Of a stretch of DNA of 64,000 nt, positions 1-64,000 are shown piece by piece. The stretch is from Caldanaerobius polysaccharolyticus DSM 13641 (lineage in GTDB: Bacteria > Bacillota > Thermoanaerobacteria > Thermoanaerobacterales > Caldanaerobiaceae): NCBI RefSeq assembly GCF_000427425.1, contig NZ_KE386494.1, forward strand, positions 376,476-440,475. The letters are read 5' to 3'. Under the pieces are notes generated by a model. It was not told the DNA's origin and ran no database searches. It saw only the letters and a program-made list of their open reading frames with translations. The stretch's first letter is position 1; each line of letters begins with the position of its first letter. Made by a program: the position numbers and the translations under genes.

Positions 1-256
1 TAAGCATCATATTTAAAGGCACCACTATAGCTCCTGCTTTAGACGCACCCAGGTACGTATACACGAATTCGGGGCAATTAGGCGAACTTATGGCTATCTT
101 GTCTCCCTTTTTTACCCCTATCGATTGAAAATACGCAGCGTATTTGTCTACGTACATAGATAAATCCTCATAAGTTACCACAGTATCCCTGTACTTAAGT
201 GCCACATGGCCTTTCTCCAGGTTTTTTTGGTTTTTAAATACCTCGAATATCCTCAT
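1..256 (-). CDS. AMP-forming acyl-CoA synthetase, N-terminal part (cut by window edge)
   Basis: About 85 N-terminal residues read on the minus strand from an ATG preceded by a GAGGAG ribosome site; the rest lies outside the window. The visible part has the N-terminal pattern of the ANL superfamily: a start like MRIFEVFKNQ, then TYEDL, a GVKKGDKIAI block, and SSPNCPEFVYTYLGASKAGA followed by VVPLN. Enzymes of this family activate a carboxylic acid with ATP and join it to CoA. The substrate cannot be told, because the AMP-binding and acyl-binding motifs are outside the window; long- or medium-chain fatty acids are the common case. Confidence 0.75.
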   Translation of the reverse strand, partial: MRIFEVFKNQKNLEKGHVALKYRDTVVTYEDLSMYVDKYAAYFQSIGVKKGDKIAISSPNCPEFVYTYLGASKAGAIVVPLNMML

Positions 257-417
257 ATCTTCTCTCCTCTTGATAAAATTTAAACGGGTTTTGGATTAAA
301 CACCTCAATTATTTTATATCTACACCTCTATAAATGCAACCATGTATTATTCATGTTCTTTTGCGTTGTAAATTGTGTTATAATCATCATATATCACGCC
401 AAGGGGATGTATAAGAA

Positions 418-1275
418 GTGAACAGCAGGCAATTGAAAAGCGATCTGGCACTACTGGCAATCACCGTAATATGGGGTTCAACGTTCGTCACTGTAAAGAA
501 GGCCATAGAAAGCATACCCGTATTTAACTTCTTAGCCATAAGGTTTTTCATAGCTTTCATTGCCCTTGTTGCGATCTTTCATAAGTCGGCCTTGAAAGTG
601 GATAAACGCACTTTACTTTATTCCCTGGCAACAGGGACATCTCTTTTTTTGGCTTATGCTTTTCAGACGTTGGGCCTTATGTATACCAGTGCCTCTAAAT
701 CGGGCTTTATAACAGGGCTTAGCGTCATTATGGTACCGGTGTTTGAGGCGCTTTTATTGAAGCAAAAAATAAAAAAACTTACTGCTTGCGGCACCGTAAT
801 GGCTTTTATAGGCCTTGGCCTTTTAAGCATGGATATTAACAGCCTCAAAAACATGTCATTTAACGCTGGCGATGTATACACGTTTATATGCGCCTTTTTC
901 TTCACTGCTCAAATACTGCTTATATCAGCATTTAACGGCCACACCAGTTCCATACCCTTTGCTATATACCAAATCGGCACAGTGGCTCTTTTAAGCACCA
1001 TAACCAGCTTTGCATGGGAAAAGCCCTCAATACCCACCAGCGCTTTTACATGGGAGGCTTTGCTCATAACCGGTCTTTTAGCCACAGCTATAGCTTATGC
1101 TGTGCAGACCCACGTGCAGAAGTACACTACAGCAACCCATACCGCCCTCATATTTACCGCTGAGCCTATATTTTCAGCAATCTTCGCCTACTTCCTGGCA
1201 GGCGAAACCCTGACGTTTCAAAATAGTATAGGCGCCATGCTGATACTGGCAGGAATGTTATTATCTGAATTTTGA
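418..1275 (+). CDS. EamA/DMT-family transporter
   Basis: A 285-residue membrane protein starting with GTG behind AAGGGG. It is hydrophobic throughout, with about ten predicted transmembrane segments in two EamA halves. The first half holds the family stretch TVIWGSTFVTVKKAIESIPV and the second ends in TAEPIFSAIFAYFLAGE, the usual EamA signature. The family exports amino acids or other metabolites; the substrate is unknown. A TATAAT hexamer lies at 379-384 but no convincing -35 box goes with it. The 3' end overlaps the convergent ABC permease gene by about 15 bases. It is distinct from the second EamA gene at 33.6 kb. Confidence 0.85.
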   Translation: MNSRQLKSDLALLAITVIWGSTFVTVKKAIESIPVFNFLAIRFFIAFIALVAIFHKSALKVDKRTLLYSLATGTSLFLAYAFQTLGLMYTSASKSGFITGLSVIMVPVFEALLLKQKIKKLTACGTVMAFIGLGLLSMDINSLKNMSFNAGDVYTFICAFFFTAQILLISAFNGHTSSIPFAIYQIGTVALLSTITSFAWEKPSIPTSAFTWEALLITGLLATAIAYAVQTHVQKYTTATHTALIFTAEPIFSAIFAYFLAGETLTFQNSIGAMLILAGMLLSEF

Positions 1276-2076
1276 TCCAAGCATCTTTTTCTCCAGGTAA
1301 TCAATCAATACGTACATTAAGGCCGCCAAAATGCTCAGGATCAGCACGCTGGACATGACGATATCCAGTTTAAAAATCTGCCCTCCGTAAACTATAAGGT
1401 ACCCCAGTCCGGCCTTTGAGACCAGGAATTCTCCTGTTATGACACCCACCCACGACAGTCCCATGTTGATCTTTACCGCCGACATAATGGTGGGCACGCT
1501 AGCCGGAAGAATTACCTTTGTCAACACCTGTTTTTTTGTGCCTCCAAAGGTCTTTATAAGCTTTATTTTATCTTCATCTACCTGATTAAATCCAGTGACC
1601 ACGCTTATAATGGTGACAATAAGGGATATGGCCAAAGCCATGGTGATGACCGGAGCCTGATTATTTCCCATCCAGACGATAAAAATGGGCCCTAAAGCTG
1701 TTTTAGGAAGGCTATTGAAGACTATAAGATACGGCTCGAGCACTTCTGATATAAAATCAGACCACCACAGTATTACGGCAATCAGAATGCCCAATACAGT
1801 GCCCAGCGTAAAACCCAAAAGCGTTTCGCTCAACGTAACCCACACGTGCAAAAAAAGAGAACCGCTTTGAGACAGGGATATTATGGTGCTAAACATCCTT
1901 GAAGGCATACTTATTAAAAATGAATCGATAATACCCAGCCTGCCAGTTATCTCCCACAAGCCAAAAAAAGCAATGAGAATCAAAATCTGGACTGCCCTCA
2001 CCCACATAGTTCTGCGCTTCATTCTCCGCAAAAAATCCTCATGCTCTTTAGAAATCACTCCATCACACATGAACAT
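1261..2076 (-). CDS. ABC transporter permease (SsuC/TauC/ThiX type)
   Basis: Inner-membrane permease of a binding-protein-dependent importer. I place the start at the ATG at 2076 (271 residues) because GGAGGGAG lies 4 bases upstream; a TTG-type start further up lacks a ribosome site. The BPD_transp_1 domain covers the C-terminal two thirds, with about six membrane segments. The EAA loop that docks the ATPase is visible as the KTFGGTKKQVLTKVILPAS region followed by PTIMSAVKI. It is the last gene of a binding protein-ATPase-permease operon and overlaps the ATPase gene by 14 bases, which suggests translational coupling. Confidence 0.88.
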   Translation of the reverse strand: MFMCDGVISKEHEDFLRRMKRRTMWVRAVQILILIAFFGLWEITGRLGIIDSFLISMPSRMFSTIISLSQSGSLFLHVWVTLSETLLGFTLGTVLGILIAVILWWSDFISEVLEPYLIVFNSLPKTALGPIFIVWMGNNQAPVITMALAISLIVTIISVVTGFNQVDEDKIKLIKTFGGTKKQVLTKVILPASVPTIMSAVKINMGLSWVGVITGEFLVSKAGLGYLIVYGGQIFKLDIVMSSVLILSILAALMYVLIDYLEKKMLGSKFR

Positions 2077-2809
2077 CCAGCTCCCTCCATATAGCGTCAA
2101 AGTACTCTTTAAATTCAGGCGCCTTTCGACAACCTATAGGCGTTCTGTCAGAACATGTCAGCTCAATTTTGTATATGTTTTTTACCACAGCAGGTCTCTT
2201 AGATAAAACCACAATTCTATCGCACATAGCTATAGCTTCAGCCAAATCGTGGGTGACTATCACTGCCGTCTTTTTTTCTTCTCTCAATATCCTCCACACC
2301 TCGTCGGATATGGCTAGCCGCGTCTGATAATCCAAAGCAGAAAAAGCCTCGTCCAAAAGCACTATATCAGGTCTCAGTGCCAATGTCCTTATCAAAGCAG
2401 CCCTTTGTCTCATGCCTCCTGAAAGTTGATTTGGATAATAGCGTTTAAATTCCCCCAGGCCATATCTGTTCAGAAGGTCGTTGACGTACGCCACAGTTTC
2501 ATCGGTGATCAGCCCTTTTACCTCAAGGCCCAATAAGACGTTTTGAAATATGTTCCTCCATTCAAAGAGGTGATCTTTTTGCAGCATATACCCTATTTTC
2601 CCGTTTACAGTAACCGTACCTTTAGACGGTTTCAATAGCCCTGCAATGATGGACAAGAGGGTAGATTTTCCGCATCCAGAAGGACCTATGACTCCTACAA
2701 ATTCCCCTTCATCCACTTCAAAAGTCACATCTTCGATGGCTTTTGTTTCCCCATAAAGAGTGTGATACGTCAACCCAATCCCGTCTATCGTTATCATCTT
2801 ATTTTCCAC
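2063..2809 (-). CDS. ABC transporter ATP-binding protein (SsuB/TauB type)
   Basis: Cytoplasmic ATPase of 248 residues that powers the adjacent importer. Visible motifs are Walker A GPSGCGKST, the Q-loop at YMLQKD, the signature LSGGMRQRAAL, Walker B DIVLLDEAFSALD and the H-loop VTHDLAEA. A GTG start follows AGGGTGG. The closest families serve nitrate, sulfonate, taurine or hydroxymethylpyrimidine uptake. No biosynthetic neighbour or TPP riboswitch was seen that would settle the substrate. Confidence 0.9.
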   Translation of the reverse strand: MENKMITIDGIGLTYHTLYGETKAIEDVTFEVDEGEFVGVIGPSGCGKSTLLSIIAGLLKPSKGTVTVNGKIGYMLQKDHLFEWRNIFQNVLLGLEVKGLITDETVAYVNDLLNRYGLGEFKRYYPNQLSGGMRQRAALIRTLALRPDIVLLDEAFSALDYQTRLAISDEVWRILREEKKTAVIVTHDLAEAIAMCDRIVVLSKRPAVVKNIYKIELTCSDRTPIGCRKAPEFKEYFDAIWRELDVHV

Positions 2810-2875
2810 ACTACCACCCTCAATTTATCCAAATCCAAGCGACACGGTCAAAAACCATGTCACTTGGAAGGATCA

Positions 2876-3874
2876 TCATTTAATAGATTTTATAGCCTTC
2901 TCTGCAAAGGTATTGTCTATGAGCTTTGCGCTGTCTACCTTATTCTCTATCTCTCCTGCCTTATAGAGCACATCCTGTAGCACGTCAAAATCCTCTACCT
3001 TCATAACAGGCGCTGTGCTCCACGTATCCTGTTTCTTATACCTATCCACGACCGTAGCTATAAGGTCAACGTCAGCATCAGGGAAAAAGGACTTTATAGA
3101 CCGGGCAATTTCTTCAGCTGAATGGGATTGTACCCAACGCTGCCCTTTGTAAAGAGCATTGGTAAAATGCTGTATGATATCAGGGTGTTTTTGAATATAG
3201 CTCTTTTTTGCGCTAAAGGCTGTATAGGGGACAGGATGACTGGCTGCTCCTATAGACGCGACAATATAACCTCCTTTTTCCTTTTCTACCAGAGACGCAG
3301 TAGGTTCAAAAAGGGCCACATAGTCAGCATCAGATCTCATAAAAGCCCCTGCGGTGGCTGTAAATTGAAGATTCGTCACAAGGGTTAAGTCTCTTTTAGG
3401 GTCAAGACCGTGTTCCCTTAATACGTATTCTAGGGTCATCTCAGGCATACTGCCGGGCCTTCCTCCTATCACTTTCTTCCCTTTTAAACCCTCCCATTTA
3501 AAGTCGGGCTCAGGTTTCTTGCCCACAAGAAAAGAGCCATCTCTTTTAGTGCACTGAGCAAAGTTAACCAAGGGATCTTTTCTGCCTTCTTTAAGTACGT
3601 AAACCGTCGCTTCAGGGCCCATAAGACCTATATCCGCACTACCTGACAGGACAGCCGTCGCAGCCTTGTCTGTGCCCTGCGCCGTGGATATGTTGAGCTC
3701 AAGACCCTCTTCCTTAAAAAAGCCTTCGCTGACCGCCACATAATAAGGGGCATAAAATATAGATCGAACCACTTCTGTAAAATTCACCCTTGTCAACCTG
3801 TGCTTTGCACTACAGCCCACTGCAAAAAAGGCGATAACCAGAAGAACTAATATGGTCAGTAATATCTTTTTCAC
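2876..3874 (-). CDS. ABC transporter substrate-binding lipoprotein (NMT1/SsuA-like)
   Basis: A 332-residue extracellular binding protein anchored by lipid. The N-terminus has two lysines, a hydrophobic stretch and a lipobox ending AVGCSAK. The GTG start lies behind AGGAGG. The mature part has SsuA/THI5-like features: RSIFYAPYYVAVSEGFFKEEGLE, then GTDKAATAVLSGSADIGLMG. It probably captures a small organic anion or thiamine precursor for the two downstream genes. The preceding gene, an XRE regulator, ends in a strong terminator, so this operon needs its own promoter in the 65-base gap. No clean -35/-10 pair was found there. Confidence 0.85.
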   Translation of the reverse strand: MKKILLTILVLLVIAFFAVGCSAKHRLTRVNFTEVVRSIFYAPYYVAVSEGFFKEEGLELNISTAQGTDKAATAVLSGSADIGLMGPEATVYVLKEGRKDPLVNFAQCTKRDGSFLVGKKPEPDFKWEGLKGKKVIGGRPGSMPEMTLEYVLREHGLDPKRDLTLVTNLQFTATAGAFMRSDADYVALFEPTASLVEKEKGGYIVASIGAASHPVPYTAFSAKKSYIQKHPDIIQHFTNALYKGQRWVQSHSAEEIARSIKSFFPDADVDLIATVVDRYKKQDTWSTAPVMKVEDFDVLQDVLYKAGEIENKVDSAKLIDNTFAEKAIKSIK

Positions 3875-3936
3875 AGCAACACCTCCTACTTCATAATATT
3901 CTTTCGGTTACAATTGGTGATTAGCTAAAAAGGCGC

Positions 3937-3960
3937 AAAAAAAAGGGCATACGCCCTTTT
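3937..3960 (-). terminator. Rho-independent terminator after the XRE gene
   Basis: On the minus strand an 8-bp stem AAAAGGGC/GCCCTTTT with a 4-base loop is followed by a run of T. It overlaps the stop region of the XRE regulator and separates it from the ABC operon. Confidence 0.8.
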
Positions 3961-4183
3961 ATGAAGTTTTTCTCAGCATACTGTACTTTACCTCTCGACC
4001 CAACAGGTAATCAACGCTCACATCAAAAATATCCGCCAGTTTAGTTAAAATAGAATAATCGGGCTCCCGCCTGCCGGTCTCATAAAGGGATATCGCGCTC
4101 CTGGACAAGCTCAACATCTCAGCCAATTCATCTTGAGTCATATTGTGAGACTTCCTCAACTTCTTTAACGTTTTGCAGAACAC
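3959..4183 (-). CDS. XRE-family helix-turn-helix regulator, 74 aa
   Basis: A small DNA-binding protein that is almost entirely an HTH_3 domain. Its helix pattern is TLKKLRKSHNMTQDELAEML, then SRSAISLYETGRREPDY and LTKLADIFDVSVDYLLG. The GTG start is set by GGAGGG ten bases upstream; the nearby ATG is out of frame. No ligand-binding domain is present. It lies just upstream of, and codirectional with, the ABC operon, but a terminator separates them, so control of that operon is a guess. It could equally act on itself or on lon. Confidence 0.85.
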   Translation of the reverse strand: MFCKTLKKLRKSHNMTQDELAEMLSLSRSAISLYETGRREPDYSILTKLADIFDVSVDYLLGREVKYSMLRKTS

Positions 4184-4259
4184 AACATGTCACCCTCCTA
4201 TAAAATAGTAAGGGGTACATGCCATATGAAGTCACTATATGCAACCATTAGTTATTTTA

Positions 4260-6581
4260 TCATTTTTGTAACACATTGTCCAGTACTTGATCGAGATTGT
4301 TCACAAATACAAATCCTATTTTGCGCCTGATGCTCTGGGGTATATCGCTCACATCCCGCCTGTTGTCTTCAGGCAGTATGACCTTTTTAATCCCTGCTCT
4401 GTAAGCTGCCAGAACTTTTTCTTTTACACCGCCTATAGGAAGCACCTTCCCCACCAGCGTAATCTCCCCGGTCATGGCTACATCGCTTAAAGCAGGTCTG
4501 CCTGTAAGCGCCGATACCATCGCAGCAGCCATGGTTATACCCGCAGAAGGGCCGTCTTTAGGTATAGCACCTTCGGGGACATGCACGTGAATATCGTAGT
4601 TTTTGTAGAAATCATCGTCTATGCCCAGCTCTTTAGCTTTCGACCTTATATAGGTAAGCCCTGCCTGAGCGGACTCTTTCATGACATCTCCCAGCTGACC
4701 TGTAAGCACCAGTTTACCACTACCGGGGACCTTCAGGGCTTCCACTGACAGTATCTCTCCACCCATAGGTGTCCACGCCAGGCCTGTTACCACACCTACC
4801 TCGTTTTTTTCAACGGCTTTTTCACGCCTATACACAGGTTTGCCCAGATAACTTTCTACGATTCTGGCGCTCACCGTCACATTAAAGTCCTTATTCTCCG
4901 CTATCCTGCTGGCGATTTTTCTCACCAATGACCCCAGATTGCGCTCCAGATTCCTTACACCAGCTTCTCTGGTATATTCTTCAATTATCTTTTTTATGGC
5001 CTTATCAGATATAGCTATAGACTTCTGAATGCCATGTTCTTTTAGCTGCTTTGGCCATAGGTACTTTTTAGCTATATTCAATTTTTCTTCGTCGGTATAA
5101 CCGCTTATATATATAATCTCCATTCTGTCTAAAAGCGGTCTCGGTATGGTGTCGGTGGTGTTGGCTGTGGTTATAAAAAACACTTTAGAGAGGTCAAAAG
5201 GTATATCCATGTAATGATCTCTAAACGAAACATTCTGCTCGGGATCCAGAACTTCCAGCATAGCTGACGCCGGATCACCCCTGAAATCGCTACTCATTTT
5301 ATCGATCTCATCCAGAAGAAAAACAGGGTTGGCAGAGTGGACGTATTTAAGAGACGATATTATCCGTCCAGGCATAGCGCCTATATACGTCCTCCTATGT
5401 CCTCTAATCTCCGCCTCATCCCTTAGGCCACCCAGGGACATCCGCACAAATTTTCTCCCCATAGCCCTCGCTATGGACTTGCCCAAAGACGTTTTGCCTA
5501 CCCCTGGAGGACCCACCAGGCAGAGTATAGGCCCCTTTACATCTTCCTTTAATTTCCTTACCGCCAGGTACTCCAGTATCCTCTCCTTAACTTTTTCCAA
5601 ACCATAGTGATCTTCGTTTAAGATTCTCCTGGCTTCTTTTATGTCCAGCTTATCCTCAGTAAAAGAATGCCACGGGAGGTCCAAAATCCAATCAAGGTAC
5701 GTCCTTATCACAGAACCTTCGGGAGAACCCGGTGCCATCTTAGCCAGCCTGTCCAGCTCTTTTAACGCCTTTTCTCTGGCTTCATCAGGCAAACCGGCTT
5801 TCTCAATCCTATCCCTGTACTCGTCTATTTCCTGTTGAGCGTCATCTGACTCGCCCAGCTCTTCTCTTATAGCGTTCAACTGCTCCCTGAGGTAATAATC
5901 CTTTTGCACCTTGTCTATCTTTTTCCTCACCTTGGCCGCTATTTCTTTTTCGATCTCCATTATGTCCAATTCGTTTAACAGCATACCGTACAGCTTTTCC
6001 AGCCGCTCTTTCACATCCAGACTTTCCAGAATCTCCTGCTTCTGTTCAGTGGTGAGGGATATATGGGACGCAATAACATCAGCCAACCTGCCGGGCTCTT
6101 TAATCGATACCACAGAAAGGAGGACCTCAGGGGATATATTGTTCATATAGCCAATGTACTCCTCAAAAGCATTGGCCACATTCCTCATCAGAGCTATGAT
6201 CTCTTTGCTCTCTTCAATGGGTTGATCGACATGCTCCTTTATATTTACACTGACAAACGGCTCGTCTTGCTGTACCGATAGGATTTCGCCTCTGCTGATG
6301 CCCTCCACCAATACCCTGACCACACCGCCCGGCAATTTCAAAAGCTGCTTCACCTTAGCTGAAGTTCCGATTTTATATAAATCCTCTATGGAAGGCTCTT
6401 CCTCTTCTGAATTTTTTTGCGTTACAAGGAACACCACCTGATCGTTAGCCATAGCTTCTTCTATCGCCAGTATGGACTTTTTCCTACCCACGTCAAAATG
6501 TACAATCATGTATGGATATACTGTTAACCCCCTTAGCGGTATAAGGGGAATGGTCTTTACTTTTACATCAACGTTTTGCAT
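4260..6581 (-). CDS. lon: ATP-dependent protease Lon (LonA)
   Basis: Cytosolic AAA+ serine protease that degrades misfolded and regulatory proteins. The start is the ATG at 6581 (773 residues, the usual length), with GAGGTGA upstream; the longer open frame adds a spurious hydrophobic N-terminus. Domains in order are an N-terminal LAN substrate-binding domain (about 1-200), a coiled-coil region, and an AAA+ module with Walker [10 protein letters not shown] and Walker [11 protein letters not shown]. The C-terminal protease domain has catalytic serine in [10 protein letters not shown] and lysine in [10 protein letters not shown]. It follows lonB on the same strand but has its own promoter and is preceded by lonB's terminator. 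Confidence 0.97.
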
Positions 6582-6609
6582 CTGGTCACCTCGACATTTA
6601 CAAAATATA

Positions 6610-6638
6610 AATATAGCATATAATATAATAACACACAA
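6610..6638 (-). promoter_or_regulatory. Sigma-A-type promoter of lon
   Basis: Minus-strand TTGTGT, a 17-base spacer and TATATT, placed between the lonB terminator and the lon ribosome site. No HrcA or CtsR operator was recognised near it. Confidence 0.55.
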
Positions 6639-6643
6639 AAAAG

Positions 6644-6662
6644 CCAATGGCAAAACCATTGG
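6644..6662 (-). terminator. Terminator after lonB
   Basis: Stem CCAATGG/CCATTGG with a short loop, followed on the minus strand by six T, directly after the lonB stop codon. Confidence 0.8.
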
Positions 6663-6663
6663 A

Positions 6664-8334
6664 TTAGTTTTTTACTGTCTTAAGTTGTGTATTAAAGTGT
6701 ATTACCTTTTCTCTATCTTCAGGCACATCATCTTTTATAGCCGCTTTTATAACTTCTCTTATATCCTTTACCGGCATCACTTCAATACCTTCCATATGCG
6801 CAAAAGTTTCTTGAAAGTTCTCATGAGGTATAATAACCTTTTTAACCCCAGCGTCTTTAGCTGCATTGATTTTAGTTACCACGCCACCTACCGGCTTTAC
6901 TTCTCCTCTTATGGATATCTCCCCTGTCATAGCTACCCAGTTGTCCACAGGCCTGTTAAGTACTGCCGAATACACCGCCGTAGTAATGGCAATCCCCGCT
7001 GAAGGTCCGTCCACAGGTATGCCCCCGGGGAAATTCACGTGAACATCATAATCGGCCAGATCGATGGAAAACACATTTTTCAACACAGTCATGACATTCT
7101 CGATGGAATCGCTAACCGCGCTCTTTCGCTTTACCCTTCTGTTTTGGTTGCATATCTCTTCTTCATCTATAATACCCGTAACTTTTACCCTTCCACTTCC
7201 TTTAGAAACAGATTTCGCTGTCACCTCGATCTCCATAAGGGCTCCTAATCCTGGCCCGTAAACCGCCAGGCCATTTACGCACCCTACCTGAGGTTTGTCT
7301 TTCACCTTAATGTCAGGTCTGGGGTTATAATGGCCATTATTTATAACCCACTCAATATCCTCCAGTGTAATTGCGGATCTTCCCTCTGTTATAGCAAGCC
7401 CTCCAGCCAGCTGAACCATATTCACCGCTTCCCGCCCATTGGCGGCGTACCGGGATATAAGATCGGCACCACCCTCCTGTAGCTCAAAACCGCCTTTTTT
7501 AGCTGCATTTTCAGCGATAGTCGCCACCTCACCTCTGGTAAGCTCCCTAAAATACACCTCCACACACCGGGACCTTAAAGCAGGAGGGATTTCTTCGCTG
7601 GATCTGGTAGTAGCTCCTACCAGCCTGAAATCAGCAGGCAAGCCATTCTGAAATATATCGTGTATGTGCCTAGGTATGTTAGTGTCTTCAGAATTGTAAT
7701 AAGCGCTCTCCAGAAAAACCTTTCTGTCTTCCAATACCTTTAATAGCTTATTCATCTGCACAGGATGGAGCTCTCCTATCTCGTCGATAAAGAGTATGCC
7801 GCCGTGAGCCCTGGTGACTGCCCCCGGTTTAGGCTGAGGTATACCAGCGATGCCCAGAGGTCCTGCTCCCTGGTATATAGGATCGTGAACCGACCCCATA
7901 AGGGGATCCGCAATTCCTCTCTCGTCAAATCTCAATGTGGTCGCGTCCATCTCCACGAATTTGGCGTCAGCTTTAAAAGGTGAAAAAGGATTGGCCTTGG
8001 CCTCCTCCAACACCAATCGCGCGGCTGCTGTCTTCCCCACCCCCGGCGGACCGTAAATCAGCACGTGTTGTGGGTTGGGACCGCATAAAGCCGCTTTTAA
8101 GGCTTTTATACCTTCTTCCTGCCCCACTATCTCTTTAAGTGATTGTGGCCTTGTCTTCTCCGCGAGCGGCTCTGTCAGATGTATATGCCTGAGTTTATTG
8201 AGTTTTTCCATCTCTTTTTTAGATTCCCTATCGATTGCCACCCTATTGTACTGAGGACCTTTAGCAGTATTGTAAAGGTATAAGCCCAGAATAGCTGCAA
8301 AAACCAGCTCAATTAAGAGCAAAATGCTGCTAAT
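6664..8334 (-). CDS. lonB: LonB, membrane-anchored sporulation-type Lon protease
   Basis: AAA+ protease of the LonB family, forespore-expressed in Bacillus. It has an N-terminal membrane helix, Walker [12 protein letters not shown], Walker [11 protein letters not shown], and a protease domain with [10 protein letters not shown] (Ser) and [10 protein letters not shown] (Lys). Start choice is unusual. An open frame reaches an ATG at 8355, but it lacks a ribosome site and the strong GAGGAGGTG (8349-8341) lies inside that extension. Eight bases after GGAGG comes ATT (8334-8332), giving a 556-residue protein whose N-terminus has the length I expect for LonB. The alternative start is the ATG at 8355. 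The gene lies between clpX and lon. Confidence 0.93.
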
Positions 8335-8390
8335 AAAAATCACCTCCTCATGCATATTATGTGCACTTAGAGGTGGTAATACTCAAGGAT

Positions 8391-9665
8391 TCAAGATACG
8401 CTCTCTGATTTTTTCCGGCCTTTTTTGGAGGATTTCTGCTCGTTTATCACCAGTGTAGGCCTCAAACGCTTTTCCACAGTTTCGGCTGTGATGATGCACT
8501 TTTCTACGTCGTCTCTCGTGGGTATTTCAAACATGACATCCAGCATAATATCCTCCATGATAGCTCTTAACCCCCGAGCACCTGTTTTTAGCCTTATGGC
8601 TTTATCAGCAATGGCTTCTAGAGCGTCTTTCTCAAATTCCAGCTTCACGTTATCCATCTCAAACATCTTCTGGTACTGCTTTACAAGGGCATTTTTCGGC
8701 TCCACCAAAATCCTTATAAGCGCATCTCTATCCAGGGAGTCCAGCGTCACGACGATGGGCAGTCTCCCGATAAACTCGGGTATAAGGCCAAATTTCAATA
8801 GGTCTTCGGGCATTACTTTTGATAAAATCTCACCTATCTTCTTATTCTCCTTGCTGATTATCTCGGCCTCAAAGCCCATGGATTTTCTCGCCGTCCTGGC
8901 TTCAATAATCTTCTCAAGGCCGTCAAAAGCACCGCCGCAGATAAACAGTATATTCGTAGTGTCTATCTGTATAAACTCCTGATGTGGGTGCTTTCTCCCA
9001 CCCTGAGGCGGAACGTTGGCAATCGTCCCTTCCAGTATTTTAAGCAATGCCTGCTGAACCCCTTCTCCCGATACATCTCTGGTTATAGAGGGATTCTCCG
9101 ACTTGCGAGCTATTTTATCTATCTCATCGATATAAACAATGCCTTTTTCCGCCTTTTCCACATCGTAATCTGCTGCCTGTATGAGCTTTAAAAGTATATT
9201 TTCCACATCTTCACCTACATACCCTGCTTCAGTAAGGGATGTAGCATCAGCTATGGCAAAAGGCACATTGAGGATCTTTGCCAGCGTTTGAGCCAACAGC
9301 GTCTTTCCTGAACCGGTAGGACCTAACATCAAAATATTGCTTTTCTGCAGCTCCACGTCATCGGTTTTCACCTTGGAGTTAATCCTCTTGTAGTGGTTGT
9401 ACACAGCTACGGATAATGCGATTTTGGCTTTCTCCTGGCCCACCACGTATTCATCCAGTATGGCCTTTATCTCCTTAGGCTTAGGAAGGTCGTTGAACTC
9501 AAAGCTATTTTCATCTTCAAATTCTTCTTCAATAATCTCCTGACACAATTCTATGCACTCATCACAGATGTAAACACCAGGCCCTGCCACCAGTCTTCTT
9601 ACTTGATCCTGAGTCTTTCCGCAAAAAGAACATTTTAACTGTTTAGAGTTGTCGTATTTCGCCAT
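8391..9665 (-). CDS. clpX: ClpX, ATPase subunit of ClpXP protease
   Basis: Hexameric unfoldase of 424 residues. The N-terminal zinc-binding domain has CSFCGK and CDECIELC. The AAA+ module has Walker A GPTGSGKT, Walker [12 protein letters not shown] and the pore loop region at [16 protein letters not shown]. The ClpP-docking loop reads MGF rather than the textbook IGF, in the [10 protein letters not shown] stretch. An ATG start lies behind GAGAGGTG. It is cotranscribed with clpP and tig upstream, the common Firmicute arrangement, and is followed by lonB 35 bases downstream. Confidence 0.98.
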
Positions 9666-9687
9666 TTTTTCACCTCTCTTAAAGCAA

Positions 9688-10275
9688 CTATTTCCTCTTG
9701 TAAATCACGTCATCGATCAACCCATAATCCTTTGCTTCTTCCGCACTCATCCAGAAATCGCGATCTGTATCCCTCTGAATCTTTTCGAGAGGCTGTCCTG
9801 TTCTCTCTGCCAGTATTTTGTTTATCTTTTCTTTTAATTTCAGTATATGCTCAGCCTGTATCTTTATATCACTGGCTTGCCCCTGAGCACCACCCAGCGG
9901 TTGATGTAACATAATCTCGCTATTGGGCAATGCCAACCTTTTGCCCTTAGCGCCAGCGGCCAACAAAAACGCTCCCATCGACGCGGCCATGCCCACGCAA
10001 ATAGTAGAAACATCTGGCTTTATATACTGCATGGTATCATATATGGCCATACCTGCCGATATAGATCCGCCGGGGCTATTTATATACAGCATAATATCTT
10101 TATCGGGGTCCTCTGACTCCAAAAACAGGAGCTGGGCAACCACCAGACTAGCTGTTACATCATTTATCTCGTCGCCCAAAAAGACGATACGCTCTTTGAG
10201 CAGCCTGGAATATATATCATAGGACCTTTCGCCTCTATTTGTTTGCTCTATAACTATAGGTACGAGATTCATCAT
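9688..10275 (-). CDS. clpP: ClpP, proteolytic subunit of Clp proteases
   Basis: Self-compartmentalised serine protease of 195 residues that partners ClpX. The catalytic serine is in GMAASMGAF (about residue 99), the histidine in IMLHQPLGG (about 124), and the aspartate in the DTDRDF stretch. The start overlaps the tig stop as ATGA, with GGAGG upstream; either of two consecutive ATG codons may be used. The ATGA overlap implies coupled translation with trigger factor. Confidence 0.97.
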
Positions 10276-11591
10276 TTTGCCTCCTTGTTCTGATCTTCCC
10301 CTTTATCTACTATTTTACTATTATTAACTAAAAAATCAATTGTTTTTTCCACTAAAATATGCTCCTTTAAGTGCTCTATACGCTGCTCATCATAACTTTC
10401 CTTGAGTTTTTGCACGTCCACGTTATTTATTTTAGCCATTTCCTCTATCTCTTTATCTACATCTTCCTGGGTTACTTCTATGTTTTCTTCCTTCGCTACC
10501 TTTTCTATCACCAATGTGGTCTTTACCCTGTTGGTGGCCTCTTCCTTTACGTTATTTCTGAACTGTTCTTCAGAAATACCTGCATACCTTAAATATCTGT
10601 ACATATCCAGGCCATAATATCTCATATTTAAATCAAACTCAGCCAGTATATTGTCTATCTCCCGATTTACCATAACATCAGGGATATCCACGCTGGCGTT
10701 GTCAACTACCTTTTTCAGCACAGCATCGGTAAGCTGGTTCTTTGCTTTGAACTCAGCCTCTTTCTCCAGCCGCGCTCTTATGTCTTTTTTTAACTCATCA
10801 AGGCTATCAAACTCGCTGACTTCTCTGGCAAATTCGTCATCCAGGGCAGGAAGCTCTTTCACTTTTATATCATTAATTTTTACTTTAAACGTCGCGTCTT
10901 TCCCGGCCAAATCTTTAGCGCCATAATCTTCTGGGAATTTGACTTTTACATCCAGCTCAGCGCCAGCTTTAGCACCTATTAGCTGATCTTCAAATCCCGG
11001 TATAAACGTATTAGAGCCCACTTCCAGCGCATAATTTTCCGCCGATCCTCCCTCAAAAGGCTTACCGTCCACATACCCTGTAAAATCGATATACACTATA
11101 TCGCCTTTCTGCACAGGCCTGTCTTCAACGGCTACTAACCTGGCGTTTTTATTTCTCATGTCTTCAAGCTCTTTCTGCACATCTTCGTCTGTAACATTAT
11201 ACTCTACTTTTTCCACTTCTATTCCCTTGTACTGGCCTAGCTTAACGTCAGGTTTTAGCGTCACTTCGGCTTTTATAATAAGGTCTTTATTTTTACCCAC
11301 CTGCTCTATATCAACTTTAGGCAAATCCACAGGTATAAGGTTGTTTTCCTTTATGGCGTTATTGTACTCTTCATGGAAGATCTCATCGATAGCATCTTCA
11401 TAGAATACGCCTTCGCCGTAAAATCTCTCAATAATCTTCCTCGGCGCTTTGCCCTTCCTAAATCCCGGCACATTAAACCTAGAGACGTTTTTTAAATAAG
11501 AGACCTGCACCGCTTTATCAAACCTATCATAGGGTATCTCCATCCTTAGCGTAGCCACATTGTTTTCTATTTTTTCCAAACGTACACTCAT
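10272..11591 (-). CDS. tig: Trigger factor
   Basis: Ribosome-associated chaperone of 439 residues. The N-terminal ribosome-binding domain carries the FRKGKAPR loop ([18 protein letters not shown]). An FKBP-like prolyl isomerase domain follows ([20 protein letters not shown] ... [14 protein letters not shown]), then a helical C-terminal substrate domain. The ATG at 11591 is preferred over an adjacent upstream TTG because it sits 7 bases behind AGGAGG. It is the first gene of the tig-clpP-clpX operon. Confidence 0.97.
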
Positions 11592-11710
11592 CAATTATCC
11601 TCCTACGTATTATTTTATTTTTTGTATTTTACCAGTAAATTATAACACACAAAAAATATCAATTACAAGCGCACATCACAGCATTTAAAAATATAAGCAT
11701 ACTAAATAAG

Positions 11711-11732
11711 AGATATTGCAAAAGCAATATCT
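11711..11732 (-). terminator. Hairpin downstream of tRNA-Leu
   Basis: A 9-bp stem AGATATTGC/GCAATATCT with a TTTT loop, followed on the minus strand by a weakly T-rich tract. It probably ends the tRNA transcript. Confidence 0.6.
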
Positions 11733-11740
11733 CCCTACCG

Positions 11741-11822
11741 TGCGGGAGAAGGGACTTGAACCCCCATGCCTTGCGGCACCAGATCCTAAGTCTGGCGCGT
11801 CTGCCAGTTCCGCCACTCCCGC
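11741..11822 (-). tRNA. tRNA-Leu (anticodon UAG)
   Basis: The minus strand folds as a class II tRNA. The acceptor stem is GCGGGAG/CTCCCGC with discriminator A, the D arm begins TGGCGGAACTGGCAGACGC, and the anticodon loop CTTAGGA gives anticodon TAG. There is a long variable arm (TGCCGCAAGGCA region) and the T loop GGTTCAAGTCC. The 3' CCA is not encoded. It stands alone between tig and the FetAB-like genes. Confidence 0.95.
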
Positions 11823-11874
11823 AAACGACAGATATATATTATCACATAATCAAAGAAAAAACAAGAGTGCAAAA

Positions 11875-12627
11875 TCAAAACGGCTGCACCAGCTGGTGAT
11901 GAGCGGTGAAAAACCTCCTGTAGGTCAAAAAGGCAACGCAAAAACAGGATATAGATACCGTCGAGGCCATCATAAAGGCCACCATAATTTGATATTTTAC
12001 TGCGTTTATAGGATCCACTCCTCCCAATATCAAACCTGTCATCATACCGGGTAATTGAACAATGCCCAACGTTTTCATGCCATCTATGGTAGGCATCATG
12101 CCCGTCTTTATAGCTATCTTCAGTATTCTCTGCACTGATTGCCTGGCACTGGCTCCCAGCGCTAGCGATGCTTGAATCTCAAGAGCCCTGTTTTTTACCT
12201 CATCTCTAAGCCTTGATACAGCAAGCCCTGATGATACCATGGAGTTGCCTATTATCATGCCGCTCACCGGTATGACTTCCTGAGGTACAAAGCGAATTGC
12301 TTTAAAGAGCACTAACACCGAGAGAGTTATGGTAGCAGCTATGGCGATGGAAATGGTTATGTAGTAAAAAACTCCCGGTATTCCTTTACCTCTTTTAGCA
12401 GCGTTATTTCCCGCCACCAATATCATGACGCCTATCATAGCCAGTGTAAATAAATAATAGTCCGCTGCGAATATGTAGTGAAGTATGTATCCAACCACCG
12501 TAAGCTGCGCTACTGCCCTTACCGTCCCCACTATTATCTCTCTTTCAATGCCTAGCTTTTGATAATATGATATGAACATGGCAATGAGTACGAGACTGGA
12601 AGCAAACACTAGCGAAAGCACATTCAC
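11875..12627 (-). CDS. FetB/YbbM-type ABC transporter permease (UPF0014)
   Basis: A 250-residue membrane protein of the UPF0014 family, whose E. coli member FetB exports iron with FetA. Hydrophobic segments run through the length. Family stretches include YYQKLGIEREIIVGTVRAVAQL, VIPVSGMIIGNSMVSSGLAV and GIVQLPGMMTGLILGGVDP. Its start overlaps the stop of the ATPase gene as ATGA. Iron or other metal export is inferred from the family; no metal operator was recognised nearby. Confidence 0.85.
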   Translation of the reverse strand: MNVLSLVFASSLVLIAMFISYYQKLGIEREIIVGTVRAVAQLTVVGYILHYIFAADYYLFTLAMIGVMILVAGNNAAKRGKGIPGVFYYITISIAIAATITLSVLVLFKAIRFVPQEVIPVSGMIIGNSMVSSGLAVSRLRDEVKNRALEIQASLALGASARQSVQRILKIAIKTGMMPTIDGMKTLGIVQLPGMMTGLILGGVDPINAVKYQIMVAFMMASTVSISCFCVAFLTYRRFFTAHHQLVQPF

Positions 12628-13358
12628 TTTGAAGTCCCCCTTTTTAACTTTCCCTCTATAAAAAGGCGTGTTATTTCGCTCTTAGGCTTTTCAAAGAGCT
12701 CCCGGGTGCTATTGTGCTCAATCAGCCTCCCGTCCACGATCAAAAGAGTGTAATCTCCCACCCTTATAGCCTGCTCCATATTGTGGGTAATCCATACAAA
12801 AGTGAGCTTCAGCTCTTTTTTTAACCTTAATATGAGGTCTTCAATCAATTGGGAAGATGCTGGATCCAGCGCCGACGTGGGCTCATCCAGAAGCATTATT
12901 TCAGGGGAATTGGCCAAAGTCCTGGCAATGGATACCCTCTGCTGCTCTCCCCCTGACAGCTGGCTCACATCTCTGTGCTGATAATCCTCATCAAGGCCCA
13001 CCATGTGGAGAAACCTTACCACATCCACATCCCTATTGCCCTGTAAACTAGGACCGTACCTTATATTATCAGCTACCGTTCCTTCAAAAAGACATGCCTG
13101 CTGAAAAACCATGCCAATTCTTCTCCTGAGCTTTATTACGTCTACGGACCTTATGTCTTCTCCGTCCACGTACACCGTGCCAGCGGTGGGATCTATTAGG
13201 CGATTTATAAGCTTTATCATAGTGGACTTACCGGCGCCTGATGGGCCTATGACCGTGTGTATAAAACCTTCAGGAAGATCAAAACTTAAATCCTTTAGTA
13301 TGTCTTTTCCTCCGCTGCTGTATGACACGCGCTCAAAAGTAACCTTGGCCTGCTGCAT
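12624..13358 (-). CDS. FetA-type ABC transporter ATP-binding protein
   Basis: A 244-residue ATPase with Walker A GPSGAGKST, Q-loop MVFQQACLF, signature [13 protein letters not shown], Walker B EIMLLDEPTSALD and H-loop ITHNMEQA. The pairing with a UPF0014 permease marks it as the FetA partner; on sequence alone it also resembles phosphate-type ATPases. AGGGGGATGAAAG precedes the ATG. Confidence 0.87.
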   Translation of the reverse strand: MQQAKVTFERVSYSSGGKDILKDLSFDLPEGFIHTVIGPSGAGKSTMIKLINRLIDPTAGTVYVDGEDIRSVDVIKLRRRIGMVFQQACLFEGTVADNIRYGPSLQGNRDVDVVRFLHMVGLDEDYQHRDVSQLSGGEQQRVSIARTLANSPEIMLLDEPTSALDPASSQLIEDLILRLKKELKLTFVWITHNMEQAIRVGDYTLLIVDGRLIEHNSTRELFEKPKSEITRLFIEGKLKRGTSK

Positions 13359-13448
13359 CTTTCATCCCCCTTGTATTTTGAAACAGATGTTACATACTAT
13401 ATTAAACCTTCCAAATCTACATGTCAATAGCTCTGGCAGCTTTCTTGG

Positions 13449-15221
13449 TCATCGGTATACAGCTGTCAACAGTTCCAGAAGCTCCTTGGTATTATAAGCG
13501 GGCTCCATGCACTTTGTGCCCACACAAACGTATGCCGCAGGTATTTTCACCCTATCGTATCCCCGAGTCTCTATTATTTCAGAATCCTTTACAATGTCCA
13601 GTTGCTCCACAACCATATCCGGCGCGTACAACTTTAAAACATCTTTTGCCATACTCTTGTTTTCATCGCCCACCACAGATACATGAATAATGCCCTCTAC
13701 ATAGGCTTTGAATCCCTTTACATACGGTGTTGAAAATATGCCGTAATCGGTGTACATATCGCTAAAGTACCTTATCACTTCCCCAGCAATCTTTTTGTAT
13801 TTATCATCGCCTTTTAAGGCATTTAGGACTACATAAACCCACGCCATAAAGCTGTTGTCACTTATAGATTGAGTTATGTCGCCCAGGGTCTTTAATACCT
13901 GATCTTCCGGCACATCCCCTGCAAATACCTTCTCCTCCTCATCGTAAAAACGGCTGTAAGCAATATCCGCCACCTCTTTTGCCTTATTTATATACTTTCT
14001 ATCCCCCGTGTACTGAAACCCATCCAGGTTTGCCATGGCCATATATACCTGTTCTTTTAATATATTGTAATTATGAGGCTTACCGTCGTAATACCTGCAA
14101 TACCCTTCTCTCTGCCTGAAGCATTCTTCGTTGAGGAAATCCAGTGTTTTCAAGGCCATAGTCTTGTACTCCTCTTTTTCCAAAACCGCCCATGCCCTAA
14201 AAAGAGCTGATACAGCTCTGGCATTCCACGATACGTACACATTTTTGTCTATATATGGCTGCTTACGCCTTTTTCGCTCTTCCAGACTCAGCTTGTAGAA
14301 TTCTTCATCGGCGTCTTGGCTGCCATAAAATGCCGATAGATCGCGATCGTAAAGCGCACTGGTGACGTAATCTAATGTTTTTTCGGCTATATCTTTAAAC
14401 CTCACCACACCCATAACCTGATACGCTTTGAGGTAGACATCCACAAGCGCCGCATTATCCTCCAGCAACTTCTCGTAATGGGGCATCGACCAATCCCTAG
14501 CAGTAGAATATCTAAAGAAACCGCCTTGCTGTTTATCGCATATATCCCCATCGGCCATGTTATTTAGCGTCTTATCCAGCATCCTGTATATACCATCATC
14601 TTTTGTCCTGGCATACTCGTCCACGAGATAATCCAGCACTTCTGTGTACGGAAACTTTGGGGCAAGGCCAAACCCACCGTAAAGGTCGTCGTAATTGCTC
14701 CTTATATTATCCATAACATACCTTTCTACGCCCTCTAAAAGACCTCTTGATGTCGGCTTGTAAACCTTTCTTTTTCTCCTAGCACCCTTTTTATCTTTTG
14801 CCTTTCCTTCATATACCGCATCTGGTTTATGCTCATGGTAGTAATCCGCCGTTTCCTTTAAAAAATCGTATAAAGCCTCAGGGGGAATATAGGTTGCCCC
14901 GTTTAATATCCTACCTCCAGGAGTCAGCACCACAGTAGAAGGCCATCCTCCCATATTGTAGCGCTCATTTACATCGGGCCTCTGGTCTGTGTCCACCCTA
15001 ACAGGGATGAAATTTTTATTGATGTAATCGATAATTTTATCGTCAGAATAAGACGTCTCGTCCATGACATGGCACCAATGGCACCATACAGCGCTTATGG
15101 ACAAAAGCACAGGTTTGTCTTGCTGTTTAGCTTCTTTAAAAGCCTCATCGCCCCACTGGCGCCACTTTATCCTGTGGGCATCGTTAGGCCTCGGGGAAAA
15201 GCGAAAATTCGTTTTTGACAT
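13449..15221 (-). CDS. YyaL-like protein: DUF255 thioredoxin domain plus six-hairpin glycosidase-like domain
   Basis: A 590-residue protein of the DUF255/SSP411 family, function unknown. The N-terminal 100 residues form a thioredoxin fold with a WCHWCHVM active-site-like motif and the cis-proline stretch GGWPSTVVLTPGG. A long helical alpha/alpha-barrel-like region follows, with YGGFGLAPKFP, which is typical of the family. It is shorter than the roughly 670-700 residues I expect for Bacillus YyaL, mainly at the C-terminus and after residue 130, where a lysine/arginine-rich linker KDKKGARRKRKV sits. No partner gene suggests a role. Confidence 0.85.
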   Translation of the reverse strand: MSKTNFRFSPRPNDAHRIKWRQWGDEAFKEAKQQDKPVLLSISAVWCHWCHVMDETSYSDDKIIDYINKNFIPVRVDTDQRPDVNERYNMGGWPSTVVLTPGGRILNGATYIPPEALYDFLKETADYYHEHKPDAVYEGKAKDKKGARRKRKVYKPTSRGLLEGVERYVMDNIRSNYDDLYGGFGLAPKFPYTEVLDYLVDEYARTKDDGIYRMLDKTLNNMADGDICDKQQGGFFRYSTARDWSMPHYEKLLEDNAALVDVYLKAYQVMGVVRFKDIAEKTLDYVTSALYDRDLSAFYGSQDADEEFYKLSLEERKRRKQPYIDKNVYVSWNARAVSALFRAWAVLEKEEYKTMALKTLDFLNEECFRQREGYCRYYDGKPHNYNILKEQVYMAMANLDGFQYTGDRKYINKAKEVADIAYSRFYDEEEKVFAGDVPEDQVLKTLGDITQSISDNSFMAWVYVVLNALKGDDKYKKIAGEVIRYFSDMYTDYGIFSTPYVKGFKAYVEGIIHVSVVGDENKSMAKDVLKLYAPDMVVEQLDIVKDSEIIETRGYDRVKIPAAYVCVGTKCMEPAYNTKELLELLTAVYR

Positions 15222-15297
15222 ATGATCATCCTTTCACCGTAGATACTACAATCATATTATTAGCCAATAGCGTAATGAACTATTATAAAATTAATAA

Positions 15298-15320
15298 GGA
15301 CCACATTATACATGTGGTCC
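15298..15320 (-). terminator. Terminator after the Mrp-family gene
   Basis: A 9-bp perfect stem GGACCACAT/ATGTGGTCC with a 5-base loop, followed on the minus strand by the T-rich tract TTATTAATTTTAT. Confidence 0.7.
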
Positions 15321-15338
15321 CTTTTCTACAGTTTATTT

Positions 15339-16382
15339 TTATCTTGCCTGTGCAATCTTTCTCGCGATTTCACCGTATATATAAGCCACAGGGGTATTAT
15401 TTAGCACGACAGGTCTACCCTCATCGCTGCACTCCCTCACTTTAATGTCAATGGGTATACTACCCAAAATTGGAGCATTCAATTCCTTGGCTAGTCTTTC
15501 TGTATCCCCTTTGCCGAAAATGTAATGCCTCTTACCGCAATCAGGGCACTCAAAGTAAGCCATATTTTCAATAATACCTAAAAGCCTCATAGAGGTCTTT
15601 TGAGCCATATATGCCAGCCGCCCTGCCACGTGGGATGCCGCAGCCTGCGGCGTGGTCACCAGTACCAGTTCAGCATGAGGCATCGTCTGCATTACAGTAA
15701 GAGGTACATCTCCCGTACCAGGCGGCAAGTCCAGCAACAAAAAGTCCAGATCCCCCCACAATACGTCGTTAAAAAATTGCTGCAAGGCCCCAGCCAACAT
15801 AGGTCCCCTCCATATGATAGGGGTATTCTCTTCAGCAAAACAACCCATAGAAATCACTTTTACTCCGTAAGCCTCCAGAGGAAGTATGGTATTGTCATCT
15901 ACCGCCACTGGCCTTTTTCCGCTTATACCCATCATCCTGGATACGCTAAATCCAACTATATCCGCATCTACAAGGCCCACCTTATAACCCTCTTTAGCCA
16001 GGGCGATGGCAAGGTTTACCGTTACAGTGGATTTGCCCACACCTCCTTTGCCGCTACCCACGGCGATTATGCGGGCATTTTTAAGCTGAGATTCCCGCTG
16101 AGGATGAAGCTTTCTGACCAGTTCCTCCCTCTCTTCCTGCGACATGACGCCAAAATTGACCTGTACCTTTTCAACGTCCCCGAGGCCCTTTATAGCATCC
16201 ACAATGTCCTCTCTTATCGTGGAGTGCAACGGACATCCGGCTACCGTCAGATTCACATCTACCACTACTTTTCTCCCATCTACCCTAATATCCTTGACCA
16301 TGCCTAGATCAACTATACTTTCCCCGATTTCAGGGTCAACAACGCCCTTTAAGGCATTTAGCACGTCATCTCTCGTAAACAA
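15339..16382 (-). CDS. Mrp/NBP35-family iron-sulfur carrier ATPase with N-terminal DUF59
   Basis: Cytosolic P-loop protein that carries Fe-S clusters to targets. The N-terminal DUF59/MIP18 domain has VVDPEIGESIVDLGMV and the TVAGCPLHSTI motif. The ATPase domain has the deviant Walker A GKGGVGKSTVTVNLA and a CPDCGKRHYIFG cysteine pair. The start is a TTG at 16382 eight bases behind GGGGAGG; a longer frame lacks a ribosome site. It forms its own unit with a downstream terminator. Confidence 0.92.
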   Translation of the reverse strand: MFTRDDVLNALKGVVDPEIGESIVDLGMVKDIRVDGRKVVVDVNLTVAGCPLHSTIREDIVDAIKGLGDVEKVQVNFGVMSQEEREELVRKLHPQRESQLKNARIIAVGSGKGGVGKSTVTVNLAIALAKEGYKVGLVDADIVGFSVSRMMGISGKRPVAVDDNTILPLEAYGVKVISMGCFAEENTPIIWRGPMLAGALQQFFNDVLWGDLDFLLLDLPPGTGDVPLTVMQTMPHAELVLVTTPQAAASHVAGRLAYMAQKTSMRLLGIIENMAYFECPDCGKRHYIFGKGDTERLAKELNAPILGSIPIDIKVRECSDEGRPVVLNNTPVAYIYGEIARKIAQAR

Positions 16383-16571
16383 TTTGTAAACCTCCCCACT
16401 TAAATGCGCTGCATAATCGATTATACCACTATGAACCTCACATACAAAGCCCAAGTACTATAATAATGCTCAACCTTGTTAAATCAAGATAAAAGTTTAC
16501 ATATTGTACTATCGCAAACAGATAATTCATGATATAATTGTATTATAATAAACAACAAGAGGAAGGGGGTA

Positions 16572-17807
16572 ATGTCTGTGCTTAAAAAAGTGCTTTCTAA
16601 CAATTACCTTATAGCCTTAATATTGCCTATTCTGGCAGGGATAATATTTTTAATAGCCCGTGTAAGCGTAGGGCTAACGTTGGCATTCACGATAATATCA
16701 TTAGCAATATCAGAGTTTATATCGTACTTAAACAACAAAAACAACAGCGACATACTACATACCATATCGTACATAATCGAGAGAATCAAATACAGGGATT
16801 TCACTGAGGTGGCCGTAGAATCAGGCGGAATAGGAGTGCTGTCAGAAAATTTCAATAGCATGGTAAAGGAAATGAAATCAATAATACTATCTTTAAGCGA
16901 TGTGACGTCAAAACTATCGGATTCCACCCAGCAACTGGTAGATGGCTCTGAAAAGATCAAATCCTCAGTGGATCAGATTGCCGTAACCATTGAAGAAATA
17001 GCCAAAGGAGCATCAGAGCAAGCCACAGAGGCCGAAAAAGGTGTATCACTGATCACGGATTTGTCAGATCAGATAAAGACTGTATACGACAGCGCTTTAC
17101 AAATAGTAAACAGCAGCGAGACTATAAAGAAATTAAATGAAGAGGGATTGAAAGCTGTAACCCTCTTAAAGGAAAGATCAGACACGAGCGCCAAGACATC
17201 GTATCAGCTTATGGAGCTTATAAAGTCCTTTAACGAAAAGACAAAAGACATATCCAACTTTGTAAACGCTATAAATAGCATCGCAGAACAGACCAATCTC
17301 CTGGCATTAAACGCGGCCATAGAAGCAGCGCACGCCGGCGATGCAGGTAAAGGCTTCGGAGTGGTTGCCGAAGAAATAAGGAAATTAGCGGACGAAAGCA
17401 AAAAAACCACAAAAGAGATTCAGGATATAGTAAGCGGCATACAGAATGAATCCAAAAAAGTCGAGGCCATGATGGACACTATCGAAGAGGTTTCTCGCTT
17501 TCAGGCTCAGGCAGTGGAAAACACCAACAAAGCTTTTGCGACGATCGCCAATGGCGTCGAGGAAAGTATAAACATGCTAAATGGCGTATTCAAAGCCATA
17601 GAGAAGATGGAAAACAGCAAAAATTCCGTTATCAACGCCATACAGAACATATCAGCCGTATCCCAGGAAACTGCGGCTGCCAGTGAAGAGGTTTCTGCCA
17701 ATACGGAAGAACAGCTGGAGTTCATTGCGACAATAGCCAACTCTGTAAAAAACCTCGACGAGCTGGCTAGAGAATTGAAGAAAAACGTCAGCAAATACAA
17801 AGTTTAG
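16572..17807 (+). CDS. Methyl-accepting chemotaxis-like protein without an extracellular sensor domain
   Basis: A 411-residue signal protein. Two adjacent membrane segments lie within the first 55 residues with almost no loop between them, so no external sensor domain exists. The rest is a long helical signalling domain with the highly conserved hairpin tip [20 protein letters not shown], followed by [18 protein letters not shown]. It may report membrane or cytoplasmic state to CheA/CheW, or serve a non-chemotaxis role. No che or fla genes are in the window. It starts with ATG behind AGAGGAAGGGGG and ends in a terminator hairpin that includes the stop codon. Confidence 0.9.
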
Positions 17808-17839
17808 CAATAAAAACCGCGTAGCGGTTTTTATTTGCT
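17806..17839 (+). terminator. Terminator between the MCP and EAL-GGDEF genes
   Basis: Stem AAAAACCGC/GCGGTTTTT with a GTA loop, extended by AGCAA/TTGCT pairing and followed by T-rich sequence. The MCP stop codon lies in its 5' arm. Confidence 0.85.
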
Positions 17840-17868
17840 ATTTAAAAAGCGAGGGATATAATGCAGAA

Positions 17869-19626
17869 ATGGCAGAAATGGAAATGGTAGAAATATTAAA
17901 ACACATTATAGCTTCAAAAAATGTAATCAGTGTATTTCAGCCAATCGTATCACTGACCACAGGAAATGTGATCGGCTATGAAGCTCTCAGCCGCGGGCCG
18001 AAAAACACTCCATTAGAAAAACCCGAAAAAATGTTTGAAGTAGCAAAGCAAAACAACATGTTGTGGGAACTGGAAATGCTGTGCAGGTCAAAGGCCTTAG
18101 AGAAATCCTGTAGCAACTCTACTGCTAGAATCATATTTCTAAACGTGGATCCTCACGTAATAAACGACGAAAACTTTGTCAGCGGCTTCGCAAGGGAATT
18201 CCTGGCCAAGTACAAGATTGATCCCTCATCCATAATATTTGAAATAACCGAAAAAACCGCTATAGAAGATTATAAATCTTTCAAAAATATCCTGAAATAT
18301 TACGTCGAGCAAGGGTATAAAATAGCTATAGACGACACCGGGGCAGGATATTCGGGTCTTAAAACCATTGTGGAAACAAATCCCCAGTATATAAAGGTAG
18401 ATATGTCACTGGTGAGGGATATAGACAAGGACCAGCTTAAACAAAATCTTATGAAGACCTTTTATCAATTTTCCATAAACACCAACTGCAGGATTATCGC
18501 AGAGGGAATCGAAACCCATAGTGAGCTGGACGTACTCATAGACATAGGTATACAGTACGGACAGGGTTACCTGTTGCAAAAACCCGCTGAAGATTTCGTT
18601 GACATTCGGCCTGAGGCAAAAGAGTACATAATAGAAAGAAATAAGGTCAAAAGGCAATTTAGGCTTTTTAAACCCCATTATATGCCCATTGAAAATATCT
18701 CCAGAAAGGATCTCCCCGTAAAAAAGGATTTATTGGCTTATGAACTGGAGAAAATATTTGAAAACAGCCGTGCATTACAGGGCGTCTGTGTGGTTAACGA
18801 ACAATTTGAACCGATAGGGCTCATAATGAAAAAGGACTTCTACAGCTATATGGCTCGCCCGTACGGCAGAGACGTCTTTGGCCACAGGCCTATATCCCGT
18901 CTCATGAACCAACAACCCCTCATCGTAGACAGCAATACCCCTATTGATGAGGTATCGAGGATGGCCATGAGCAGAGACGATGAACACCTCTACGATTACA
19001 TCATCATCTCCAAAGGCGGAAAGTACTTCGGCATAACCACGGTAAAAGACCTTCTGGAAAAAACCACAGAAATAGAAATAAATGTGGCTAAATACTCCAA
19101 TCCTCTAACAGGTCTACCAGGCAATGTGATAATAGACAATAACCTCAAGGAATTATTAAATGAGGCAGGGCCTTTTTCCCTCATCTATATCGACATCAAT
19201 AACTTCAAGGCATACAACGATACGTACGGCTTCGAAAACGGTGATAAAGTGATTTTGTATACTGCAGATATCCTCAAATCGACTTTAAATAAATACCACA
19301 AGAATGGTTTCCTGGGCCATATAGGCGGCGACGACTTCGTCATAATCGCGTACGACCACGATGTGGAAAACATGTGCCAAGAGATAATAGAGCTGTTTGA
19401 CAAGAACATAAGAGGGTTTTACAATGAACAGGACGCAAAAAACGGGTTTATAGTGGCCAAAAGCCGATACGGCAAGGTGGAGAGAATACCTATTATGGGC
19501 ATAGCGGTAGCAGCCATAACTAATAAACATAAAAACTATGCCAATGTATACGAACTAAGCGAAAGCGCCAGCAGAGTTAAAAAACTCTGCAAGCAATACG
19601 TAAAAAGCCACTATATCATCGATTAA
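17869..19626 (+). CDS. EAL-CBS-GGDEF cyclic-di-GMP signalling protein
   Basis: A soluble 585-residue protein with an uncommon order. The EAL phosphodiesterase domain comes first (about 10-245), a CBS pair second (about 275-400), and a GGDEF domain last (about 405-580). EAL metal and catalytic residues are present: EAL, the N of FLNVDP, FEITEK, IDDTGAG, IKVD, AEGIE and GQGYLLQKP. The cyclase signature reads GGDDF, a known active-site variant, with a preceding DINNFKAYND metal stretch. The CBS pair may sense a nucleotide. Start: the ATG at 17869 lies about 13 bases from AGGG; a better-spaced ATG at 17861 opens only a 9-codon frame. Confidence 0.92.
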   Translation: MAEMEMVEILKHIIASKNVISVFQPIVSLTTGNVIGYEALSRGPKNTPLEKPEKMFEVAKQNNMLWELEMLCRSKALEKSCSNSTARIIFLNVDPHVINDENFVSGFAREFLAKYKIDPSSIIFEITEKTAIEDYKSFKNILKYYVEQGYKIAIDDTGAGYSGLKTIVETNPQYIKVDMSLVRDIDKDQLKQNLMKTFYQFSINTNCRIIAEGIETHSELDVLIDIGIQYGQGYLLQKPAEDFVDIRPEAKEYIIERNKVKRQFRLFKPHYMPIENISRKDLPVKKDLLAYELEKIFENSRALQGVCVVNEQFEPIGLIMKKDFYSYMARPYGRDVFGHRPISRLMNQQPLIVDSNTPIDEVSRMAMSRDDEHLYDYIIISKGGKYFGITTVKDLLEKTTEIEINVAKYSNPLTGLPGNVIIDNNLKELLNEAGPFSLIYIDINNFKAYNDTYGFENGDKVILYTADILKSTLNKYHKNGFLGHIGGDDFVIIAYDHDVENMCQEIIELFDKNIRGFYNEQDAKNGFIVAKSRYGKVERIPIMGIAVAAITNKHKNYANVYELSESASRVKKLCKQYVKSHYIID

Positions 19627-19754
19627 CTGTTTTTATTTTTGTTTTTTCTCTTCTCTAAATCGTTGATAAAAAGCGGTAAAAATGAAATAACCGCGTATAT
19701 TATGCCTATTGAAATGAGAAACAAAAGGCTTATCTTTGAAAAAATAACCTGCAT
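19623..19754 (-). CDS. Small single-pass membrane protein, 43 aa (hypothetical)
   Basis: A short reading frame beginning ATG behind GGTGGTGAGGG. It encodes about 28 hydrophobic residues and ends in a strongly basic tail (EKRKNKNKN). That layout, hydrophobic helix then positive C-terminus, is typical of small bacterial membrane proteins. Its stop codon overlaps the stop codon of the convergent EAL-GGDEF gene. No family is recognised, and it could be a chance frame. Confidence 0.4.
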   Translation of the reverse strand: MQVIFSKISLLFLISIGIIYAVISFLPLFINDLEKRKNKNKNS

Positions 19755-19803
19755 TAAACCCTCACCACCTTCTTCACTAATCAATATATGTGGCAGAGGG
19801 CAC

Positions 19804-19837
19804 AAAATGAACAGCACCCCATGGTGCTGTTCATTTT
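19804..19837. terminator. Bidirectional terminator hairpin
   Basis: A perfect 15-bp inverted repeat (AAAATGAACAGCACC and its complement) around a 4-base loop. It lies directly after the minus-strand oxidoreductase stop, and T runs exist on both strands through the arms themselves. Confidence 0.75.
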
Positions 19838-19840
19838 ACC

Positions 19841-20866
19841 TCAGAATACAATCTTTTTTCCGCTTTTGCCTGAATCGTATATAGCACATACCATCGCCTG
19901 GGTTTTTCTCGCTTCTTTACCGTCTATCTCAGGCTTTTCACCCTTCTCAAGGGCCTCGTAGTACTTCCTTATCTGCTTAGCGTGGCTTACACCCCAATAG
20001 GACTTTACATCGCCGTAGTTAAAGGTTTCATTGGGATTTCTGTCTGCTGAATACTCTCTGCCGTCATTGAATTTTATAACAGCTTTATCAGCGATCATCT
20101 TGGCAACGCCTTTTTCACAGTAAAGTTCTATCTCCACAGGAGCATCATATCCGTAGTAATTAACCGCCCAAAAACCTGTTACAACACCATTTTTGTATTT
20201 TATAACCCCTTCCGCGGAATCCTCCACTTCAATGATATCATGAGCCCTATTGGATATCGTAGCGTCCACATAGTCGATATCGTCCCCCACAAACCATCTC
20301 ATAAGGTCAAGGGTGTGAATAGCCTGATCTATTATTACGCCACCCCCCTCTTTATCCCACGTTCCTTTCCAATCACTATGGCTGTAATATTCATCGGTGC
20401 GTTTCCACGTGACAATAGCCTTTCCGGCGACGATCTTCCCCAGTTCACCAGACTCCAGCGTCTTTTTAATTAACTGGGAACCAGGATTATATCGATTCTG
20501 GAATATAACGCCTAATGCCACGTTATTATCCTCACAGGCCTTTATCATGGCATCAGCATCTTCCAATTTTATAGACATAGGCTTTTCCGTCAGGACATTT
20601 ACCCCTTTACTGGCAGCATATATACATATAGGAGGATGCATATAATGGGGCGTGCAGATGTGAATGACATCCAGTTTCTCTTTATCTATCATCTCTTTGT
20701 AATCCAAGTAATACCTGCAGCCTAATTCTTCAGCCTTTTTTTTAGCCCTGTCCTCTTTGATATCGCATACTGCCGCTATCTCCGCATTCTCCAATAACTT
20801 AACCGAATAGGCATGCATTGGGAATATATTTCCGCAACCTACAATACCAGCTCTGAATTTTTTCAT
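19841..20866 (-). CDS. Gfo/Idh/MocA-family oxidoreductase
   Basis: An NAD(P)-dependent sugar-type dehydrogenase of 341 residues. The N-terminal Rossmann fold has GIVGCGNIFPMHA and the family motif TEKPMSI around residue 95. The C-terminal alpha/beta domain carries GVIIDQAIHTLDLMRWFVG, containing the conserved active-site H and D. GGAGG precedes the ATG. The substrate (inositol, glucose-type or other polyol) cannot be told, and no sugar genes flank it. Confidence 0.9.
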   Translation of the reverse strand: MKKFRAGIVGCGNIFPMHAYSVKLLENAEIAAVCDIKEDRAKKKAEELGCRYYLDYKEMIDKEKLDVIHICTPHYMHPPICIYAASKGVNVLTEKPMSIKLEDADAMIKACEDNNVALGVIFQNRYNPGSQLIKKTLESGELGKIVAGKAIVTWKRTDEYYSHSDWKGTWDKEGGGVIIDQAIHTLDLMRWFVGDDIDYVDATISNRAHDIIEVEDSAEGVIKYKNGVVTGFWAVNYYGYDAPVEIELYCEKGVAKMIADKAVIKFNDGREYSADRNPNETFNYGDVKSYWGVSHAKQIRKYYEALEKGEKPEIDGKEARKTQAMVCAIYDSGKSGKKIVF

Positions 20867-20949
20867 TGAAAAACCTCCATTCCCTTTTATAGAGTTTACC
20901 TTTACTTATTCTACGCACGAACAAAAAATCCTCTTCTTTCTTACGAAAG

Positions 20950-20978
20950 TTGACTTTTTATTTTTACATCTGTATAAT
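20950..20978 (+). promoter_or_regulatory. Sigma-A promoter of the symporter gene
   Basis: TTGACT, a 17-base spacer and TATAAT. Just downstream AATAC and GTATT form an imperfect inverted pair (about 20982-21000), which could bind a regulator. Confidence 0.75.
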
Positions 20979-21056
20979 AAAAATACGAATTATAAGTATT
21001 CATATATGTTTAATTGGATTTTCTCCCCCCATAAGCATTTTTAAGGAGGTATGGTT

Positions 21057-22391
21057 ATGTATTTGAGTTATGTAAGTTTAATTCTAGCTTTTATAAGTTT
21101 AGGCTTTTTGTTCTATTTAAAACGTAAAAAAGTCAATTTTGGCATCCGGGTATTTATCGGCTTAATCCTTGGTATAACCATAGGCTCTATCTTTAAAGAA
21201 AAAGCCCAAATAATTGAGCCTATCGGGAAAATATATATAGGATTAATCAAAATGGTCGTAATACCACTGGTAATGACCGCTATTATATCAAGCATTACGT
21301 CGCTTAAGAGCCCCGACCAGCTCAAGAGCATCGCAGTAAAATCTTTTGCATGGCTGCTATCTACAACCGCTATCGCTACAGCTATAGGAATCTTAGTAGC
21401 CCTTTCCCTTAATCTCGGTTCAGGCATGAAGTTTACCCCTGATACCAGCTTTAAAGCTCGTGAAATACCCACATTTTCTCAAGTTTTGTCGAACATGATC
21501 CCGTCCAACCCCGTCGCTTCCATGGCAGAAGGTAGTATCATTCCTATCGTGGTCTTCTCGCTCTTCATAGCCGTAGCAATCATAATAGAGAGAAAAAAGC
21601 ACCCTGAAGAAGTAGAGCCCGCAGTAAACTTTATTATTTCCATGGAAAAAATTATGTTCAGAATTACCAAAATGGTGATTTCCCTTACACCTTATGGAGT
21701 TTTGGGATTAATAGCAGCCATTTCTGCAAAATACGGTCTGAAAACCACTATACCTCTTGCCAAAGTTATAGCAGCGGTGTACATTGCATGTGCAATACAA
21801 CTTATCGTAGTTCACGGCGGACTAGTATCCTTTGTAGCAAAAGTAAATCCCTTGAGATTTTTCAAAAAGATATATCCTGCTCAAGTAGTAGCATTTACTA
21901 CCCAGTCTAGCTATGGCACACTTCCCGTAACTATAAGATCACTAGTAGACAGGGTAAAAATCTCAGAAAAAATCGCCAGCTTTGTCGCTTCGCTAGGCTC
22001 TACAGTGGGAATGAATGCTTGCGGAGGGCTATATCCAGCTATAGTAGCGGTATTTGTAGCAAAAGTATTCAATATAGAACTTACTTTTAGCCATTATCTG
22101 TTTCTCATTGCCATGACCACAATCTCATCCATCGGCGTGGCAGGCGTCCCGGGTACCGCGTCTATTGTGACTACCGTCGTACTTGCAAGTTTGGGACTTC
22201 CTATTGAAGGGCTGGCCATGGTTCTGGGCATCGACGTAATACTGGATATGGTCAGAACCATGACCAATGTGACAGGTGCCTCAGTGGCAGCATTGCTAGT
22301 GGCTACTTCTGAAGGAGAATTTGACCGTGAAGCATTCTACAGAGATGACATAGATGAAATCGAGCTCAACACGGTGACAAAAACTATATAA
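21057..22391 (+). CDS. Dicarboxylate/amino acid:cation symporter, TcyP-like
   Basis: A 444-residue membrane carrier of the DAACS family, related to glutamate, C4-dicarboxylate and cystine symporters. Visible family regions are GLIKMVVIPLVMTAIISSI, the serine-rich re-entrant loop VAFTTQSSYGTLPV and TVGMNACGGLYPA, with VPGTAS near the C-terminus. The N-terminus (a helix, then YLKRKKVNFGIRVF) resembles TcyP cystine transporters more than GltP, but the substrate is inferred. I use the second ATG, 7 bases behind AAGGAGG; the first ATG touches the ribosome site. It is monocistronic, with a consensus promoter and a terminator. Confidence 0.88.
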   Translation: MYLSYVSLILAFISLGFLFYLKRKKVNFGIRVFIGLILGITIGSIFKEKAQIIEPIGKIYIGLIKMVVIPLVMTAIISSITSLKSPDQLKSIAVKSFAWLLSTTAIATAIGILVALSLNLGSGMKFTPDTSFKAREIPTFSQVLSNMIPSNPVASMAEGSIIPIVVFSLFIAVAIIIERKKHPEEVEPAVNFIISMEKIMFRITKMVISLTPYGVLGLIAAISAKYGLKTTIPLAKVIAAVYIACAIQLIVVHGGLVSFVAKVNPLRFFKKIYPAQVVAFTTQSSYGTLPVTIRSLVDRVKISEKIASFVASLGSTVGMNACGGLYPAIVAVFVAKVFNIELTFSHYLFLIAMTTISSIGVAGVPGTASIVTTVVLASLGLPIEGLAMVLGIDVILDMVRTMTNVTGASVAALLVATSEGEFDREAFYRDDIDEIELNTVTKTI

Positions 22392-22406
22392 TAATTATTG
22401 AAATAC

Positions 22407-22436
22407 AAAAAGCCCCCATATTACGTGGGGGCTTTT
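22407..22436. terminator. Bidirectional terminator between symporter and glycerate kinase
   Basis: An 11-bp GC-rich stem AAAAGCCCCCA/TGGGGGCTTTT with a 7-base loop. The convergent genes end on either side of it. Confidence 0.88.
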
Positions 22437-23575
22437 CACATTTTCCAAAAGCACGCGATCGCCCGCATTATCTCTTCTGTGACTTTTTCCAGGTTCTCAG
22501 GAGATTCCTTTATAGATTCGCTTAAAGTCATGGTACGGGGGTTTATATCAAAAAGAGCATCAATGCCGTAATCGTGCAGCACCTCATAACCTTCTCCCAA
22601 CATGCCTCCTATGGCAAACACAGGCACACCGTGTCTCTTAGCATAAGACGCTACCCCTACCGGCGTCTTGCCGTGGGCAGTCTGACCGTCTATTTTGCCT
22701 TCCCCTGTTATCACCAGGTCAGCTCCTTTAAGTTGCTCATCCAGATTTACTGCATCACATACCAGCTTTATGCCAGGCTGCAAACAAGCCCCCAGAAACG
22801 CCACCAGTCCACCTCCTGCACCCCCTGCTGCTCCTGCGCCAGGCATGTTCATTATGTCAATACCCAGGTCTTTTTTAACGACATCGGCGAAATGAGCCAA
22901 CGCTTCATCCAGCCTTATAACCATTTCCGGCGTGGCGCCCTTCTGAGGGCCGTAAACCGCAGATGCCCCTCGCGGGCCGCATAGGGGATTGTCTACATCG
23001 CAGGCCACCAGCACCTCCACATCATTTATCCTCTTATCCAGCTCGGACATGTCTATATGGTGCAGGTTTTTGAGGTTAATACCACCAAGATCTATAGCAT
23101 TACCTTTTTCATCCATGAGCTTTACGCCCAGAGCCTGTGCAATACCAGCGCCCCCGTCATTGGTAGCACTGCCTCCAAGCCCTATTATGAGCTTTTTGAT
23201 GCCATGATTTAAAGCGTCTCTTATAAGCTCACCAGTTCCGTAAGAGGTAGCTGTCTCTGGATTTAACCTATCTTCAGAAACCAGTGGCAGACCTGATGCC
23301 GCTGCTATTTCCACAACAGCAGTTTTTCCATCGCCTAGAATGCCGTAAAAACCCTTCACCTTATCCCTTTGCGGGCCCATTACATCCAAGGATATAATCT
23401 GCCCTCTGGTAGCTTTGACAAGGGCTTCCACAGTACCTTCTCCGCCATCAGCCATAGGCAAAATAACTACCTCTGCGTCTTTAAATACCCTTTTTATACC
23501 TTTTTCTACGTGATAAGCCACCTCATAAGCCGTCATATTGCCTTTAAATGAATCAGGTGCAACTACGATTTTCAT
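22436..23575 (-). CDS. Glycerate kinase (GlxK/GarK type)
   Basis: Phosphorylates glycerate using ATP. The 379-residue protein starts MKIVVAPDSFKGN, the family hallmark. It contains MADGGEGTVEAL, GTGELIRDAL, GLGGSATNDGGAG and DLVITGEGKIDGQTAHGKTP. A GTG-containing start 18 bases upstream is possible but weaker. It is last in the pheB-thrB-phoH-glxK unit; no glyoxylate or glycerate genes neighbour it. Confidence 0.93.
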   Translation of the reverse strand: MKIVVAPDSFKGNMTAYEVAYHVEKGIKRVFKDAEVVILPMADGGEGTVEALVKATRGQIISLDVMGPQRDKVKGFYGILGDGKTAVVEIAAASGLPLVSEDRLNPETATSYGTGELIRDALNHGIKKLIIGLGGSATNDGGAGIAQALGVKLMDEKGNAIDLGGINLKNLHHIDMSELDKRINDVEVLVACDVDNPLCGPRGASAVYGPQKGATPEMVIRLDEALAHFADVVKKDLGIDIMNMPGAGAAGGAGGGLVAFLGACLQPGIKLVCDAVNLDEQLKGADLVITGEGKIDGQTAHGKTPVGVASYAKRHGVPVFAIGGMLGEGYEVLHDYGIDALFDINPRTMTLSESIKESPENLEKVTEEIMRAIACFWKM

Positions 23576-23605
23576 CTTTAATAAACTCTCCACCTTTCAA
23601 AAAGG

Positions 23606-24949
23606 TCACAATAAACCAGCTGCCAGTTCGGCCAATTTCGAACGCTCACCTTTGACAAGCATAACATGACCTGCCAAAGGCTGTTCTTTAAAGGCTTCTA
23701 CAACCTGGGTAAGGCCATTGCTGCTGGAATCCAGATATGGATTGTCAATCTGTTCAGGGTCACCTATAAGGACGATCTTGCTGCCTTCCCCTACCCTTGA
23801 TATGATGGTCTTGACCTCGTGGCGCGTAAGGTTCTGCGCCTCATCAATGATTATAAACTGATGAGGGATGCTCCTTCCCCTTATATACGTCAACGCCTCT
23901 ATTTCAATATTTTTAAGGCCCACGATGATGTCATCTATCTTCATGTTTTTCTTGCCGCTGAAAAGGTATTCCATATTATCGTATATAGGCTGCATCCACG
24001 GCCTTAATTTCTCATTTTTATCACCTGGCAAATAACCCAGATCTTTTCCCATGGGGACTACAGGCCTGGCCACCAACAATTTACTGTATACCCTTTCATC
24101 TTGGGTCTTCAAAAGCCCTGCCGCCAGTGCCAGAAGAGTCTTTCCAGTACCTGCTCTACCGGTAAGGGTTACGAGAAGCACATTGTCATTTAACAAAAGG
24201 TCCAGGGCCATTTTCTGCTGCGCGTTGCGAGGTGTAACTCCCCATACGCCCTCACCGGGCACGATAAGTGGCTTAAGAGAATCACTGGCTAAATCGTACC
24301 TGGCCACAGCTGACTTGCTTGATCCCAACTCATCTTTTAAAATCACATACTGATTAGGATAGAATTTCACACTGGAACCTAAATTAGAAGCCAGATCTTG
24401 TAATAAAATACCTCTTTCCATGTAGAATTCATCTATCACAGAAGGATAAACCTTTAACTCCATAAAACCCGTATATATATCGCTGTACTGCACGGTTTTA
24501 TCAGAAAGGTAATCTTCCGCCGCCAGCCCAAAAGAATCAGCTTTCACCCTCAATATAACATCTTTGCTGACCAATACCACCGGCATGGGATTTTCTTTTT
24601 TAAGCTCTTCATCCCTTAGGTTCAAGGCCACAGCCAGTATCCTGTTATCATTGCTGGCATCAAAAAACACTTCTTTTAAGCAATCCATCGCTCTGTGATT
24701 TAATTCCACCTTTAACGTCCCACCGCCATCAAGAGACACTCCGTCGGATAGCTTGCCCCTCTTTCTCAGCTCGTCAAGTATACGCGCCACCTTTCTGGCG
24801 TTTCTCCCCACCTCATCGTTATCTCTCTTCTTTTCATCGATCTCCTCAATCACCACAGCAGGCAAAATAATGTCATTGTCTTGAAAATTAAACAGGCATT
24901 CAGGATCGTGCAACAACACGTTTGTATCCAGCACGTACTTTTTTTTCAA
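23606..24949 (-). CDS. PIN-PhoH ATPase (YlaK-like)
   Basis: A 447-residue protein with an N-terminal PIN RNase-like domain and a C-terminal PhoH ATPase. The PIN domain starts KYVLDTNVLLHDP, with acidic residues at VIEEIDEKKRD and a later SNDNRILAV. The PhoH part has Walker A GRAGTGKTLLA and Walker B FIIIDEAQNLT. Such PhoH2-type proteins have been reported to act as RNA helicase/RNase. The TTG start follows GGGGGA. Confidence 0.9.
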   Translation of the reverse strand: MKKKYVLDTNVLLHDPECLFNFQDNDIILPAVVIEEIDEKKRDNDEVGRNARKVARILDELRKRGKLSDGVSLDGGGTLKVELNHRAMDCLKEVFFDASNDNRILAVALNLRDEELKKENPMPVVLVSKDVILRVKADSFGLAAEDYLSDKTVQYSDIYTGFMELKVYPSVIDEFYMERGILLQDLASNLGSSVKFYPNQYVILKDELGSSKSAVARYDLASDSLKPLIVPGEGVWGVTPRNAQQKMALDLLLNDNVLLVTLTGRAGTGKTLLALAAGLLKTQDERVYSKLLVARPVVPMGKDLGYLPGDKNEKLRPWMQPIYDNMEYLFSGKKNMKIDDIIVGLKNIEIEALTYIRGRSIPHQFIIIDEAQNLTRHEVKTIISRVGEGSKIVLIGDPEQIDNPYLDSSSNGLTQVVEAFKEQPLAGHVMLVKGERSKLAELAAGLL

Positions 24950-25026
24950 AGCTATGTCCCCCTTAAATGGCTTTTTACCATTATACCATATTTATATGAA
25001 GCCTGCTTAAAATTTTGTTAAATAAC

Positions 25027-25887
25027 TTACCCTACCTCTACTATTTTCGCCCCTTCGGAGTTGGCAAAGAGCGGAATAACGTTCCACTTAATCTGCAGAT
25101 CATCCACAGTCCTCTCTATGTTTTCTATAAAAGTGGTGTTATTTACATCATTGACTGCGATTATTGTAGGACCTGCCCCGCTTAAAAAGACCCCTCTAGC
25201 CCCATAATATCTGCACGCATCGAATATAACATCAAAATCAGGTATCAATGTCTTCCTGTAAGGTTGGTGCAGCCTGTCCTGAAGGGCAAAATTCAAGTTA
25301 TCAATCTTTCCAGTCATTAACGATGAAATTAAAAAAGCCACCCTGCTCACGTTGAACACAGCATCTTTCTGAGTTATCATATCAGGCAAAACCGCTCTGG
25401 CTTTTTTGGTAGACAGCTTTATCTCGGGAATCAGGCCCACAAACATTATACTTTTTGGCACATCTATTTTTATAAAGTAAGTCTTTCCACCGTCCTGTAT
25501 GGACACAGTCATACCGCCTACAAAAGCGGGAACCACATTGTCCGGATGCCCTTCTATCTCTACAGCCAGGTTAAGCATTTGCTCAAAGCTCAATACGTCT
25601 CCTAAAAGCTTGTTTGCCGCAATTACACCTCCCACTATGCACGAAGCGCTGCTACCCAGTCCTCTTTCCAAAGGTATGTCGCCGTAGACATTCACCTCTA
25701 CTTGCGGCATGGCCCTTCCCACGCTATCAAACACCTTTTTTACCGTTTTGTACACCAGGTGATCTCTGTCTGCATTACCTCCCAATCTCACTTCTACGGT
25801 ATTGTACAGGTTAAGAGCTAGACCAAGGCAGTCAAAGCCAGGTCCTATATTAGCCGTTGTAGCCGGAACTTTAACTTTTACAATCAT
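25027..25887 (-). CDS. thrB: Homoserine kinase
   Basis: GHMP kinase that makes O-phosphohomoserine on the threonine pathway. The 286-residue protein begins MIVKVKVPATTANIGPGFD and has the ATP-binding loop ERGLGSSASCIVGG and the C-terminal GVFLSGAGPTI motif. It lies 17 bases after pheB. The other threonine genes (hom, thrC) are not in this window. Confidence 0.96.
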   Translation of the reverse strand: MIVKVKVPATTANIGPGFDCLGLALNLYNTVEVRLGGNADRDHLVYKTVKKVFDSVGRAMPQVEVNVYGDIPLERGLGSSASCIVGGVIAANKLLGDVLSFEQMLNLAVEIEGHPDNVVPAFVGGMTVSIQDGGKTYFIKIDVPKSIMFVGLIPEIKLSTKKARAVLPDMITQKDAVFNVSRVAFLISSLMTGKIDNLNFALQDRLHQPYRKTLIPDFDVIFDACRYYGARGVFLSGAGPTIIAVNDVNNTTFIENIERTVDDLQIKWNVIPLFANSEGAKIVEVG

Positions 25888-25904
25888 TCCTCCACTCCCC
25901 TAAC

Positions 25905-26348
25905 TTACTCCTGCGCTATGATATCCAGGTTTTCTACTCCTTCTATGCTATTTAAGTCATCAATAAAACCTTTTATTTCGCCTTTCAATTTGGATACGTC
26001 AATCGTTATTGTAACATTAGCCTTTTGATGAACCGGTATATTCTGATTAATCGTCAACACATTACCGCCATACGAAGCTATCCTGTTCAAGACATTGGAA
26101 AGCACTCCAGGTTTATGTTGCAATGTCATGGATAACGTCAGTATTCTAAAGCTATTGCCTTTAAAATATTTAAAGACACAATCCTTGTATTTGTAAAAAG
26201 CGCTTCGGCTTATACCTGTCTCTTTAACCGCTTCGTTTATAGTCTTAGCCTCTCCTGACTCCAGCATATCTTTGGCTCGAATGACCTTGGTGTATATCTC
26301 AGGTAGCACGCTGGCATCCACAATGTAGTATGTGGCATCTCTTTCCAA
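25905..26348 (-). CDS. ACT-domain protein, PheB/UPF0735 family
   Basis: A 147-residue protein. The N-terminal half looks like a short helix-turn-helix (KTINEAVKETGISRSAFYKY). The C-terminal half is an ACT domain that may bind an amino acid (LTLSMTLQHKPGVLSNVLNR). A TTG start follows GGGGGAGG. Its position directly ahead of thrB suggests regulation of homoserine/threonine synthesis, which is inference. A consensus-spaced promoter lies 55 bases upstream. Confidence 0.9.
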   Translation of the reverse strand: MERDATYYIVDASVLPEIYTKVIRAKDMLESGEAKTINEAVKETGISRSAFYKYKDCVFKYFKGNSFRILTLSMTLQHKPGVLSNVLNRIASYGGNVLTINQNIPVHQKANVTITIDVSKLKGEIKGFIDDLNSIEGVENLDIIAQE

Positions 26349-26402
26349 CTGTACCTCCCCCTGTCTTTAAATAGTATACATATGTTTTTGCTATACGGAT
26401 AA

Positions 26403-26431
26403 ATAATAGCATAAAAAAAGAAAATGTTCAA
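26403..26431 (-). promoter_or_regulatory. Promoter of the pheB-thrB-phoH-glxK operon
   Basis: Minus-strand TTGAAC, a 17-base spacer and TATTAT. Confidence 0.65.
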
Positions 26432-26436
26432 TAGAA

Positions 26437-26667
26437 ATACGCCTGCACGATAGTGTCAACACTCTTCAGGAGGAGTGGATTGAAAACATCTTTCACGACC
26501 TAAAGATCCCTCTTACATCCATAAAAGGCTACGCTGAAATCCTGCTGGAGAATACCTACCATAAGACTTACGAAGAAAAAACCCGGTATTTGAAGATAAT
26601 CAAGGAAAAAGCCGACTACATGAGAAAGCCAGCATGGCAAAGGAGCCACAATAACCATGGTATTTAA
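26437..26667 (+). pseudogene. Histidine kinase remnant (HisKA fragment)
   Basis: An open stretch without its own start encodes a clear phospho-acceptor helix: ENIFHDLKIPLTSIKGYAEI, then KTRYLKIIKEKADYM. That is the HisKA box with the conserved H. It lacks any sensor region before it and breaks off right after the second helix, where the ATP-binding domain should follow, into unrelated sequence and a stop. It immediately precedes a broken BcrA-like ATPase, so it is probably the remains of that transporter's two-component sensor. Confidence 0.7.
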
Positions 26668-26718
26668 ATTATAGGATATAATCATACATTCTGAAAAATT
26701 TTTGCGGGAGGGAATAGG

Positions 26719-27627
26719 ATGAGCGAATTCATCGTTGAAACTCAAAGCCTCACTAAAAAATACGGGAATTTTACTGCCGTTGGACGGCATCGACCTCAAG
26801 GTGAGGAAAGGAGAAATTTACGGTTTCCTGGGCCCTAACGGCGCGGGCAAATCTACTACCATCAGGATGCTGCTGGGCTTATAAAGCCCACCCGGGGCGA
26901 CGCCCGCCTTTTTGGCCTTTCTATAAGGCAAAAACCGATGGAAATACTGAAGAGGGTGTGAGCCATAGTTGAGTCCCCTTCCTGTTACGGAAACTTAACA
27001 GCGGCAGAAAACCTGGAGATTACAAGAAAAATTCTCGAGGCTGATAAAAAGGAGATTGACAGGGCGCTGGAAATAGTCAACCCATCCCAGTGGAAAAATA
27101 AAAAGGTGAAAAATTTTTCCCTGGGGATGAAGCAGCGATTGGCCATAGCTCAGGCTCTTCTCGGAAAACGAGAGCTTTTGATCCTGGATGAACCTACCAA
27201 TGGCCTTGGCCCGGCAGGAATTCACGAAATCCGGCAGTTAATAAAAAACTTGCCCAGCATGTTGGGAGTCACGGTGTTGGTGTCCAGCCATATATTGAGC
27301 GAAGTGGAGCTGACGGCTACCAGCGTAGGCATCATATCCCGGGGGCGGCTGCTTTTTCAGGGAACCCTGGAAGAATTGAAAGCCAAAAGCAAACCCGAAA
27401 TATGCATTGAGGTTTATCCACAGGATAAGGCTTTAAAATTTTTAGAAAATAAAGGCTTAAAAGTCAAAGTAAAAGAAAATCGGCTTTTCATAAAAAAGAA
27501 TAGCCTCGATGTTGCTGCCGTAAATAGAGCGTTGGTAGTGGAAGGCTTTGATGTGACGCATCTTTCGGTGGTAGCAAAGAATCTGGAAGATATTTTCTTA
27601 GAGATCACCGGAGGTGATACGTTTTGA
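26719..27627 (+). pseudogene. Broken BcrA-like ABC transporter ATPase
   Basis: The gene starts with an ATG behind GGGAGG and encodes a bacitracin/lantibiotic-type ATPase in pieces. After [11 protein letters not shown] an extra G shifts the frame; the Walker [10 protein letters not shown] and RMLLGL follow in the second frame. A second frameshift comes near 26880, and a TGA replaces the expected glycine codon before AIVESPSCYGNLTAAENL (near 26959). Near 27085 sequence is lost before KVKNFSLGMKQRLAIAQAL. From 27106 the frame is open to 27627, with Walker B LLILDEPTNGLGP. At least four lesions make it non-functional. Confidence 0.85.
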
Positions 27628-28600
27628 AGAAATTTTTTGACCTATTGTGGACCGACATTTTAAAGCAAAAACGAAGCCTCATGTGGCCGGCAGCTTCCTC
27701 GCACCACTTATTACAGAGGCGTTGCTATTTCTTGACCTTTACCTTCGCCGCGACTATATTCTCAATTAGGGCTCAAAAGAAGGTTTAAACGCCTGGCAAA
27801 CACTGGTCTTAGAACATCACTTGAGCGCCTTGTGGTTTATGATGCTACCCATGACAATTACAGTAGTATCTGCCATAATATATCATACAGAGTATGTCTC
27901 AGGGGGATTGAGGTATACCCTGAGCCTTCCCGTTGGGAAAGTCAGGCTGTATTTATCCAAATGGTGTACCACTGCCGCCTTTGTCGGCTTGTTGCTACTC
28001 TGTGACACCCTTATGCTTGCCATTACAGGTATGGCATTCCACCTTCCCGGCGAGAATAACAGCCTGGCGCTGGAGGGAGGAATATTTTTTGCAGTTACCT
28101 TTTTACTGGTAGGACTCTTTTGCTTTTCAAAAAAAAGATGTGACTGGATAATGAGGTAAAAACATGAAAAAATATTCGTAAAACTTACAGTAGGGTGTAT
28201 GATCTCCCTGTTGAATATTCTGGTTTTTTCATTAAGCCTGCCGGTGGCAGGAAAGATCATAGGTGCCCCTGGTAAAATACCTTATGACCTCATACTGGTA
28301 AAGCCCAGCATGGCGTATATAGCCTCGCTACCGGTCATGATAATCATCTTTCTTTTGAGCATAAATTTTTCCCAGATAGGAGTCCCTCTGGGTGTAGGCG
28401 TCGGGTTTGCTGTACCCTCTCTACTGGTAGCCAATACCAGGTACTGAATTTTCTATCCCTGGGCATACCCTATCATGGCGACATTGGGAGGAGATATGTT
28501 CAAAAAGACATATTTTCCCTACGTAGCAGGATTTTTGATTTTTGTAATATTGACTCTCGGAGGTTTACGCTGGTTTAAGAAAAAGGATGTACTTGATTGA
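27624..28600 (+). pseudogene. Broken BcrB-like ABC transporter permease
   Basis: Permease remnant overlapping the ATPase end. It starts with TTG (MKKFFDLLWTDILKQKR), shifts frame near 27700, and has an in-frame TAG near 27769. It is then readable as GLNAWQTLVLEHHLSALWFM and ITVVSAIIYHTEYVSGGLRY, shifts again near 28140, and continues through two hydrophobic segments. A TGA near 28445 interrupts it before a last hydrophobic piece that ends at 28600. The order kinase fragment, ATPase, permease matches peptide-antibiotic resistance modules. Confidence 0.8.
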
Positions 28601-28610
28601 ATAGATAAAA

Positions 28611-28638
28611 AGTAAAGTTGCTTCGCAGCAACTTTACT
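28611..28638 (-). terminator. Terminator of the CopZ-like gene
   Basis: An 11-bp perfect stem AGTAAAGTTGC/GCAACTTTACT with a 6-base loop, then TTTTTA on the minus strand. The stop codon lies within the 5' arm. Confidence 0.85.
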
Positions 28639-28837
28639 CTACATCATATCCTACCTCTTCTATGGCGTTGATCATAGCTGATTCTGTTACTATATTCTCG
28701 TCGTAATCTACATCCACCGTCTTTTTGTCCAGATCTACCGTTACATCTTGAACGCCTTTAAGCTGTTTCAACGAGTTGGTAATAGCCATAACACAATGCT
28801 GACAGCTCATAGAAGGAACGCTAAACTGTTTTTTCAT
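28634..28837 (-). CDS. Heavy-metal-associated (HMA) domain protein, CopZ-like
   Basis: A 67-residue single HMA domain with the metal-binding motif MSCQHC at residues 9-14 and a ferredoxin-like beta-alpha-beta pattern (GVQDVTVDLDKKTVDVDYDE). Such proteins carry Cu(I) to CopA or act as metal buffers. The ATG at 28837 is set by AGGGGGTGAAG; an upstream extension is spurious because it runs through the promoter. No CopA or CsoR gene is adjacent. It is a self-contained unit with promoter and terminator. Confidence 0.9.
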   Translation of the reverse strand: MKKQFSVPSMSCQHCVMAITNSLKQLKGVQDVTVDLDKKTVDVDYDENIVTESAMINAIEEVGYDVE

Positions 28838-28865
28838 AACTTCACCCCCTACCCGGTATATGTAT

Positions 28866-28894
28866 ATTATACTATCGCCGTGCTCATCTGTCAA
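28866..28894 (-). promoter_or_regulatory. Full-consensus promoter of the CopZ-like gene
   Basis: Minus-strand TTGACA, a 17-base spacer and TATAAT, matching the sigma-A consensus at every hexamer position. Confidence 0.85.
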
Positions 28895-28955
28895 ATTATC
28901 AATACTATGCCTTATCTTTCCCCCATCTTATCTCATTTATACCCATATACCGGAC

Positions 28956-30065
28956 CTATAGTATTGAGCTCACCATTGACAGCACAATTCCCCCAGCGAT
29001 TATAGAACCGATCTGGCCTGCCACATTGGCTCCTACAGATTGCATAAGGATAAAATTAGAAGGGTTCTCACTTTGAGCCATTTTCTGAATAATCCTGGCT
29101 GACATAGGAAATGCAGAAATGCCTGCCGCACCCACCATAGGATTGACCTTATTTTTAAGAAACAAGTTCAATATCTTGGCAAACACAACCCCTCCCGCTG
29201 TGTCAAATACAAAGGCGACAAGGCCCATTGCAAATATAAGAAGGGTTGTAGGAGACAAAAACCTGTCTGCAGTCATAGTGGAACCGACGGTAATACCCAA
29301 AAGCAATGTAACGAGGTTTGCTAGCTCGTCTTGTGCAGTTTTAGAAAGCCTATTCAAAACCCCGCACTCCTTTATTAAGTTACCAAACATCAATGATCCT
29401 ACGAGAGAAACGCTCATGGGAGCCAGCAACCCTGCCACAAAGGTTACCACAATGGGAAACAATATTTTCATCTTTTTAGACACTTTAATCAAATGCAGGT
29501 CCATCCTTATTCTTCTTTCCTGTGGCGTCGTCAAAGCCCTTATTACAGGAGGCTGTATAATAGGAACCAGTGCCATGTAAGAATAAGCCGCCACTGAAAC
29601 AGGGCCTAACAGGTGAGGCGCAAAGAGGTTTGTCACGTATATGGACGTAGGCCCATCCGCTGCTCCGATAATGCCTATGGAAGCCGCTTCTTTTAAATTA
29701 AAGCCCAATAGAGAAGCGAGAAACATGGTAAAAAATATGCCAAATTGAGCAGCTGCGCCAAAAAATATCATAAACGGCTGTTGAAGAAGCGGGGTAAAAT
29801 CCACCATCGCTCCCACAGCTACAAATATAAGAAGGGGAAACAGCTCTGTTTTTATGCCGGCATTATAGAGAATCGTCAAAAAACCTTCTTTGCCAATAGC
29901 CGACGAAAAAGGTATGTTAGCCAATATAATGCCAAATCCTATAGGCAAAAGAAGCATCGGTTCATATTCCTTTTTAATAGCCAGATAAATAAGCACAGCG
30001 CCTATTAAAAACATAACAAAATTGCCCCAACCAAGGCTTAGCAGGCTACGAAAAAAACCTTCCAT
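28956..30065 (-). CDS. Na+-translocating decarboxylase beta subunit (OadB/GcdB/MmdB family), orphan
   Basis: A 369-residue polytopic membrane protein of the beta-subunit family that exports Na+ on decarboxylation of oxaloacetate, glutaconyl-CoA or methylmalonyl-CoA. It has the conserved GIIGAADGPTSIYVTNLFAP region with the key acidic residue, IIQPPVIRALTTPQERRIRM, and C-terminal GAAGISAFPMSARI. GGAGGAAC precedes the ATG. No alpha, gamma or biotin-carrier subunit is adjacent. The transcript leader is a complete yybP-ykoY manganese riboswitch with a terminator 50 bases upstream of the gene, so expression should rise with Mn2+. A role in Mn or pH homeostasis rather than catabolism is possible but inferred. 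Confidence 0.92.
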   Translation of the reverse strand: MEGFFRSLLSLGWGNFVMFLIGAVLIYLAIKKEYEPMLLLPIGFGIILANIPFSSAIGKEGFLTILYNAGIKTELFPLLIFVAVGAMVDFTPLLQQPFMIFFGAAAQFGIFFTMFLASLLGFNLKEAASIGIIGAADGPTSIYVTNLFAPHLLGPVSVAAYSYMALVPIIQPPVIRALTTPQERRIRMDLHLIKVSKKMKILFPIVVTFVAGLLAPMSVSLVGSLMFGNLIKECGVLNRLSKTAQDELANLVTLLLGITVGSTMTADRFLSPTTLLIFAMGLVAFVFDTAGGVVFAKILNLFLKNKVNPMVGAAGISAFPMSARIIQKMAQSENPSNFILMQSVGANVAGQIGSIIAGGIVLSMVSSIL

Positions 30066-30117
30066 CTAAGTTCCTCCTCATATGATTCTAGCTTAAGATA
30101 AAAACCACATAATAAAA

Positions 30118-30157
30118 GCGAGACTTTTACAGTAAACCGGTACTGTAAAGGTCTCGC
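30118..30157 (-). terminator. Riboswitch-controlled terminator
   Basis: A long stem in which GCGAGAC pairs with GTCTCGC and CTTTACAGTA with TACTGTAAAAG, followed by TTTTATT. The 5' arm shares bases with the 3' strand of aptamer helix P1, so ligand-stabilised P1 and the terminator exclude each other, as in an ON switch. Confidence 0.85.
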
Positions 30158-30240
30158 TCTCAGCCTCGCTGATAGCCAACCGGGATGATATCCGTGATGA
30201 CGACTGGCTAGACCCTAAGGCGAGCTACTCCCCTTTACTC
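30145..30240 (-). ncRNA. yybP-ykoY (Mn2+) riboswitch aptamer
   Basis: On the minus strand the leader reads GTAAAGGGGAGTAGC, later GTCGTCATCACGG, then GGCTATCAGCGAGGCTGAG and AGCGAGACCTTTAC. The closing helix P1 is GTAAAGG/CCTTTAC. The GGGGAGUAG and CGUCAUCA internal loops are the conserved Mn2+-binding elements of this class. It lies between a sigma-A promoter and an intrinsic terminator, and the gene that follows is the OadB-like protein. Confidence 0.9.
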
Positions 30241-30248
30241 TCAATATT

Positions 30249-30277
30249 ATAATATATTATACACGGCATCAATGCAA
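30249..30277 (-). promoter_or_regulatory. Promoter of the Mn riboswitch transcript
   Basis: Minus-strand TTGCAT, a 17-base spacer and TATTAT, about 10 bases before the aptamer. The -35 box overlaps the last codons of the DUF5317 gene. Confidence 0.65.
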
Positions 30278-30844
30278 CAGATTTTTGCCTTTCTCCCTCT
30301 TTTTGCTTTTAAACATAGCATCTACAATTATAGCAAAAGTACCTGAGGCGATAAACAAATCCCCTACGCTGAAAGCCTTAGGTAAAGGGTAGGGCTTTGG
30401 CAACATCATCACATCTGCCAGAAGTTTTAAGCGCGTGTCGCTATCCAAGACCTGATGAGTAGCCACTCGATTGGAAACCAGATCGGGTATCAAATTGTTC
30501 AAACCCGCAGCTCTCAGAGCATTCAAAGACACTGGCATCCTCCCACCGTTGGCAAAAATTACGATAAAGTTCAGGATTACACCTATGCTTATTAACCTCA
30601 TGTACCTATTGTCCTTGTTATACCAAAGCCCTGCGAACAACATGGCATAATCAAAGAAATGTATGTACACCCTATAAGCCATAATTAAAGGAAACCTGGA
30701 AGCAAGGTAGAGCATCGCAAACTCCGACCCAAAGCCCAGCACGAAGAAAAGCGGTTTTTTAATAGTTATATCAGCTATTGCGTAAAAGTCGCCTCTCCTC
30801 AACAACCCGTAAATCAACGCTAGCCCCAGCGCATCAAAAATCAT
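30269..30844 (-). CDS. DUF5317-family membrane protein
   Basis: A 191-residue protein with about five hydrophobic segments, a conserved-looking central ANGGRMPVSLNALRAAG stretch, and a basic C-terminus KSKKREKGKNL. The family is of unknown function. It overlaps the upstream HD-GYP gene by 11 bases and has GGAGG nine bases ahead of its ATG, so the two are cotranscribed. The pairing of HD-GYP with DUF5317 suggests a shared membrane signalling role, which is inference. Confidence 0.8.
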   Translation of the reverse strand: MIFDALGLALIYGLLRRGDFYAIADITIKKPLFFVLGFGSEFAMLYLASRFPLIMAYRVYIHFFDYAMLFAGLWYNKDNRYMRLISIGVILNFIVIFANGGRMPVSLNALRAAGLNNLIPDLVSNRVATHQVLDSDTRLKLLADVMMLPKPYPLPKAFSVGDLFIASGTFAIIVDAMFKSKKREKGKNLLH

Positions 30845-32108
30845 GGGTAAAGTCCTCCTTATGCTTTTCGTAAGCCTTCTTGAAGACCTCTATTATTTCA
30901 GGAGAAAATTGAGTGCCATTGCTGTTCAGGATTATATCGTAAGCTTCCTCACGGGTAAAAGCTTTGCGGTAAGGTCTGTTCGATACCAATGCGTCAAAGA
31001 CATCCGCTATAGAGAGTATTTGAGACTCCAGCGGTATCTCATGTCCTTTCTTGCCATCAGGATAACCCGTGCCGTCAAACCGCTCGTGGTGATGCTTAAT
31101 CCAAAGGCTTATATCCTTCAGGCCAGACACATCCTTTAAGATCTCATAGCCGTATTCCGAGTGATACTTTATGACCTCAAACTCCTCTGAAGTTAACTTC
31201 CCCGGCTTATTCAATATGCTCTCGGGAATGCCTATTTTGCCTACATCGTGCAAAAGAGCTGCTATCTGGACCCTTTCGGTGAGGTATTCACTAAAACCCA
31301 GTTCTCTGCACAAGAGGCTGGTTATCTTTTCCACGCTTTTAGAATGGCCTGCTGTATATTTATCCTTTGCTTCCAAAGCCTTTATCAAGACATTTATAGT
31401 CTCATAATAAGATTGCTTGGAATCCATATAAAGCTTAAACGTATACCTTATCATAAACAGAGGCACAAAGAAAAGCGCGAAGCTTATGTACCCATATTGC
31501 ATAAAAGCTGAAGCCATGATAATGCCTAAAAAGATCAAAAATAGCATATCAATCTGGGTCCATTTAAAATCCTTTCTCCATACGTATAAAAAAGGTTTAT
31601 TACTGAGTAATGTTACCAGATAGCTTATCATTAATGAATTTAACATGTAATAAATCAATGCGCCTATAAACGCTGGCACAATATATATGTATACTATCTG
31701 CTTTCCCGGTATACCACCCAGTAAAACATACGCAATACCACCAGCTCCTGTACTCAACGCTATTTGAGATATGTTAAAAAGGCTTTTGTAAAACGGCCTG
31801 TTGAATATGTGAGTTATCTTGTTGTGGTCTGTCTTGTCCAGCTTTAACACGTAACCCAACACCGCCACAAGAGCACCGCTATAAGGGCCTAAAAGCAAAA
31901 CAGCCATTAAGTCTACAGCAAAGGCCACAGAAAGGGTAACCTGCTTGGATATGTATATAGGAGATGATTCCGCCAGAGCAGCTAATGCGCCAAATAAAAC
32001 GATGTTTACAAGCTTTGTAATATCTACGTTAATCAACGAATACGCTATGAATAAAACACCGAACATTGATACCAAAAATATGTATACGCGGCTATTTCTG
32101 TTTAGCAT
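30834..32108 (-). CDS. Membrane-bound HD-GYP cyclic-di-GMP phosphodiesterase-like protein
   Basis: A 424-residue protein. The first 210 residues form about eight membrane helices, a MASE-like sensor. An HD-GYP domain occupies about 230-420. Signature residues are present: ALLHDVGKIGIPESIL (HD), HHERFDGTGYPDGKKG (HH and GYP) and LSIADVFDALVSNRPYRK. It probably hydrolyses cyclic-di-GMP in response to a membrane signal. I use the second ATG, 7 bases behind GGAGG. Together with the EAL-CBS-GGDEF protein it indicates cyclic-di-GMP signalling in the host. Confidence 0.9.
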   Translation of the reverse strand: MLNRNSRVYIFLVSMFGVLFIAYSLINVDITKLVNIVLFGALAALAESSPIYISKQVTLSVAFAVDLMAVLLLGPYSGALVAVLGYVLKLDKTDHNKITHIFNRPFYKSLFNISQIALSTGAGGIAYVLLGGIPGKQIVYIYIVPAFIGALIYYMLNSLMISYLVTLLSNKPFLYVWRKDFKWTQIDMLFLIFLGIIMASAFMQYGYISFALFFVPLFMIRYTFKLYMDSKQSYYETINVLIKALEAKDKYTAGHSKSVEKITSLLCRELGFSEYLTERVQIAALLHDVGKIGIPESILNKPGKLTSEEFEVIKYHSEYGYEILKDVSGLKDISLWIKHHHERFDGTGYPDGKKGHEIPLESQILSIADVFDALVSNRPYRKAFTREEAYDIILNSNGTQFSPEIIEVFKKAYEKHKEDFTHDF

Positions 32109-32201
32109 CTTCATGCCTCCGTAAAGATTGCTACATCGATTATATCATGACAGGGACGTTTGCACAATAAAATTAAAAGCTATGCTTTTCCTAAAACGTA
32201 A

Positions 32202-32233
32202 ACACACCTCCTTATTGGAATAAGGAGGTGTGT
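32202..32233 (-). terminator. Strong terminator after the 27-aa peptide gene
   Basis: A 15-bp perfect stem ACACACCTCCTTATT and its complement around a 2-base loop, then TTACGTTTT on the minus strand. The arm contains an anti-Shine-Dalgarno-like CACCTCC. Confidence 0.85.
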
Positions 32234-32242
32234 CATAAGAAA

Positions 32243-32326
32243 TCAACCCCAATAGAAATTTGCGCCGCCCGCCAGTGCCAGGGCCGCCAGCACCAGGAGG
32301 ACCTTTACCAATAACAACTTCTTCAC
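32243..32326 (-). CDS. 27-residue hydrophobic peptide with complete transcription unit
   Basis: A GTG start follows GGGGG at 7-8 bases spacing. The product begins MKKLLLVKVLLVLAALALAG and ends with seven more residues, ANFYWG preceded by G. It has an n-region of lysines, a leucine/alanine-rich membrane helix and a short aromatic tail. No lipobox cysteine is present. It may be a membrane-inserted small protein or a secreted signal-peptide remnant. Supporting it as a real gene are a TTGCAT-17-TATACT promoter, about 56 bases of leader, and a strong terminator ten bases after the stop. It is not part of the HD-GYP or pstS units. Confidence 0.65.
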   Translation of the reverse strand: MKKLLLVKVLLVLAALALAGGANFYWG

Positions 32327-32388
32327 GGTATTTCCCCCTTTCACTGCAGTAGTTTTCAAAATATGTAAATAATAGAGCTGCTACTCTT

Positions 32389-32417
32389 AGTATACCATAT
32401 TGTAATTTTTTATGCAA
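32389..32417 (-). promoter_or_regulatory. Promoter of the 27-aa peptide gene
   Basis: Minus-strand TTGCAT, a 17-base spacer and TATACT. A full TTGACA also occurs just upstream (32426-32431) but is wrongly spaced for this -10. Confidence 0.7.
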
Positions 32418-32481
32418 TTTGGTTTTGTCAACCTGAATTCGCTTTCAACGTTAGTAGCAACTCCGAAATTCTTCTTTAAAA

Positions 32482-33378
32482 TCATCGCGATACTTTCATG
32501 TCAGAAATGGGGATATAACCTAATTGCTTTATCAATGGAGCAACTTCATCGCTTATCATATAGTCCAGAAATGCCTTTGCAGCACCTGTGGGTTCACCCT
32601 TTGTATACATATGCTCATATGACCATATGGGGTATTTACCTGACGTTATATTTTCCACAGTAGGCGCTACGCCGCCGATCTTTAAGGCTTTAACAGAATT
32701 ATCCACGTAAGAAAGCGCTAGATAGCTTATGGCACCCGCTGTATCCGCTACAGCTTTTCTCACAGCACCTGATGAATCCTCTGTCAATGCAAGACCTTGT
32801 GTCTCTTCTTTACCGTCAAGGGCGTATTTTTTGAACGTAGCTCTGGTCCCTGAGCTAGCAGGCCTGTTTATAACGGTGATTTTTTGATCAGGTCCTCCTA
32901 CATCTTTCCAGTTTTTTATCTTACCTGTAAATATGTCTATAAGCTGTTGCTTCGTGAGGTTGTCCACCGTAACCTTAGGATTCACTATGGTCGCAAAGCC
33001 TACCACGGCCACTTTATGGTCAACCAGCTGCTTCGCGGTAGCGGCATCCAACTTTTCTTCAGCAAATATATCAGAGTCTCCAATGTTGATACTGCCATCT
33101 GCTACCATAGAAAGACCGCTACCGCTTCCTCCTCCCTGAACAGTTATCTGGACGCTGGGATACTTGCTCATAAACTGGTTAGCTGCTTGCTCCACCAGCG
33201 GTTGCAATGCCGTAGAGCCAGCTATCGTCAATGTACCAGAGATATTGCTAGAACTGGAACCAGAACCTCCTTGTCTGCCATCGCTCGTCGAATTGCCCTG
33301 GCTTTTACACCCTGCAAACACAAAAATAACTGCCAACAGGATTGCCAATGTCGCAAGTAGTTTTTTGCTCGCTTTCAT
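32482..33378 (-). CDS. pstS: Phosphate-binding lipoprotein PstS
   Basis: Extracellular phosphate receptor of the Pst importer, 298 residues. The signal peptide ends in the lipobox VFAGCKS. Mature-domain motifs are GTLTIAGSTALQPLVEQAA, VQGGGSGSGLSMVADG, the phosphate-contact region INRPASSGTRATFKKYAL, and DSSGAVRKAVADT. The ATG at 33378 lies behind GGAGG; an upstream GTG is inside that ribosome site. pstCAB and phoU are not adjacent, which is unusual, but the promoter carries an array of Pho-box hexamers. Confidence 0.93.
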   Translation of the reverse strand: MKASKKLLATLAILLAVIFVFAGCKSQGNSTSDGRQGGSGSSSSNISGTLTIAGSTALQPLVEQAANQFMSKYPSVQITVQGGGSGSGLSMVADGSINIGDSDIFAEEKLDAATAKQLVDHKVAVVGFATIVNPKVTVDNLTKQQLIDIFTGKIKNWKDVGGPDQKITVINRPASSGTRATFKKYALDGKEETQGLALTEDSSGAVRKAVADTAGAISYLALSYVDNSVKALKIGGVAPTVENITSGKYPIWSYEHMYTKGEPTGAAKAFLDYMISDEVAPLIKQLGYIPISDMKVSR

Positions 33379-33412
33379 GCAAAACACCTCCGCAAAATTT
33401 ATTCACAGGTAA

Positions 33413-33488
33413 ATGATACAAGTTTATTGTTAACTCAATGTTATAAGAATATAAAATCAAAGTAAATTTTATATTAAATTTACGTTAA
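33413..33488 (-). promoter_or_regulatory. Pho-box array and -10 box of pstS
   Basis: On the minus strand six hexamers similar to TT(A/T)A(C/T)A are spaced exactly 11 bp apart: TTAACG, TTAATA, TTTACT, TTTATA, ATAACA, TTAACA (33488 down to 33428), each separated by 5 bases. A TATCAT -10 lies 9 bases further down (33418-33413) with no good -35 box, as expected for a PhoP-activated promoter. Confidence 0.75.
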
Positions 33489-33637
33489 GTGTATTTTCAA
33501 CACCAGTTTCAACATACCATGTCTACGATTACTCAACCGCTTTAGACTAACGAATGGAAAAATTCTTGTAAGTGATATATAATAAATTTGTATATCGCCT
33601 CAGAAATGCAAAATAAAATTACAGGAAGGGATCAGCA

Positions 33638-34543
33638 ATGAACAAAGGTCTTATCTATCTAGCGATTACAGTAATGCTCTTTAGCTCCTACGAAGTAGTA
33701 GGAAGAGTGCTTTCAGGTCTTGTGAACCCCTATCAGCTGAATTTTATAAGGTTTTTGATAGGCGGGTTGATACTTCTGCCTATGGCTATAAATCACATAA
33801 AAGATAAGAAAATAAAATTAACTGTAAAAGATGTGCTCTATGTATCCCTCATAGGCGTGGTAAATGTGGTCCTTAGCATGTCTTTTTTGCAGATAGGCAT
33901 AAATACCACAAAAGCTAGCCTTGCAGCTGTAATATTTAGCTCCAATCCCCTCTTCGTGATGATTTCAGCTTACTTTATTCTAAAAGAAAATCTAAACTTT
34001 GAAAAGATACTGGGGCTTATCATAGGAATCATAGGGATTATCATCGTCTTTTATAGGGACCTAAACCTGGGAAAATCCTACACCTATGGCATCGCCATGT
34101 TGATACTCTCCGCCATAACTTACGGAATTTATACATCCATGGGCAAAAAATTCTCTCAAAAAACCGACAGCATGATAATGAATTCCCTTTCATTTATAAT
34201 AGGAAGCTTGCTTTTGCTGCCGGTACTTTTAATAAAGCACTATCCTATATTTTACATGCCGCATAAGGCGCTGTTGCCGATGGCTTATCTTACGTTTTTT
34301 GTAACAGGTATAGCCTATTACACCTACTTCGTAGGACTTACATATATGAACGCGGGAGCTGGATCCATGGTATTCTTTGTAAAGCCCATACTGGCCAGCC
34401 TGCTGGCATGGTTATTTCTCTCAGAAAAAATATCCATACAGTTAGTTATTGGAACGCTGGTAATCCTGGTAGGTATCGTAATCGTTCAACGCGCAGATAA
34501 AAAACGCTACGAGATCATCACCGATGATATAACAGGCAGATGA
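33638..34543 (+). CDS. EamA/DMT-family transporter
   Basis: A 301-residue membrane protein with ten hydrophobic segments and two EamA repeats. The first repeat contains NPYQLNFIRFLIGGLILLPM; the second ends AGSMVFFVKPILASLLAWLF and LVIGTLVILVGIVIVQR. GGAAGGGATC precedes the ATG. The substrate is unknown. Its 3' end overlaps the convergent EEP-family gene by 37 bases. Confidence 0.88.
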   Translation: MNKGLIYLAITVMLFSSYEVVGRVLSGLVNPYQLNFIRFLIGGLILLPMAINHIKDKKIKLTVKDVLYVSLIGVVNVVLSMSFLQIGINTTKASLAAVIFSSNPLFVMISAYFILKENLNFEKILGLIIGIIGIIIVFYRDLNLGKSYTYGIAMLILSAITYGIYTSMGKKFSQKTDSMIMNSLSFIIGSLLLLPVLLIKHYPIFYMPHKALLPMAYLTFFVTGIAYYTYFVGLTYMNAGAGSMVFFVKPILASLLAWLFLSEKISIQLVIGTLVILVGIVIVQRADKKRYEIITDDITGR

Positions 34544-35199
34544 TCAGAGCAATCAGCCTCAATGACCCCAACGTACTGAGGTACCACCTCTTCTGTGTGC
34601 ATGATGTAGTCGATCTTTACACCGTGACTCTCATGCATGGCAAAAGAGTAATAATCAGATGATACGACCTCAGAGGCATCCAACAGCAGCTGTTTAAGAC
34701 AGCTATGAGCTCCACAACCAGGCGTCTCATTAAAATCCCCCGTAAGTATCACAGGACCACTCAATCCCTCTACTACCTTCAATATTTCTTCGGCCTGTCT
34801 TATGCGCTCATTGGCTTTTAGCCCCAGATGGGTTGTCAAAAACCATAGTGAGTTACTGTAAAAAACTATACGGGAAAGCAATAACCCCCTTCTTTCGCCC
34901 TGTGAGGGCAAATGGTAATTTTTGCTCATCTCTATAGGGAAAGCGCTTAAAATTCCATTGCCGAAAAAACCAATACCCAGCCTTATATTAGGCCCATATG
35001 CGTAATACATGCCCAATTTCTTGGACAGGTACCTAATCTCATCAATCATGTGTGACCGGACTGTCAATGAATCGACTTCCTGAAGGCCGATCACTTGGGC
35101 TCCTGACTGCCGTATAACATCAGCTACATCATCAAGGTTTATCCTTCCTGATCTATCTCTACCGCCGTGGATATTATACGTCATTACATTTAGCTTCAT
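34507..35199 (-). CDS. Endonuclease/exonuclease/phosphatase (EEP) family hydrolase
   Basis: A 230-residue metal-dependent phosphoesterase fold. Motifs in order are MTYNIHGGRDRSGRINLDDV, the acidic metal ligand in GLQEVDS, TTHLGLK, the core TGDFNETPGC, and C-terminal SDHLPVIS. No signal peptide is seen, so it is cytosolic. The substrate (nucleic acid, sphingomyelin-like or inositol phosphate) is not predictable. GAGGTG sets the ATG at 35199. Confidence 0.85.
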   Translation of the reverse strand: MKLNVMTYNIHGGRDRSGRINLDDVADVIRQSGAQVIGLQEVDSLTVRSHMIDEIRYLSKKLGMYYAYGPNIRLGIGFFGNGILSAFPIEMSKNYHLPSQGERRGLLLSRIVFYSNSLWFLTTHLGLKANERIRQAEEILKVVEGLSGPVILTGDFNETPGCGAHSCLKQLLLDASEVVSSDYYSFAMHESHGVKIDYIMHTEEVVPQYVGVIEADCSDHLPVISSVMIS

Positions 35200-35228
35200 A
35201 TAAACACCTCTACCCACCGCTTTAGCCA

Positions 35229-35669
35229 CTATCCGCTGGTATTATACCAGGTATAAACCTTTCGCAGAAGAAACAGCGTAATCATATATACCAATACAGA
35301 ATAAATAAAGTTCCACCTGTAAAACGTCAATTCCCCTGTTAGTACAAAGAGGATCTCTATACCCAATAATACCCCTGCCCAGACAGCCATATATAAATAC
35401 GTCCATTTTCTGAATTTATCCAGGTAATTCATATAAATAACACCTATCAGAGGCCCTATGATAACCTCCATCAATAAAATACACCACCCATTGTTGAGAA
35501 GATGGTCTGTATATTTATAATATTCTGCAGCTACAGAAAATAACACGTCCAGAGCAAAACCGATCTCTGTGGCAAGCAAATATCCTGGTAAAAATACTTT
35601 AATTCTCTTTTTATCTACCAGAAGAATAACCAAAACTACGGTTATTAAACTTAACAAAATATACGGCAT
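35229..35669 (-). CDS. Small polytopic membrane protein (CBO0543-like), hypothetical
   Basis: A roughly 146-residue protein with five hydrophobic helices. The stretch NNGWCILLMEVIIGPLIGVI and the ending YRWNFIYSVLVYMITLFLLR recall the uncharacterised CBO0543 family. I place the start at the ATG at 35669, behind AAGGGTAGG; the frame extends 17 codons upstream to a TTG without a clear ribosome site. It sits 30 bases upstream of the EEP gene and is likely cotranscribed. Confidence 0.6.
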   Translation of the reverse strand: MPYILLSLITVVLVILLVDKKRIKVFLPGYLLATEIGFALDVLFSVAAEYYKYTDHLLNNGWCILLMEVIIGPLIGVIYMNYLDKFRKWTYLYMAVWAGVLLGIEILFVLTGELTFYRWNFIYSVLVYMITLFLLRKVYTWYNTSG

Positions 35670-35732
35670 AAACAAACCTACCCTTCTAAGTAAAAATAAA
35701 CCTGATATTATTTTATCCAAAAGTTCATTATC

Positions 35733-36044
35733 TTGTTGACTTTTGTATTTTATAAAGCTCTAGCTCATCCTACCCGCATCAAAATTCTCGACCTTCTTAA
35801 AAATGGCGAAAAATGCGTATGCAATATCATAGAGGAATTGAGTCTGGAGCAGTCTAATGTATCTCAGCATTTAAACGTATTGAAAAACCAGGGTATCGTA
35901 GCGTCCAGGCGTGAGGGAACCTTTGTGATGTACTATGTGCTAAACCCAAAGATATATGACCTCATAGATACAACCGATGAAATACTGGAAATGCAACTGG
36001 AAACAACGCAAAAAGAACTTAGAAAAAGGAGAAATAAAATATGA
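35733..36044 (+). CDS. ArsR/SmtB-family repressor
   Basis: A winged-helix regulator of about 103 residues. It has FYKALAHPTRIKILDLLKNGE, the ELCVC-like metal/thiol motif as EKCVCNIIEE, and recognition helix SNVSQHLNVLKNQGIV. The family responds to As(III), Sb(III) or other metals through cysteines such as those in CVC. The start is uncertain: two adjacent TTG codons give the shortest plausible protein, but no ribosome site precedes them. It is the first gene of an operon with an ArsP-like permease and a thioredoxin-like protein, joined by an ATGA overlap. Confidence 0.85.
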   Translation: MLTFVFYKALAHPTRIKILDLLKNGEKCVCNIIEELSLEQSNVSQHLNVLKNQGIVASRREGTFVMYYVLNPKIYDLIDTTDEILEMQLETTQKELRKRRNKI

Positions 36045-36988
36045 TACAATCATTGGCAGATTATATCGTATACAACCTCATGAATATAGCCCCCCAAACC
36101 AGAGCAGGCAACGCCTTAAATTTCTTCATATACGATACCATAAAAATTTTTGTGCTCCTTGCGGTTTTAATATATACTATTTCTTTTATAAGAAGTTTTC
36201 TACCCCCTGAAAAGGTGAAAAAAATACTGAGCAGGAAACATGAATACATAGGCAACACACTGGCAGCGCTGCTGGGCATCTTTACACCCTTTTGCTCATG
36301 TTCTGCAGTACCGTTATTTATAGGATTTATAGAAGCAGGTGTGCCCTTGGGGGTAACTTTTTCGTTTCTCGTGGCATCCCCTGTGATAAATGAGGTAGCC
36401 GCAACAATGCTTTTCGCTTTATTCGGTTTTAAAATAGCTGTTATATACATTTTATCAGGACTCATTATCGCCATTATCAGCGGCTTGATTATAGGAAAGC
36501 TGCATTTAGAGCATCTGGTAGAAGACTACGTCTATAATATACATGTTGGTGAAACTGCCGTGACTTCCATGAATTTAAGAGCAAGGCATGACTTTGCCTT
36601 CAACAGCATGAAGGACATTGTAAAAAGAGTATGGCTATTTATAATACTGGGAGTAGGATTCGGAGCATTTATACACGGTTATGCCCCTGTAGACTTTATG
36701 GGCAAAATCGCTGGTAAAGACAACCTTCTGGCTGTACCTATAGCCACTATTATAGGGATTCCGCTGTATTCCAATGCAGCGGGAACTATACCCATCGTGC
36801 AAGCCTTAACTGAAAAAGGCGTCAGCATTGGCACTGCACTATCATTCATGATGTCAATAACGGCATTATCAGTCCCTGAGATGATTATACTGAGGAAGGT
36901 CATCAAACCCAAACTCATAGGAATATTTATAGGAATTGTAGGTATTGCCATTATGTTTACAGGCTATCTATTCAATATTATTATCTAA
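36041..36988 (+). CDS. YraQ/ArsP-family permease (DUF318)
   Basis: A 315-residue membrane protein of about eight helices. The family core FTPFCSCSAVPLFIGFIEAG contains the paired cysteines, followed by VASPVINEVAATMLFALFGF. A second repeat has GIPLYSNAAGTIPIVQALTEKG. Campylobacter ArsP of this family exports trivalent organoarsenicals. Its place between an ArsR repressor and a CxxC thioredoxin-like protein supports a metalloid or thiol-reactive substrate. The start overlaps the arsR stop. Confidence 0.88.
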   Translation: MIQSLADYIVYNLMNIAPQTRAGNALNFFIYDTIKIFVLLAVLIYTISFIRSFLPPEKVKKILSRKHEYIGNTLAALLGIFTPFCSCSAVPLFIGFIEAGVPLGVTFSFLVASPVINEVAATMLFALFGFKIAVIYILSGLIIAIISGLIIGKLHLEHLVEDYVYNIHVGETAVTSMNLRARHDFAFNSMKDIVKRVWLFIILGVGFGAFIHGYAPVDFMGKIAGKDNLLAVPIATIIGIPLYSNAAGTIPIVQALTEKGVSIGTALSFMMSITALSVPEMIILRKVIKPKLIGIFIGIVGIAIMFTGYLFNIII

Positions 36989-37012
36989 AATTTCACAGAA
37001 AGGATGGTTAAA

Positions 37013-37255
37013 ATGGAAATCAAAATACTGGGTGGCGGATGTGCCAACTGCAAAGCACTGGAAAGGTTAACAAGAGAGGCTATACACGAACTTAATATAA
37101 GCGCAGATATAACAGAGGTTAAGGACATCCAGGAGATACTCAAATATGGCGTCATGAGCACACCAGCACTGGTTGTCAATGAAAAGGTATTAGTATCAGG
37201 AAGGGTTCCATCAAAAAGCGAAATACTTAATCTCATAAAAGCAGCAGTACAATAA
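37013..37255 (+). CDS. Thioredoxin-like small redox protein (CANC)
   Basis: An 80-residue thioredoxin/glutaredoxin-fold protein. It has active-site motif GGGCANCKALE, the conserved cis-proline region MSTPALVVNEKV, and GRVPSKSEI at the end. I use the ATG at 37013, eight bases after AAAGGA. It is the third gene of the arsR-permease operon and probably supplies electrons or handles the permease substrate. It ends 12 bases from a convergent gene. Confidence 0.87.
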   Translation: MEIKILGGGCANCKALERLTREAIHELNISADITEVKDIQEILKYGVMSTPALVVNEKVLVSGRVPSKSEILNLIKAAVQ

Positions 37256-37267
37256 TGCCTCACTTCA

Positions 37268-37890
37268 TCATTTAATCGGCCTCGCTTTTATCAATTTCAC
37301 TATATCCAACGCAAGGTTTTTTTCATAGTATACATCAAATCCCGCTTTTTTTACGTTTTCAACCGTATTTCTATTTATATTAGCACCGTACAGGCCTACA
37401 ACCAGAGGATTAAGCATATCCATAACCCTTCCCAAAACCTTTACATTACTTCTAACGTGTTCCAGCATTATCAGTTCACCACCGCGTTTTAACACCCGGC
37501 GGATCTCCATTAAGCCTTTTAATGGATCAGGAACAGAGCAAAATACGCAAGTGGTTATAACCGCATCAAAGGACTCATCAGGAAAATTCAGATGCTGCAC
37601 ATCCATAAGCTCGAGACTCACCTTTTTATTTAGCTGCTCAGCTTTGATCTTCGCTCTATCAAGCATCCTAGGGCTAAAATCTATAGCTACTAATCACATC
37701 CTTCGGGGTAGTATGGGATGTTCTTTCCTGTACCTACGCCCACTTCCAGAATTTTGAAACCTTTTACGTGGCTGAACAGTTCCTTTCTCCAAGACGCTAT
37801 CCATCGCTTTTCCATAAAACCTTCCAATACATCATAGTATCTTGCCGCTCTATCGTACCTCTTTTTTATTATCTCAGTATTATCGCTCAT
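37268..37890 (-). pseudogene. Class I SAM-dependent methyltransferase split by a frameshift
   Basis: The first part (37890 to about 37690) encodes an N-terminus with RYDRAARYYDVLE and the SAM-binding motif LEVGVGTGKNIPYYPEGCD, then meets a stop. The rest continues in another frame as VAIDFSPRMLDRAKIKAEQL, then DVQHLNFPDESFDAVITTCV, to 37268. Loss of one base next to GATTAGTAG (probably a G restoring GAT GTA GTA) explains the break. The family resembles UbiE/Methyltransf_11 enzymes. It may be a true pseudogene or a sequencing error; the flanking codons look otherwise undamaged. Confidence 0.8.
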
Positions 37891-37915
37891 AACAACCTCC
37901 TACTTACCACATGTA

Positions 37916-38740
37916 TTATATAAATTTTTGAGCTATTCTTTTGACAACCTCTATCAAAAGGCGCCTGAAATCACCCATGGATTTTCTAGAACCCTCAACC
38001 ACTTCCTGGTGAGATAGCGTTCCTTTTGCTTTTCCTGCTGCAAGATTTGCAATGCAAGAAATCCCTAAAACTTTTATACCGCAGTGTCTGGCCGCTATAA
38101 CTTCAGGGACAGTAGACATGCCTACCGCATCCGCCCCCAACCTCTCAAAAGCTCTTATCTCAGCCGGAGTTTCATAGCACGGCCCTGTCACAGCGATATA
38201 AACGCCTTTTTTAATGTTTATGTCTAAATCAGCCGCAGCCCTCTCAGCGATTTGAAGCAACTCTTTGTCGTAGGCCTCGGTCATGTCAGGAAATCGTGGC
38301 CCGAATGCGCCGTTGTTTTGCCCTATAAGGGGATTATTCCCCATGAAATTTATGTGGTCTTGTATAAGCATAAGGTCTCCTGGCTTAAACAAAGGATTTA
38401 TGCCGCCGGAGGCATTGGTTACAATAAGCACTTCTACCCCCAGCAGCTTCATAACCCTTATAGGAAATGTCACCTCTTTAAGGTTATAACCTTCGTAATA
38501 ATGAAATCTACCCCTCATTATCAACACAGGAATACCTTCTACTTCTAACATACCCAATTTGCCAGCATGGCCTTCCACAGTAGGCACAGGAAAATATGGT
38601 ATTTCACTGTAATGGATACACCTTACTCCATCGGCCTCACCCCATACGTCAAGTCCGCTTCCAAGGATGACACCGATTTTAGGATCTTTCCCAAATTTTG
38701 CCTTAATATACTCAGCTGCTTTCACGTACTGTATTATCAA
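37916..38740 (-). CDS. Purine nucleoside phosphorylase (trimeric type)
   Basis: Cleaves purine nucleosides with phosphate, giving base and ribose-1-phosphate for salvage. The 274-residue protein has GVILGSGLDVWGE, MRGRFHYYEGYN, VTNASGGINP, and the substrate region GPCYETPAEIRAFERLGADA with VGMSTVPEVIAARH. The TTG start lies eight bases behind GAGGAGG. It follows the radical SAM gene's operon neighbours on the same strand. Confidence 0.94.
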   Translation of the reverse strand: MIIQYVKAAEYIKAKFGKDPKIGVILGSGLDVWGEADGVRCIHYSEIPYFPVPTVEGHAGKLGMLEVEGIPVLIMRGRFHYYEGYNLKEVTFPIRVMKLLGVEVLIVTNASGGINPLFKPGDLMLIQDHINFMGNNPLIGQNNGAFGPRFPDMTEAYDKELLQIAERAAADLDINIKKGVYIAVTGPCYETPAEIRAFERLGADAVGMSTVPEVIAARHCGIKVLGISCIANLAAGKAKGTLSHQEVVEGSRKSMGDFRRLLIEVVKRIAQKFI

Positions 38741-38769
38741 AAATTATGCCTCCTCTATAACGAATTATA

Positions 38770-40119
38770 TCAATTTGCGCGCTTTAACCTGTTATTGTAT
38801 ATGCCTTCAGATACGTGCTGCCACCGCTGCGACAGCTCATCGAGAAAAACTGCCCCTTCGCCTTTCAATATATTATCCGCTCCTTCATAACTGGGAGTTG
38901 CACCCGTCTCCTCCACAATCGCCCTTAGCACCTCAGGTCTATCAATTATGGGACAGGGGCGCAGGAAGTTTTTTGAAATAGGCTGGTATTTCTGGTATGC
39001 CTTGAAAACTTTATTGCCCAGAATTTCCTTAAGCGATTTATCCTTAAGATTGCCACAGTACACATGAGCAAAGGCACAGGGTTCCACATTGGCATTGGCG
39101 GTGATGTGAAAGTACTGCCTTCCTCCAGCGATACAGCCATTGGTCAGCTCACCGTCGTTCCAGAAATCAAATAGCATTATGGGGTATTTACTCCTGATCT
39201 CAAGCACCCTTTCCGCCAACCATCCCCTCTGTTCAGGCGTAACCATAGCTGAGTAATCAGGCTGCCTTCCCACAGGTATGTAGTGAAATGACCAACCGTA
39301 CAAAGCCCCTTTATCTATCATAAATTGCACGAACTCGTCACTGAACAATTCCCTATAATTTTTAGAAGTAACCGTTATGCTGTATCCAAAAGGTATGCCA
39401 TTAGCCTTTAACAGATCCATAGCCCTCATTACCCTTTGAAATACCCCTTTCCCCCTGCGTTCATCTGTGTCTTTTTCCCAGCCCTCCAGGCTTATAGCCG
39501 GAGATATATTGCCTGTCGCCAGGAATTTCTTTACCATCTTATCATCTATGAGGGTTCCATTGGTATACATCATAAAAGCTGTATTTTTGTGCTTTGAGGC
39601 TATATCAAATAAATACGGGTATGCGGTGGGCTCTCCCCCTGACAGAACTATAAAGTTGATACCCAATTCTTCCGCTTCGTTTAAAATCCTGTCAAATAAC
39701 TCAAAAGGCATGGTGTTGACTTCATATTTACCCGCCCAGCAGCCCTTGCACCTTAAATTGCATATTTCAGTAGGATCTATTAAAATGGTCGAAGGGACGT
39801 TGGCACCGATCTTTTCGCTTATAGCTTTTCGCCTTGGTACGCCTATTAGCGTAGACCTTATAAGCAGATTGACTACAAACCCACTTAAATACGCATCGTT
39901 GCACCCCTTTAAAATCCTAGTTATATAGTTCCTGATATTATCGTCTTCTAGAAAAGCTTTTCTTATGCTTTCTATATCTCTTTTTGACTCATCGTTTAGA
40001 GCGATTTTTTTAAGAACCCTGACTAGTTTATCCACGTTGTTGTCAGGGTCCTTTTTAAGATACCTTATTACAAAATTACCTATGGCCTTATAAGCTGTCT
40101 CTTTTAACAGCCCATCCAT
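38770..40119 (-). CDS. Radical SAM protein with C-terminal SPASM-like region
   Basis: A 449-residue iron-sulfur enzyme. A helical N-terminal domain of about 110 residues precedes the radical SAM core. The [4Fe-4S] motif is CNLRCKGCW near residue 118, with the SAM-binding FIVLSGGEPTAYP. The C-terminal part has GCIAGGRQYFHITANANVEP and CAFAHVYCGNLKDKSLKEI, a second cysteine-rich region. This layout recalls radical SAM proteins linked to lipid or membrane functions (HpnH-like), but the reaction is unknown. It lies 23 bases after a TetR regulator and is likely cotranscribed. Confidence 0.85.
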   Translation of the reverse strand: MDGLLKETAYKAIGNFVIRYLKKDPDNNVDKLVRVLKKIALNDESKRDIESIRKAFLEDDNIRNYITRILKGCNDAYLSGFVVNLLIRSTLIGVPRRKAISEKIGANVPSTILIDPTEICNLRCKGCWAGKYEVNTMPFELFDRILNEAEELGINFIVLSGGEPTAYPYLFDIASKHKNTAFMMYTNGTLIDDKMVKKFLATGNISPAISLEGWEKDTDERRGKGVFQRVMRAMDLLKANGIPFGYSITVTSKNYRELFSDEFVQFMIDKGALYGWSFHYIPVGRQPDYSAMVTPEQRGWLAERVLEIRSKYPIMLFDFWNDGELTNGCIAGGRQYFHITANANVEPCAFAHVYCGNLKDKSLKEILGNKVFKAYQKYQPISKNFLRPCPIIDRPEVLRAIVEETGATPSYEGADNILKGEGAVFLDELSQRWQHVSEGIYNNRLKRAN

Positions 40120-40142
40120 TCTACCAAACCCCTTCCCCTATC

Positions 40143-40730
40143 TTATTCATGCCCTTCCAGCAGTATACCTACTGTGTTCAACGCCTCAGGTAAGTTTTCT
40201 TCATCCTGGTCCAGAACAGCTTGCACTACCGTACCGAAGATAGCACCTAAAACCAATCTGGCCAGATGTTTAGGAGAATAGCCGTAGTCGTTTGCTTTCG
40301 CACGACTTTTTTTCAGGACAAATTCTTCTATCATATCTGATAAGTCCCTAAAAAAATTTCGAAGTAAACCGCTAAAGGAGGGAGACCACAGCGCCAGATC
40401 TGTAAAGTCATACCATAATCTGAGAAATCCTACGTTGTCTTTTAACATTCCTTTAAAGAAAGTTATCAGTGAAGCTAGCTTATCCTTTGCCGTTTCTCCT
40501 TTTTTAAGGTAATCTTCTACTTCTACAATGTATTTCTTTGTCACAAATTTTATTACTTCTACAAAAAGACCCTCTTTGTTGCCGTAATAGTAGTTTAACT
40601 GGCTTAAGACAACACCGGCTTTATCAGCGATTTCTCTCAAAGATACATTAGCATATCCTCTTTTAGAAAGGCATTCATAAGCTGCATTTAATATCCTTTG
40701 AGATTGTGTATTTTTCCCCTGAGCATCCAC
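40143..40730 (-). CDS. TetR-family regulator
   Basis: A 195-residue repressor. The N-terminal HTH is ILNAAYECLSKRGYANVSLR, EIADKAGVVLSQLNYYYGNKEG. The C-terminal ligand domain resembles fatty-acid-responsive TetR proteins only loosely. The GTG start follows AAAGGG. A 10-bp palindrome lies between its promoter's -10 box and the start, so autoregulation is likely, and the radical SAM gene downstream would be controlled with it. Confidence 0.87.
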   Translation of the reverse strand: MDAQGKNTQSQRILNAAYECLSKRGYANVSLREIADKAGVVLSQLNYYYGNKEGLFVEVIKFVTKKYIVEVEDYLKKGETAKDKLASLITFFKGMLKDNVGFLRLWYDFTDLALWSPSFSGLLRNFFRDLSDMIEEFVLKKSRAKANDYGYSPKHLARLVLGAIFGTVVQAVLDQDEENLPEALNTVGILLEGHE

Positions 40731-40753
40731 GGTATCATCCCTTTCAAATATAT

Positions 40754-40763
40754 CGGACGTCCG
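40754..40763. promoter_or_regulatory. Palindromic operator candidate of the TetR gene
   Basis: Perfect palindrome CGGACGTCCG, about ten bases downstream of the -10 box. It stands out as GC-rich in an AT-rich leader. Confidence 0.6.
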
Positions 40764-40773
40764 TTCTGATTAA

Positions 40774-40801
40774 ATTGTACCACAAACTTCCATATTGTCA
40801 A
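40774..40801 (-). promoter_or_regulatory. Promoter of the TetR-radical SAM operon
   Basis: Minus-strand TTGACA, a 16-base spacer and TACAAT. Confidence 0.75.
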
Positions 40802-40823
40802 TATATTGAACGTTATATGATAA

Positions 40824-40853
40824 AAAAAGGGGTAAATCCCATTACCCCTTTTT
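40824..40853. terminator. Terminator after the peroxiredoxin gene
   Basis: A 12-bp stem AAAAAGGGGTAA/TTACCCCTTTTT with a 6-base loop. It lies downstream of peroxiredoxin and upstream of the TetR promoter on the same strand. Confidence 0.88.
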
Positions 40854-40868
40854 ACGCGTTTTTCTTCA

Positions 40869-41366
40869 TCATAAAGTCTTATCTCCAGGTTTCCAACCAG
40901 CAGGGCAGGCTCCACCGGTCTGAAGTGCTTGAAGTACGCGGAGTATTTCGTCCACATTCCTCCCTATCAAAGGCTCATGAACTACCTCATAACGTATCTT
41001 GCCCTCTGGATCTATGATAAATGCGGCCCTCAAAGCAATTCCCATATCTTCTATTAATATATCAAATTTCCTCACTAATTCCTTGTTATAATCCGATATA
41101 AGGGGAAAATCAATTCCGCCCAGTTGTTCAATCCACGCGTTATGGGAAAAAACACTATCGGTATTGGCTCCTATTAAAACGGCGTTGAGATTGTCAAACT
41201 CCCCTTTTTTAGCGTTAAAAACCGGCAACTCACTAGCACAAACAGGCGAAAAATCCAAGGGATAGAAAAACAACACAACCCATTTGCCCTTAAAATCAGC
41301 CAGGGATATGTCCCCTTTCGTGCTAGGCAGCCTCATATCAGGAACCTGTTTGCCTACCATTGACAT
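40869..41366 (-). CDS. Peroxiredoxin (AhpC/TSA family, 2-Cys)
   Basis: A thiol peroxidase of 165 residues. The peroxidatic cysteine is C43 in FYPLDFSPVCASELP, where the usual threonine two residues before it is a serine followed by proline. The likely resolving cysteine is C154 in GGACPAGWKPGD. The thioredoxin fold begins KGDISLADFKGKWVVLFFYP. The ATG lies behind AAGGAG. It protects against peroxide in an anaerobe. Three AGATTAT-type motifs surround its promoter, suggesting a dedicated repressor. Confidence 0.92.
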   Translation of the reverse strand: MSMVGKQVPDMRLPSTKGDISLADFKGKWVVLFFYPLDFSPVCASELPVFNAKKGEFDNLNAVLIGANTDSVFSHNAWIEQLGGIDFPLISDYNKELVRKFDILIEDMGIALRAAFIIDPEGKIRYEVVHEPLIGRNVDEILRVLQALQTGGACPAGWKPGDKTL

Positions 41367-41387
41367 TTACAAATCACTCCTTAATTG

Positions 41388-41461
41388 AGATTATAAAATA
41401 GAATAATCTTTATGTAAGAATCGTTCTAAATATATTATATCATAAGATTATTATTTGTAAA
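41388..41461 (-). promoter_or_regulatory. Peroxiredoxin promoter with repeated AGATTAT/ATAATCT motifs
   Basis: Minus-strand TTTACA (41461-41456), a 16-base spacer and TATAAT (41439-41434). One AGATTAT-type motif sits within the spacer (41445-41451). Two more form an inverted pair with an 8-base gap in the leader (41388-41394 and 41403-41409). Fur/PerR-family half-sites are of similar AT-rich type, but the spacing is not that of a standard PerR box. Confidence 0.5.
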
Positions 41462-41464
41462 TAA

Positions 41465-42559
41465 TTATTTTCCATATATGCTTGGACTTCTAAACCATGA
41501 AGCAATAAATGTCACAATAGGTATAAAAACCTGCAAAGGCAATTGTACATACGGTATTACAAGGCGAAGCCCTAATTCAATGTGCTCAGTGTAATTCCGC
41601 CCATAGAATAGAGCAAAAGCAACGATAAAAACGCTGATAGGCACGAGCAAGAACTTACAGTCCTCAAATTTAAACAATTTCTTGAGGCTTTCAACACCCG
41701 CATAGTAAAAAACGTAAACCTTAAAAAAGCCATTTAGCACTAGTATAATAACGGCGATGGCATCCAAATTTTCTAAAAGGCCCAATTTAATCATCGTCAC
41801 AACCACGTACAGCGGGAAACTTGCCCTGGCTGTTTCATTTACCCCAAGTATTGATACTATGAAAATGTCATTTAAAGATATCACCACAGATGCCGCTGTT
41901 AAGGCCAAAAACGTCATCTTAAATGCCTTTTTAGGTTTTGCCAGCATCGGGTATATAGTGGTAAAGGCTATGATTTCAGTAAAAGGAAATCCCAGCGTTA
42001 TCCTATAAGCCACTTTTAAGGGAACGATTATTCCATTTTCTAGCACAGGCAAAATGCTGGAAAAATCCACGAGTCCAGAATAAAAAAATAGTAAATACTG
42101 CACGATGAGAATTATCGCTATTATCGGAACGTATACAACAGAAACACGGACCACACATTCAATTCCTAAAGCTATAGCATACGCAATTAGCCCAACACCC
42201 ATTAGAACAATTATTGATGAAGGGGTATTCTTTAGGATAGCTGTTTTCAATAGCTCCAAAAAATTCCTCGTTACTATTGCCGCCAGGATAAAAAAGTATA
42301 TTATATACACAGTTGAAATAACGCTACCCACATACCTACCCCATATTTTTATTAAATACTCTACTAAATCACACTTGTATTTATAATATAACCGCGTGTA
42401 TATAAAGGCCATAATCACTGACCCTAAATACGAAAAGATAACAACAATCCATATATCTTGCTTTGCCTGAATTCCCAATGCGAACAATACAGCACTGCCT
42501 AATTCAAACACAAATATAAGGCTGAAAAGCTGATAAGGGTAAATCCTCTGTTCATCCAT
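41465..42559 (-). CDS. GerAB-type spore germination permease
   Basis: A 364-residue protein with ten membrane helices, of the GerAB/ArcD/ProY family. These are the B subunits of germinant receptors in the spore inner membrane that bind amino acids or nucleosides. It begins DEQRIYPYQLFSLIFVFELG and has GFPFTEIIAFTTIYPML in the middle. GerAA and GerAC partners are absent, so it is either an orphan receptor subunit or a transporter of the same fold. It is preceded on the same strand by the envelope operon. Confidence 0.87.
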   Translation of the reverse strand: MDEQRIYPYQLFSLIFVFELGSAVLFALGIQAKQDIWIVVIFSYLGSVIMAFIYTRLYYKYKCDLVEYLIKIWGRYVGSVISTVYIIYFFILAAIVTRNFLELLKTAILKNTPSSIIVLMGVGLIAYAIALGIECVVRVSVVYVPIIAIILIVQYLLFFYSGLVDFSSILPVLENGIIVPLKVAYRITLGFPFTEIIAFTTIYPMLAKPKKAFKMTFLALTAASVVISLNDIFIVSILGVNETARASFPLYVVVTMIKLGLLENLDAIAVIILVLNGFFKVYVFYYAGVESLKKLFKFEDCKFLLVPISVFIVAFALFYGRNYTEHIELGLRLVIPYVQLPLQVFIPIVTFIASWFRSPSIYGK

Positions 42560-42616
42560 AAATCAATTCACCTGAGCTTAGTGTATCAATACCACAGGTG
42601 CTTTATACATATGCTC

Positions 42617-43207
42617 TCATTTAACTGACTGCAAAACCCAGTAGCCCCCGCTCTTAGCGATCTTTTCGCAGTTACCGTAAATGCTCATCAATTTCTCCAC
42701 AGCCGACGGGCCTCCTTGTCTTTTTTGTATAACCACAAAAAACATACCTCCTTTTCTCAAATAATCCCTGCTTTGTTCAAAAATAGTGTAAACTTTATCT
42801 TTGCCAGCCCGTATCGGAGGATTTGTAACAATATAGTCAAAGGTTCCTTTTACATTGGAAAATCCGTCGCTTTTATATATAACCACATTATCTACTCCAT
42901 TTGTCTTTGCGTTTTGCCGCGCCAAATCTAAAGCACGCTGGTTTATATCTACCATGGTCACACAAAGGGATGGATTTACCTTAGCCAGCGAAAGCCCTAT
43001 AGCGCCGTATCCACAGCCCATATCCAACATACAGCCGCCAATGCCTTCAGGGATAGACCTTATCAAGAGGTCTGAGCCTTTGTCCACATTTAGCCTGGAA
43101 AATACCCCTTTATCTGTGGTAAAAAAAATCTTGTGGCCTTTTACTTCGTATTCAAATTTTCGCAACTCATGAGCTGTTGATGGATTTTCTGAAAAGTAGT
43201 GCTCCAT
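42617..43207 (-). CDS. Class I methyltransferase, RsmC-like
   Basis: A 196-residue SAM-dependent methyltransferase with domain pattern TDKGVFSRLNVDKGSDLLI, SAM motif LDMGCGYGAIGLSLA, acidic VDINQRALDLARQNA and catalytic NPPIRAG. The NPP motif indicates methylation of an exocyclic amine, probably a guanine in 16S rRNA. The ATG at 43207 is fixed by AGAAAGGAG. It is the last gene of the ftsEX-envC-ctpB-minJ unit. Confidence 0.9.
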   Translation of the reverse strand: MEHYFSENPSTAHELRKFEYEVKGHKIFFTTDKGVFSRLNVDKGSDLLIRSIPEGIGGCMLDMGCGYGAIGLSLAKVNPSLCVTMVDINQRALDLARQNAKTNGVDNVVIYKSDGFSNVKGTFDYIVTNPPIRAGKDKVYTIFEQSRDYLRKGGMFFVVIQKRQGGPSAVEKLMSIYGNCEKIAKSGGYWVLQSVK

Positions 43208-43241
43208 GATGCTTCTCCTTTCTAAGCCATACAATTCGCGT

Positions 43242-44468
43242 TCACCGTTTATTAAAAAAGCGCTTAAACAACCTCTTTAAAAGACCGTGCATCTCCTCAA
43301 TAGAAAAGCTCATCAAGGGATTTGACGGCACAAATATTATGCCAAGGCTGTCAATCCCATTCCTGAAATCCGAATATTCTACCGTCCTTATATTGCCATC
43401 CAAATCCTTTACTTCCATCCATATAAACGTGAGATACTTCCCCAATATATTGACGATATCTTCGTCGCTGCGCACAGGCTCATTGTTTATCTTTAATATG
43501 GTATCCCCCGATTTCAATCCCATAGCTTTAGCCGGCGAATCAGGAAAAACATCCAGCACCTTTACTCCACCCATAGCAGGCGCAAAGGCCGGCTTCCCTT
43601 CTTTTTCTATCTTTTGCCCGTAATAAATCAGATATTCATGGGCTACAGGCGCGAATACCGCTGCAATCCACTTTAATGGGTGATAACTCGCCGCCAATAC
43701 CGCAAGGGTAGTCAAAATAACACTAAAAGCCATAAGCCTGAAAGCAGAACCTTTTGTGTGCACCTCAGGAGTCTGAGTAAGGGATATATCTCCGTAACCC
43801 AACGCAGCCACGGCAGGCACCATCATATAACTGGCGTGAACGCCTATTGCAGGCTTTATGACAGGCCACCAATCAGGCATAGGAATACTGGTTGCCCCTT
43901 GAACAGTTCCTCCCGCAGATACTGCCAGGATGACAAAAGGTATAGGCCAGAATCTCTGTAAGCTAAATCCTCCTACTACAGTCCCCCCATCTCTGGCCGT
44001 AAAAATAGGCACGCGGCTTTTATATCCGTCCAGCCATATGAGAAGGCTCTCCATAAGGTGAAGTATTCCCACCAGCGCCATAAGTCCTGCCACATCCACG
44101 TGGGGATACCCTGTTATGAGTGAAAAAAGGGATAAAAGACCACCAGCGTAAGAAAAACAGATATACCTGGGGTGTACAAGCATGAACAAAAGCGCCAGCA
44201 GCCATACGTACTCTATTCCTGAACCTTCAATGGTTACCCCCAGCAAGACCATTATAAAGCTGCCTATAAAACCGCTCAAAAAACTGAAAAGTAGCGCATC
44301 TACCACCTGATCCCTAAAGGGGTACAGCGCCTTACCGTAAAGCTCTTCCTGTACCTGCGTAGATCTTCTGTACTGGAAAAACATAAAAATAAAAACCAGC
44401 CAAAAAAATGGCTGAAAAACACCTAATAAAACGCCTTTAAAAACCATGGAAAACAACTGAATAAACAT
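43242..44468 (-). CDS. Polytopic membrane protein with C-terminal PDZ domain (MinJ-like)
   Basis: A 408-residue protein. About eight membrane helices fill the first 290 residues. A PDZ domain follows (GVKVLDVFPDSPAKAMGLKS, GDTILKINNEPV). The same position after ctpB and ftsEX is held by minJ (yvjD) in Bacillus, which links MinD to DivIVA in division-site placement. By synteny and architecture this is a MinJ-like protein; its partners here are unproven. Confidence 0.82.
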   Translation of the reverse strand: MFIQLFSMVFKGVLLGVFQPFFWLVFIFMFFQYRRSTQVQEELYGKALYPFRDQVVDALLFSFLSGFIGSFIMVLLGVTIEGSGIEYVWLLALLFMLVHPRYICFSYAGGLLSLFSLITGYPHVDVAGLMALVGILHLMESLLIWLDGYKSRVPIFTARDGGTVVGGFSLQRFWPIPFVILAVSAGGTVQGATSIPMPDWWPVIKPAIGVHASYMMVPAVAALGYGDISLTQTPEVHTKGSAFRLMAFSVILTTLAVLAASYHPLKWIAAVFAPVAHEYLIYYGQKIEKEGKPAFAPAMGGVKVLDVFPDSPAKAMGLKSGDTILKINNEPVRSDEDIVNILGKYLTFIWMEVKDLDGNIRTVEYSDFRNGIDSLGIIFVPSNPLMSFSIEEMHGLLKRLFKRFFNKR

Positions 44469-44482
44469 TTTTTCACCACACT

Positions 44483-45691
44483 TTAACCCTTAATTCTAGA
44501 GCTCAATACCTCTATGGCCTTTTTAAGCTGCGTGTCTTTGTCCTTTGGAACGGTTATAGAATTATACCCTGCAGGCAATTGTACCACAATATCAGGCATT
44601 ATTCCCTTTCCCTGTATATTATAGCCATCAGGCGTATAATACTTTGACACCGTGTACTTTAAAGCAGAACCATCGTTGAATTCTGCCATAGTCTGGACAA
44701 TGCCCTTTCCAAACGTCTTGGTGCCTATAACCGTACCCACTTTGTGGTCTTTTATGGCCCCTGTAAGTATTTCAGATGCACTGGCGCTACCCCCGTTGAC
44801 CAGCACTGCAAGGGGTTTACCCAGGTATTTAGCATCCGAATAGGTGTATTCCTTTTTGCCGTATCTGTCCTCAGTGTAAACTATTATGCCTTTGGGCAGT
44901 AAAGTATCAGCTACTTTAGCGCTTATCTCCAAAAGACCACCGGGATTATCCCTTAGGTCTAAAATCAGCGCCTTCATACCTTCATTATTCAGCTTATCCA
45001 GCTCGCTTTTAAACTGATCATATGTATGCTCGTCAAACATAGATATTCTGATATAACCAATTTTGTTCTCCATCATCTCCCCACTGACCGTCTTTAACGT
45101 TATGACCTCGCGCTTTATCCTTATAGTAACAGGCTTGGTCTCGCCGACTTTCAGCACTGTTATATTCACATATGTACCAGCAGGCCCTTTCATAAGAGAA
45201 ACAGCTTTGTCCATGTCTTTTCCGCTTACTTTGTGTCCATTGACCTCAAGTATCTTGTCATTGGTTTTCAGACCCGCTTTAGCCCCAGGCGTATCCTTAT
45301 CAATGGGAGACACCACTACGAGATTTCCATCTTTGTCTGCGCTAACCACAATTCCTATGCCAGCGTAAGACCCTACGGTTTGTTCCATAAAAGATTTATA
45401 TTCATCGGGAGTCATATAGACGGTATACGGGTCATTGAGAGACGATGCCATTCCTTTATAGGCGCCATCCATCAGTACCTGTGGATTGACCTTGTCCACG
45501 TAGCGCTGGGTCAATATATCTTTAATAGCCAGCAATTTAGCCGCTTGCTGGTACTGGGCAAATTCCCTCCGCGATACGATAACTTTACCTCCCGGCAGCA
45601 CGATGGAAAAATAATCAGTTACAAGAAAAGTAACCAAAGCGGTAACCAGCACCAAAAATATGGCGCCTATTGACTTTCTGCATCTAGACAT
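44483..45691 (-). CDS. S41-family C-terminal processing protease (CtpB-like)
   Basis: A 402-residue secreted or membrane-anchored serine protease. An N-terminal membrane helix is followed by a PDZ domain (GIGIVVSADKDGNLVVVSPI) and the S41 catalytic core. The catalytic serine lies in LVNGGSASASEILTGA and the lysine in GTKTFGKGIVQT. CtpB in Bacillus cleaves SpoIVFA during sporulation. The ATG at 45691 follows GGAGT; a TTG 18 bases upstream is less likely. It lies between the envC-like and minJ-like genes. Confidence 0.92.
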   Translation of the reverse strand: MSRCRKSIGAIFLVLVTALVTFLVTDYFSIVLPGGKVIVSRREFAQYQQAAKLLAIKDILTQRYVDKVNPQVLMDGAYKGMASSLNDPYTVYMTPDEYKSFMEQTVGSYAGIGIVVSADKDGNLVVVSPIDKDTPGAKAGLKTNDKILEVNGHKVSGKDMDKAVSLMKGPAGTYVNITVLKVGETKPVTIRIKREVITLKTVSGEMMENKIGYIRISMFDEHTYDQFKSELDKLNNEGMKALILDLRDNPGGLLEISAKVADTLLPKGIIVYTEDRYGKKEYTYSDAKYLGKPLAVLVNGGSASASEILTGAIKDHKVGTVIGTKTFGKGIVQTMAEFNDGSALKYTVSKYYTPDGYNIQGKGIMPDIVVQLPAGYNSITVPKDKDTQLKKAIEVLSSRIKG

Positions 45692-45753
45692 TTGATCAAC
45701 TCCATTCAAATGTTAAACTACTTTAATAATTTATGCAATACATTGATACTTTA

Positions 45754-46920
45754 CTACTTCAACCAATCCATTGGGTTAACCGGAACGCCATCTTTTCTCA
45801 CTTCAAAATGCATGTGGGGACCTGTAGACAATCCTGTGCTTCCACTCTTGGCAATAGCCTGACCTTTAGTTACCATATCCCCTTCCTTTACCAGCAAAGA
45901 AGCATTGTGGCCGTACAATGTGCTTATGCCGTTACCGTGGTCTATGATTACAGCATTGCCGTACCCTCCAAACCAACCTGCATATATAACCTTACCACTA
46001 GCTGCAGCAACTACTGTACTACCATAAGATGTAGCAATATCTATACCTGTATGCATTCTGTTCACTTTTAAAATAGGGTGAAATCTGAGGCCAAAAGGAT
46101 CAGTTATATTATACATTCCAGGAACAGGCCACGCCAATTTCCCTCCCGTAAATTTAACAGCGTTATTGCTTCGTGCAGCTTCTTCCTGTAGCTTCTTTAT
46201 AATTGAAGTAAGCTGTTGAGATTCGTTAGTGAGATCTTCTATCTGTGACTTATAGTTTTGTTCCTGAATATTCAACTGCCTCAATACGCTTGATCTAGAT
46301 GCCAGCTGTATCTCTATTTCCCTTTTTCTGCGCTCTATGGCGTTTCTAGTGCTCACCAAACTACTTCTTTGTGCTACAAGTTTGTTTTTCTTCTGAACTA
46401 TAAGCTCCTTTTGCCTGCTTATATCTTTTATGAGATTTCTATCGTAGTTTATAACGCGTTTTACCACCTCATAACGCGACAAAAAATCCAAAAAACTGTT
46501 TGAATCCAGTAATACACCCAGATAACCTATCGGCCCGCTTTTATACATGGCAACAAGGCGCTTTTTGAATATGTTCTCCTCGTCATTTAATTTTTTTTGA
46601 GCTCGTTCTAACTCCCATGTGGTGACCTTTATGTTCTTTTCCAGACTTGCCAGCTGTTTTTGAGTTTTATCCAGCTGCTCCCGCGATTGCACCAGATTTT
46701 TCTGTATAACGACCAGCTGATTTTGTAAATCTTGTTTTTGTTGCTGAACGCCTTCTAGCTGCCTTTTTTTCTCCTCAATACTTTTTTGCACGCTCTTTAA
46801 CTGGTTCTTTTTTTGTTGTAGGTTATCAGCGTAACCCACTGAAAAACTGTAAAATACCATTGACAAAGCCACCATTAGCGCAGCATATACATTCAGCCGC
46901 GATTTCAAAAAACGACGCAA
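45754..46920 (-). CDS. EnvC/CwlO-like murein hydrolase: coiled coil plus M23 peptidase domain
   Basis: A 388-residue exported protein. A signal peptide (residues 1-31) is followed by a long coiled coil to about residue 245 with repeated KK/QL heptads (NLQQKKNQLKSVQKSIEEKK). The LytM/M23 domain has zinc ligands in RMHTGIDIA and GPHMHFEV, and GYGNAVIIDHGNGISTLYGH. The ligands are intact, so it is probably a true endopeptidase, unlike E. coli EnvC. Lying directly downstream of ftsEX, it is the expected partner activated by that complex for septal or lateral wall cleavage. A TTG start follows GGGGG. Confidence 0.9.
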   Translation of the reverse strand: MRRFLKSRLNVYAALMVALSMVFYSFSVGYADNLQQKKNQLKSVQKSIEEKKRQLEGVQQQKQDLQNQLVVIQKNLVQSREQLDKTQKQLASLEKNIKVTTWELERAQKKLNDEENIFKKRLVAMYKSGPIGYLGVLLDSNSFLDFLSRYEVVKRVINYDRNLIKDISRQKELIVQKKNKLVAQRSSLVSTRNAIERRKREIEIQLASRSSVLRQLNIQEQNYKSQIEDLTNESQQLTSIIKKLQEEAARSNNAVKFTGGKLAWPVPGMYNITDPFGLRFHPILKVNRMHTGIDIATSYGSTVVAAASGKVIYAGWFGGYGNAVIIDHGNGISTLYGHNASLLVKEGDMVTKGQAIAKSGSTGLSTGPHMHFEVRKDGVPVNPMDWLK

Positions 46921-46947
46921 TGCGCCATACCCCCTTAAAGCGACAAA

Positions 46948-47835
46948 TTACACTTTTAAGAACCTTCTCACAGATAAACCGCTGCCTAGCCCGCCGATTG
47001 CACAACCTAATATCACAAATAACTTGGCCATGCCCGGCAACAGCTGATTATAAGGTATAAGCGAAAAAACCACCAGCTGGCCGTTTAACCTTGATGTAAA
47101 GTAATAATAACCGTAGCCTACAATGACAATAGCCAGAACAGAACCTAACAGGCCCAGTAAAAACCCCTCGATAACAAAAGGCCACCTTATAAACCAATCA
47201 GTCGCTCCGATATACTTCATTATGTTTATCTCTCTCCTGCGGGCGTAAACCGCCAGTTTGATGGTGTTGGATATGATGATAATAGCGACAAAGGCCATTA
47301 TCCCTATGAGCGCTATACCTATTAGCCTCACGACGCGGGTTATTTTAAGGAGCTTGTCCACCACTTCTCTACCGTAATTGACCTCGCTTATCCCCTTAAT
47401 CGCAGATACCGCAGAAGCTACCGGTTTAATGTCATTGGGTGTGGTCACCTCTATTATGAAAGACCGTGGGAAGGGATTGTCCTTTTCCAATCCGTTAAGC
47501 AGGTACGCGTTTTTCCCTAACTGCTTTTTATAATTTTCCAAAGCCGCCTGCCTGGATTCATAACTTATGCTTTTTACGCCTTTTATCCTGTCTATTTGAT
47601 CTTTAAGCGTATCAATTTCCTGCGCTTTGACGCTGTCGTTTATATAAGCTCTTAAAACCAGCTCTGACTCCACCTGCGTAGCGATGTGATCTACGTTCAT
47701 CACTATAACCGTAAATACCCCTAAAACTATCAAGGACACCACCACAGCAGTGACAGCTGCCACAGCCATAGCCCTGTTTCTCCACATGTTTATAAACCCC
47801 TCGGTGATAAAGTACCTGATCTTTTTTAGCTTCAT
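46948..47835 (-). CDS. ftsX: Cell division protein FtsX
   Basis: A 295-residue permease-like protein with four membrane helices: one near residues 22-45, an extracellular domain to about 170, then three more. It starts [20 protein letters not shown], and the cytosolic loop [20 protein letters not shown] is typical. With FtsE it transmits signals across the membrane to an extracellular hydrolase, here most likely the next gene. It overlaps ftsE as ATGA. Confidence 0.95.
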
Positions 47836-48512
47836 ATGTCATACGCTCCTCTTATCTGGTCTTTTACTATATTGCCTTTGACCAGCGTAATAACCCTTTT
47901 TCTCATCCTGTCTACAATCTCCTTAGCATGGGTTACTATGAGCACAGTGGTTCCCATCCTGTTCACGTCATTTATTATCTGCATTATCCCCCATGAATTG
48001 TCTGGATCCAGATTACCTGTTGGCTCATCGGCTATGAGTATAAGGGGTTTATTGACCATTGCCCTGGCCAGTGCTACGCGCTGTTGTTCTCCTCCTGACA
48101 GCTGGTACGGGTAACTGTCGGCTTTATTAGCAAGCCCTACCATATCCAGCACAGAGTAAATGTGCTTTTTTACATCTTTTGCGGGGTTTTCCGCTACCAT
48201 CATGGCGAACTCGATGTTCTCGTATACCGTTTTGTTTGGCAAAAGCCTAAAATCCTGAAATACCACTCCTATGTTTCTGCGATGATAGGGTATTCTGGAT
48301 CTCTTTAAACGTGTTATATCTACGCCGTTTATTACTATCTGCCCTGTAGAAGGTTGTTCTTCCCTCAACAAAAGCTTTATAAGCGTAGATTTCCCCGCTC
48401 CGCTGGATCCTACTACAAACACAAATTCCCCTTTGTCTATACGCAAGTTTATGTTGGAAAGCGCAATGACTCCATTAGGGAATACCTTTGAAACGCCAAT
48501 TAACTCTATCAT
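47832..48512 (-). CDS. ftsE: Cell division ATP-binding protein FtsE
   Basis: A 226-residue ABC ATPase. Walker A is GSSGAGKST, signature [13 protein letters not shown], and Walker [14 protein letters not shown], with the FtsE-typical opening [26 protein letters not shown] precedes the ATG. It is the first gene of the operon ftsE-ftsX-envC-like-ctpB-minJ-like-methyltransferase. Confidence 0.95.
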
Positions 48513-48526
48513 TACAAAACAACTCC

Positions 48527-49588
48527 TTATCCGTCTGTAAGAGCGTATTTTTCTACGTACTTGATGTACTCATCAAACATTAGGGCAATCTTCAAAATAA
48601 CAGCATCATCAAAATCCCTCAAATCCAGTCCTAACAGCCTCTGTATTTTATCCAGGCGATATACCAGAGTATTTCTGTGAATGTAAAGATTCCTTGAAGC
48701 CTCGCTTATATTAAGATTGGACTCAAAAAATTTCAACACAGTATGATAAAGTTCTTTGTCTTCTAAAAACTCGTTTTTGTCCTTAAATATCTCGTTAAGA
48801 TAAGCTCGCTCAATCTCTATAGGTATCTGACTTATAAGGCGCTTCAAGCCCAACTGGTCATAGTCAAATACCTTATTTTTATCCTCAAAAATCTCTCCCA
48901 GAACCATAGCGGTCTCGGCTCGTTTGTATATCTTTCTGAGGTCGTACAGGCTTTTGCTAATACCACCTATAGCTATTTTGACCTTTTCGTACAGCTCTGT
49001 CACCAAGGTGTCTAGGATAGACATGGCTATCTTTTTTATGTCGTCCTCGCTGTCATCTCTTGATTTTACAAGAAGTACTTTGTCTGTGTCAATATCAATG
49101 AGTACCTCTGACGTCTCATCGGGAAACATGTTTTTAAGCATTTCCCGAACGTCTTCAAATGACGAACTCATTTTGACAATCATAACCATCCTGTCTTTAA
49201 CAATAACCTCATTGAATTTCTCCGCCATTTTTTCTATATTGACGTTACGACCTTCTATAATACTGCGGAAAAAGCTCACCCTGTTCAGCTCTGTTTTCTC
49301 AAATCCCAGTATCATCTGCTCGATCAAACCCATGTATTTTTGTACTTCAGGCGTCGTCCCCTTCATCGCGATACAGCACAAAAACTTCCCATTTGCCTTA
49401 ACGCTTTTATATATCCAGTTATTTATCACAAAGAAATTATCAGACTGGATAAAATCCTCGTAGTTCACCACAGGTATAGAACTGCCCTCATTGCTGCCGA
49501 CGATACATTTTCCTTCAGCATCATAGATGTTAAAAGGCAATCCCACAATATCCATTACCTTTTCGTATATACTTTTATATATATCCAA
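48527..49588 (-). CDS. CdaR/PucR-family transcriptional regulator
   Basis: A 353-residue regulator. The N-terminal sugar-diacid-binding-like region starts KSIYEKVMDIVGLPFNIYDA. A GGDEF-like central domain follows, and a C-terminal PucR-type HTH (NISEASRNLYIHRNTLVYRL, DKIQRLLGLDLRD). Targets probably include genes for carbohydrate or acid use. The TTG at 49588 is nine bases behind AGGGG; an in-frame TTG three codons upstream touches the ribosome site. It is 14 bases upstream of ftsE but functionally unrelated. Confidence 0.87.
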   Translation of the reverse strand: MDIYKSIYEKVMDIVGLPFNIYDAEGKCIVGSNEGSSIPVVNYEDFIQSDNFFVINNWIYKSVKANGKFLCCIAMKGTTPEVQKYMGLIEQMILGFEKTELNRVSFFRSIIEGRNVNIEKMAEKFNEVIVKDRMVMIVKMSSSFEDVREMLKNMFPDETSEVLIDIDTDKVLLVKSRDDSEDDIKKIAMSILDTLVTELYEKVKIAIGGISKSLYDLRKIYKRAETAMVLGEIFEDKNKVFDYDQLGLKRLISQIPIEIERAYLNEIFKDKNEFLEDKELYHTVLKFFESNLNISEASRNLYIHRNTLVYRLDKIQRLLGLDLRDFDDAVILKIALMFDEYIKYVEKYALTDG

Positions 49589-49645
49589 AGAAATCAACCC
49601 CTGTACAATATATTATACTATATCATGGTTTTCAGCAAAGAAAAA

Positions 49646-49678
49646 AGCAGAAATAATCTCTATATAATTATTTCTGCT
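49646..49678. terminator. Terminator after msmK-like gene
   Basis: A 12-bp perfect stem AGCAGAAATAAT/ATTATTTCTGCT with a 9-base loop. On the minus strand a TTTTTTCTTT tract follows. Confidence 0.88.
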
Positions 49679-49706
49679 TTCTAAATTAAAATCCTTCTTT
49701 AATTCA

Positions 49707-50822
49707 TTATCTGTTTAAAATAGTCTTTTCAGTTTCTTTATCAAATAAGTGCACCTTATTCATATCGAAAGCTACCTTTAATATATCTCCTTCTTTTGCT
49801 TTGCTCCTAGGATTGACCCTAGCTATGACCTGCTGGCCTTTTAAGTCCATGTAAAGGAATGTTTCTGCACCCAAAAGCTCTACTACCTCAACTTTAGCCT
49901 CAACAGTAGCGCCAGGATTTGCGCTTATAAATACTTCTTCGTCGTGGATGTCCTCAGGCCTTATTCCCAGCACAACCTCTTTTCCTACATAAGAGCTACT
50001 GACCAGCTTCTTGACCTTGCCATCGGGGAGCTTCAGTGAAAATCCTTTAAACTCCGCGTAAATCTCACCGTTTTTCTCCACCAACCTGGCATCGATAAAG
50101 TTCATTTGAGGACTTCCAATAAACCCTGCTACGAATATATTTGCAGGATAATCGTATATGGTCTGCGGTGTATCTACCTGCTGTATGACACCGTCTTTCA
50201 TAACGACGATTCTGTCGCCCATGGTCATAGCCTCTGTCTGATCGTGGGTAACGTATATAAATGTGGTCTGCAACCTCTCATGAAGCTTGCTGATTTCCGT
50301 CCTCATCTGCACCCTCAATTTTGCGTCCAGGTTTGATAAAGGCTCGTCCATCAAGAAGACCTTAGGCTCACGTACAATAGCACGGCCTAAAGCTACCCTC
50401 TGCCTCTGACCACCGGACAAAGCCTTGGGTTTTCTATCCAAAAGGTGTTCAATGTCCAGTATCTTAGCAGCTTCTCTAACCCTCTTGTCAATCTCCGCTC
50501 TGGGCATCTTCCTCAGTTTAAGTCCAAACGCCATATTGTCGTATACCGTCATATGAGGATACAAGGCGTAGTTCTGGAAAACCATCGCTATATCCCTGTC
50601 TTTAGGCGGAACATCGTTGACCAGCCTGTCACCGATGTACAATTCTCCCTCTGTGATCTCTTCAAGACCTGCCACCATCCTCAACGTGGTGGACTTTCCA
50701 CAACCAGAGGGACCTACCAAGACTACAAATTCCTTGTCTTTTATATCCAGGTTAAAGTTGTCAACGGCCTTTACTCCGCCTTGATAGATCTTGGAAACAT
50801 TCTTTAACACAACTTCTGCCAT
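49707..50822 (-). CDS. Multi-sugar ABC transporter ATPase (MsmK/UgpC type), orphan
   Basis: A 371-residue ATPase of the CUT1 sugar importers. It has Walker A GPSGCGKST, signature LSGGQRQRVALGR, Walker B VFLMDEPLSNLDAKLR, H-loop YVTHDQTEA, and a C-terminal OB/TOBE regulatory domain (GIRPEDIHDE). No sugar permease or binding protein is adjacent, so it probably serves several importers, as MsmK and MsmX do. The ATG at 50822 follows TGGAGGAAGG. An AACG-N8-CGTT inverted repeat lies 26 bases upstream. Confidence 0.93.
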   Translation of the reverse strand: MAEVVLKNVSKIYQGGVKAVDNFNLDIKDKEFVVLVGPSGCGKSTTLRMVAGLEEITEGELYIGDRLVNDVPPKDRDIAMVFQNYALYPHMTVYDNMAFGLKLRKMPRAEIDKRVREAAKILDIEHLLDRKPKALSGGQRQRVALGRAIVREPKVFLMDEPLSNLDAKLRVQMRTEISKLHERLQTTFIYVTHDQTEAMTMGDRIVVMKDGVIQQVDTPQTIYDYPANIFVAGFIGSPQMNFIDARLVEKNGEIYAEFKGFSLKLPDGKVKKLVSSSYVGKEVVLGIRPEDIHDEEVFISANPGATVEAKVEVVELLGAETFLYMDLKGQQVIARVNPRSKAKEGDILKVAFDMNKVHLFDKETEKTILNR

Positions 50823-50847
50823 TGTTCCTTCCTCCAATCGTTAGTAT

Positions 50848-50868
50848 GTTAACGCAAGCAAACGTTAC
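50848..50868. promoter_or_regulatory. LacI-type operator candidate upstream of msmK
   Basis: GTTAACG and CGTTAC flank an 8-base centre, with a perfect AACG/CGTT core. It lies between a TATAAT-like -10 region (near 50875-50883) and the ribosome site of the ATPase gene. Confidence 0.45.
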
Positions 50869-50967
50869 AACTATATTATAATATAAATTGTCGGAAATTT
50901 GTATTATATATAATAAACATAGTTTTACGTTACTTTTTGTTCAGCATGAACATGTCACAATTAACAT

Positions 50968-50996
50968 TTGACTTGAGGTGTCATCTCTGCTATATT
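50968..50996 (+). promoter_or_regulatory. Promoter of the lysine riboswitch/asd operon
   Basis: TTGACT, a 17-base spacer and TATATT, about 30 bases ahead of the aptamer. Confidence 0.8.
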
Positions 50997-51026
50997 AAAA
51001 TAAAATATTATATAGGAAAGAGCACA

Positions 51027-51186
51027 GATAGAGGCGCGCTGTTTATGAGTACTGTGCGGGAGACTGGAGAGGTCTGTGAACCACAGAAAAGGAAACAGCG
51101 CCGAAGGGCCGGTATTCTCCGTGCCGGTTACCTGGTCAGTATGTGAAAAACATGCTGACTGTCATCAGCAATGATGGAGAGCTATC
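51027..51186 (+). ncRNA. Lysine riboswitch (L-box) aptamer
   Basis: A 160-base leader with L-box landmarks in order: closing strand GATAGAGGCGCG, GAGTACTG, AAAAGGAAACAGCGCCGAAG, GTCATCAGCAATGATGGAG, and closing strand AGCTATC pairing back to GATAG. It precedes asd, dapA, dapB and dapH, genes of the diaminopimelate/lysine pathway, as expected. Lysine binding should favour the terminator that follows. Confidence 0.95.
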
Positions 51187-51243
51187 TGGTTTATAGCCGT
51201 AATGCCTATAACCAGCTAGTTATTTCCATAACTAGATTTTTTT
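51186..51243 (+). terminator. Expression platform and terminator of the lysine riboswitch
   Basis: A first hairpin CTGGTTTATAG/CTATAACCAG (51186-51215) is followed by the terminator stem CTAGTTAT/ATAACTAG (51216-51235) and seven T. The first hairpin begins at the last base of aptamer helix P1, so it can compete with ligand-bound P1. Confidence 0.85.
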
Positions 51244-51270
51244 ATAACTATTTTCTAGGAGGTATTTTTA

Positions 51271-52251
51271 ATGAAGAAAAATATAGCCATAGTAGGCGCC
51301 ACCGGACTGGTAGGAAGGACCTTTCTAAAGGTCCTGGAAGAAAGAGATTTTCCCATCGATAACCTGTATCTCTTTGCATCTCACAAATCAGCAGGCACAA
51401 AAATAAGCTTTAGAGGCGCCGAATATACCGTTGAAGAACTTACAGAGAATTCCTTTGATCGCCCTATTGACATAGCGTTATTCTCGGCGGGTGCAACAGT
51501 AAGCAAAAAGTTTGCACCTATAGCAGCGTCAAAAGGAGTAGTAGTGGTAGACAACAGCAGCGCGTGGAGAATGGACGATAACGTGCCATTAGTGGTACCT
51601 GAAGTCAACCCTCAAGACATAGGCTGGCACAAAGGGATAATCGCAAACCCCAACTGCTCTACAATCCAGATGGTGGTAGCTCTAAAGCCTCTACACGACG
51701 CGTTTAAGATAAAAAGAATAGTGGTCTCTACTTACCAGGCCGTTTCCGGTTCGGGTAAAAAAGGTATAGACGACCTCAAGCGCACATTGCAGGGAGAGAT
51801 GCCCCAGTTTTACCCACATCCTATAGCCAACAATTGCTTGCCTCATATCGACGTCTTCTTGGACAACGGCTACACCAAAGAGGAAATGAAGATGGTCAAT
51901 GAGACCAAGAAGATCATGGGCGATCCCAGCATTAAGGTAACAGCGACTACAGTAAGGGTCCCCGTGGAAAACAGCCACAGCGAGTCGGTCAACGTAGAAT
52001 TCGAAAAACCCTTTGAGCTCTCTCAGGTCTTTGACATCCTATCCAAAGCCCCAGGGGTCATCGTTATGGATAAACCGTTTGAAAATGTATACCCATTAGC
52101 TACCATTGCCTCCGGCCATAATGAAGTTTACGTGGGCAGGATAAGAAGGGATGACACCGTAGAAAACGGCTTAAATCTCTGGGTGGTAGCTGATAACATA
52201 AGGAAAGGCGCTGCGACCAATGCGGTTCAGATAGCCGAGTTGCTTTTATAA
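51271..52251 (+). CDS. asd: Aspartate-semialdehyde dehydrogenase
   Basis: A 326-residue NADPH enzyme that makes aspartate semialdehyde, the branch point to lysine, threonine and methionine. It has Rossmann motif IVGATGLVGRTFLKVL and active-site cysteine in IIANPNCSTIQMVVAL. Further motifs are STYQAVSGSGKKGIDDL and the VPVENSHSESVN region with the catalytic histidine. AGGAGG precedes the ATG. It is first in the riboswitch-controlled operon. Confidence 0.97.
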   Translation: MKKNIAIVGATGLVGRTFLKVLEERDFPIDNLYLFASHKSAGTKISFRGAEYTVEELTENSFDRPIDIALFSAGATVSKKFAPIAASKGVVVVDNSSAWRMDDNVPLVVPEVNPQDIGWHKGIIANPNCSTIQMVVALKPLHDAFKIKRIVVSTYQAVSGSGKKGIDDLKRTLQGEMPQFYPHPIANNCLPHIDVFLDNGYTKEEMKMVNETKKIMGDPSIKVTATTVRVPVENSHSESVNVEFEKPFELSQVFDILSKAPGVIVMDKPFENVYPLATIASGHNEVYVGRIRRDDTVENGLNLWVVADNIRKGAATNAVQIAELLL

Positions 52252-52269
52252 GCGGAAAGGAGTGAGACA

Positions 52270-53148
52270 ATGTCTATATTTAAAGGGTCTGGCGTCGCCA
52301 TAGTCACGCCTTTTACCGACGATGGCGTCAACTATCAAAAGCTAGGCGAATTGCTGGAGTGGCACGTAAAAAACCACACCGACGCTATTATCATATGCGG
52401 CACTACCGGCGAATCCTCCACCATGACTGACGAAGAGCGAAAGGGCGCGATCAAGTACACGGTAGATAAAATAGCGGGCAGAATACCGGTTATAGCAGGA
52501 ACGGGTTCTAACGACACGGCTCATTCCATCGAATTAAGCAAATACGCCGAAAGTGTAGGCGCTGACGCCCTTTTATGCATAACGCCCTACTACAACAAAA
52601 CCACTCAAAAGGGCCTTATTTCCCATTTTACGGCTATAGCCGACAGCGTAAACATACCTATTATTATATACAACGTGCCTTCTAGAACCGGCATGAATAT
52701 AACCCCTGAAACCTTAAGTGTGCTATCAAAGCACCCCAACATAAAAGGCGTAAAAGAAGCCAGTGGTAATATCAGCCAAGTAGCAGAAATCGCCAGGTTG
52801 TGCGGAGACAATCTGGATATATACTCTGGCAACGATGACCAGGTCGTCCCCATCCTTTCCCTAGGTGGGGTAGGGGTTATATCCGTAACAGCCAATATAC
52901 TCCCCGATAAAGTCCACGAAATGGTCTACAAATACCTAAACGGGGACGTAAAAGGCGCCAGAGATATACAGCTGGAACTCAATCCTCTAAACAACGTCCT
53001 GTTCATCGAAACAAACCCCATACCTATCAAAACAGCTATGAACATGATGGGCATGGAGGTAGGCAAGCTCAGGCTGCCGCTAGTGGATATGGAGGATAAG
53101 CACAAAGAGTTGTTAAAAGAAACGCTGAAAAAGTACGGCTTGCTGTAA
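52270..53148 (+). CDS. dapA: 4-Hydroxy-tetrahydrodipicolinate synthase
   Basis: A 292-residue TIM-barrel lyase/synthase that condenses pyruvate and aspartate semialdehyde. It begins [20 protein letters not shown], has [14 protein letters not shown], tyrosine in [22 protein letters not shown], and the Schiff-base lysine in [22 protein letters not shown] precedes the ATG; it is 18 bases after asd. Confidence 0.97.
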
Positions 53149-53174
53149 AAAGAGGCTAGAAAGGTGAATAAAAC

Positions 53175-53936
53175 ATGATAAGGCTTATAGTGCACGGATG
53201 CAACAGAAAAATGGGCAAAAACGTGGTCAGCGCCGCTCGGAACAACGGTGGATTTGAAGTGGTGGCAGGGGTAGATAAATTGGCCTCGGCCTCAAGGGAG
53301 GACTTTCCTATCTACTCCAGGCTAATAGAAGTAAAAGAAAAGGCTGATGTGGTCATCGACTTTTCCCACCACACGGCGATACCCGATCTCCTGGAAGACG
53401 CAACTCACATGAAAATACCTGTGGTCATCGCCACTACGGGGTTAAATGAAGCAGAGCACCACGTCGTCATTGAGAAATCAAACTACATACCCATATTCAT
53501 GTCAGCAAATATGTCCTTAGGGATAAACCTGCTAATTAAACTGGTAGTGCAAGCAGCCCAGGTACTCTATAAAAGCAGCGACATAGAGATCGTGGAAAAA
53601 CACCACAACCAAAAGCTGGATGCTCCCAGCGGCACCGCCTTTATGATTGCCAACGCCATCAACCAGGCCCTCTCCAACACACTGCACTTCACTTATGGCA
53701 GAAGTCCTCAAAGCGGCAAAAGGGAAAAAAGTGAATTGGGCATTCACGCCATAAGGGGAGGTACCATAGTAGGAGAGCATGAAGTGATATTCGCCGGTCC
53801 GGATGAGATTTTGGAAATAAAACATATAGCTCAGTCTAGAGCGATATTTGCACAAGGAGCATTAAAAGCCGCTGAGTTTATTATAGGGAAACAGCCGGGA
53901 TTATACTCCATGAAAGACCTATTAGAGAAAGGATGA
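53175..53936 (+). CDS. dapB: 4-Hydroxy-tetrahydrodipicolinate reductase
   Basis: A 253-residue NAD(P)H reductase. The nucleotide fold starts [15 protein letters not shown], and the active site is [20 protein letters not shown], with the conserved histidines, lysine and the GT pair. The expected R(G)G stretch appears as [14 protein letters not shown]. It lies between dapA and dapH. Confidence 0.96.
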
Positions 53937-53940
53937 AATT

Positions 53941-54660
53941 ATGAGTACACAAGAAGAATTCTTAAATGATCCTTATCAAATCGCTCGATATATAAAAAAC
54001 GCCAAAAAATCCACGCCTGTAAAAGTCTACGTCGAAGGTAATCTCGACAAAAACACCTTTTTAAATTTTAAAGGCTTCGGATACGGTTCTTTCTGGGTTT
54101 TGTTTGGAGAATACGACGTAATCAAGGAATACCTGGAAAAGTACAAAGACATAGTAAAGGACTACGTCATAGAAAATGACAGGAGAAACTCAGCTATACC
54201 CCTTTTGGACATAAAAAGCCTTGAAGCCAGAATAGAACCTGGTGCTATTATCAGGGACATGGTGAAAATCGGCAAGAACGCTGTGATAATGATGGGCGCA
54301 GTGATCAACATAGGCGCTGAAATCGGAGAAAACTCCATGATAGACATGAACGCCGTCATAGGTGCCAGAGCTAAAATAGGCAAAAACGTGCACGTAGGTG
54401 CCGGAAGCGTTGTAGCCGGCGTTCTTGAGCCCCCCAGCAGCACTCCTGTTGTAATAGAAGATGGGGTTCTAATCGGAGCCAACGCAGTGGTGCTAGAGGG
54501 CGTCCACATAGGGGAAAAGGCAGTGGTAGCCGCAGGTTCAGTAGTCATAGAAGACGTGCCGGCAGGCATGGTGGTGGCAGGAGTACCAGCCAAAATCGTA
54601 AAGAGCGTGGACGATAAAACGAGAGATAAGACCAAGCTCCTGGAGGATTTAAGGGGATAA
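53941..54660 (+). CDS. dapH: Tetrahydrodipicolinate N-acetyltransferase
   Basis: A 239-residue left-handed beta-helix acyltransferase. An N-terminal helical domain of about 85 residues is followed by hexapeptide repeats ([40 protein letters not shown]) and the C-terminal [11 protein letters not shown]. The length and the N-domain fit the acetyl (DapH) rather than the succinyl (DapD) branch. It is last in the operon and only four bases after dapB. Aminotransferase, deacetylase, epimerase and lysA genes are not in the window. Confidence 0.93.
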
Positions 54661-54711
54661 AGTATAAGCGCAGGTCTTGCCCACAATAGCTTAAAGGCCT
54701 GCGCTTATACT
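54661..54711. terminator. Terminator between dapH and the OB-fold gene
   Basis: A 14-bp perfect stem AGTATAAGCGCAGG/CCTGCGCTTATACT around a 23-base loop, beginning at the base after the dapH stop. It serves the convergent gene as well. Confidence 0.85.
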
Positions 54712-54712
54712 T

Positions 54713-55369
54713 TTACAACTGCTCAGCTGCTTTTTCGTCCGCTTCCACTTTTTCCATTTTTGATATAGAGACTTCATACGCGGTTTTAGTCACAACCTCA
54801 TCTTCAGAAATTTTTTTCTGGTATTCCCTGCTTTGAACCCTACCCCATAGCCTGATCCTGTTCCCGATCTCCAACTTTTCACTGTACCTGGCATTTCTTC
54901 CCCAGGCTATCACAGGTATATAGTCGGATTTTTTATACGCTCTGTTAACAGCTATCAGCAAGTCGGTGATTTCTCTACCAAAAGGCGTAGACCTGTAGAC
55001 AGGTTTCTTGCAGATATAGCCGTCAAGGAAAATCTCATTGGGATTTTTAACTACCACGTCGTCGCCGATCACTTTTAAATCCCTTACAAATACCGTAAGC
55101 ACCAAATGCCTTTTGCCGTCCTCTGTTACTCTGTTGTAAGACCTGAGCTGCCCCTCCACCTGTAACCGCGTGCCTCTTTTTATATCCAGACCTTGTATAA
55201 GCCTTTCCGATATAGTCAAAGGCAATAAATCCTTGCTCTCACTTAACCTAGGCACTTCCATAGTGGTGCGGTAAAAGACTTCTCCAAACAGCTCATGATT
55301 GTACTCAAGATCTGATACAAGTTTGCCAACGAGATTGACAACGTTATTTGACAATTGATTCCCCGCCAT
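54713..55369 (-). CDS. Single-stranded DNA-binding protein-like, two tandem OB folds
   Basis: A 218-residue protein made of two SSB-type OB folds. The first is NNVVNLVGKLVSDLEYNHEL to VFVRDLKVIGDD; the second starts NEIFLDGYICKKPVYRSTPF and contains YIPVIAWGRNARYSEKLEIG and RIRLWGRVQSREYQKK. The C-terminus is acidic-rich but lacks the DDxPF tail of true replicative SSB. It may be a specialised or sporulation-related SSB. A terminator separates it from the dap operon. Confidence 0.85.
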   Translation of the reverse strand: MAGNQLSNNVVNLVGKLVSDLEYNHELFGEVFYRTTMEVPRLSESKDLLPLTISERLIQGLDIKRGTRLQVEGQLRSYNRVTEDGKRHLVLTVFVRDLKVIGDDVVVKNPNEIFLDGYICKKPVYRSTPFGREITDLLIAVNRAYKKSDYIPVIAWGRNARYSEKLEIGNRIRLWGRVQSREYQKKISEDEVVTKTAYEVSISKMEKVEADEKAAEQL

Positions 55370-55435
55370 TTCTCTCTCCCCTTCGGTCTTAAGTTTTCTA
55401 TATAAATATATTATTTTTCAGAGTAATTATGATAA

Positions 55436-56407
55436 TTAACTGTAAAGGGCAGCAAATATCTCCTCTTTTCTTTCCGGTTTAACCCTATCGCCTATCAAAA
55501 GAACAACGTCATTTTCCATGGCATTATCAACAGCATAGCGAATAGAATCCACAAAGTTTGAAAAATACACTTCATCCCCGCTGTTTAGATCTTTTAAATT
55601 TTTACCTATCCCAGAATTTAACACGTATACAGCTTTTTTCATGTTTAAAATGTGAAACCAATTTAACACACAATCGCGAACCCGACGATTAGATGCATAA
55701 TCATCCGATAACTGGCATACCACCAGCAACCGGTTGTACTCAATAAACTGCAGCGATTCAAACACGCTGTCAAGACACTTTAAACCCGAACTCCTGTTGT
55801 CGATTACCGTAAATTTATCATCATACACCACTTCCATGCTGTGTTTGGCAACAAAGGATCTCAACGACTCTTTGATGTCCTTCACCTTTCTGCCTATGAG
55901 GATTAAAGCCGTAATTGCGGCAAGGGCATTGTACACCTGAAAAGCTCCTACCGCCTTTACTTCAAAAGGGTATTCAAAGGGTTCAACTACTCTTCCAGCA
56001 AGGGTCGCAATATTTCTTTGAAGACAATAAGTAAATTTGGTATTTTTTCGCGTGCACGATAAACTAGAAGCTGTAATGGTGGACTTGCCGTTTAATCCAA
56101 AAGTAATCACCGGCACTATATTGTTCTCAGACATTACATCAAGTATACGCCTCTCATCTGAATTCACCACAAATGTTTTGCCGTGGGAAACGCCTTTAAT
56201 CAACTGTTTTATCCCGTCATTTACTTCAAGAGAACTATAGGGGTTGAGAAAAAGGTACACGTCGTTATTGTAGAATTCGTTCTTTGACAGGATATCATCA
56301 GAATTCATTTCACTAATCGCAGGAGTCTCAGACCTACACGCCGATTTTATCATGTCGCAAGTTGTAGACTTTCCCAATTCTCCTATTACAGCTATCCTAT
56401 AATCCAC
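55436..56407 (-). CDS. Mur-ligase-like protein lacking the UDP-binding N-domain
   Basis: About 323 residues. It opens directly with a P-loop-like strand, RIAVIGELGKSTTCDMIKSA, so the UDP-sugar-binding domain of MurC-F is missing. The centre resembles the Mur middle domain (VITFGLNGKSTITASS, then VKAVGAFQVYNALAAITALI). The end resembles the C-domain (VIDNRSSGLKCLDSVFESLQ, VLLIGDRVKPERKEEIFAAL). The first loop, GELGKST, replaces the standard GTNGKT, and acceptor-substrate residues are not obvious. It may be a small-molecule ligase or a degenerate homologue. The GTG at 56407 is nine bases behind AAAGGAG; an ATG at 56413 is the alternative. Confidence 0.7.
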   Translation of the reverse strand: MDYRIAVIGELGKSTTCDMIKSACRSETPAISEMNSDDILSKNEFYNNDVYLFLNPYSSLEVNDGIKQLIKGVSHGKTFVVNSDERRILDVMSENNIVPVITFGLNGKSTITASSLSCTRKNTKFTYCLQRNIATLAGRVVEPFEYPFEVKAVGAFQVYNALAAITALILIGRKVKDIKESLRSFVAKHSMEVVYDDKFTVIDNRSSGLKCLDSVFESLQFIEYNRLLVVCQLSDDYASNRRVRDCVLNWFHILNMKKAVYVLNSGIGKNLKDLNSGDEVYFSNFVDSIRYAVDNAMENDVVLLIGDRVKPERKEEIFAALYS

Positions 56408-56495
56408 AGCCATCAACTCCTTTAAAGCTGGTATTATTATATTAATCAAAGCCACAGATATTTATGTATAAAAAAACAGCAGGATAAACCTGCTG

Positions 56496-57266
56496 TTATC
56501 TGGCAAAAATATGATTGCCTATTTGAGTTACAATCGCTCTGGACCAGATCCACGGCGAAGAAACCTTAGCTGGATTGTAGTAATAAAGTGCTCCACCGGT
56601 GGGATCCCATCCGCTTAGCGCTGCATCGGCCGCTTTAAATGCCTCTTCATCAGGCTCCATGTAAAATTGCCCATCCATAACCGCAGTAAAAGCATAAGGT
56701 TGGAATATAACTCCTGCTATAGTATTAGGAAACCTTGGATCTTTTACTCTGTTCAATATAACCGCGCCTATTGCGACCTGACCTTCAAAGCTTTCACCGC
56801 GGGCCTCAGCGTATATTATCTTCGCCAGTAAATACCTATCCTGTGCGTAATTTGCATTATGGTTTGAAGCTCCACCTGAACTTGCCGCAACCCTTGGTAT
56901 TATCAACTGTTGACCCGATACAATATAATCGCTCCAATAATTATTTGCCATCTTTATATCATTAACTGAAATGCCGTACTTTGATGCGATATCAGACAAC
57001 GTCTCTCCATAGCTTACTGTATAAACGTCTCCATTTACAGGTATATAAAGTTTCTGGCCAGGCGTAATCAAATCGCTCCCCAGGCCATTCTCGCTTTTAA
57101 TCGCATCCACGCTGGTGCCATACCAGCTAGCGATATCGTAGAGGGATTCGCCGCTACTCACCACGTGTTCCTTTGATGCAGCAAGCGCTTGCAGCGGCAT
57201 CGCTATTGATGTAATCAAAACAGCGATAGACAAGATAATACATGCTACTTTTTTGTTCCTTATCAT
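56496..57266 (-). CDS. Spore cortex-lytic enzyme-like cell wall hydrolase (SleB/CwlJ) with two LysM domains
   Basis: A 256-residue exported protein. The signal peptide ends near ALAASKEH. Two LysM peptidoglycan-binding repeats follow (HVVSSGESLYDIASWYGTSV and TVSYGETLSDIASKYGISV), then the Hydrolase_2 domain with LLAKIIYAEARGESFEGQVA, the catalytic Glu and AVILNRVKDPRFP. Family members degrade cortex during germination or remodel the wall. The ATG at 57266 is nine bases from GAAAGGA. Confidence 0.9.
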   Translation of the reverse strand: MIRNKKVACIILSIAVLITSIAMPLQALAASKEHVVSSGESLYDIASWYGTSVDAIKSENGLGSDLITPGQKLYIPVNGDVYTVSYGETLSDIASKYGISVNDIKMANNYWSDYIVSGQQLIIPRVAASSGGASNHNANYAQDRYLLAKIIYAEARGESFEGQVAIGAVILNRVKDPRFPNTIAGVIFQPYAFTAVMDGQFYMEPDEEAFKAADAALSGWDPTGGALYYYNPAKVSSPWIWSRAIVTQIGNHIFAR

Positions 57267-57498
57267 CGGCATCATTCCTTTCTAATAAAATTGCCGTGGC
57301 AGGCATGGCATGCAACTGCTAATATTATATATCTAAAAATATATTTTGTCATATATCATATTTGGGCATTATAATCCATATCAATTGATATACTGCCATA
57401 TAATCATTTATACTCCTTTTTTCTCATGTATAATAGGTGATACCATTATATGGCGCACATTTAAAGCAAAGTTAAAGCTTGCAAAAACCTCGTACCCT

Positions 57499-57527
57499 GC
57501 ATTAAAAATCTATAAAAGCACATATTA
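57499..57527 (+). promoter_or_regulatory. Sigma-G-like promoter of the SASP gene
   Basis: GCATTA, a 16-base spacer and CATATTA. This fits the forespore sigma-G pattern (GHATR, then CATWHTA) better than a sigma-A promoter and suits a SASP gene 32 bases downstream. Confidence 0.6.
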
Positions 57528-57559
57528 TAAATGCAGCCTATAATCGAGGAGGCATTAAA

Positions 57560-57802
57560 ATGGCTAAGGGAAGTATGAACAAACAACAGATGGTTCCGCA
57601 GGCCCATCAGGCCCTCGACAATATGAAGTACGAAATAGCTGCTCAATTAGGTCTTCCTGTAAAACAAGGTTCAGAAGACTACTGGGGCAACCTCACGGCG
57701 AGGGACTGCGGCGCTGTAGGCGGCCATATGGTCAGGAAAATGATAAGCTGGGCAGAACAAGCCATGGCCAATAATACACCTGGTTCTCAAATGCCCAAAT
57801 AA
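57560..57802 (+). CDS. Alpha/beta-type small acid-soluble spore protein
   Basis: An 80-residue DNA-binding spore protein that protects forespore DNA. Family motifs are ALDNMKYEIAAQLGLPVKQG, with the GPR-protease cleavage site at the KYEIA segment, and GNLTARDCGAVGGHMVRKMI. CGAGGAGG precedes the ATG. It carries an N-terminal extension MAKGSMNKQQM and an unusual cysteine in the second motif (RDCGAVGG) where serine or alanine is typical. Confidence 0.95.
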   Translation: MAKGSMNKQQMVPQAHQALDNMKYEIAAQLGLPVKQGSEDYWGNLTARDCGAVGGHMVRKMISWAEQAMANNTPGSQMPK

Positions 57803-57815
57803 AATATGGAGTAAA

Positions 57816-57846
57816 AAAAGAGAAGTGGTTATTACCCTTCTCTTTT
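57816..57846 (+). terminator. Terminator after the SASP gene
   Basis: Stem AAAAGAGAAG/CTTCTCTTTT with an 11-base loop, 14 bases downstream of the SASP stop codon. Confidence 0.75.
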
Positions 57847-57875
57847 ATGATATAATGGTTAATAGGTGATGGGAT

Positions 57876-58418
57876 GTGATAAACAGCACACAGGAATTAG
57901 CTGAAAACAAATTGTTGATTTTGTACGTGCTGCAGAGGGCCGGTTTGCCGCTAAGCAACGAGCAAATATCAGAAATCATGATGGACACAGAGAGCATGAA
58001 TTATTTCTTATTGCAGCAATTCCTGGGCGAACTGCAAAGCAGCGAACATCTTTTTTTCGATACAAAAAAGTCTTGTTATTATATAACGCCTAAAGGTACC
58101 AATACCCTAAACCTCTTTTTACACCTTATAGACGAGGACAAGCGAAAGCGACTGGACAGATACATAGTTATAAACAGAGAGAGATTTAAACGGGAATTAC
58201 AGATAACAGCAGACTACAAGCAGATAGCTAAAGACCAGTTCATCGTAACATGCAAGGTGGAAGAAAACAATATCACACTTATAGAACTTAAACTAAACGT
58301 GGTGACAAAGGAGCAAGCAAAATTGCTCTGCAGCAAATGGAACAATAAGGCACAGAAAATCTACGCTAATGTGATCCGCGAACTAACAGAAGACGAAAAC
58401 ATTGATAAAAAGCCCTAA
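57876..58418 (+). CDS. DUF4364-family protein
   Basis: A 180-residue cytosolic protein of unknown function, common in Clostridia. The N-terminal third looks like a winged helix ([20 protein letters not shown], then [11 protein letters not shown]). The rest is mixed alpha/beta with basic residues and an acidic end. A GTG start follows AGGTGATGGG. It converges on uvrB with a 4-base overlap; the shared terminator hairpin encodes the last codons of both. Confidence 0.82.
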
Positions 58419-58435
58419 CTGGATAGGGCTTTTTT
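58407..58435. terminator. Shared terminator of DUF4364 and uvrB
   Basis: A 10-bp stem AAAAGCCCTA/TAGGGCTTTT with a 7-base loop and T/A runs on both sides. The two overlapping stop codons lie within its left arm. Confidence 0.85.
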
Positions 58436-60475
58436 GCTTTTTGATTTCTTTCGACGGCTGTTACCTAAGGGCTGTACGTTTTCAATTTTAGATTTCAACT
58501 CGAATATCCTGTCCCTTAGCTCCGCCGCCTTCTCAAATTCCAGGTTCTCAGCTGCCTTTTTCATCTGCTCTTCTAGCAAAGCAATTGTCTCTTTTATTTG
58601 ACTTTCAGCTAAAGCACCCATTTCAACCTTAGAGCGTTTATTTTCACCGGCTTTATACTCTTTCACATCTTCTGCTACAATCGTAGCTTCTATGATGTCT
58701 CGAACAGACTTGGAAATGGTCCTGGGTACTATGCCGTTTTCTTCATTGTACTTCATCTGAATCTGTCGCCTTCGGTTGGTCTCTGAAATAGCCCTCCGCA
58801 TAGAGTCGGTTATCTCATCAGCGTACATTATTACGCGTCCTTCCGCGTTTCTGGCGGCCCTTCCAATTGTCTGGATAAGCGACGTCTCTGATCTCAAAAA
58901 TCCCTCTTTATCTGCGTCCAAAATAGCTACCAACGAGACCTCAGGAATGTCAAGGCCTTCTCTCAGCAGATTTATGCCTATGAGCACGTCAAACTTTCCC
59001 AGCCTTAAATCCCTAACGATTTCCATCCTCTCTATAGTGTCAATATCTGAGTGCAAATACCTGACCTTTACGCCCACATCTTTCAGGTAATCGGTTAAAT
59101 CCTCGGCCATCTTCTTGGTAAGAGTTGTAATTAATACGCGGTTTCCCTTGTTTATGGTCTTCTTTATCTCACCTATGAGATCGTCGATCTGTCCTTTTAC
59201 AGGTCGCACCTCAACAGCAGGATCCACAAGGCCCGTAGGCCTTATAATCTGCTCCACCACCTGAGACGAATGTTTAAGCTCGTATTCACCGGGAGTAGCA
59301 GATACGAATATCAGTTGATTGATCTTCTCCTCAAACTCGTGAAATTTAAGAGGTCTGTTATCATAAGCAGAAGGCAACCTGAACCCATATTCCACTAGCG
59401 CATCTTTGCGAGATTTATCCCCGTGGTACATTCCCCTTATTTGCGGTATGGTTACATGGGATTCATCTATAAACATCAAAAAGTCATCGGGGAAATAATC
59501 TATAAGGGTAAAGGGCGGACTCCCTGGAGGTCTACCTGACAGATGCCTGGAGTAGTTCTCTATTCCCTGGCAGTAGCCTACCTCTTTTAGCATCTCTATA
59601 TCGTACATAGTACGCTGTTTTAGCCTCTGCGCCTCCACCAGCTTGCCCTGAGACTCCAGCTCCTTTAAGCGCTGTTCAAGCTCGGCCTTTATGCTTTCTA
59701 TAGCCCTATCCAGCTTGTCTTTAGATGTAGCATAATGGGAAGCAGGGAATATAGACACATGGTTTCTAAGGCCCACGATTTCTCCTGTTAAAACGTCAAT
59801 CTCCGATATCCTGTCCACCTCATCGCCAAACAACTCTATCCTTATAGCCCTGTCGGCAGAAGAGGCAGGAAATACTTCTATTATGTCACCTCTTACGCGG
59901 AATTTACCTCTTGTAAAGTTCACGTCATTTCTCTCATATTGTATGTCTACAAGCCTCTTTAGTATCTCATCGCGGCTTTTTATCATGCCAGGCCTTAATG
60001 ACAGGGTCATATTGGCATAATCTATAGGATCACCCAAGCCGTATATGCACGACACACTGGCCACTATGATAACATCTCGCCTTTCAAAAAGGGCAGATGT
60101 AGCCGAGTGCCTTAATTTATCTATCTCGTCGTTTATCGAGGCGTCTTTTTCGATGTACGTGTCGGTCTGAGGAACATAAGCTTCAGGCTGATAATAGTCG
60201 TAATAGCTCACAAAGTACTCCACAGCGTTATTGGGGAAAAACTCCCTGAACTCACTACAAAGCTGCGCTGCTAGCGTCTTATTGTGAGCTATAACCAGCG
60301 TAGGTTTTTGAACCTCCTGAATGATATTCGCCATGGTAAAAGTCTTACCAGAGCCAGTAACTCCCAAAAGAGTCTGAAATTTATATCCTTTTCTCACACC
60401 ATCGCTGAGCTTTTTTATAGCCTGAGGTTGATCCCCCGTAGGCTTATAATCAGACACTATTTTAAACTCTCCCAC
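58415..60475 (-). CDS. uvrB: Excinuclease ABC subunit B
   Basis: The 686-residue damage-verification helicase of nucleotide excision repair. It has Walker [15 protein letters not shown] and the beta-hairpin region [20 protein letters not shown]. Also present are the [17 protein letters not shown] box, helicase motifs [14 protein letters not shown] and [12 protein letters not shown], and a C-terminal UVR motif [21 protein letters not shown] start follows AGGTGG. uvrA and uvrC are not adjacent in the window. Confidence 0.97.
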
Positions 60476-60511
60476 AATATCACCACCTTTCTTGAGTTTC
60501 TACACCGTATG

Positions 60512-61066
60512 TCACCCTATTTTTCTCTTCAATGTCCTGAGCTCTCTTTCATGATCGCCGTACATGGCACTTAAACTCTCCTGTCCATCATACAAGATAT
60601 CTAATCTCTTATTTATTTTCTCAAAGTTTTCGTTTATTTTACCCTCCAATTTCGCCATGGCAATTTTTATTCCATCAGTTTCCGCTTTCTGAATTTCCGA
60701 TGCCTCTTTTAAAGCTCTCAGTATCTGACCATGTTCTTCCTGCTGCACCTTGATCCACTTTATATCCTCTCTCATGGACTTCTGCTCTTGCTGCAGCTGC
60801 CTTATATCTTCTCTCATTGACTTCTGTTCTTGCTGCAGCCCCTTTATGTCTTCTCTCATGGATTTCTGCTCTTGTTGCAACTGCCTTATGTCTTCTCTCA
60901 TGGATTTCTGCTCTTGCTGCAGCCCCTTTATGTCTTCTCTCATAGATTTCTGCTCTTGTTGCAACTGCCTTATGTCTTCTCTCATGGATTTCTGCTCTTG
61001 CTGCAGCCCCTTTATGTCTACCTGAATGTTTTTCAGTATTTCCAATATAAGCTCTTCATTTGCCAT
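60512..61066 (-). CDS. Coiled-coil protein built from six identical 14-residue repeats
   Basis: A 184-residue protein, cytosolic by lack of signal. After EELILEILKNIQVDIK come six copies of LQQEQKSMREDI separated alternately by KG and RQ. The end is less repetitive and helical (VQQEEHGQILRALKEASEIQ ... HERELRTLKRKIG). Two heptads per repeat predict a long parallel coiled coil. The function is unknown; similar proteins have been named phage tail fibre- or t-SNARE-like, which I do not endorse. The ATG at 61066 lies behind GGGAGGG. Confidence 0.8.
   Translation of the reverse strand: MANEELILEILKNIQVDIKGLQQEQKSMREDIRQLQQEQKSMREDIKGLQQEQKSMREDIRQLQQEQKSMREDIKGLQQEQKSMREDIRQLQQEQKSMREDIKWIKVQQEEHGQILRALKEASEIQKAETDGIKIAMAKLEGKINENFEKINKRLDILYDGQESLSAMYGDHERELRTLKRKIG
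60768..61019. repeat. 42-bp tandem repeat (84-bp higher-order unit) within the coiled-coil gene
   Basis: Six near-identical 42-bp units encode the 14-residue repeat. Alternate units differ at the KG/RQ junction, so the DNA has an 84-bp period. Near-identity at silent positions points to recent expansion or homogenisation. Confidence 0.85.
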
Positions 61067-61458
61067 AAGCACCCTCCCCCATCGCCTATCCTCAAGTAAT
61101 ATTATATCATTTATTTACACGTTAAAAAAAAGATTAAAATATTTTTATCAAGAAACAAGAAAATTCCTATATGCATATCTTTCTTTTGATTCTCTTGGCA
61201 ACAGTGGCATAATCTAGCGCGTCCAAAAACCCACATTCACTTGTATTATAGCATATATACGCTTACGCAAATAGTAGTTGTTCAGTTCCATATACGTCAA
61301 AAGACGATCACTACACCTGCTCTTCATGGTCAATGCGCATTGTTAAAATAAATTGCAGGCAAAAAACAAAGACCAAGAAATCCCTTATAATAAAAAGGAA
61401 TCCTTGATCTTCTAGTAATAAATATAGAAAAGTAACTAAATTCGATTTCATATATAAT
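61067..61458. other. Intergenic region without a recognised gene
   Basis: A TATAAT-like box (61101-61106, minus) may serve the coiled-coil gene. An imperfect hairpin with GGATTTCTTGG/CAAGGATTCC arms (about 61370-61412) probably terminates the binding-protein transcript on the minus strand. No open reading frame or RNA was recognised in the rest. Confidence 0.5.
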
Positions 61459-63134
61459 CTATTTTCTTTTATTATACCTTTCCAGTGCTGCGTTCTCTAT
61501 CTTTACAGCCTCATCTATGCCCATGCTTTTTATCGTATTTACGTATTTACTCCATGTGCTGTCATTAATCGGCTCTTTGCCCATTATAAACTTACCCATC
61601 ATCTCTAACTGATACGTATTGACCTGATTCATTATAGATGCCAACCTCTGGCTTTCTTCTTCCGTAGGTGTTATAGGCGGTAGAGTAAGAGAAGAGTCCG
61701 CATTTAACCACGTTTTCAGTCCTGCTTCTTTCTGTTGAGGAAATACCATTTGCTGCTCATTATACCTGGCATCTTGATCAAACGGGCCGGAAATACCAGA
61801 CACAGGAGTCCATTGAAACAACGCCTGAGTAAACGCCAAGCCTTGAGGGTTTTTGGTAATAATGTCAGTATACTTTGGATATCCGTTTACCATCTTATAG
61901 CTCTGCCCTTCTATACCAAAATTCATAAGCATATGGCCTTCTTGGCTGTACTGGTAATCAATCCACTCTACTGTTTCTCTGAGGTACTTGTTCTTCGAAC
62001 TTATAGCAACGCCACTACCCATAACTTTAAGATCTAAGTTTGTAGTAGTATATGGCTTTCCCCCTGGTCCTACAGGCCACGGCGCTCCTACAAGGTCAAA
62101 ATTTGGCTGTTTTGGCTTCATCAACGTCAAGTATCTACCCATATTACCGCTCATTAAACCGAAATATGAACCTGCAAGATTATTTGTAACTTTGAAATCA
62201 AAGGCTTTATTATCATTGATAGCAATATCCTGGTCTATAAGCTTTTCCTTATACCACTGAGCCATGGTCTTGAGAAAATCCCTGTAAGCTGGTTGTATGG
62301 GGCCGTAATTTATCTTGTCATTGTCCATGTAAAAGCCGTTTAATATGCCCCACGCTGGTGCAAAATTTCCTAAACTCGATATCCCTTGGCCATTAGAACC
62401 GCTACCCGTAAAGGGTATTTCATCTCTTTTACCGTTACCATTAGGATCTTTGTCTCTAAAAGTCACCAGCACATTGTACCATTCATCAATTGTTTTTGGA
62501 ACCTGCAAACCCAATTTATCCAGCCAGTCTTTCCTAAATTGCGGTCCCCAGTTGGCATGCATTACAGCACCAGCGGTACGTAACCACGGAAACATGTATA
62601 TTGTTCCATCATCCAATTCTGCTTGCTTCCTCACCTCGGCATTTTCTTCCAAAATTTTCTTAAAATTAGGCGCATATTTGTCTATAAGATCATTTACTTT
62701 ATAATTGAACCATCGCTTAGTGCTTTTCCTGGGCCACCGGGAATAGTCCTCCAGCTATAATAGATCATATCCGGCAGATTATTTGAAGCCATCATCAAGT
62801 TAAATTGGTCACTTTCCTGCCCTATCGGAGGATGTATCGGAGGATGTAAAAACTTTATGTGAATTCCCGTGCGTTTCTCCAGCTCTTGATAAGCTTTTAT
62901 TTCGCCATAGTCTTTCATCGTTGCAGCTCCTTTTGAATCCATAGGTACCCAATACGTCAATGTAAGCGGTTCTTTAACTATGGGAAGTTTTATCTCCGTT
63001 ATCTTATCGCTCTGACTGCTCTTGGCAGAAGAGCTCTTTTCGCCGCTCGATGACTGTTTGCTTCCACACGCCGTAAAAACTGAAAGCGCGAAAATCACAC
63101 ACAACACTATAATTAACGCTCTTTTAAGTGTCAT
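61459..63134 (-). pseudogene. Extracellular sugar/oligosaccharide-binding lipoprotein, frameshifted
   Basis: The N-terminal part has a signal peptide with lipobox FTACGSKQ and then a mature region (TEIKLPIVKEPLTLTYWVPM) up to DGSIIK, where a stop occurs. The remainder continues in another frame (VNDLIDKYAPNFKKILEENA) without a gap and includes WLRTAGAVMHANWGPQFRKD and RKDWLDKLGLQVPKTIDEW, typical of LipO-like family 1 binding proteins. A single missing base at AAGTAAATG (probably a G restoring AAG GTA AAT) explains the break. The total would be about 558 residues, the normal length. It may be a real frameshift or a sequencing error. No permease is adjacent in the window. Confidence 0.82.
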
Positions 63135-63408
63135 TTATAATCTCCCCCTCTTAATTCTTTACTCACTTATCGTTCCTATCATTCTCCTTTTACAAAATAT
63201 TTTAGTTCACCCCCCTCACCACAGGCTGTAGGTATCGTTTTCCCTATCGTGATTTATACTGCATATCACACTCCTTCATCCATCTTTGGCACCATATCCT
63301 TTTGCAGGTAGAATCACATATCTGTTATATCATATTAGTTTTACATTGGTATTGTGATTGTTTTTGTATTCAGAATTTTTCCGCTATTTCTTCTTATTGT
63401 TAATTATA

Positions 63409-63437
63409 TTGACATTTTTGCCATAAATTTATATAAT
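63409..63437 (+). promoter_or_regulatory. Consensus promoter of the amylopullulanase gene
   Basis: TTGACA, a 17-base spacer and TATAAT, a full match to the sigma-A consensus, about 185 bases upstream of the start codon. Confidence 0.8.
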
Positions 63438-63443
63438 GGAAGT

Positions 63444-63535
63444 GAAATCGGTTGCACAATATTTTGCACAAATATAATTTATATGTAGGTAATATAATCT
63501 ATAGCTAAATAATACTCTAGAAATCGATTGCACAA
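63444..63535 (+). promoter_or_regulatory. LacI-family-like repeated operator
   Basis: GAAATCGGTTGCACAA (63444-63459) and GAAATCGATTGCACAA (63520-63535) are 16-base direct repeats with one mismatch, starting 76 bases apart. A further TTTTGCACAA lies just after the first copy. The CGATTGCA core resembles half of LacI/GalR-family operators. The first copy begins about where transcription should start. Confidence 0.55.
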
Positions 63536-63622
63536 GGAGGTGGTTTTTAGCATGCATTAGATAAACTTTTTTACCTATAATTCTCTTCTGCAATGAGCTA
63601 AATTCAGAAAAGGGGGATCAAA

Positions 63623-64000
63623 ATGGTCAATAAAAAGTACATCAGCTATTTGATCATCTTTTTAATGGTCTTCGCCTCTTTTTTAAATGCAATGCCTTCA
63701 AGGGCAAAGGCTGACACGTCACCTGTCATAGCAAATGTCGTCGGTAACTTTCAACAACAACTAAGCGACAGTGATTGGAATGTAAACAGCACAATTACTG
63801 TGATGACGTATAAAGGCAACGGTCTCTTTGAATATACGACACCTGTTGCGTTGAAAGCGGGTGACTATGAGTATAAAATCGCACTCAATCACTCGTGGGA
63901 TGGAGGTGGAGTGCCTTCAAGTGGAAACTTAAAGCTACATCTTGATGCTGATACAGCAGTAACATTCTGGTATAATTACAACACGGCAAGCGTTACAAAT
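63623..64000 (+). CDS. Secreted amylopullulanase/pullulanase-like protein, N-terminal part (cut by window edge)
   Basis: 126 codons from an ATG behind AGGGGGATC. A signal peptide with KK near the start runs to about residue 30 (SRAKADTS). The mature part ([20 protein letters not shown], then [20 protein letters not shown] and [20 protein letters not shown]) is the N-terminal starch-binding module (CBM-like, X25) of thermophilic amylopullulanases and pullulanases. The catalytic domain is outside the window. It would degrade starch or pullulan outside the cell. The long leader with LacI-like repeats suggests carbohydrate-controlled expression. Confidence 0.85.

What the first reader, a model, noticed from the sequence alone, without database searches (positions are those of the whole stretch)
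32202..32417. Self-contained transcription unit for a 27-residue hydrophobic peptide
A TTGCAT-17-TATACT promoter, about 56 bases of leader, GGGGG ribosome site, GTG start, 27 codons and a 15-bp terminator stem lie in order within 216 bases. The product has two N-terminal lysines, one leucine/alanine helix and an aromatic tail. No longer coding frame explains this layout. It is a good candidate for an unannotated small membrane protein or secreted peptide; a type I toxin is also possible, although no antisense RNA is evident.
Basis: seen in the sequence. Interest (0 to 1): 0.6.

Follow-up and report, generated by a model that had tools for sequence, protein, structure and literature searches.

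The report
Conserved 27-residue membrane peptide beside HD-GYP
This is a real but unnamed gene for a tiny one-helix membrane protein that many bacteria keep directly in front of an enzyme gene predicted to break down the messenger c-di-GMP, and in most relatives it is wrapped in a conserved folded RNA that no library lists.

Summary
Promoter TTGCAT-17-TATACT (extended -10), GGGGG ribosome site, GTG ORF 32326-32243 (MKKLLLVKVLLVLAALALAGGANFYWG) and a 15-bp hairpin 32234-32201 lie in order. The frame is under strong protein-level selection: against the one congener dN is 0.03 and dS 1.0. A whole-genome HMM search finds the peptide once per genome across Bacillota; named loci add Atribacterota. 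In 40 of 41 loci mapped the next gene is a MASE9-HD-GYP phosphodiesterase, usually followed by DUF5317; the 41st ends at a contig edge. No Pfam, NCBIfam or PHROGs family matches it. In most relatives the ORF sits inside a conserved RNA: an outer stem closes around the whole ORF, and inner stems (13 pairs, 12 with changes on both sides) have no Rfam match. A covariance model finds this RNA only at this locus. The window's genus lost the RNA, has its own promoter and terminator, and kept the peptide. Most likely it is a single-span membrane microprotein acting with the neighbouring MASE9-HD-GYP protein. The main rival is a leader peptide controlling that gene in cis. Toxin is unlikely.

The parts
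32389..32417 (-). promoter TTGCAT-17-TATACT with TGn before the -10
   Evidence: sequence; same layout TTGCAT-17-TATAAT with TGn in congener G001
32334..32338 (-). ribosome-binding site GGGGG
   Evidence: sequence; G-rich site also in G001
32243..32326 (-). 27-codon ORF (GTG start, TGA stop), MKKLLLVKVLLVLAALALAGGANFYWG
   Evidence: 25/27 identical in G001 with dN 0.034 and dS 1.006; one homologue per genome in all f2 and f3 genomes of the order
32201..32234 (-). 15-bp terminator-like hairpin starting 8 nt after the stop
   Evidence: an unrelated hairpin stands at the same place in G001
32139..32167 (-). separate promoter-like site of the HD-GYP gene, TTGTGC-17-TATAAT with TGn
   Evidence: sequence; TTGTAT-17-TATAAT with TGn at the same place in G001
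30834..32114 (-). MASE9-HD-GYP gene (likely start 32108), the constant neighbour
   Evidence: PF13487 E 2.5e-42 and PF20972 MASE9 E 4.6e-08; HHERFDGTGYP motif intact
30269..30844 (-). DUF5317 gene overlapping the HD-GYP end
   Evidence: PF17248 E 1.5e-43; cluster F1 in 35 of 41 loci

Best explanation
The unit expresses a single-span membrane microprotein. Its basic N-terminus lies inside the cell, the helix runs through L/A/V and the near-invariant AGGA, and the aromatic tail (N-F-x-W) sits at the outer face (inferred topology). It works in trans with the MASE9 membrane domain of the adjacent HD-GYP c-di-GMP phosphodiesterase, as an accessory or regulatory helix (inferred). In most lineages its translation is governed by a structured mRNA whose ends pair around the ORF (pairing shown, regulation inferred). 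In the window's genus that RNA is replaced by a plain promoter and terminator, and HD-GYP has its own promoter.
For: Selection on the amino acids, dN/dS about 0.03. One copy per genome, found without using context, yet next to HD-GYP in 40 of 41 mapped loci with the other at a contig edge. In the class, peptide and MASE9 occur in the same genomes and both are absent from all 13 f4 genomes; the only mismatches are three genomes with the peptide where MASE9 is not detected (two of them still have an HD-GYP there). DUF5317 loci without this HD-GYP carry no peptide within the stretch held. The pair stays together in the window's genus, which lacks the usual upstream gene F2. Changes in the core swap hydrophobic for hydrophobic; in GGA the second G is 79/79 and the A 76/79. 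Conservation is periodic, p 0.013, as a helix face would give. The peptide persists where the RNA is lost and HD-GYP has its own promoter.
Against: No interaction or expression data. Family f22 has shortened, less hydrophobic peptides (MKKVMRIVARLLSGGSNFMW, MKKVVKVLVSLVGAGYLKW) while keeping the RNA, so a full membrane span is not always needed. Some other MASE9-HD-GYP genes have no recognisable peptide upstream (L212, L215, L230, L231). The peptide was never seen apart from HD-GYP, which also fits a cis role.
Confidence: 0.5

Rival explanations
1. Cis-acting leader peptide: the ribosome on the small ORF decides whether the stem just after its stop codon forms, and so how much transcription reaches HD-GYP. 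The conserved peptide may pause the ribosome.
For: The ORF lies directly before HD-GYP in every mapped locus that is not cut. The 3' arm of the enclosing stem starts a median of 11 nt after the stop (quartiles 8-16), within reach of a terminating ribosome; 35 of 60 such stems end in a T-run. In the window the hairpin starts 8 nt after the stop. Inner stems cover the ribosome site in several lineages. f22 keeps RNA and ORF but not the membrane span.
Against: In the window's genus HD-GYP has its own conserved promoter-like site after the hairpin, yet the peptide is still under strong selection. The last residue and the number of residues after W vary, unlike arrest at a fixed codon. The core is selected for hydrophobicity.
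Confidence: 0.3
2. Precursor of a secreted signal: signal peptidase cuts after GGA and releases a peptide of 3-8 residues such as NFYWG.
For: Basic start, hydrophobic core, small residues at -3 and -1. Within f3 the tail residues vary between species (NYAWG, NLTWH, NLQWN) while residues 1-22 hardly change.
Against: Position -2 is G in all 79 registered peptides, which cleavage does not require. Signal regions usually vary more than the product, the reverse of what is seen. No receptor or processing gene is constant nearby except HD-GYP and DUF5317.
Confidence: 0.1
3. Type I toxin of a toxin-antitoxin pair.
For: Short, hydrophobic, aromatic end; mRNA with paired ends in relatives.
Against: Single copy, fixed beside one gene over many families, no opposing transcript unit seen, no mobile context, no Pfam/NCBIfam/PHROGs match.
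Confidence: 0.03

Closest known systems
Regulatory small membrane proteins of under 50 residues (for example AcrZ, KdpF, MgtS; from general knowledge)
   Same: one short membrane helix, small protein that serves a larger membrane partner
   Different: no sequence relation found; the partner here would be a MASE9-HD-GYP enzyme; in relatives the mRNA encloses the ORF in a conserved fold
Translation-coupled leader peptides and arrest peptides (TnaC, SecM, MifM; from general knowledge)
   Same: short ORF before the regulated gene, stem right after the stop
   Different: tail and its distance to the stop vary; hydrophobic core; separate HD-GYP promoter in the window
Type I toxin mRNAs with 5'-3' pairing (hok, AapA; from general knowledge)
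   Same: long-range pairing of mRNA ends around a short hydrophobic ORF
   Different: no antisense RNA seen; single-copy chromosomal synteny across families
Dual-function RNAs such as RNAIII with delta-haemolysin (from general knowledge)
   Same: compact folded RNA that also codes a peptide of about 26 residues
   Different: no target pairing known; tied to one locus
c-di-GMP-I riboswitch (RF01051)
   Same: also serves c-di-GMP pathways
   Different: no match of this RNA to it; a real RF01051 lies elsewhere in locus L078

Membership tests
Protein-coding gene under selection | synonymous changes favoured over amino-acid changes | tested here: met
   G000 against G001: dN 0.034, dS 1.006; median dN/dS 0.27 over pairs
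Known protein family | match to a Pfam, NCBIfam or PHROGs model | tested here: not met
   best E 0.027, far under the cut-offs
Small single-span membrane protein | one hydrophobic stretch long enough to cross a membrane | tested here: met
   mean hydropathy positive at every position from -11 to -1 in 79 peptides; shortened in f22
Small single-span membrane protein | membrane location and partner shown | not testable with these tools
   needs experiment
Attenuator with leader peptide | stem or terminator just after the leader stop, before the regulated gene | tested here: met
Attenuator with leader peptide | regulated gene depends on read-through | tested here: inconclusive
   window genus has a separate promoter-like site; f3 leaves little room for one
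Type I toxin-antitoxin | antisense RNA overlapping the toxin mRNA | tested here: inconclusive
   no plus-strand promoter-like site over the unit; transcription not measured
Known Rfam RNA (for the relatives' leader) | covariance-model match | tested here: not met
   no family reaches its gathering score over the leader in ten relatives searched permissively; one stray sub-threshold hit in L043
Conserved structured RNA (for the relatives' leader) | compensatory base-pair changes | tested here: met
   12 of 13 pairs changed on both sides; covariation 0.538 against 0.185 shuffled and at most 0.10 slid

The most novel reading that the evidence does not exclude
Peptide and enclosing RNA form a new regulatory device for c-di-GMP turnover: the folded RNA senses a condition, translation of the micro-ORF opens or closes the stem, and the peptide itself also acts on the MASE9-HD-GYP protein.
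Probability: 0.25. Interest if true: 0.85.

Novelty: new variant of a known kind. Interest (0 to 1): 0.72.

Why it matters
A gene too small for routine annotation turns out to be a fixed partner of a widespread membrane phosphodiesterase. It gives a concrete handle on how MASE9-HD-GYP proteins are controlled, about which the open literature searched here says nothing. The enclosing RNA is a second, separately testable element; the window's genus (peptide without RNA) and family f22 (RNA with a shortened peptide) are natural experiments that separate the two.

Tried and rejected
Rfam on window and relatives: nothing over the unit. Pfam, NCBIfam and PHROGs on the peptide: nothing. Direct genome-contig scan with the peptide alignment: too short for its confirmation step, so named loci were reached through DUF5317. 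Free-energy duplex comparison for the outer stem was uninformative because loops extend freely; ungapped helices with permuted partners worked. RNAalifold on a MAFFT alignment of 53 leaders gave no structure because of misalignment; a small hand-structured model worked. Literature: no paper with HD-GYP and DUF5317, none on the MASE9 domain, none with the peptide's core letters. The 2017 survey of 224 candidate RNAs is not held, so I could not check its lists.

Full report
OBSERVATION. The unit is real and lies on the minus strand. The hairpin is found by the terminator scan with 15 pairs. The promoter has a poor -35 but an extended -10, and the same layout is kept in the only congener held, G001. 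Across the 64 kb only two places combine a ribosome site, a 15-50-codon ORF and a perfect hairpin of 10 bp or more.

CODING. G001 encodes MKKLLLIKILLVLAALALAGGANFYWG at the same position before HD-GYP. Between the two, dN is 0.034 and dS 1.006. A tblastn search of the class finds the peptide in every genome of families f1, f2 and f3, 24 of 37 in all, and in none of 13 genomes of f4.

FAMILY. A profile of 16 members finds a short ORF in 58 of 398 genomes drawn evenly from the phylum, in 41 of 267 genera, with one match per genome in all but one. Forty of these loci, plus the window, were mapped. In 40 of the 41 the next gene is HD-GYP; the remaining locus (L081) ends at a contig edge. The common order is hpf, F2 (about 217 aa, no Pfam family), peptide, MASE9-HD-GYP, DUF5317, secA, prfB (hpf, secA and prfB named from their sequences). 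The window's genus lacks F2 but keeps the pair.

NAMED LOCI. A scan with DUF5317 gave 80 named loci. The peptide stands before HD-GYP in Thermoanaerobacter, Thermoanaerobacterium, Caldanaerobacter, Carboxydothermus, Caloranaerobacter, Thermosediminibacter, Alkalibaculum, Symbiobacterium, four Atribacterota loci and Ca. Oleimmundimicrobium, with weak matches in Chloroflexi and Bipolaricaulota. DUF5317 loci without this HD-GYP, such as Jeotgalibacillus or Acidimicrobiia, carry none. MASE9 genes, most of them in genomes that had shown no peptide, were then read: 21 of 40 loci have it at E below 0.01 and several more show divergent forms; the three whose MASE9 gene is a GGDEF protein and a few HD-GYP paralogues do not.

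RNA. In most relatives the ORF is enclosed. An upstream arm pairs with an arm starting a median of 11 nt after the stop. Mean helix score is 30.2 for true partners against 18.5 (sd 0.5) for permuted partners in 72 loci, z 24.5. Inside lies GAGCGGAGCGG, then a hairpin with loop UAGCGG, then the ribosome site. A model from 8 sequences finds 61 matches in the locus set. Of 13 pairs, 12 have changes on both sides; covariation is 0.538 against 0.185 shuffled. This alignment was fitted to the structure, which favours it, but the slid controls are at most 0.10. In 299 whole genomes the model finds at most one copy each, in 24 genomes. Their positions adjoin known peptide positions, and the five not seen before were opened and also lie directly before a peptide ORF. 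The window, G001 and four other mapped loci lack a clear outer stem.

SEPARABILITY. The window's genus keeps the peptide without the RNA. Family f22 keeps the RNA with a 19-20 residue peptide that has lost most of the membrane span. So each element can persist without the full form of the other.

MECHANISM. Shown: coding, conservation, linkage, RNA pairing in relatives. Inferred: membrane location, topology, action on MASE9-HD-GYP. The partner model is preferred because the peptide is retained under strong selection where HD-GYP has its own promoter, and because the core varies as membrane helices do with a periodic conserved face (p 0.013). Cis control remains a serious rival because the ORF was never found away from HD-GYP and the stem lies within reach of a terminating ribosome. 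The direction of any effect on c-di-GMP is unknown, and the enzyme activity itself is inferred from the intact HD-GYP motif.

LIMITS.

Noticed in passing
window 27821-28599 +: Three short frames in a row (27821, 28199, 28495) look like a broken ABC-type permease; the last, a 34-codon frame followed by a hairpin, matches inside a 385-aa open frame in G013.
   Followed up: partly
window 51021-51192 +: Lysine riboswitch, RF00168, 111.5 bits.
   Followed up: no
L095 5447-6097: F2, a family of about 217 aa between hpf and the peptide, conserved in 32 of 41 mapped loci, without a Pfam family and absent from the window's genus.
   Followed up: partly
L213, L219, L221, L238, L239 (just before the HD-GYP gene): Family f22 peptides are shortened to about 20 residues and keep a G-rich stretch, the final W and the RNA.
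   Followed up: partly
L078 8030-8116 +: A c-di-GMP-I riboswitch lies about 2 kb from the peptide, on the opposite strand.
   Followed up: no
L112 and L105, leader before the peptide ORF: GAGCGGAGCGG-like elements occur twice before the hairpin in some lineages, as if a binding site were repeated.
   Followed up: no
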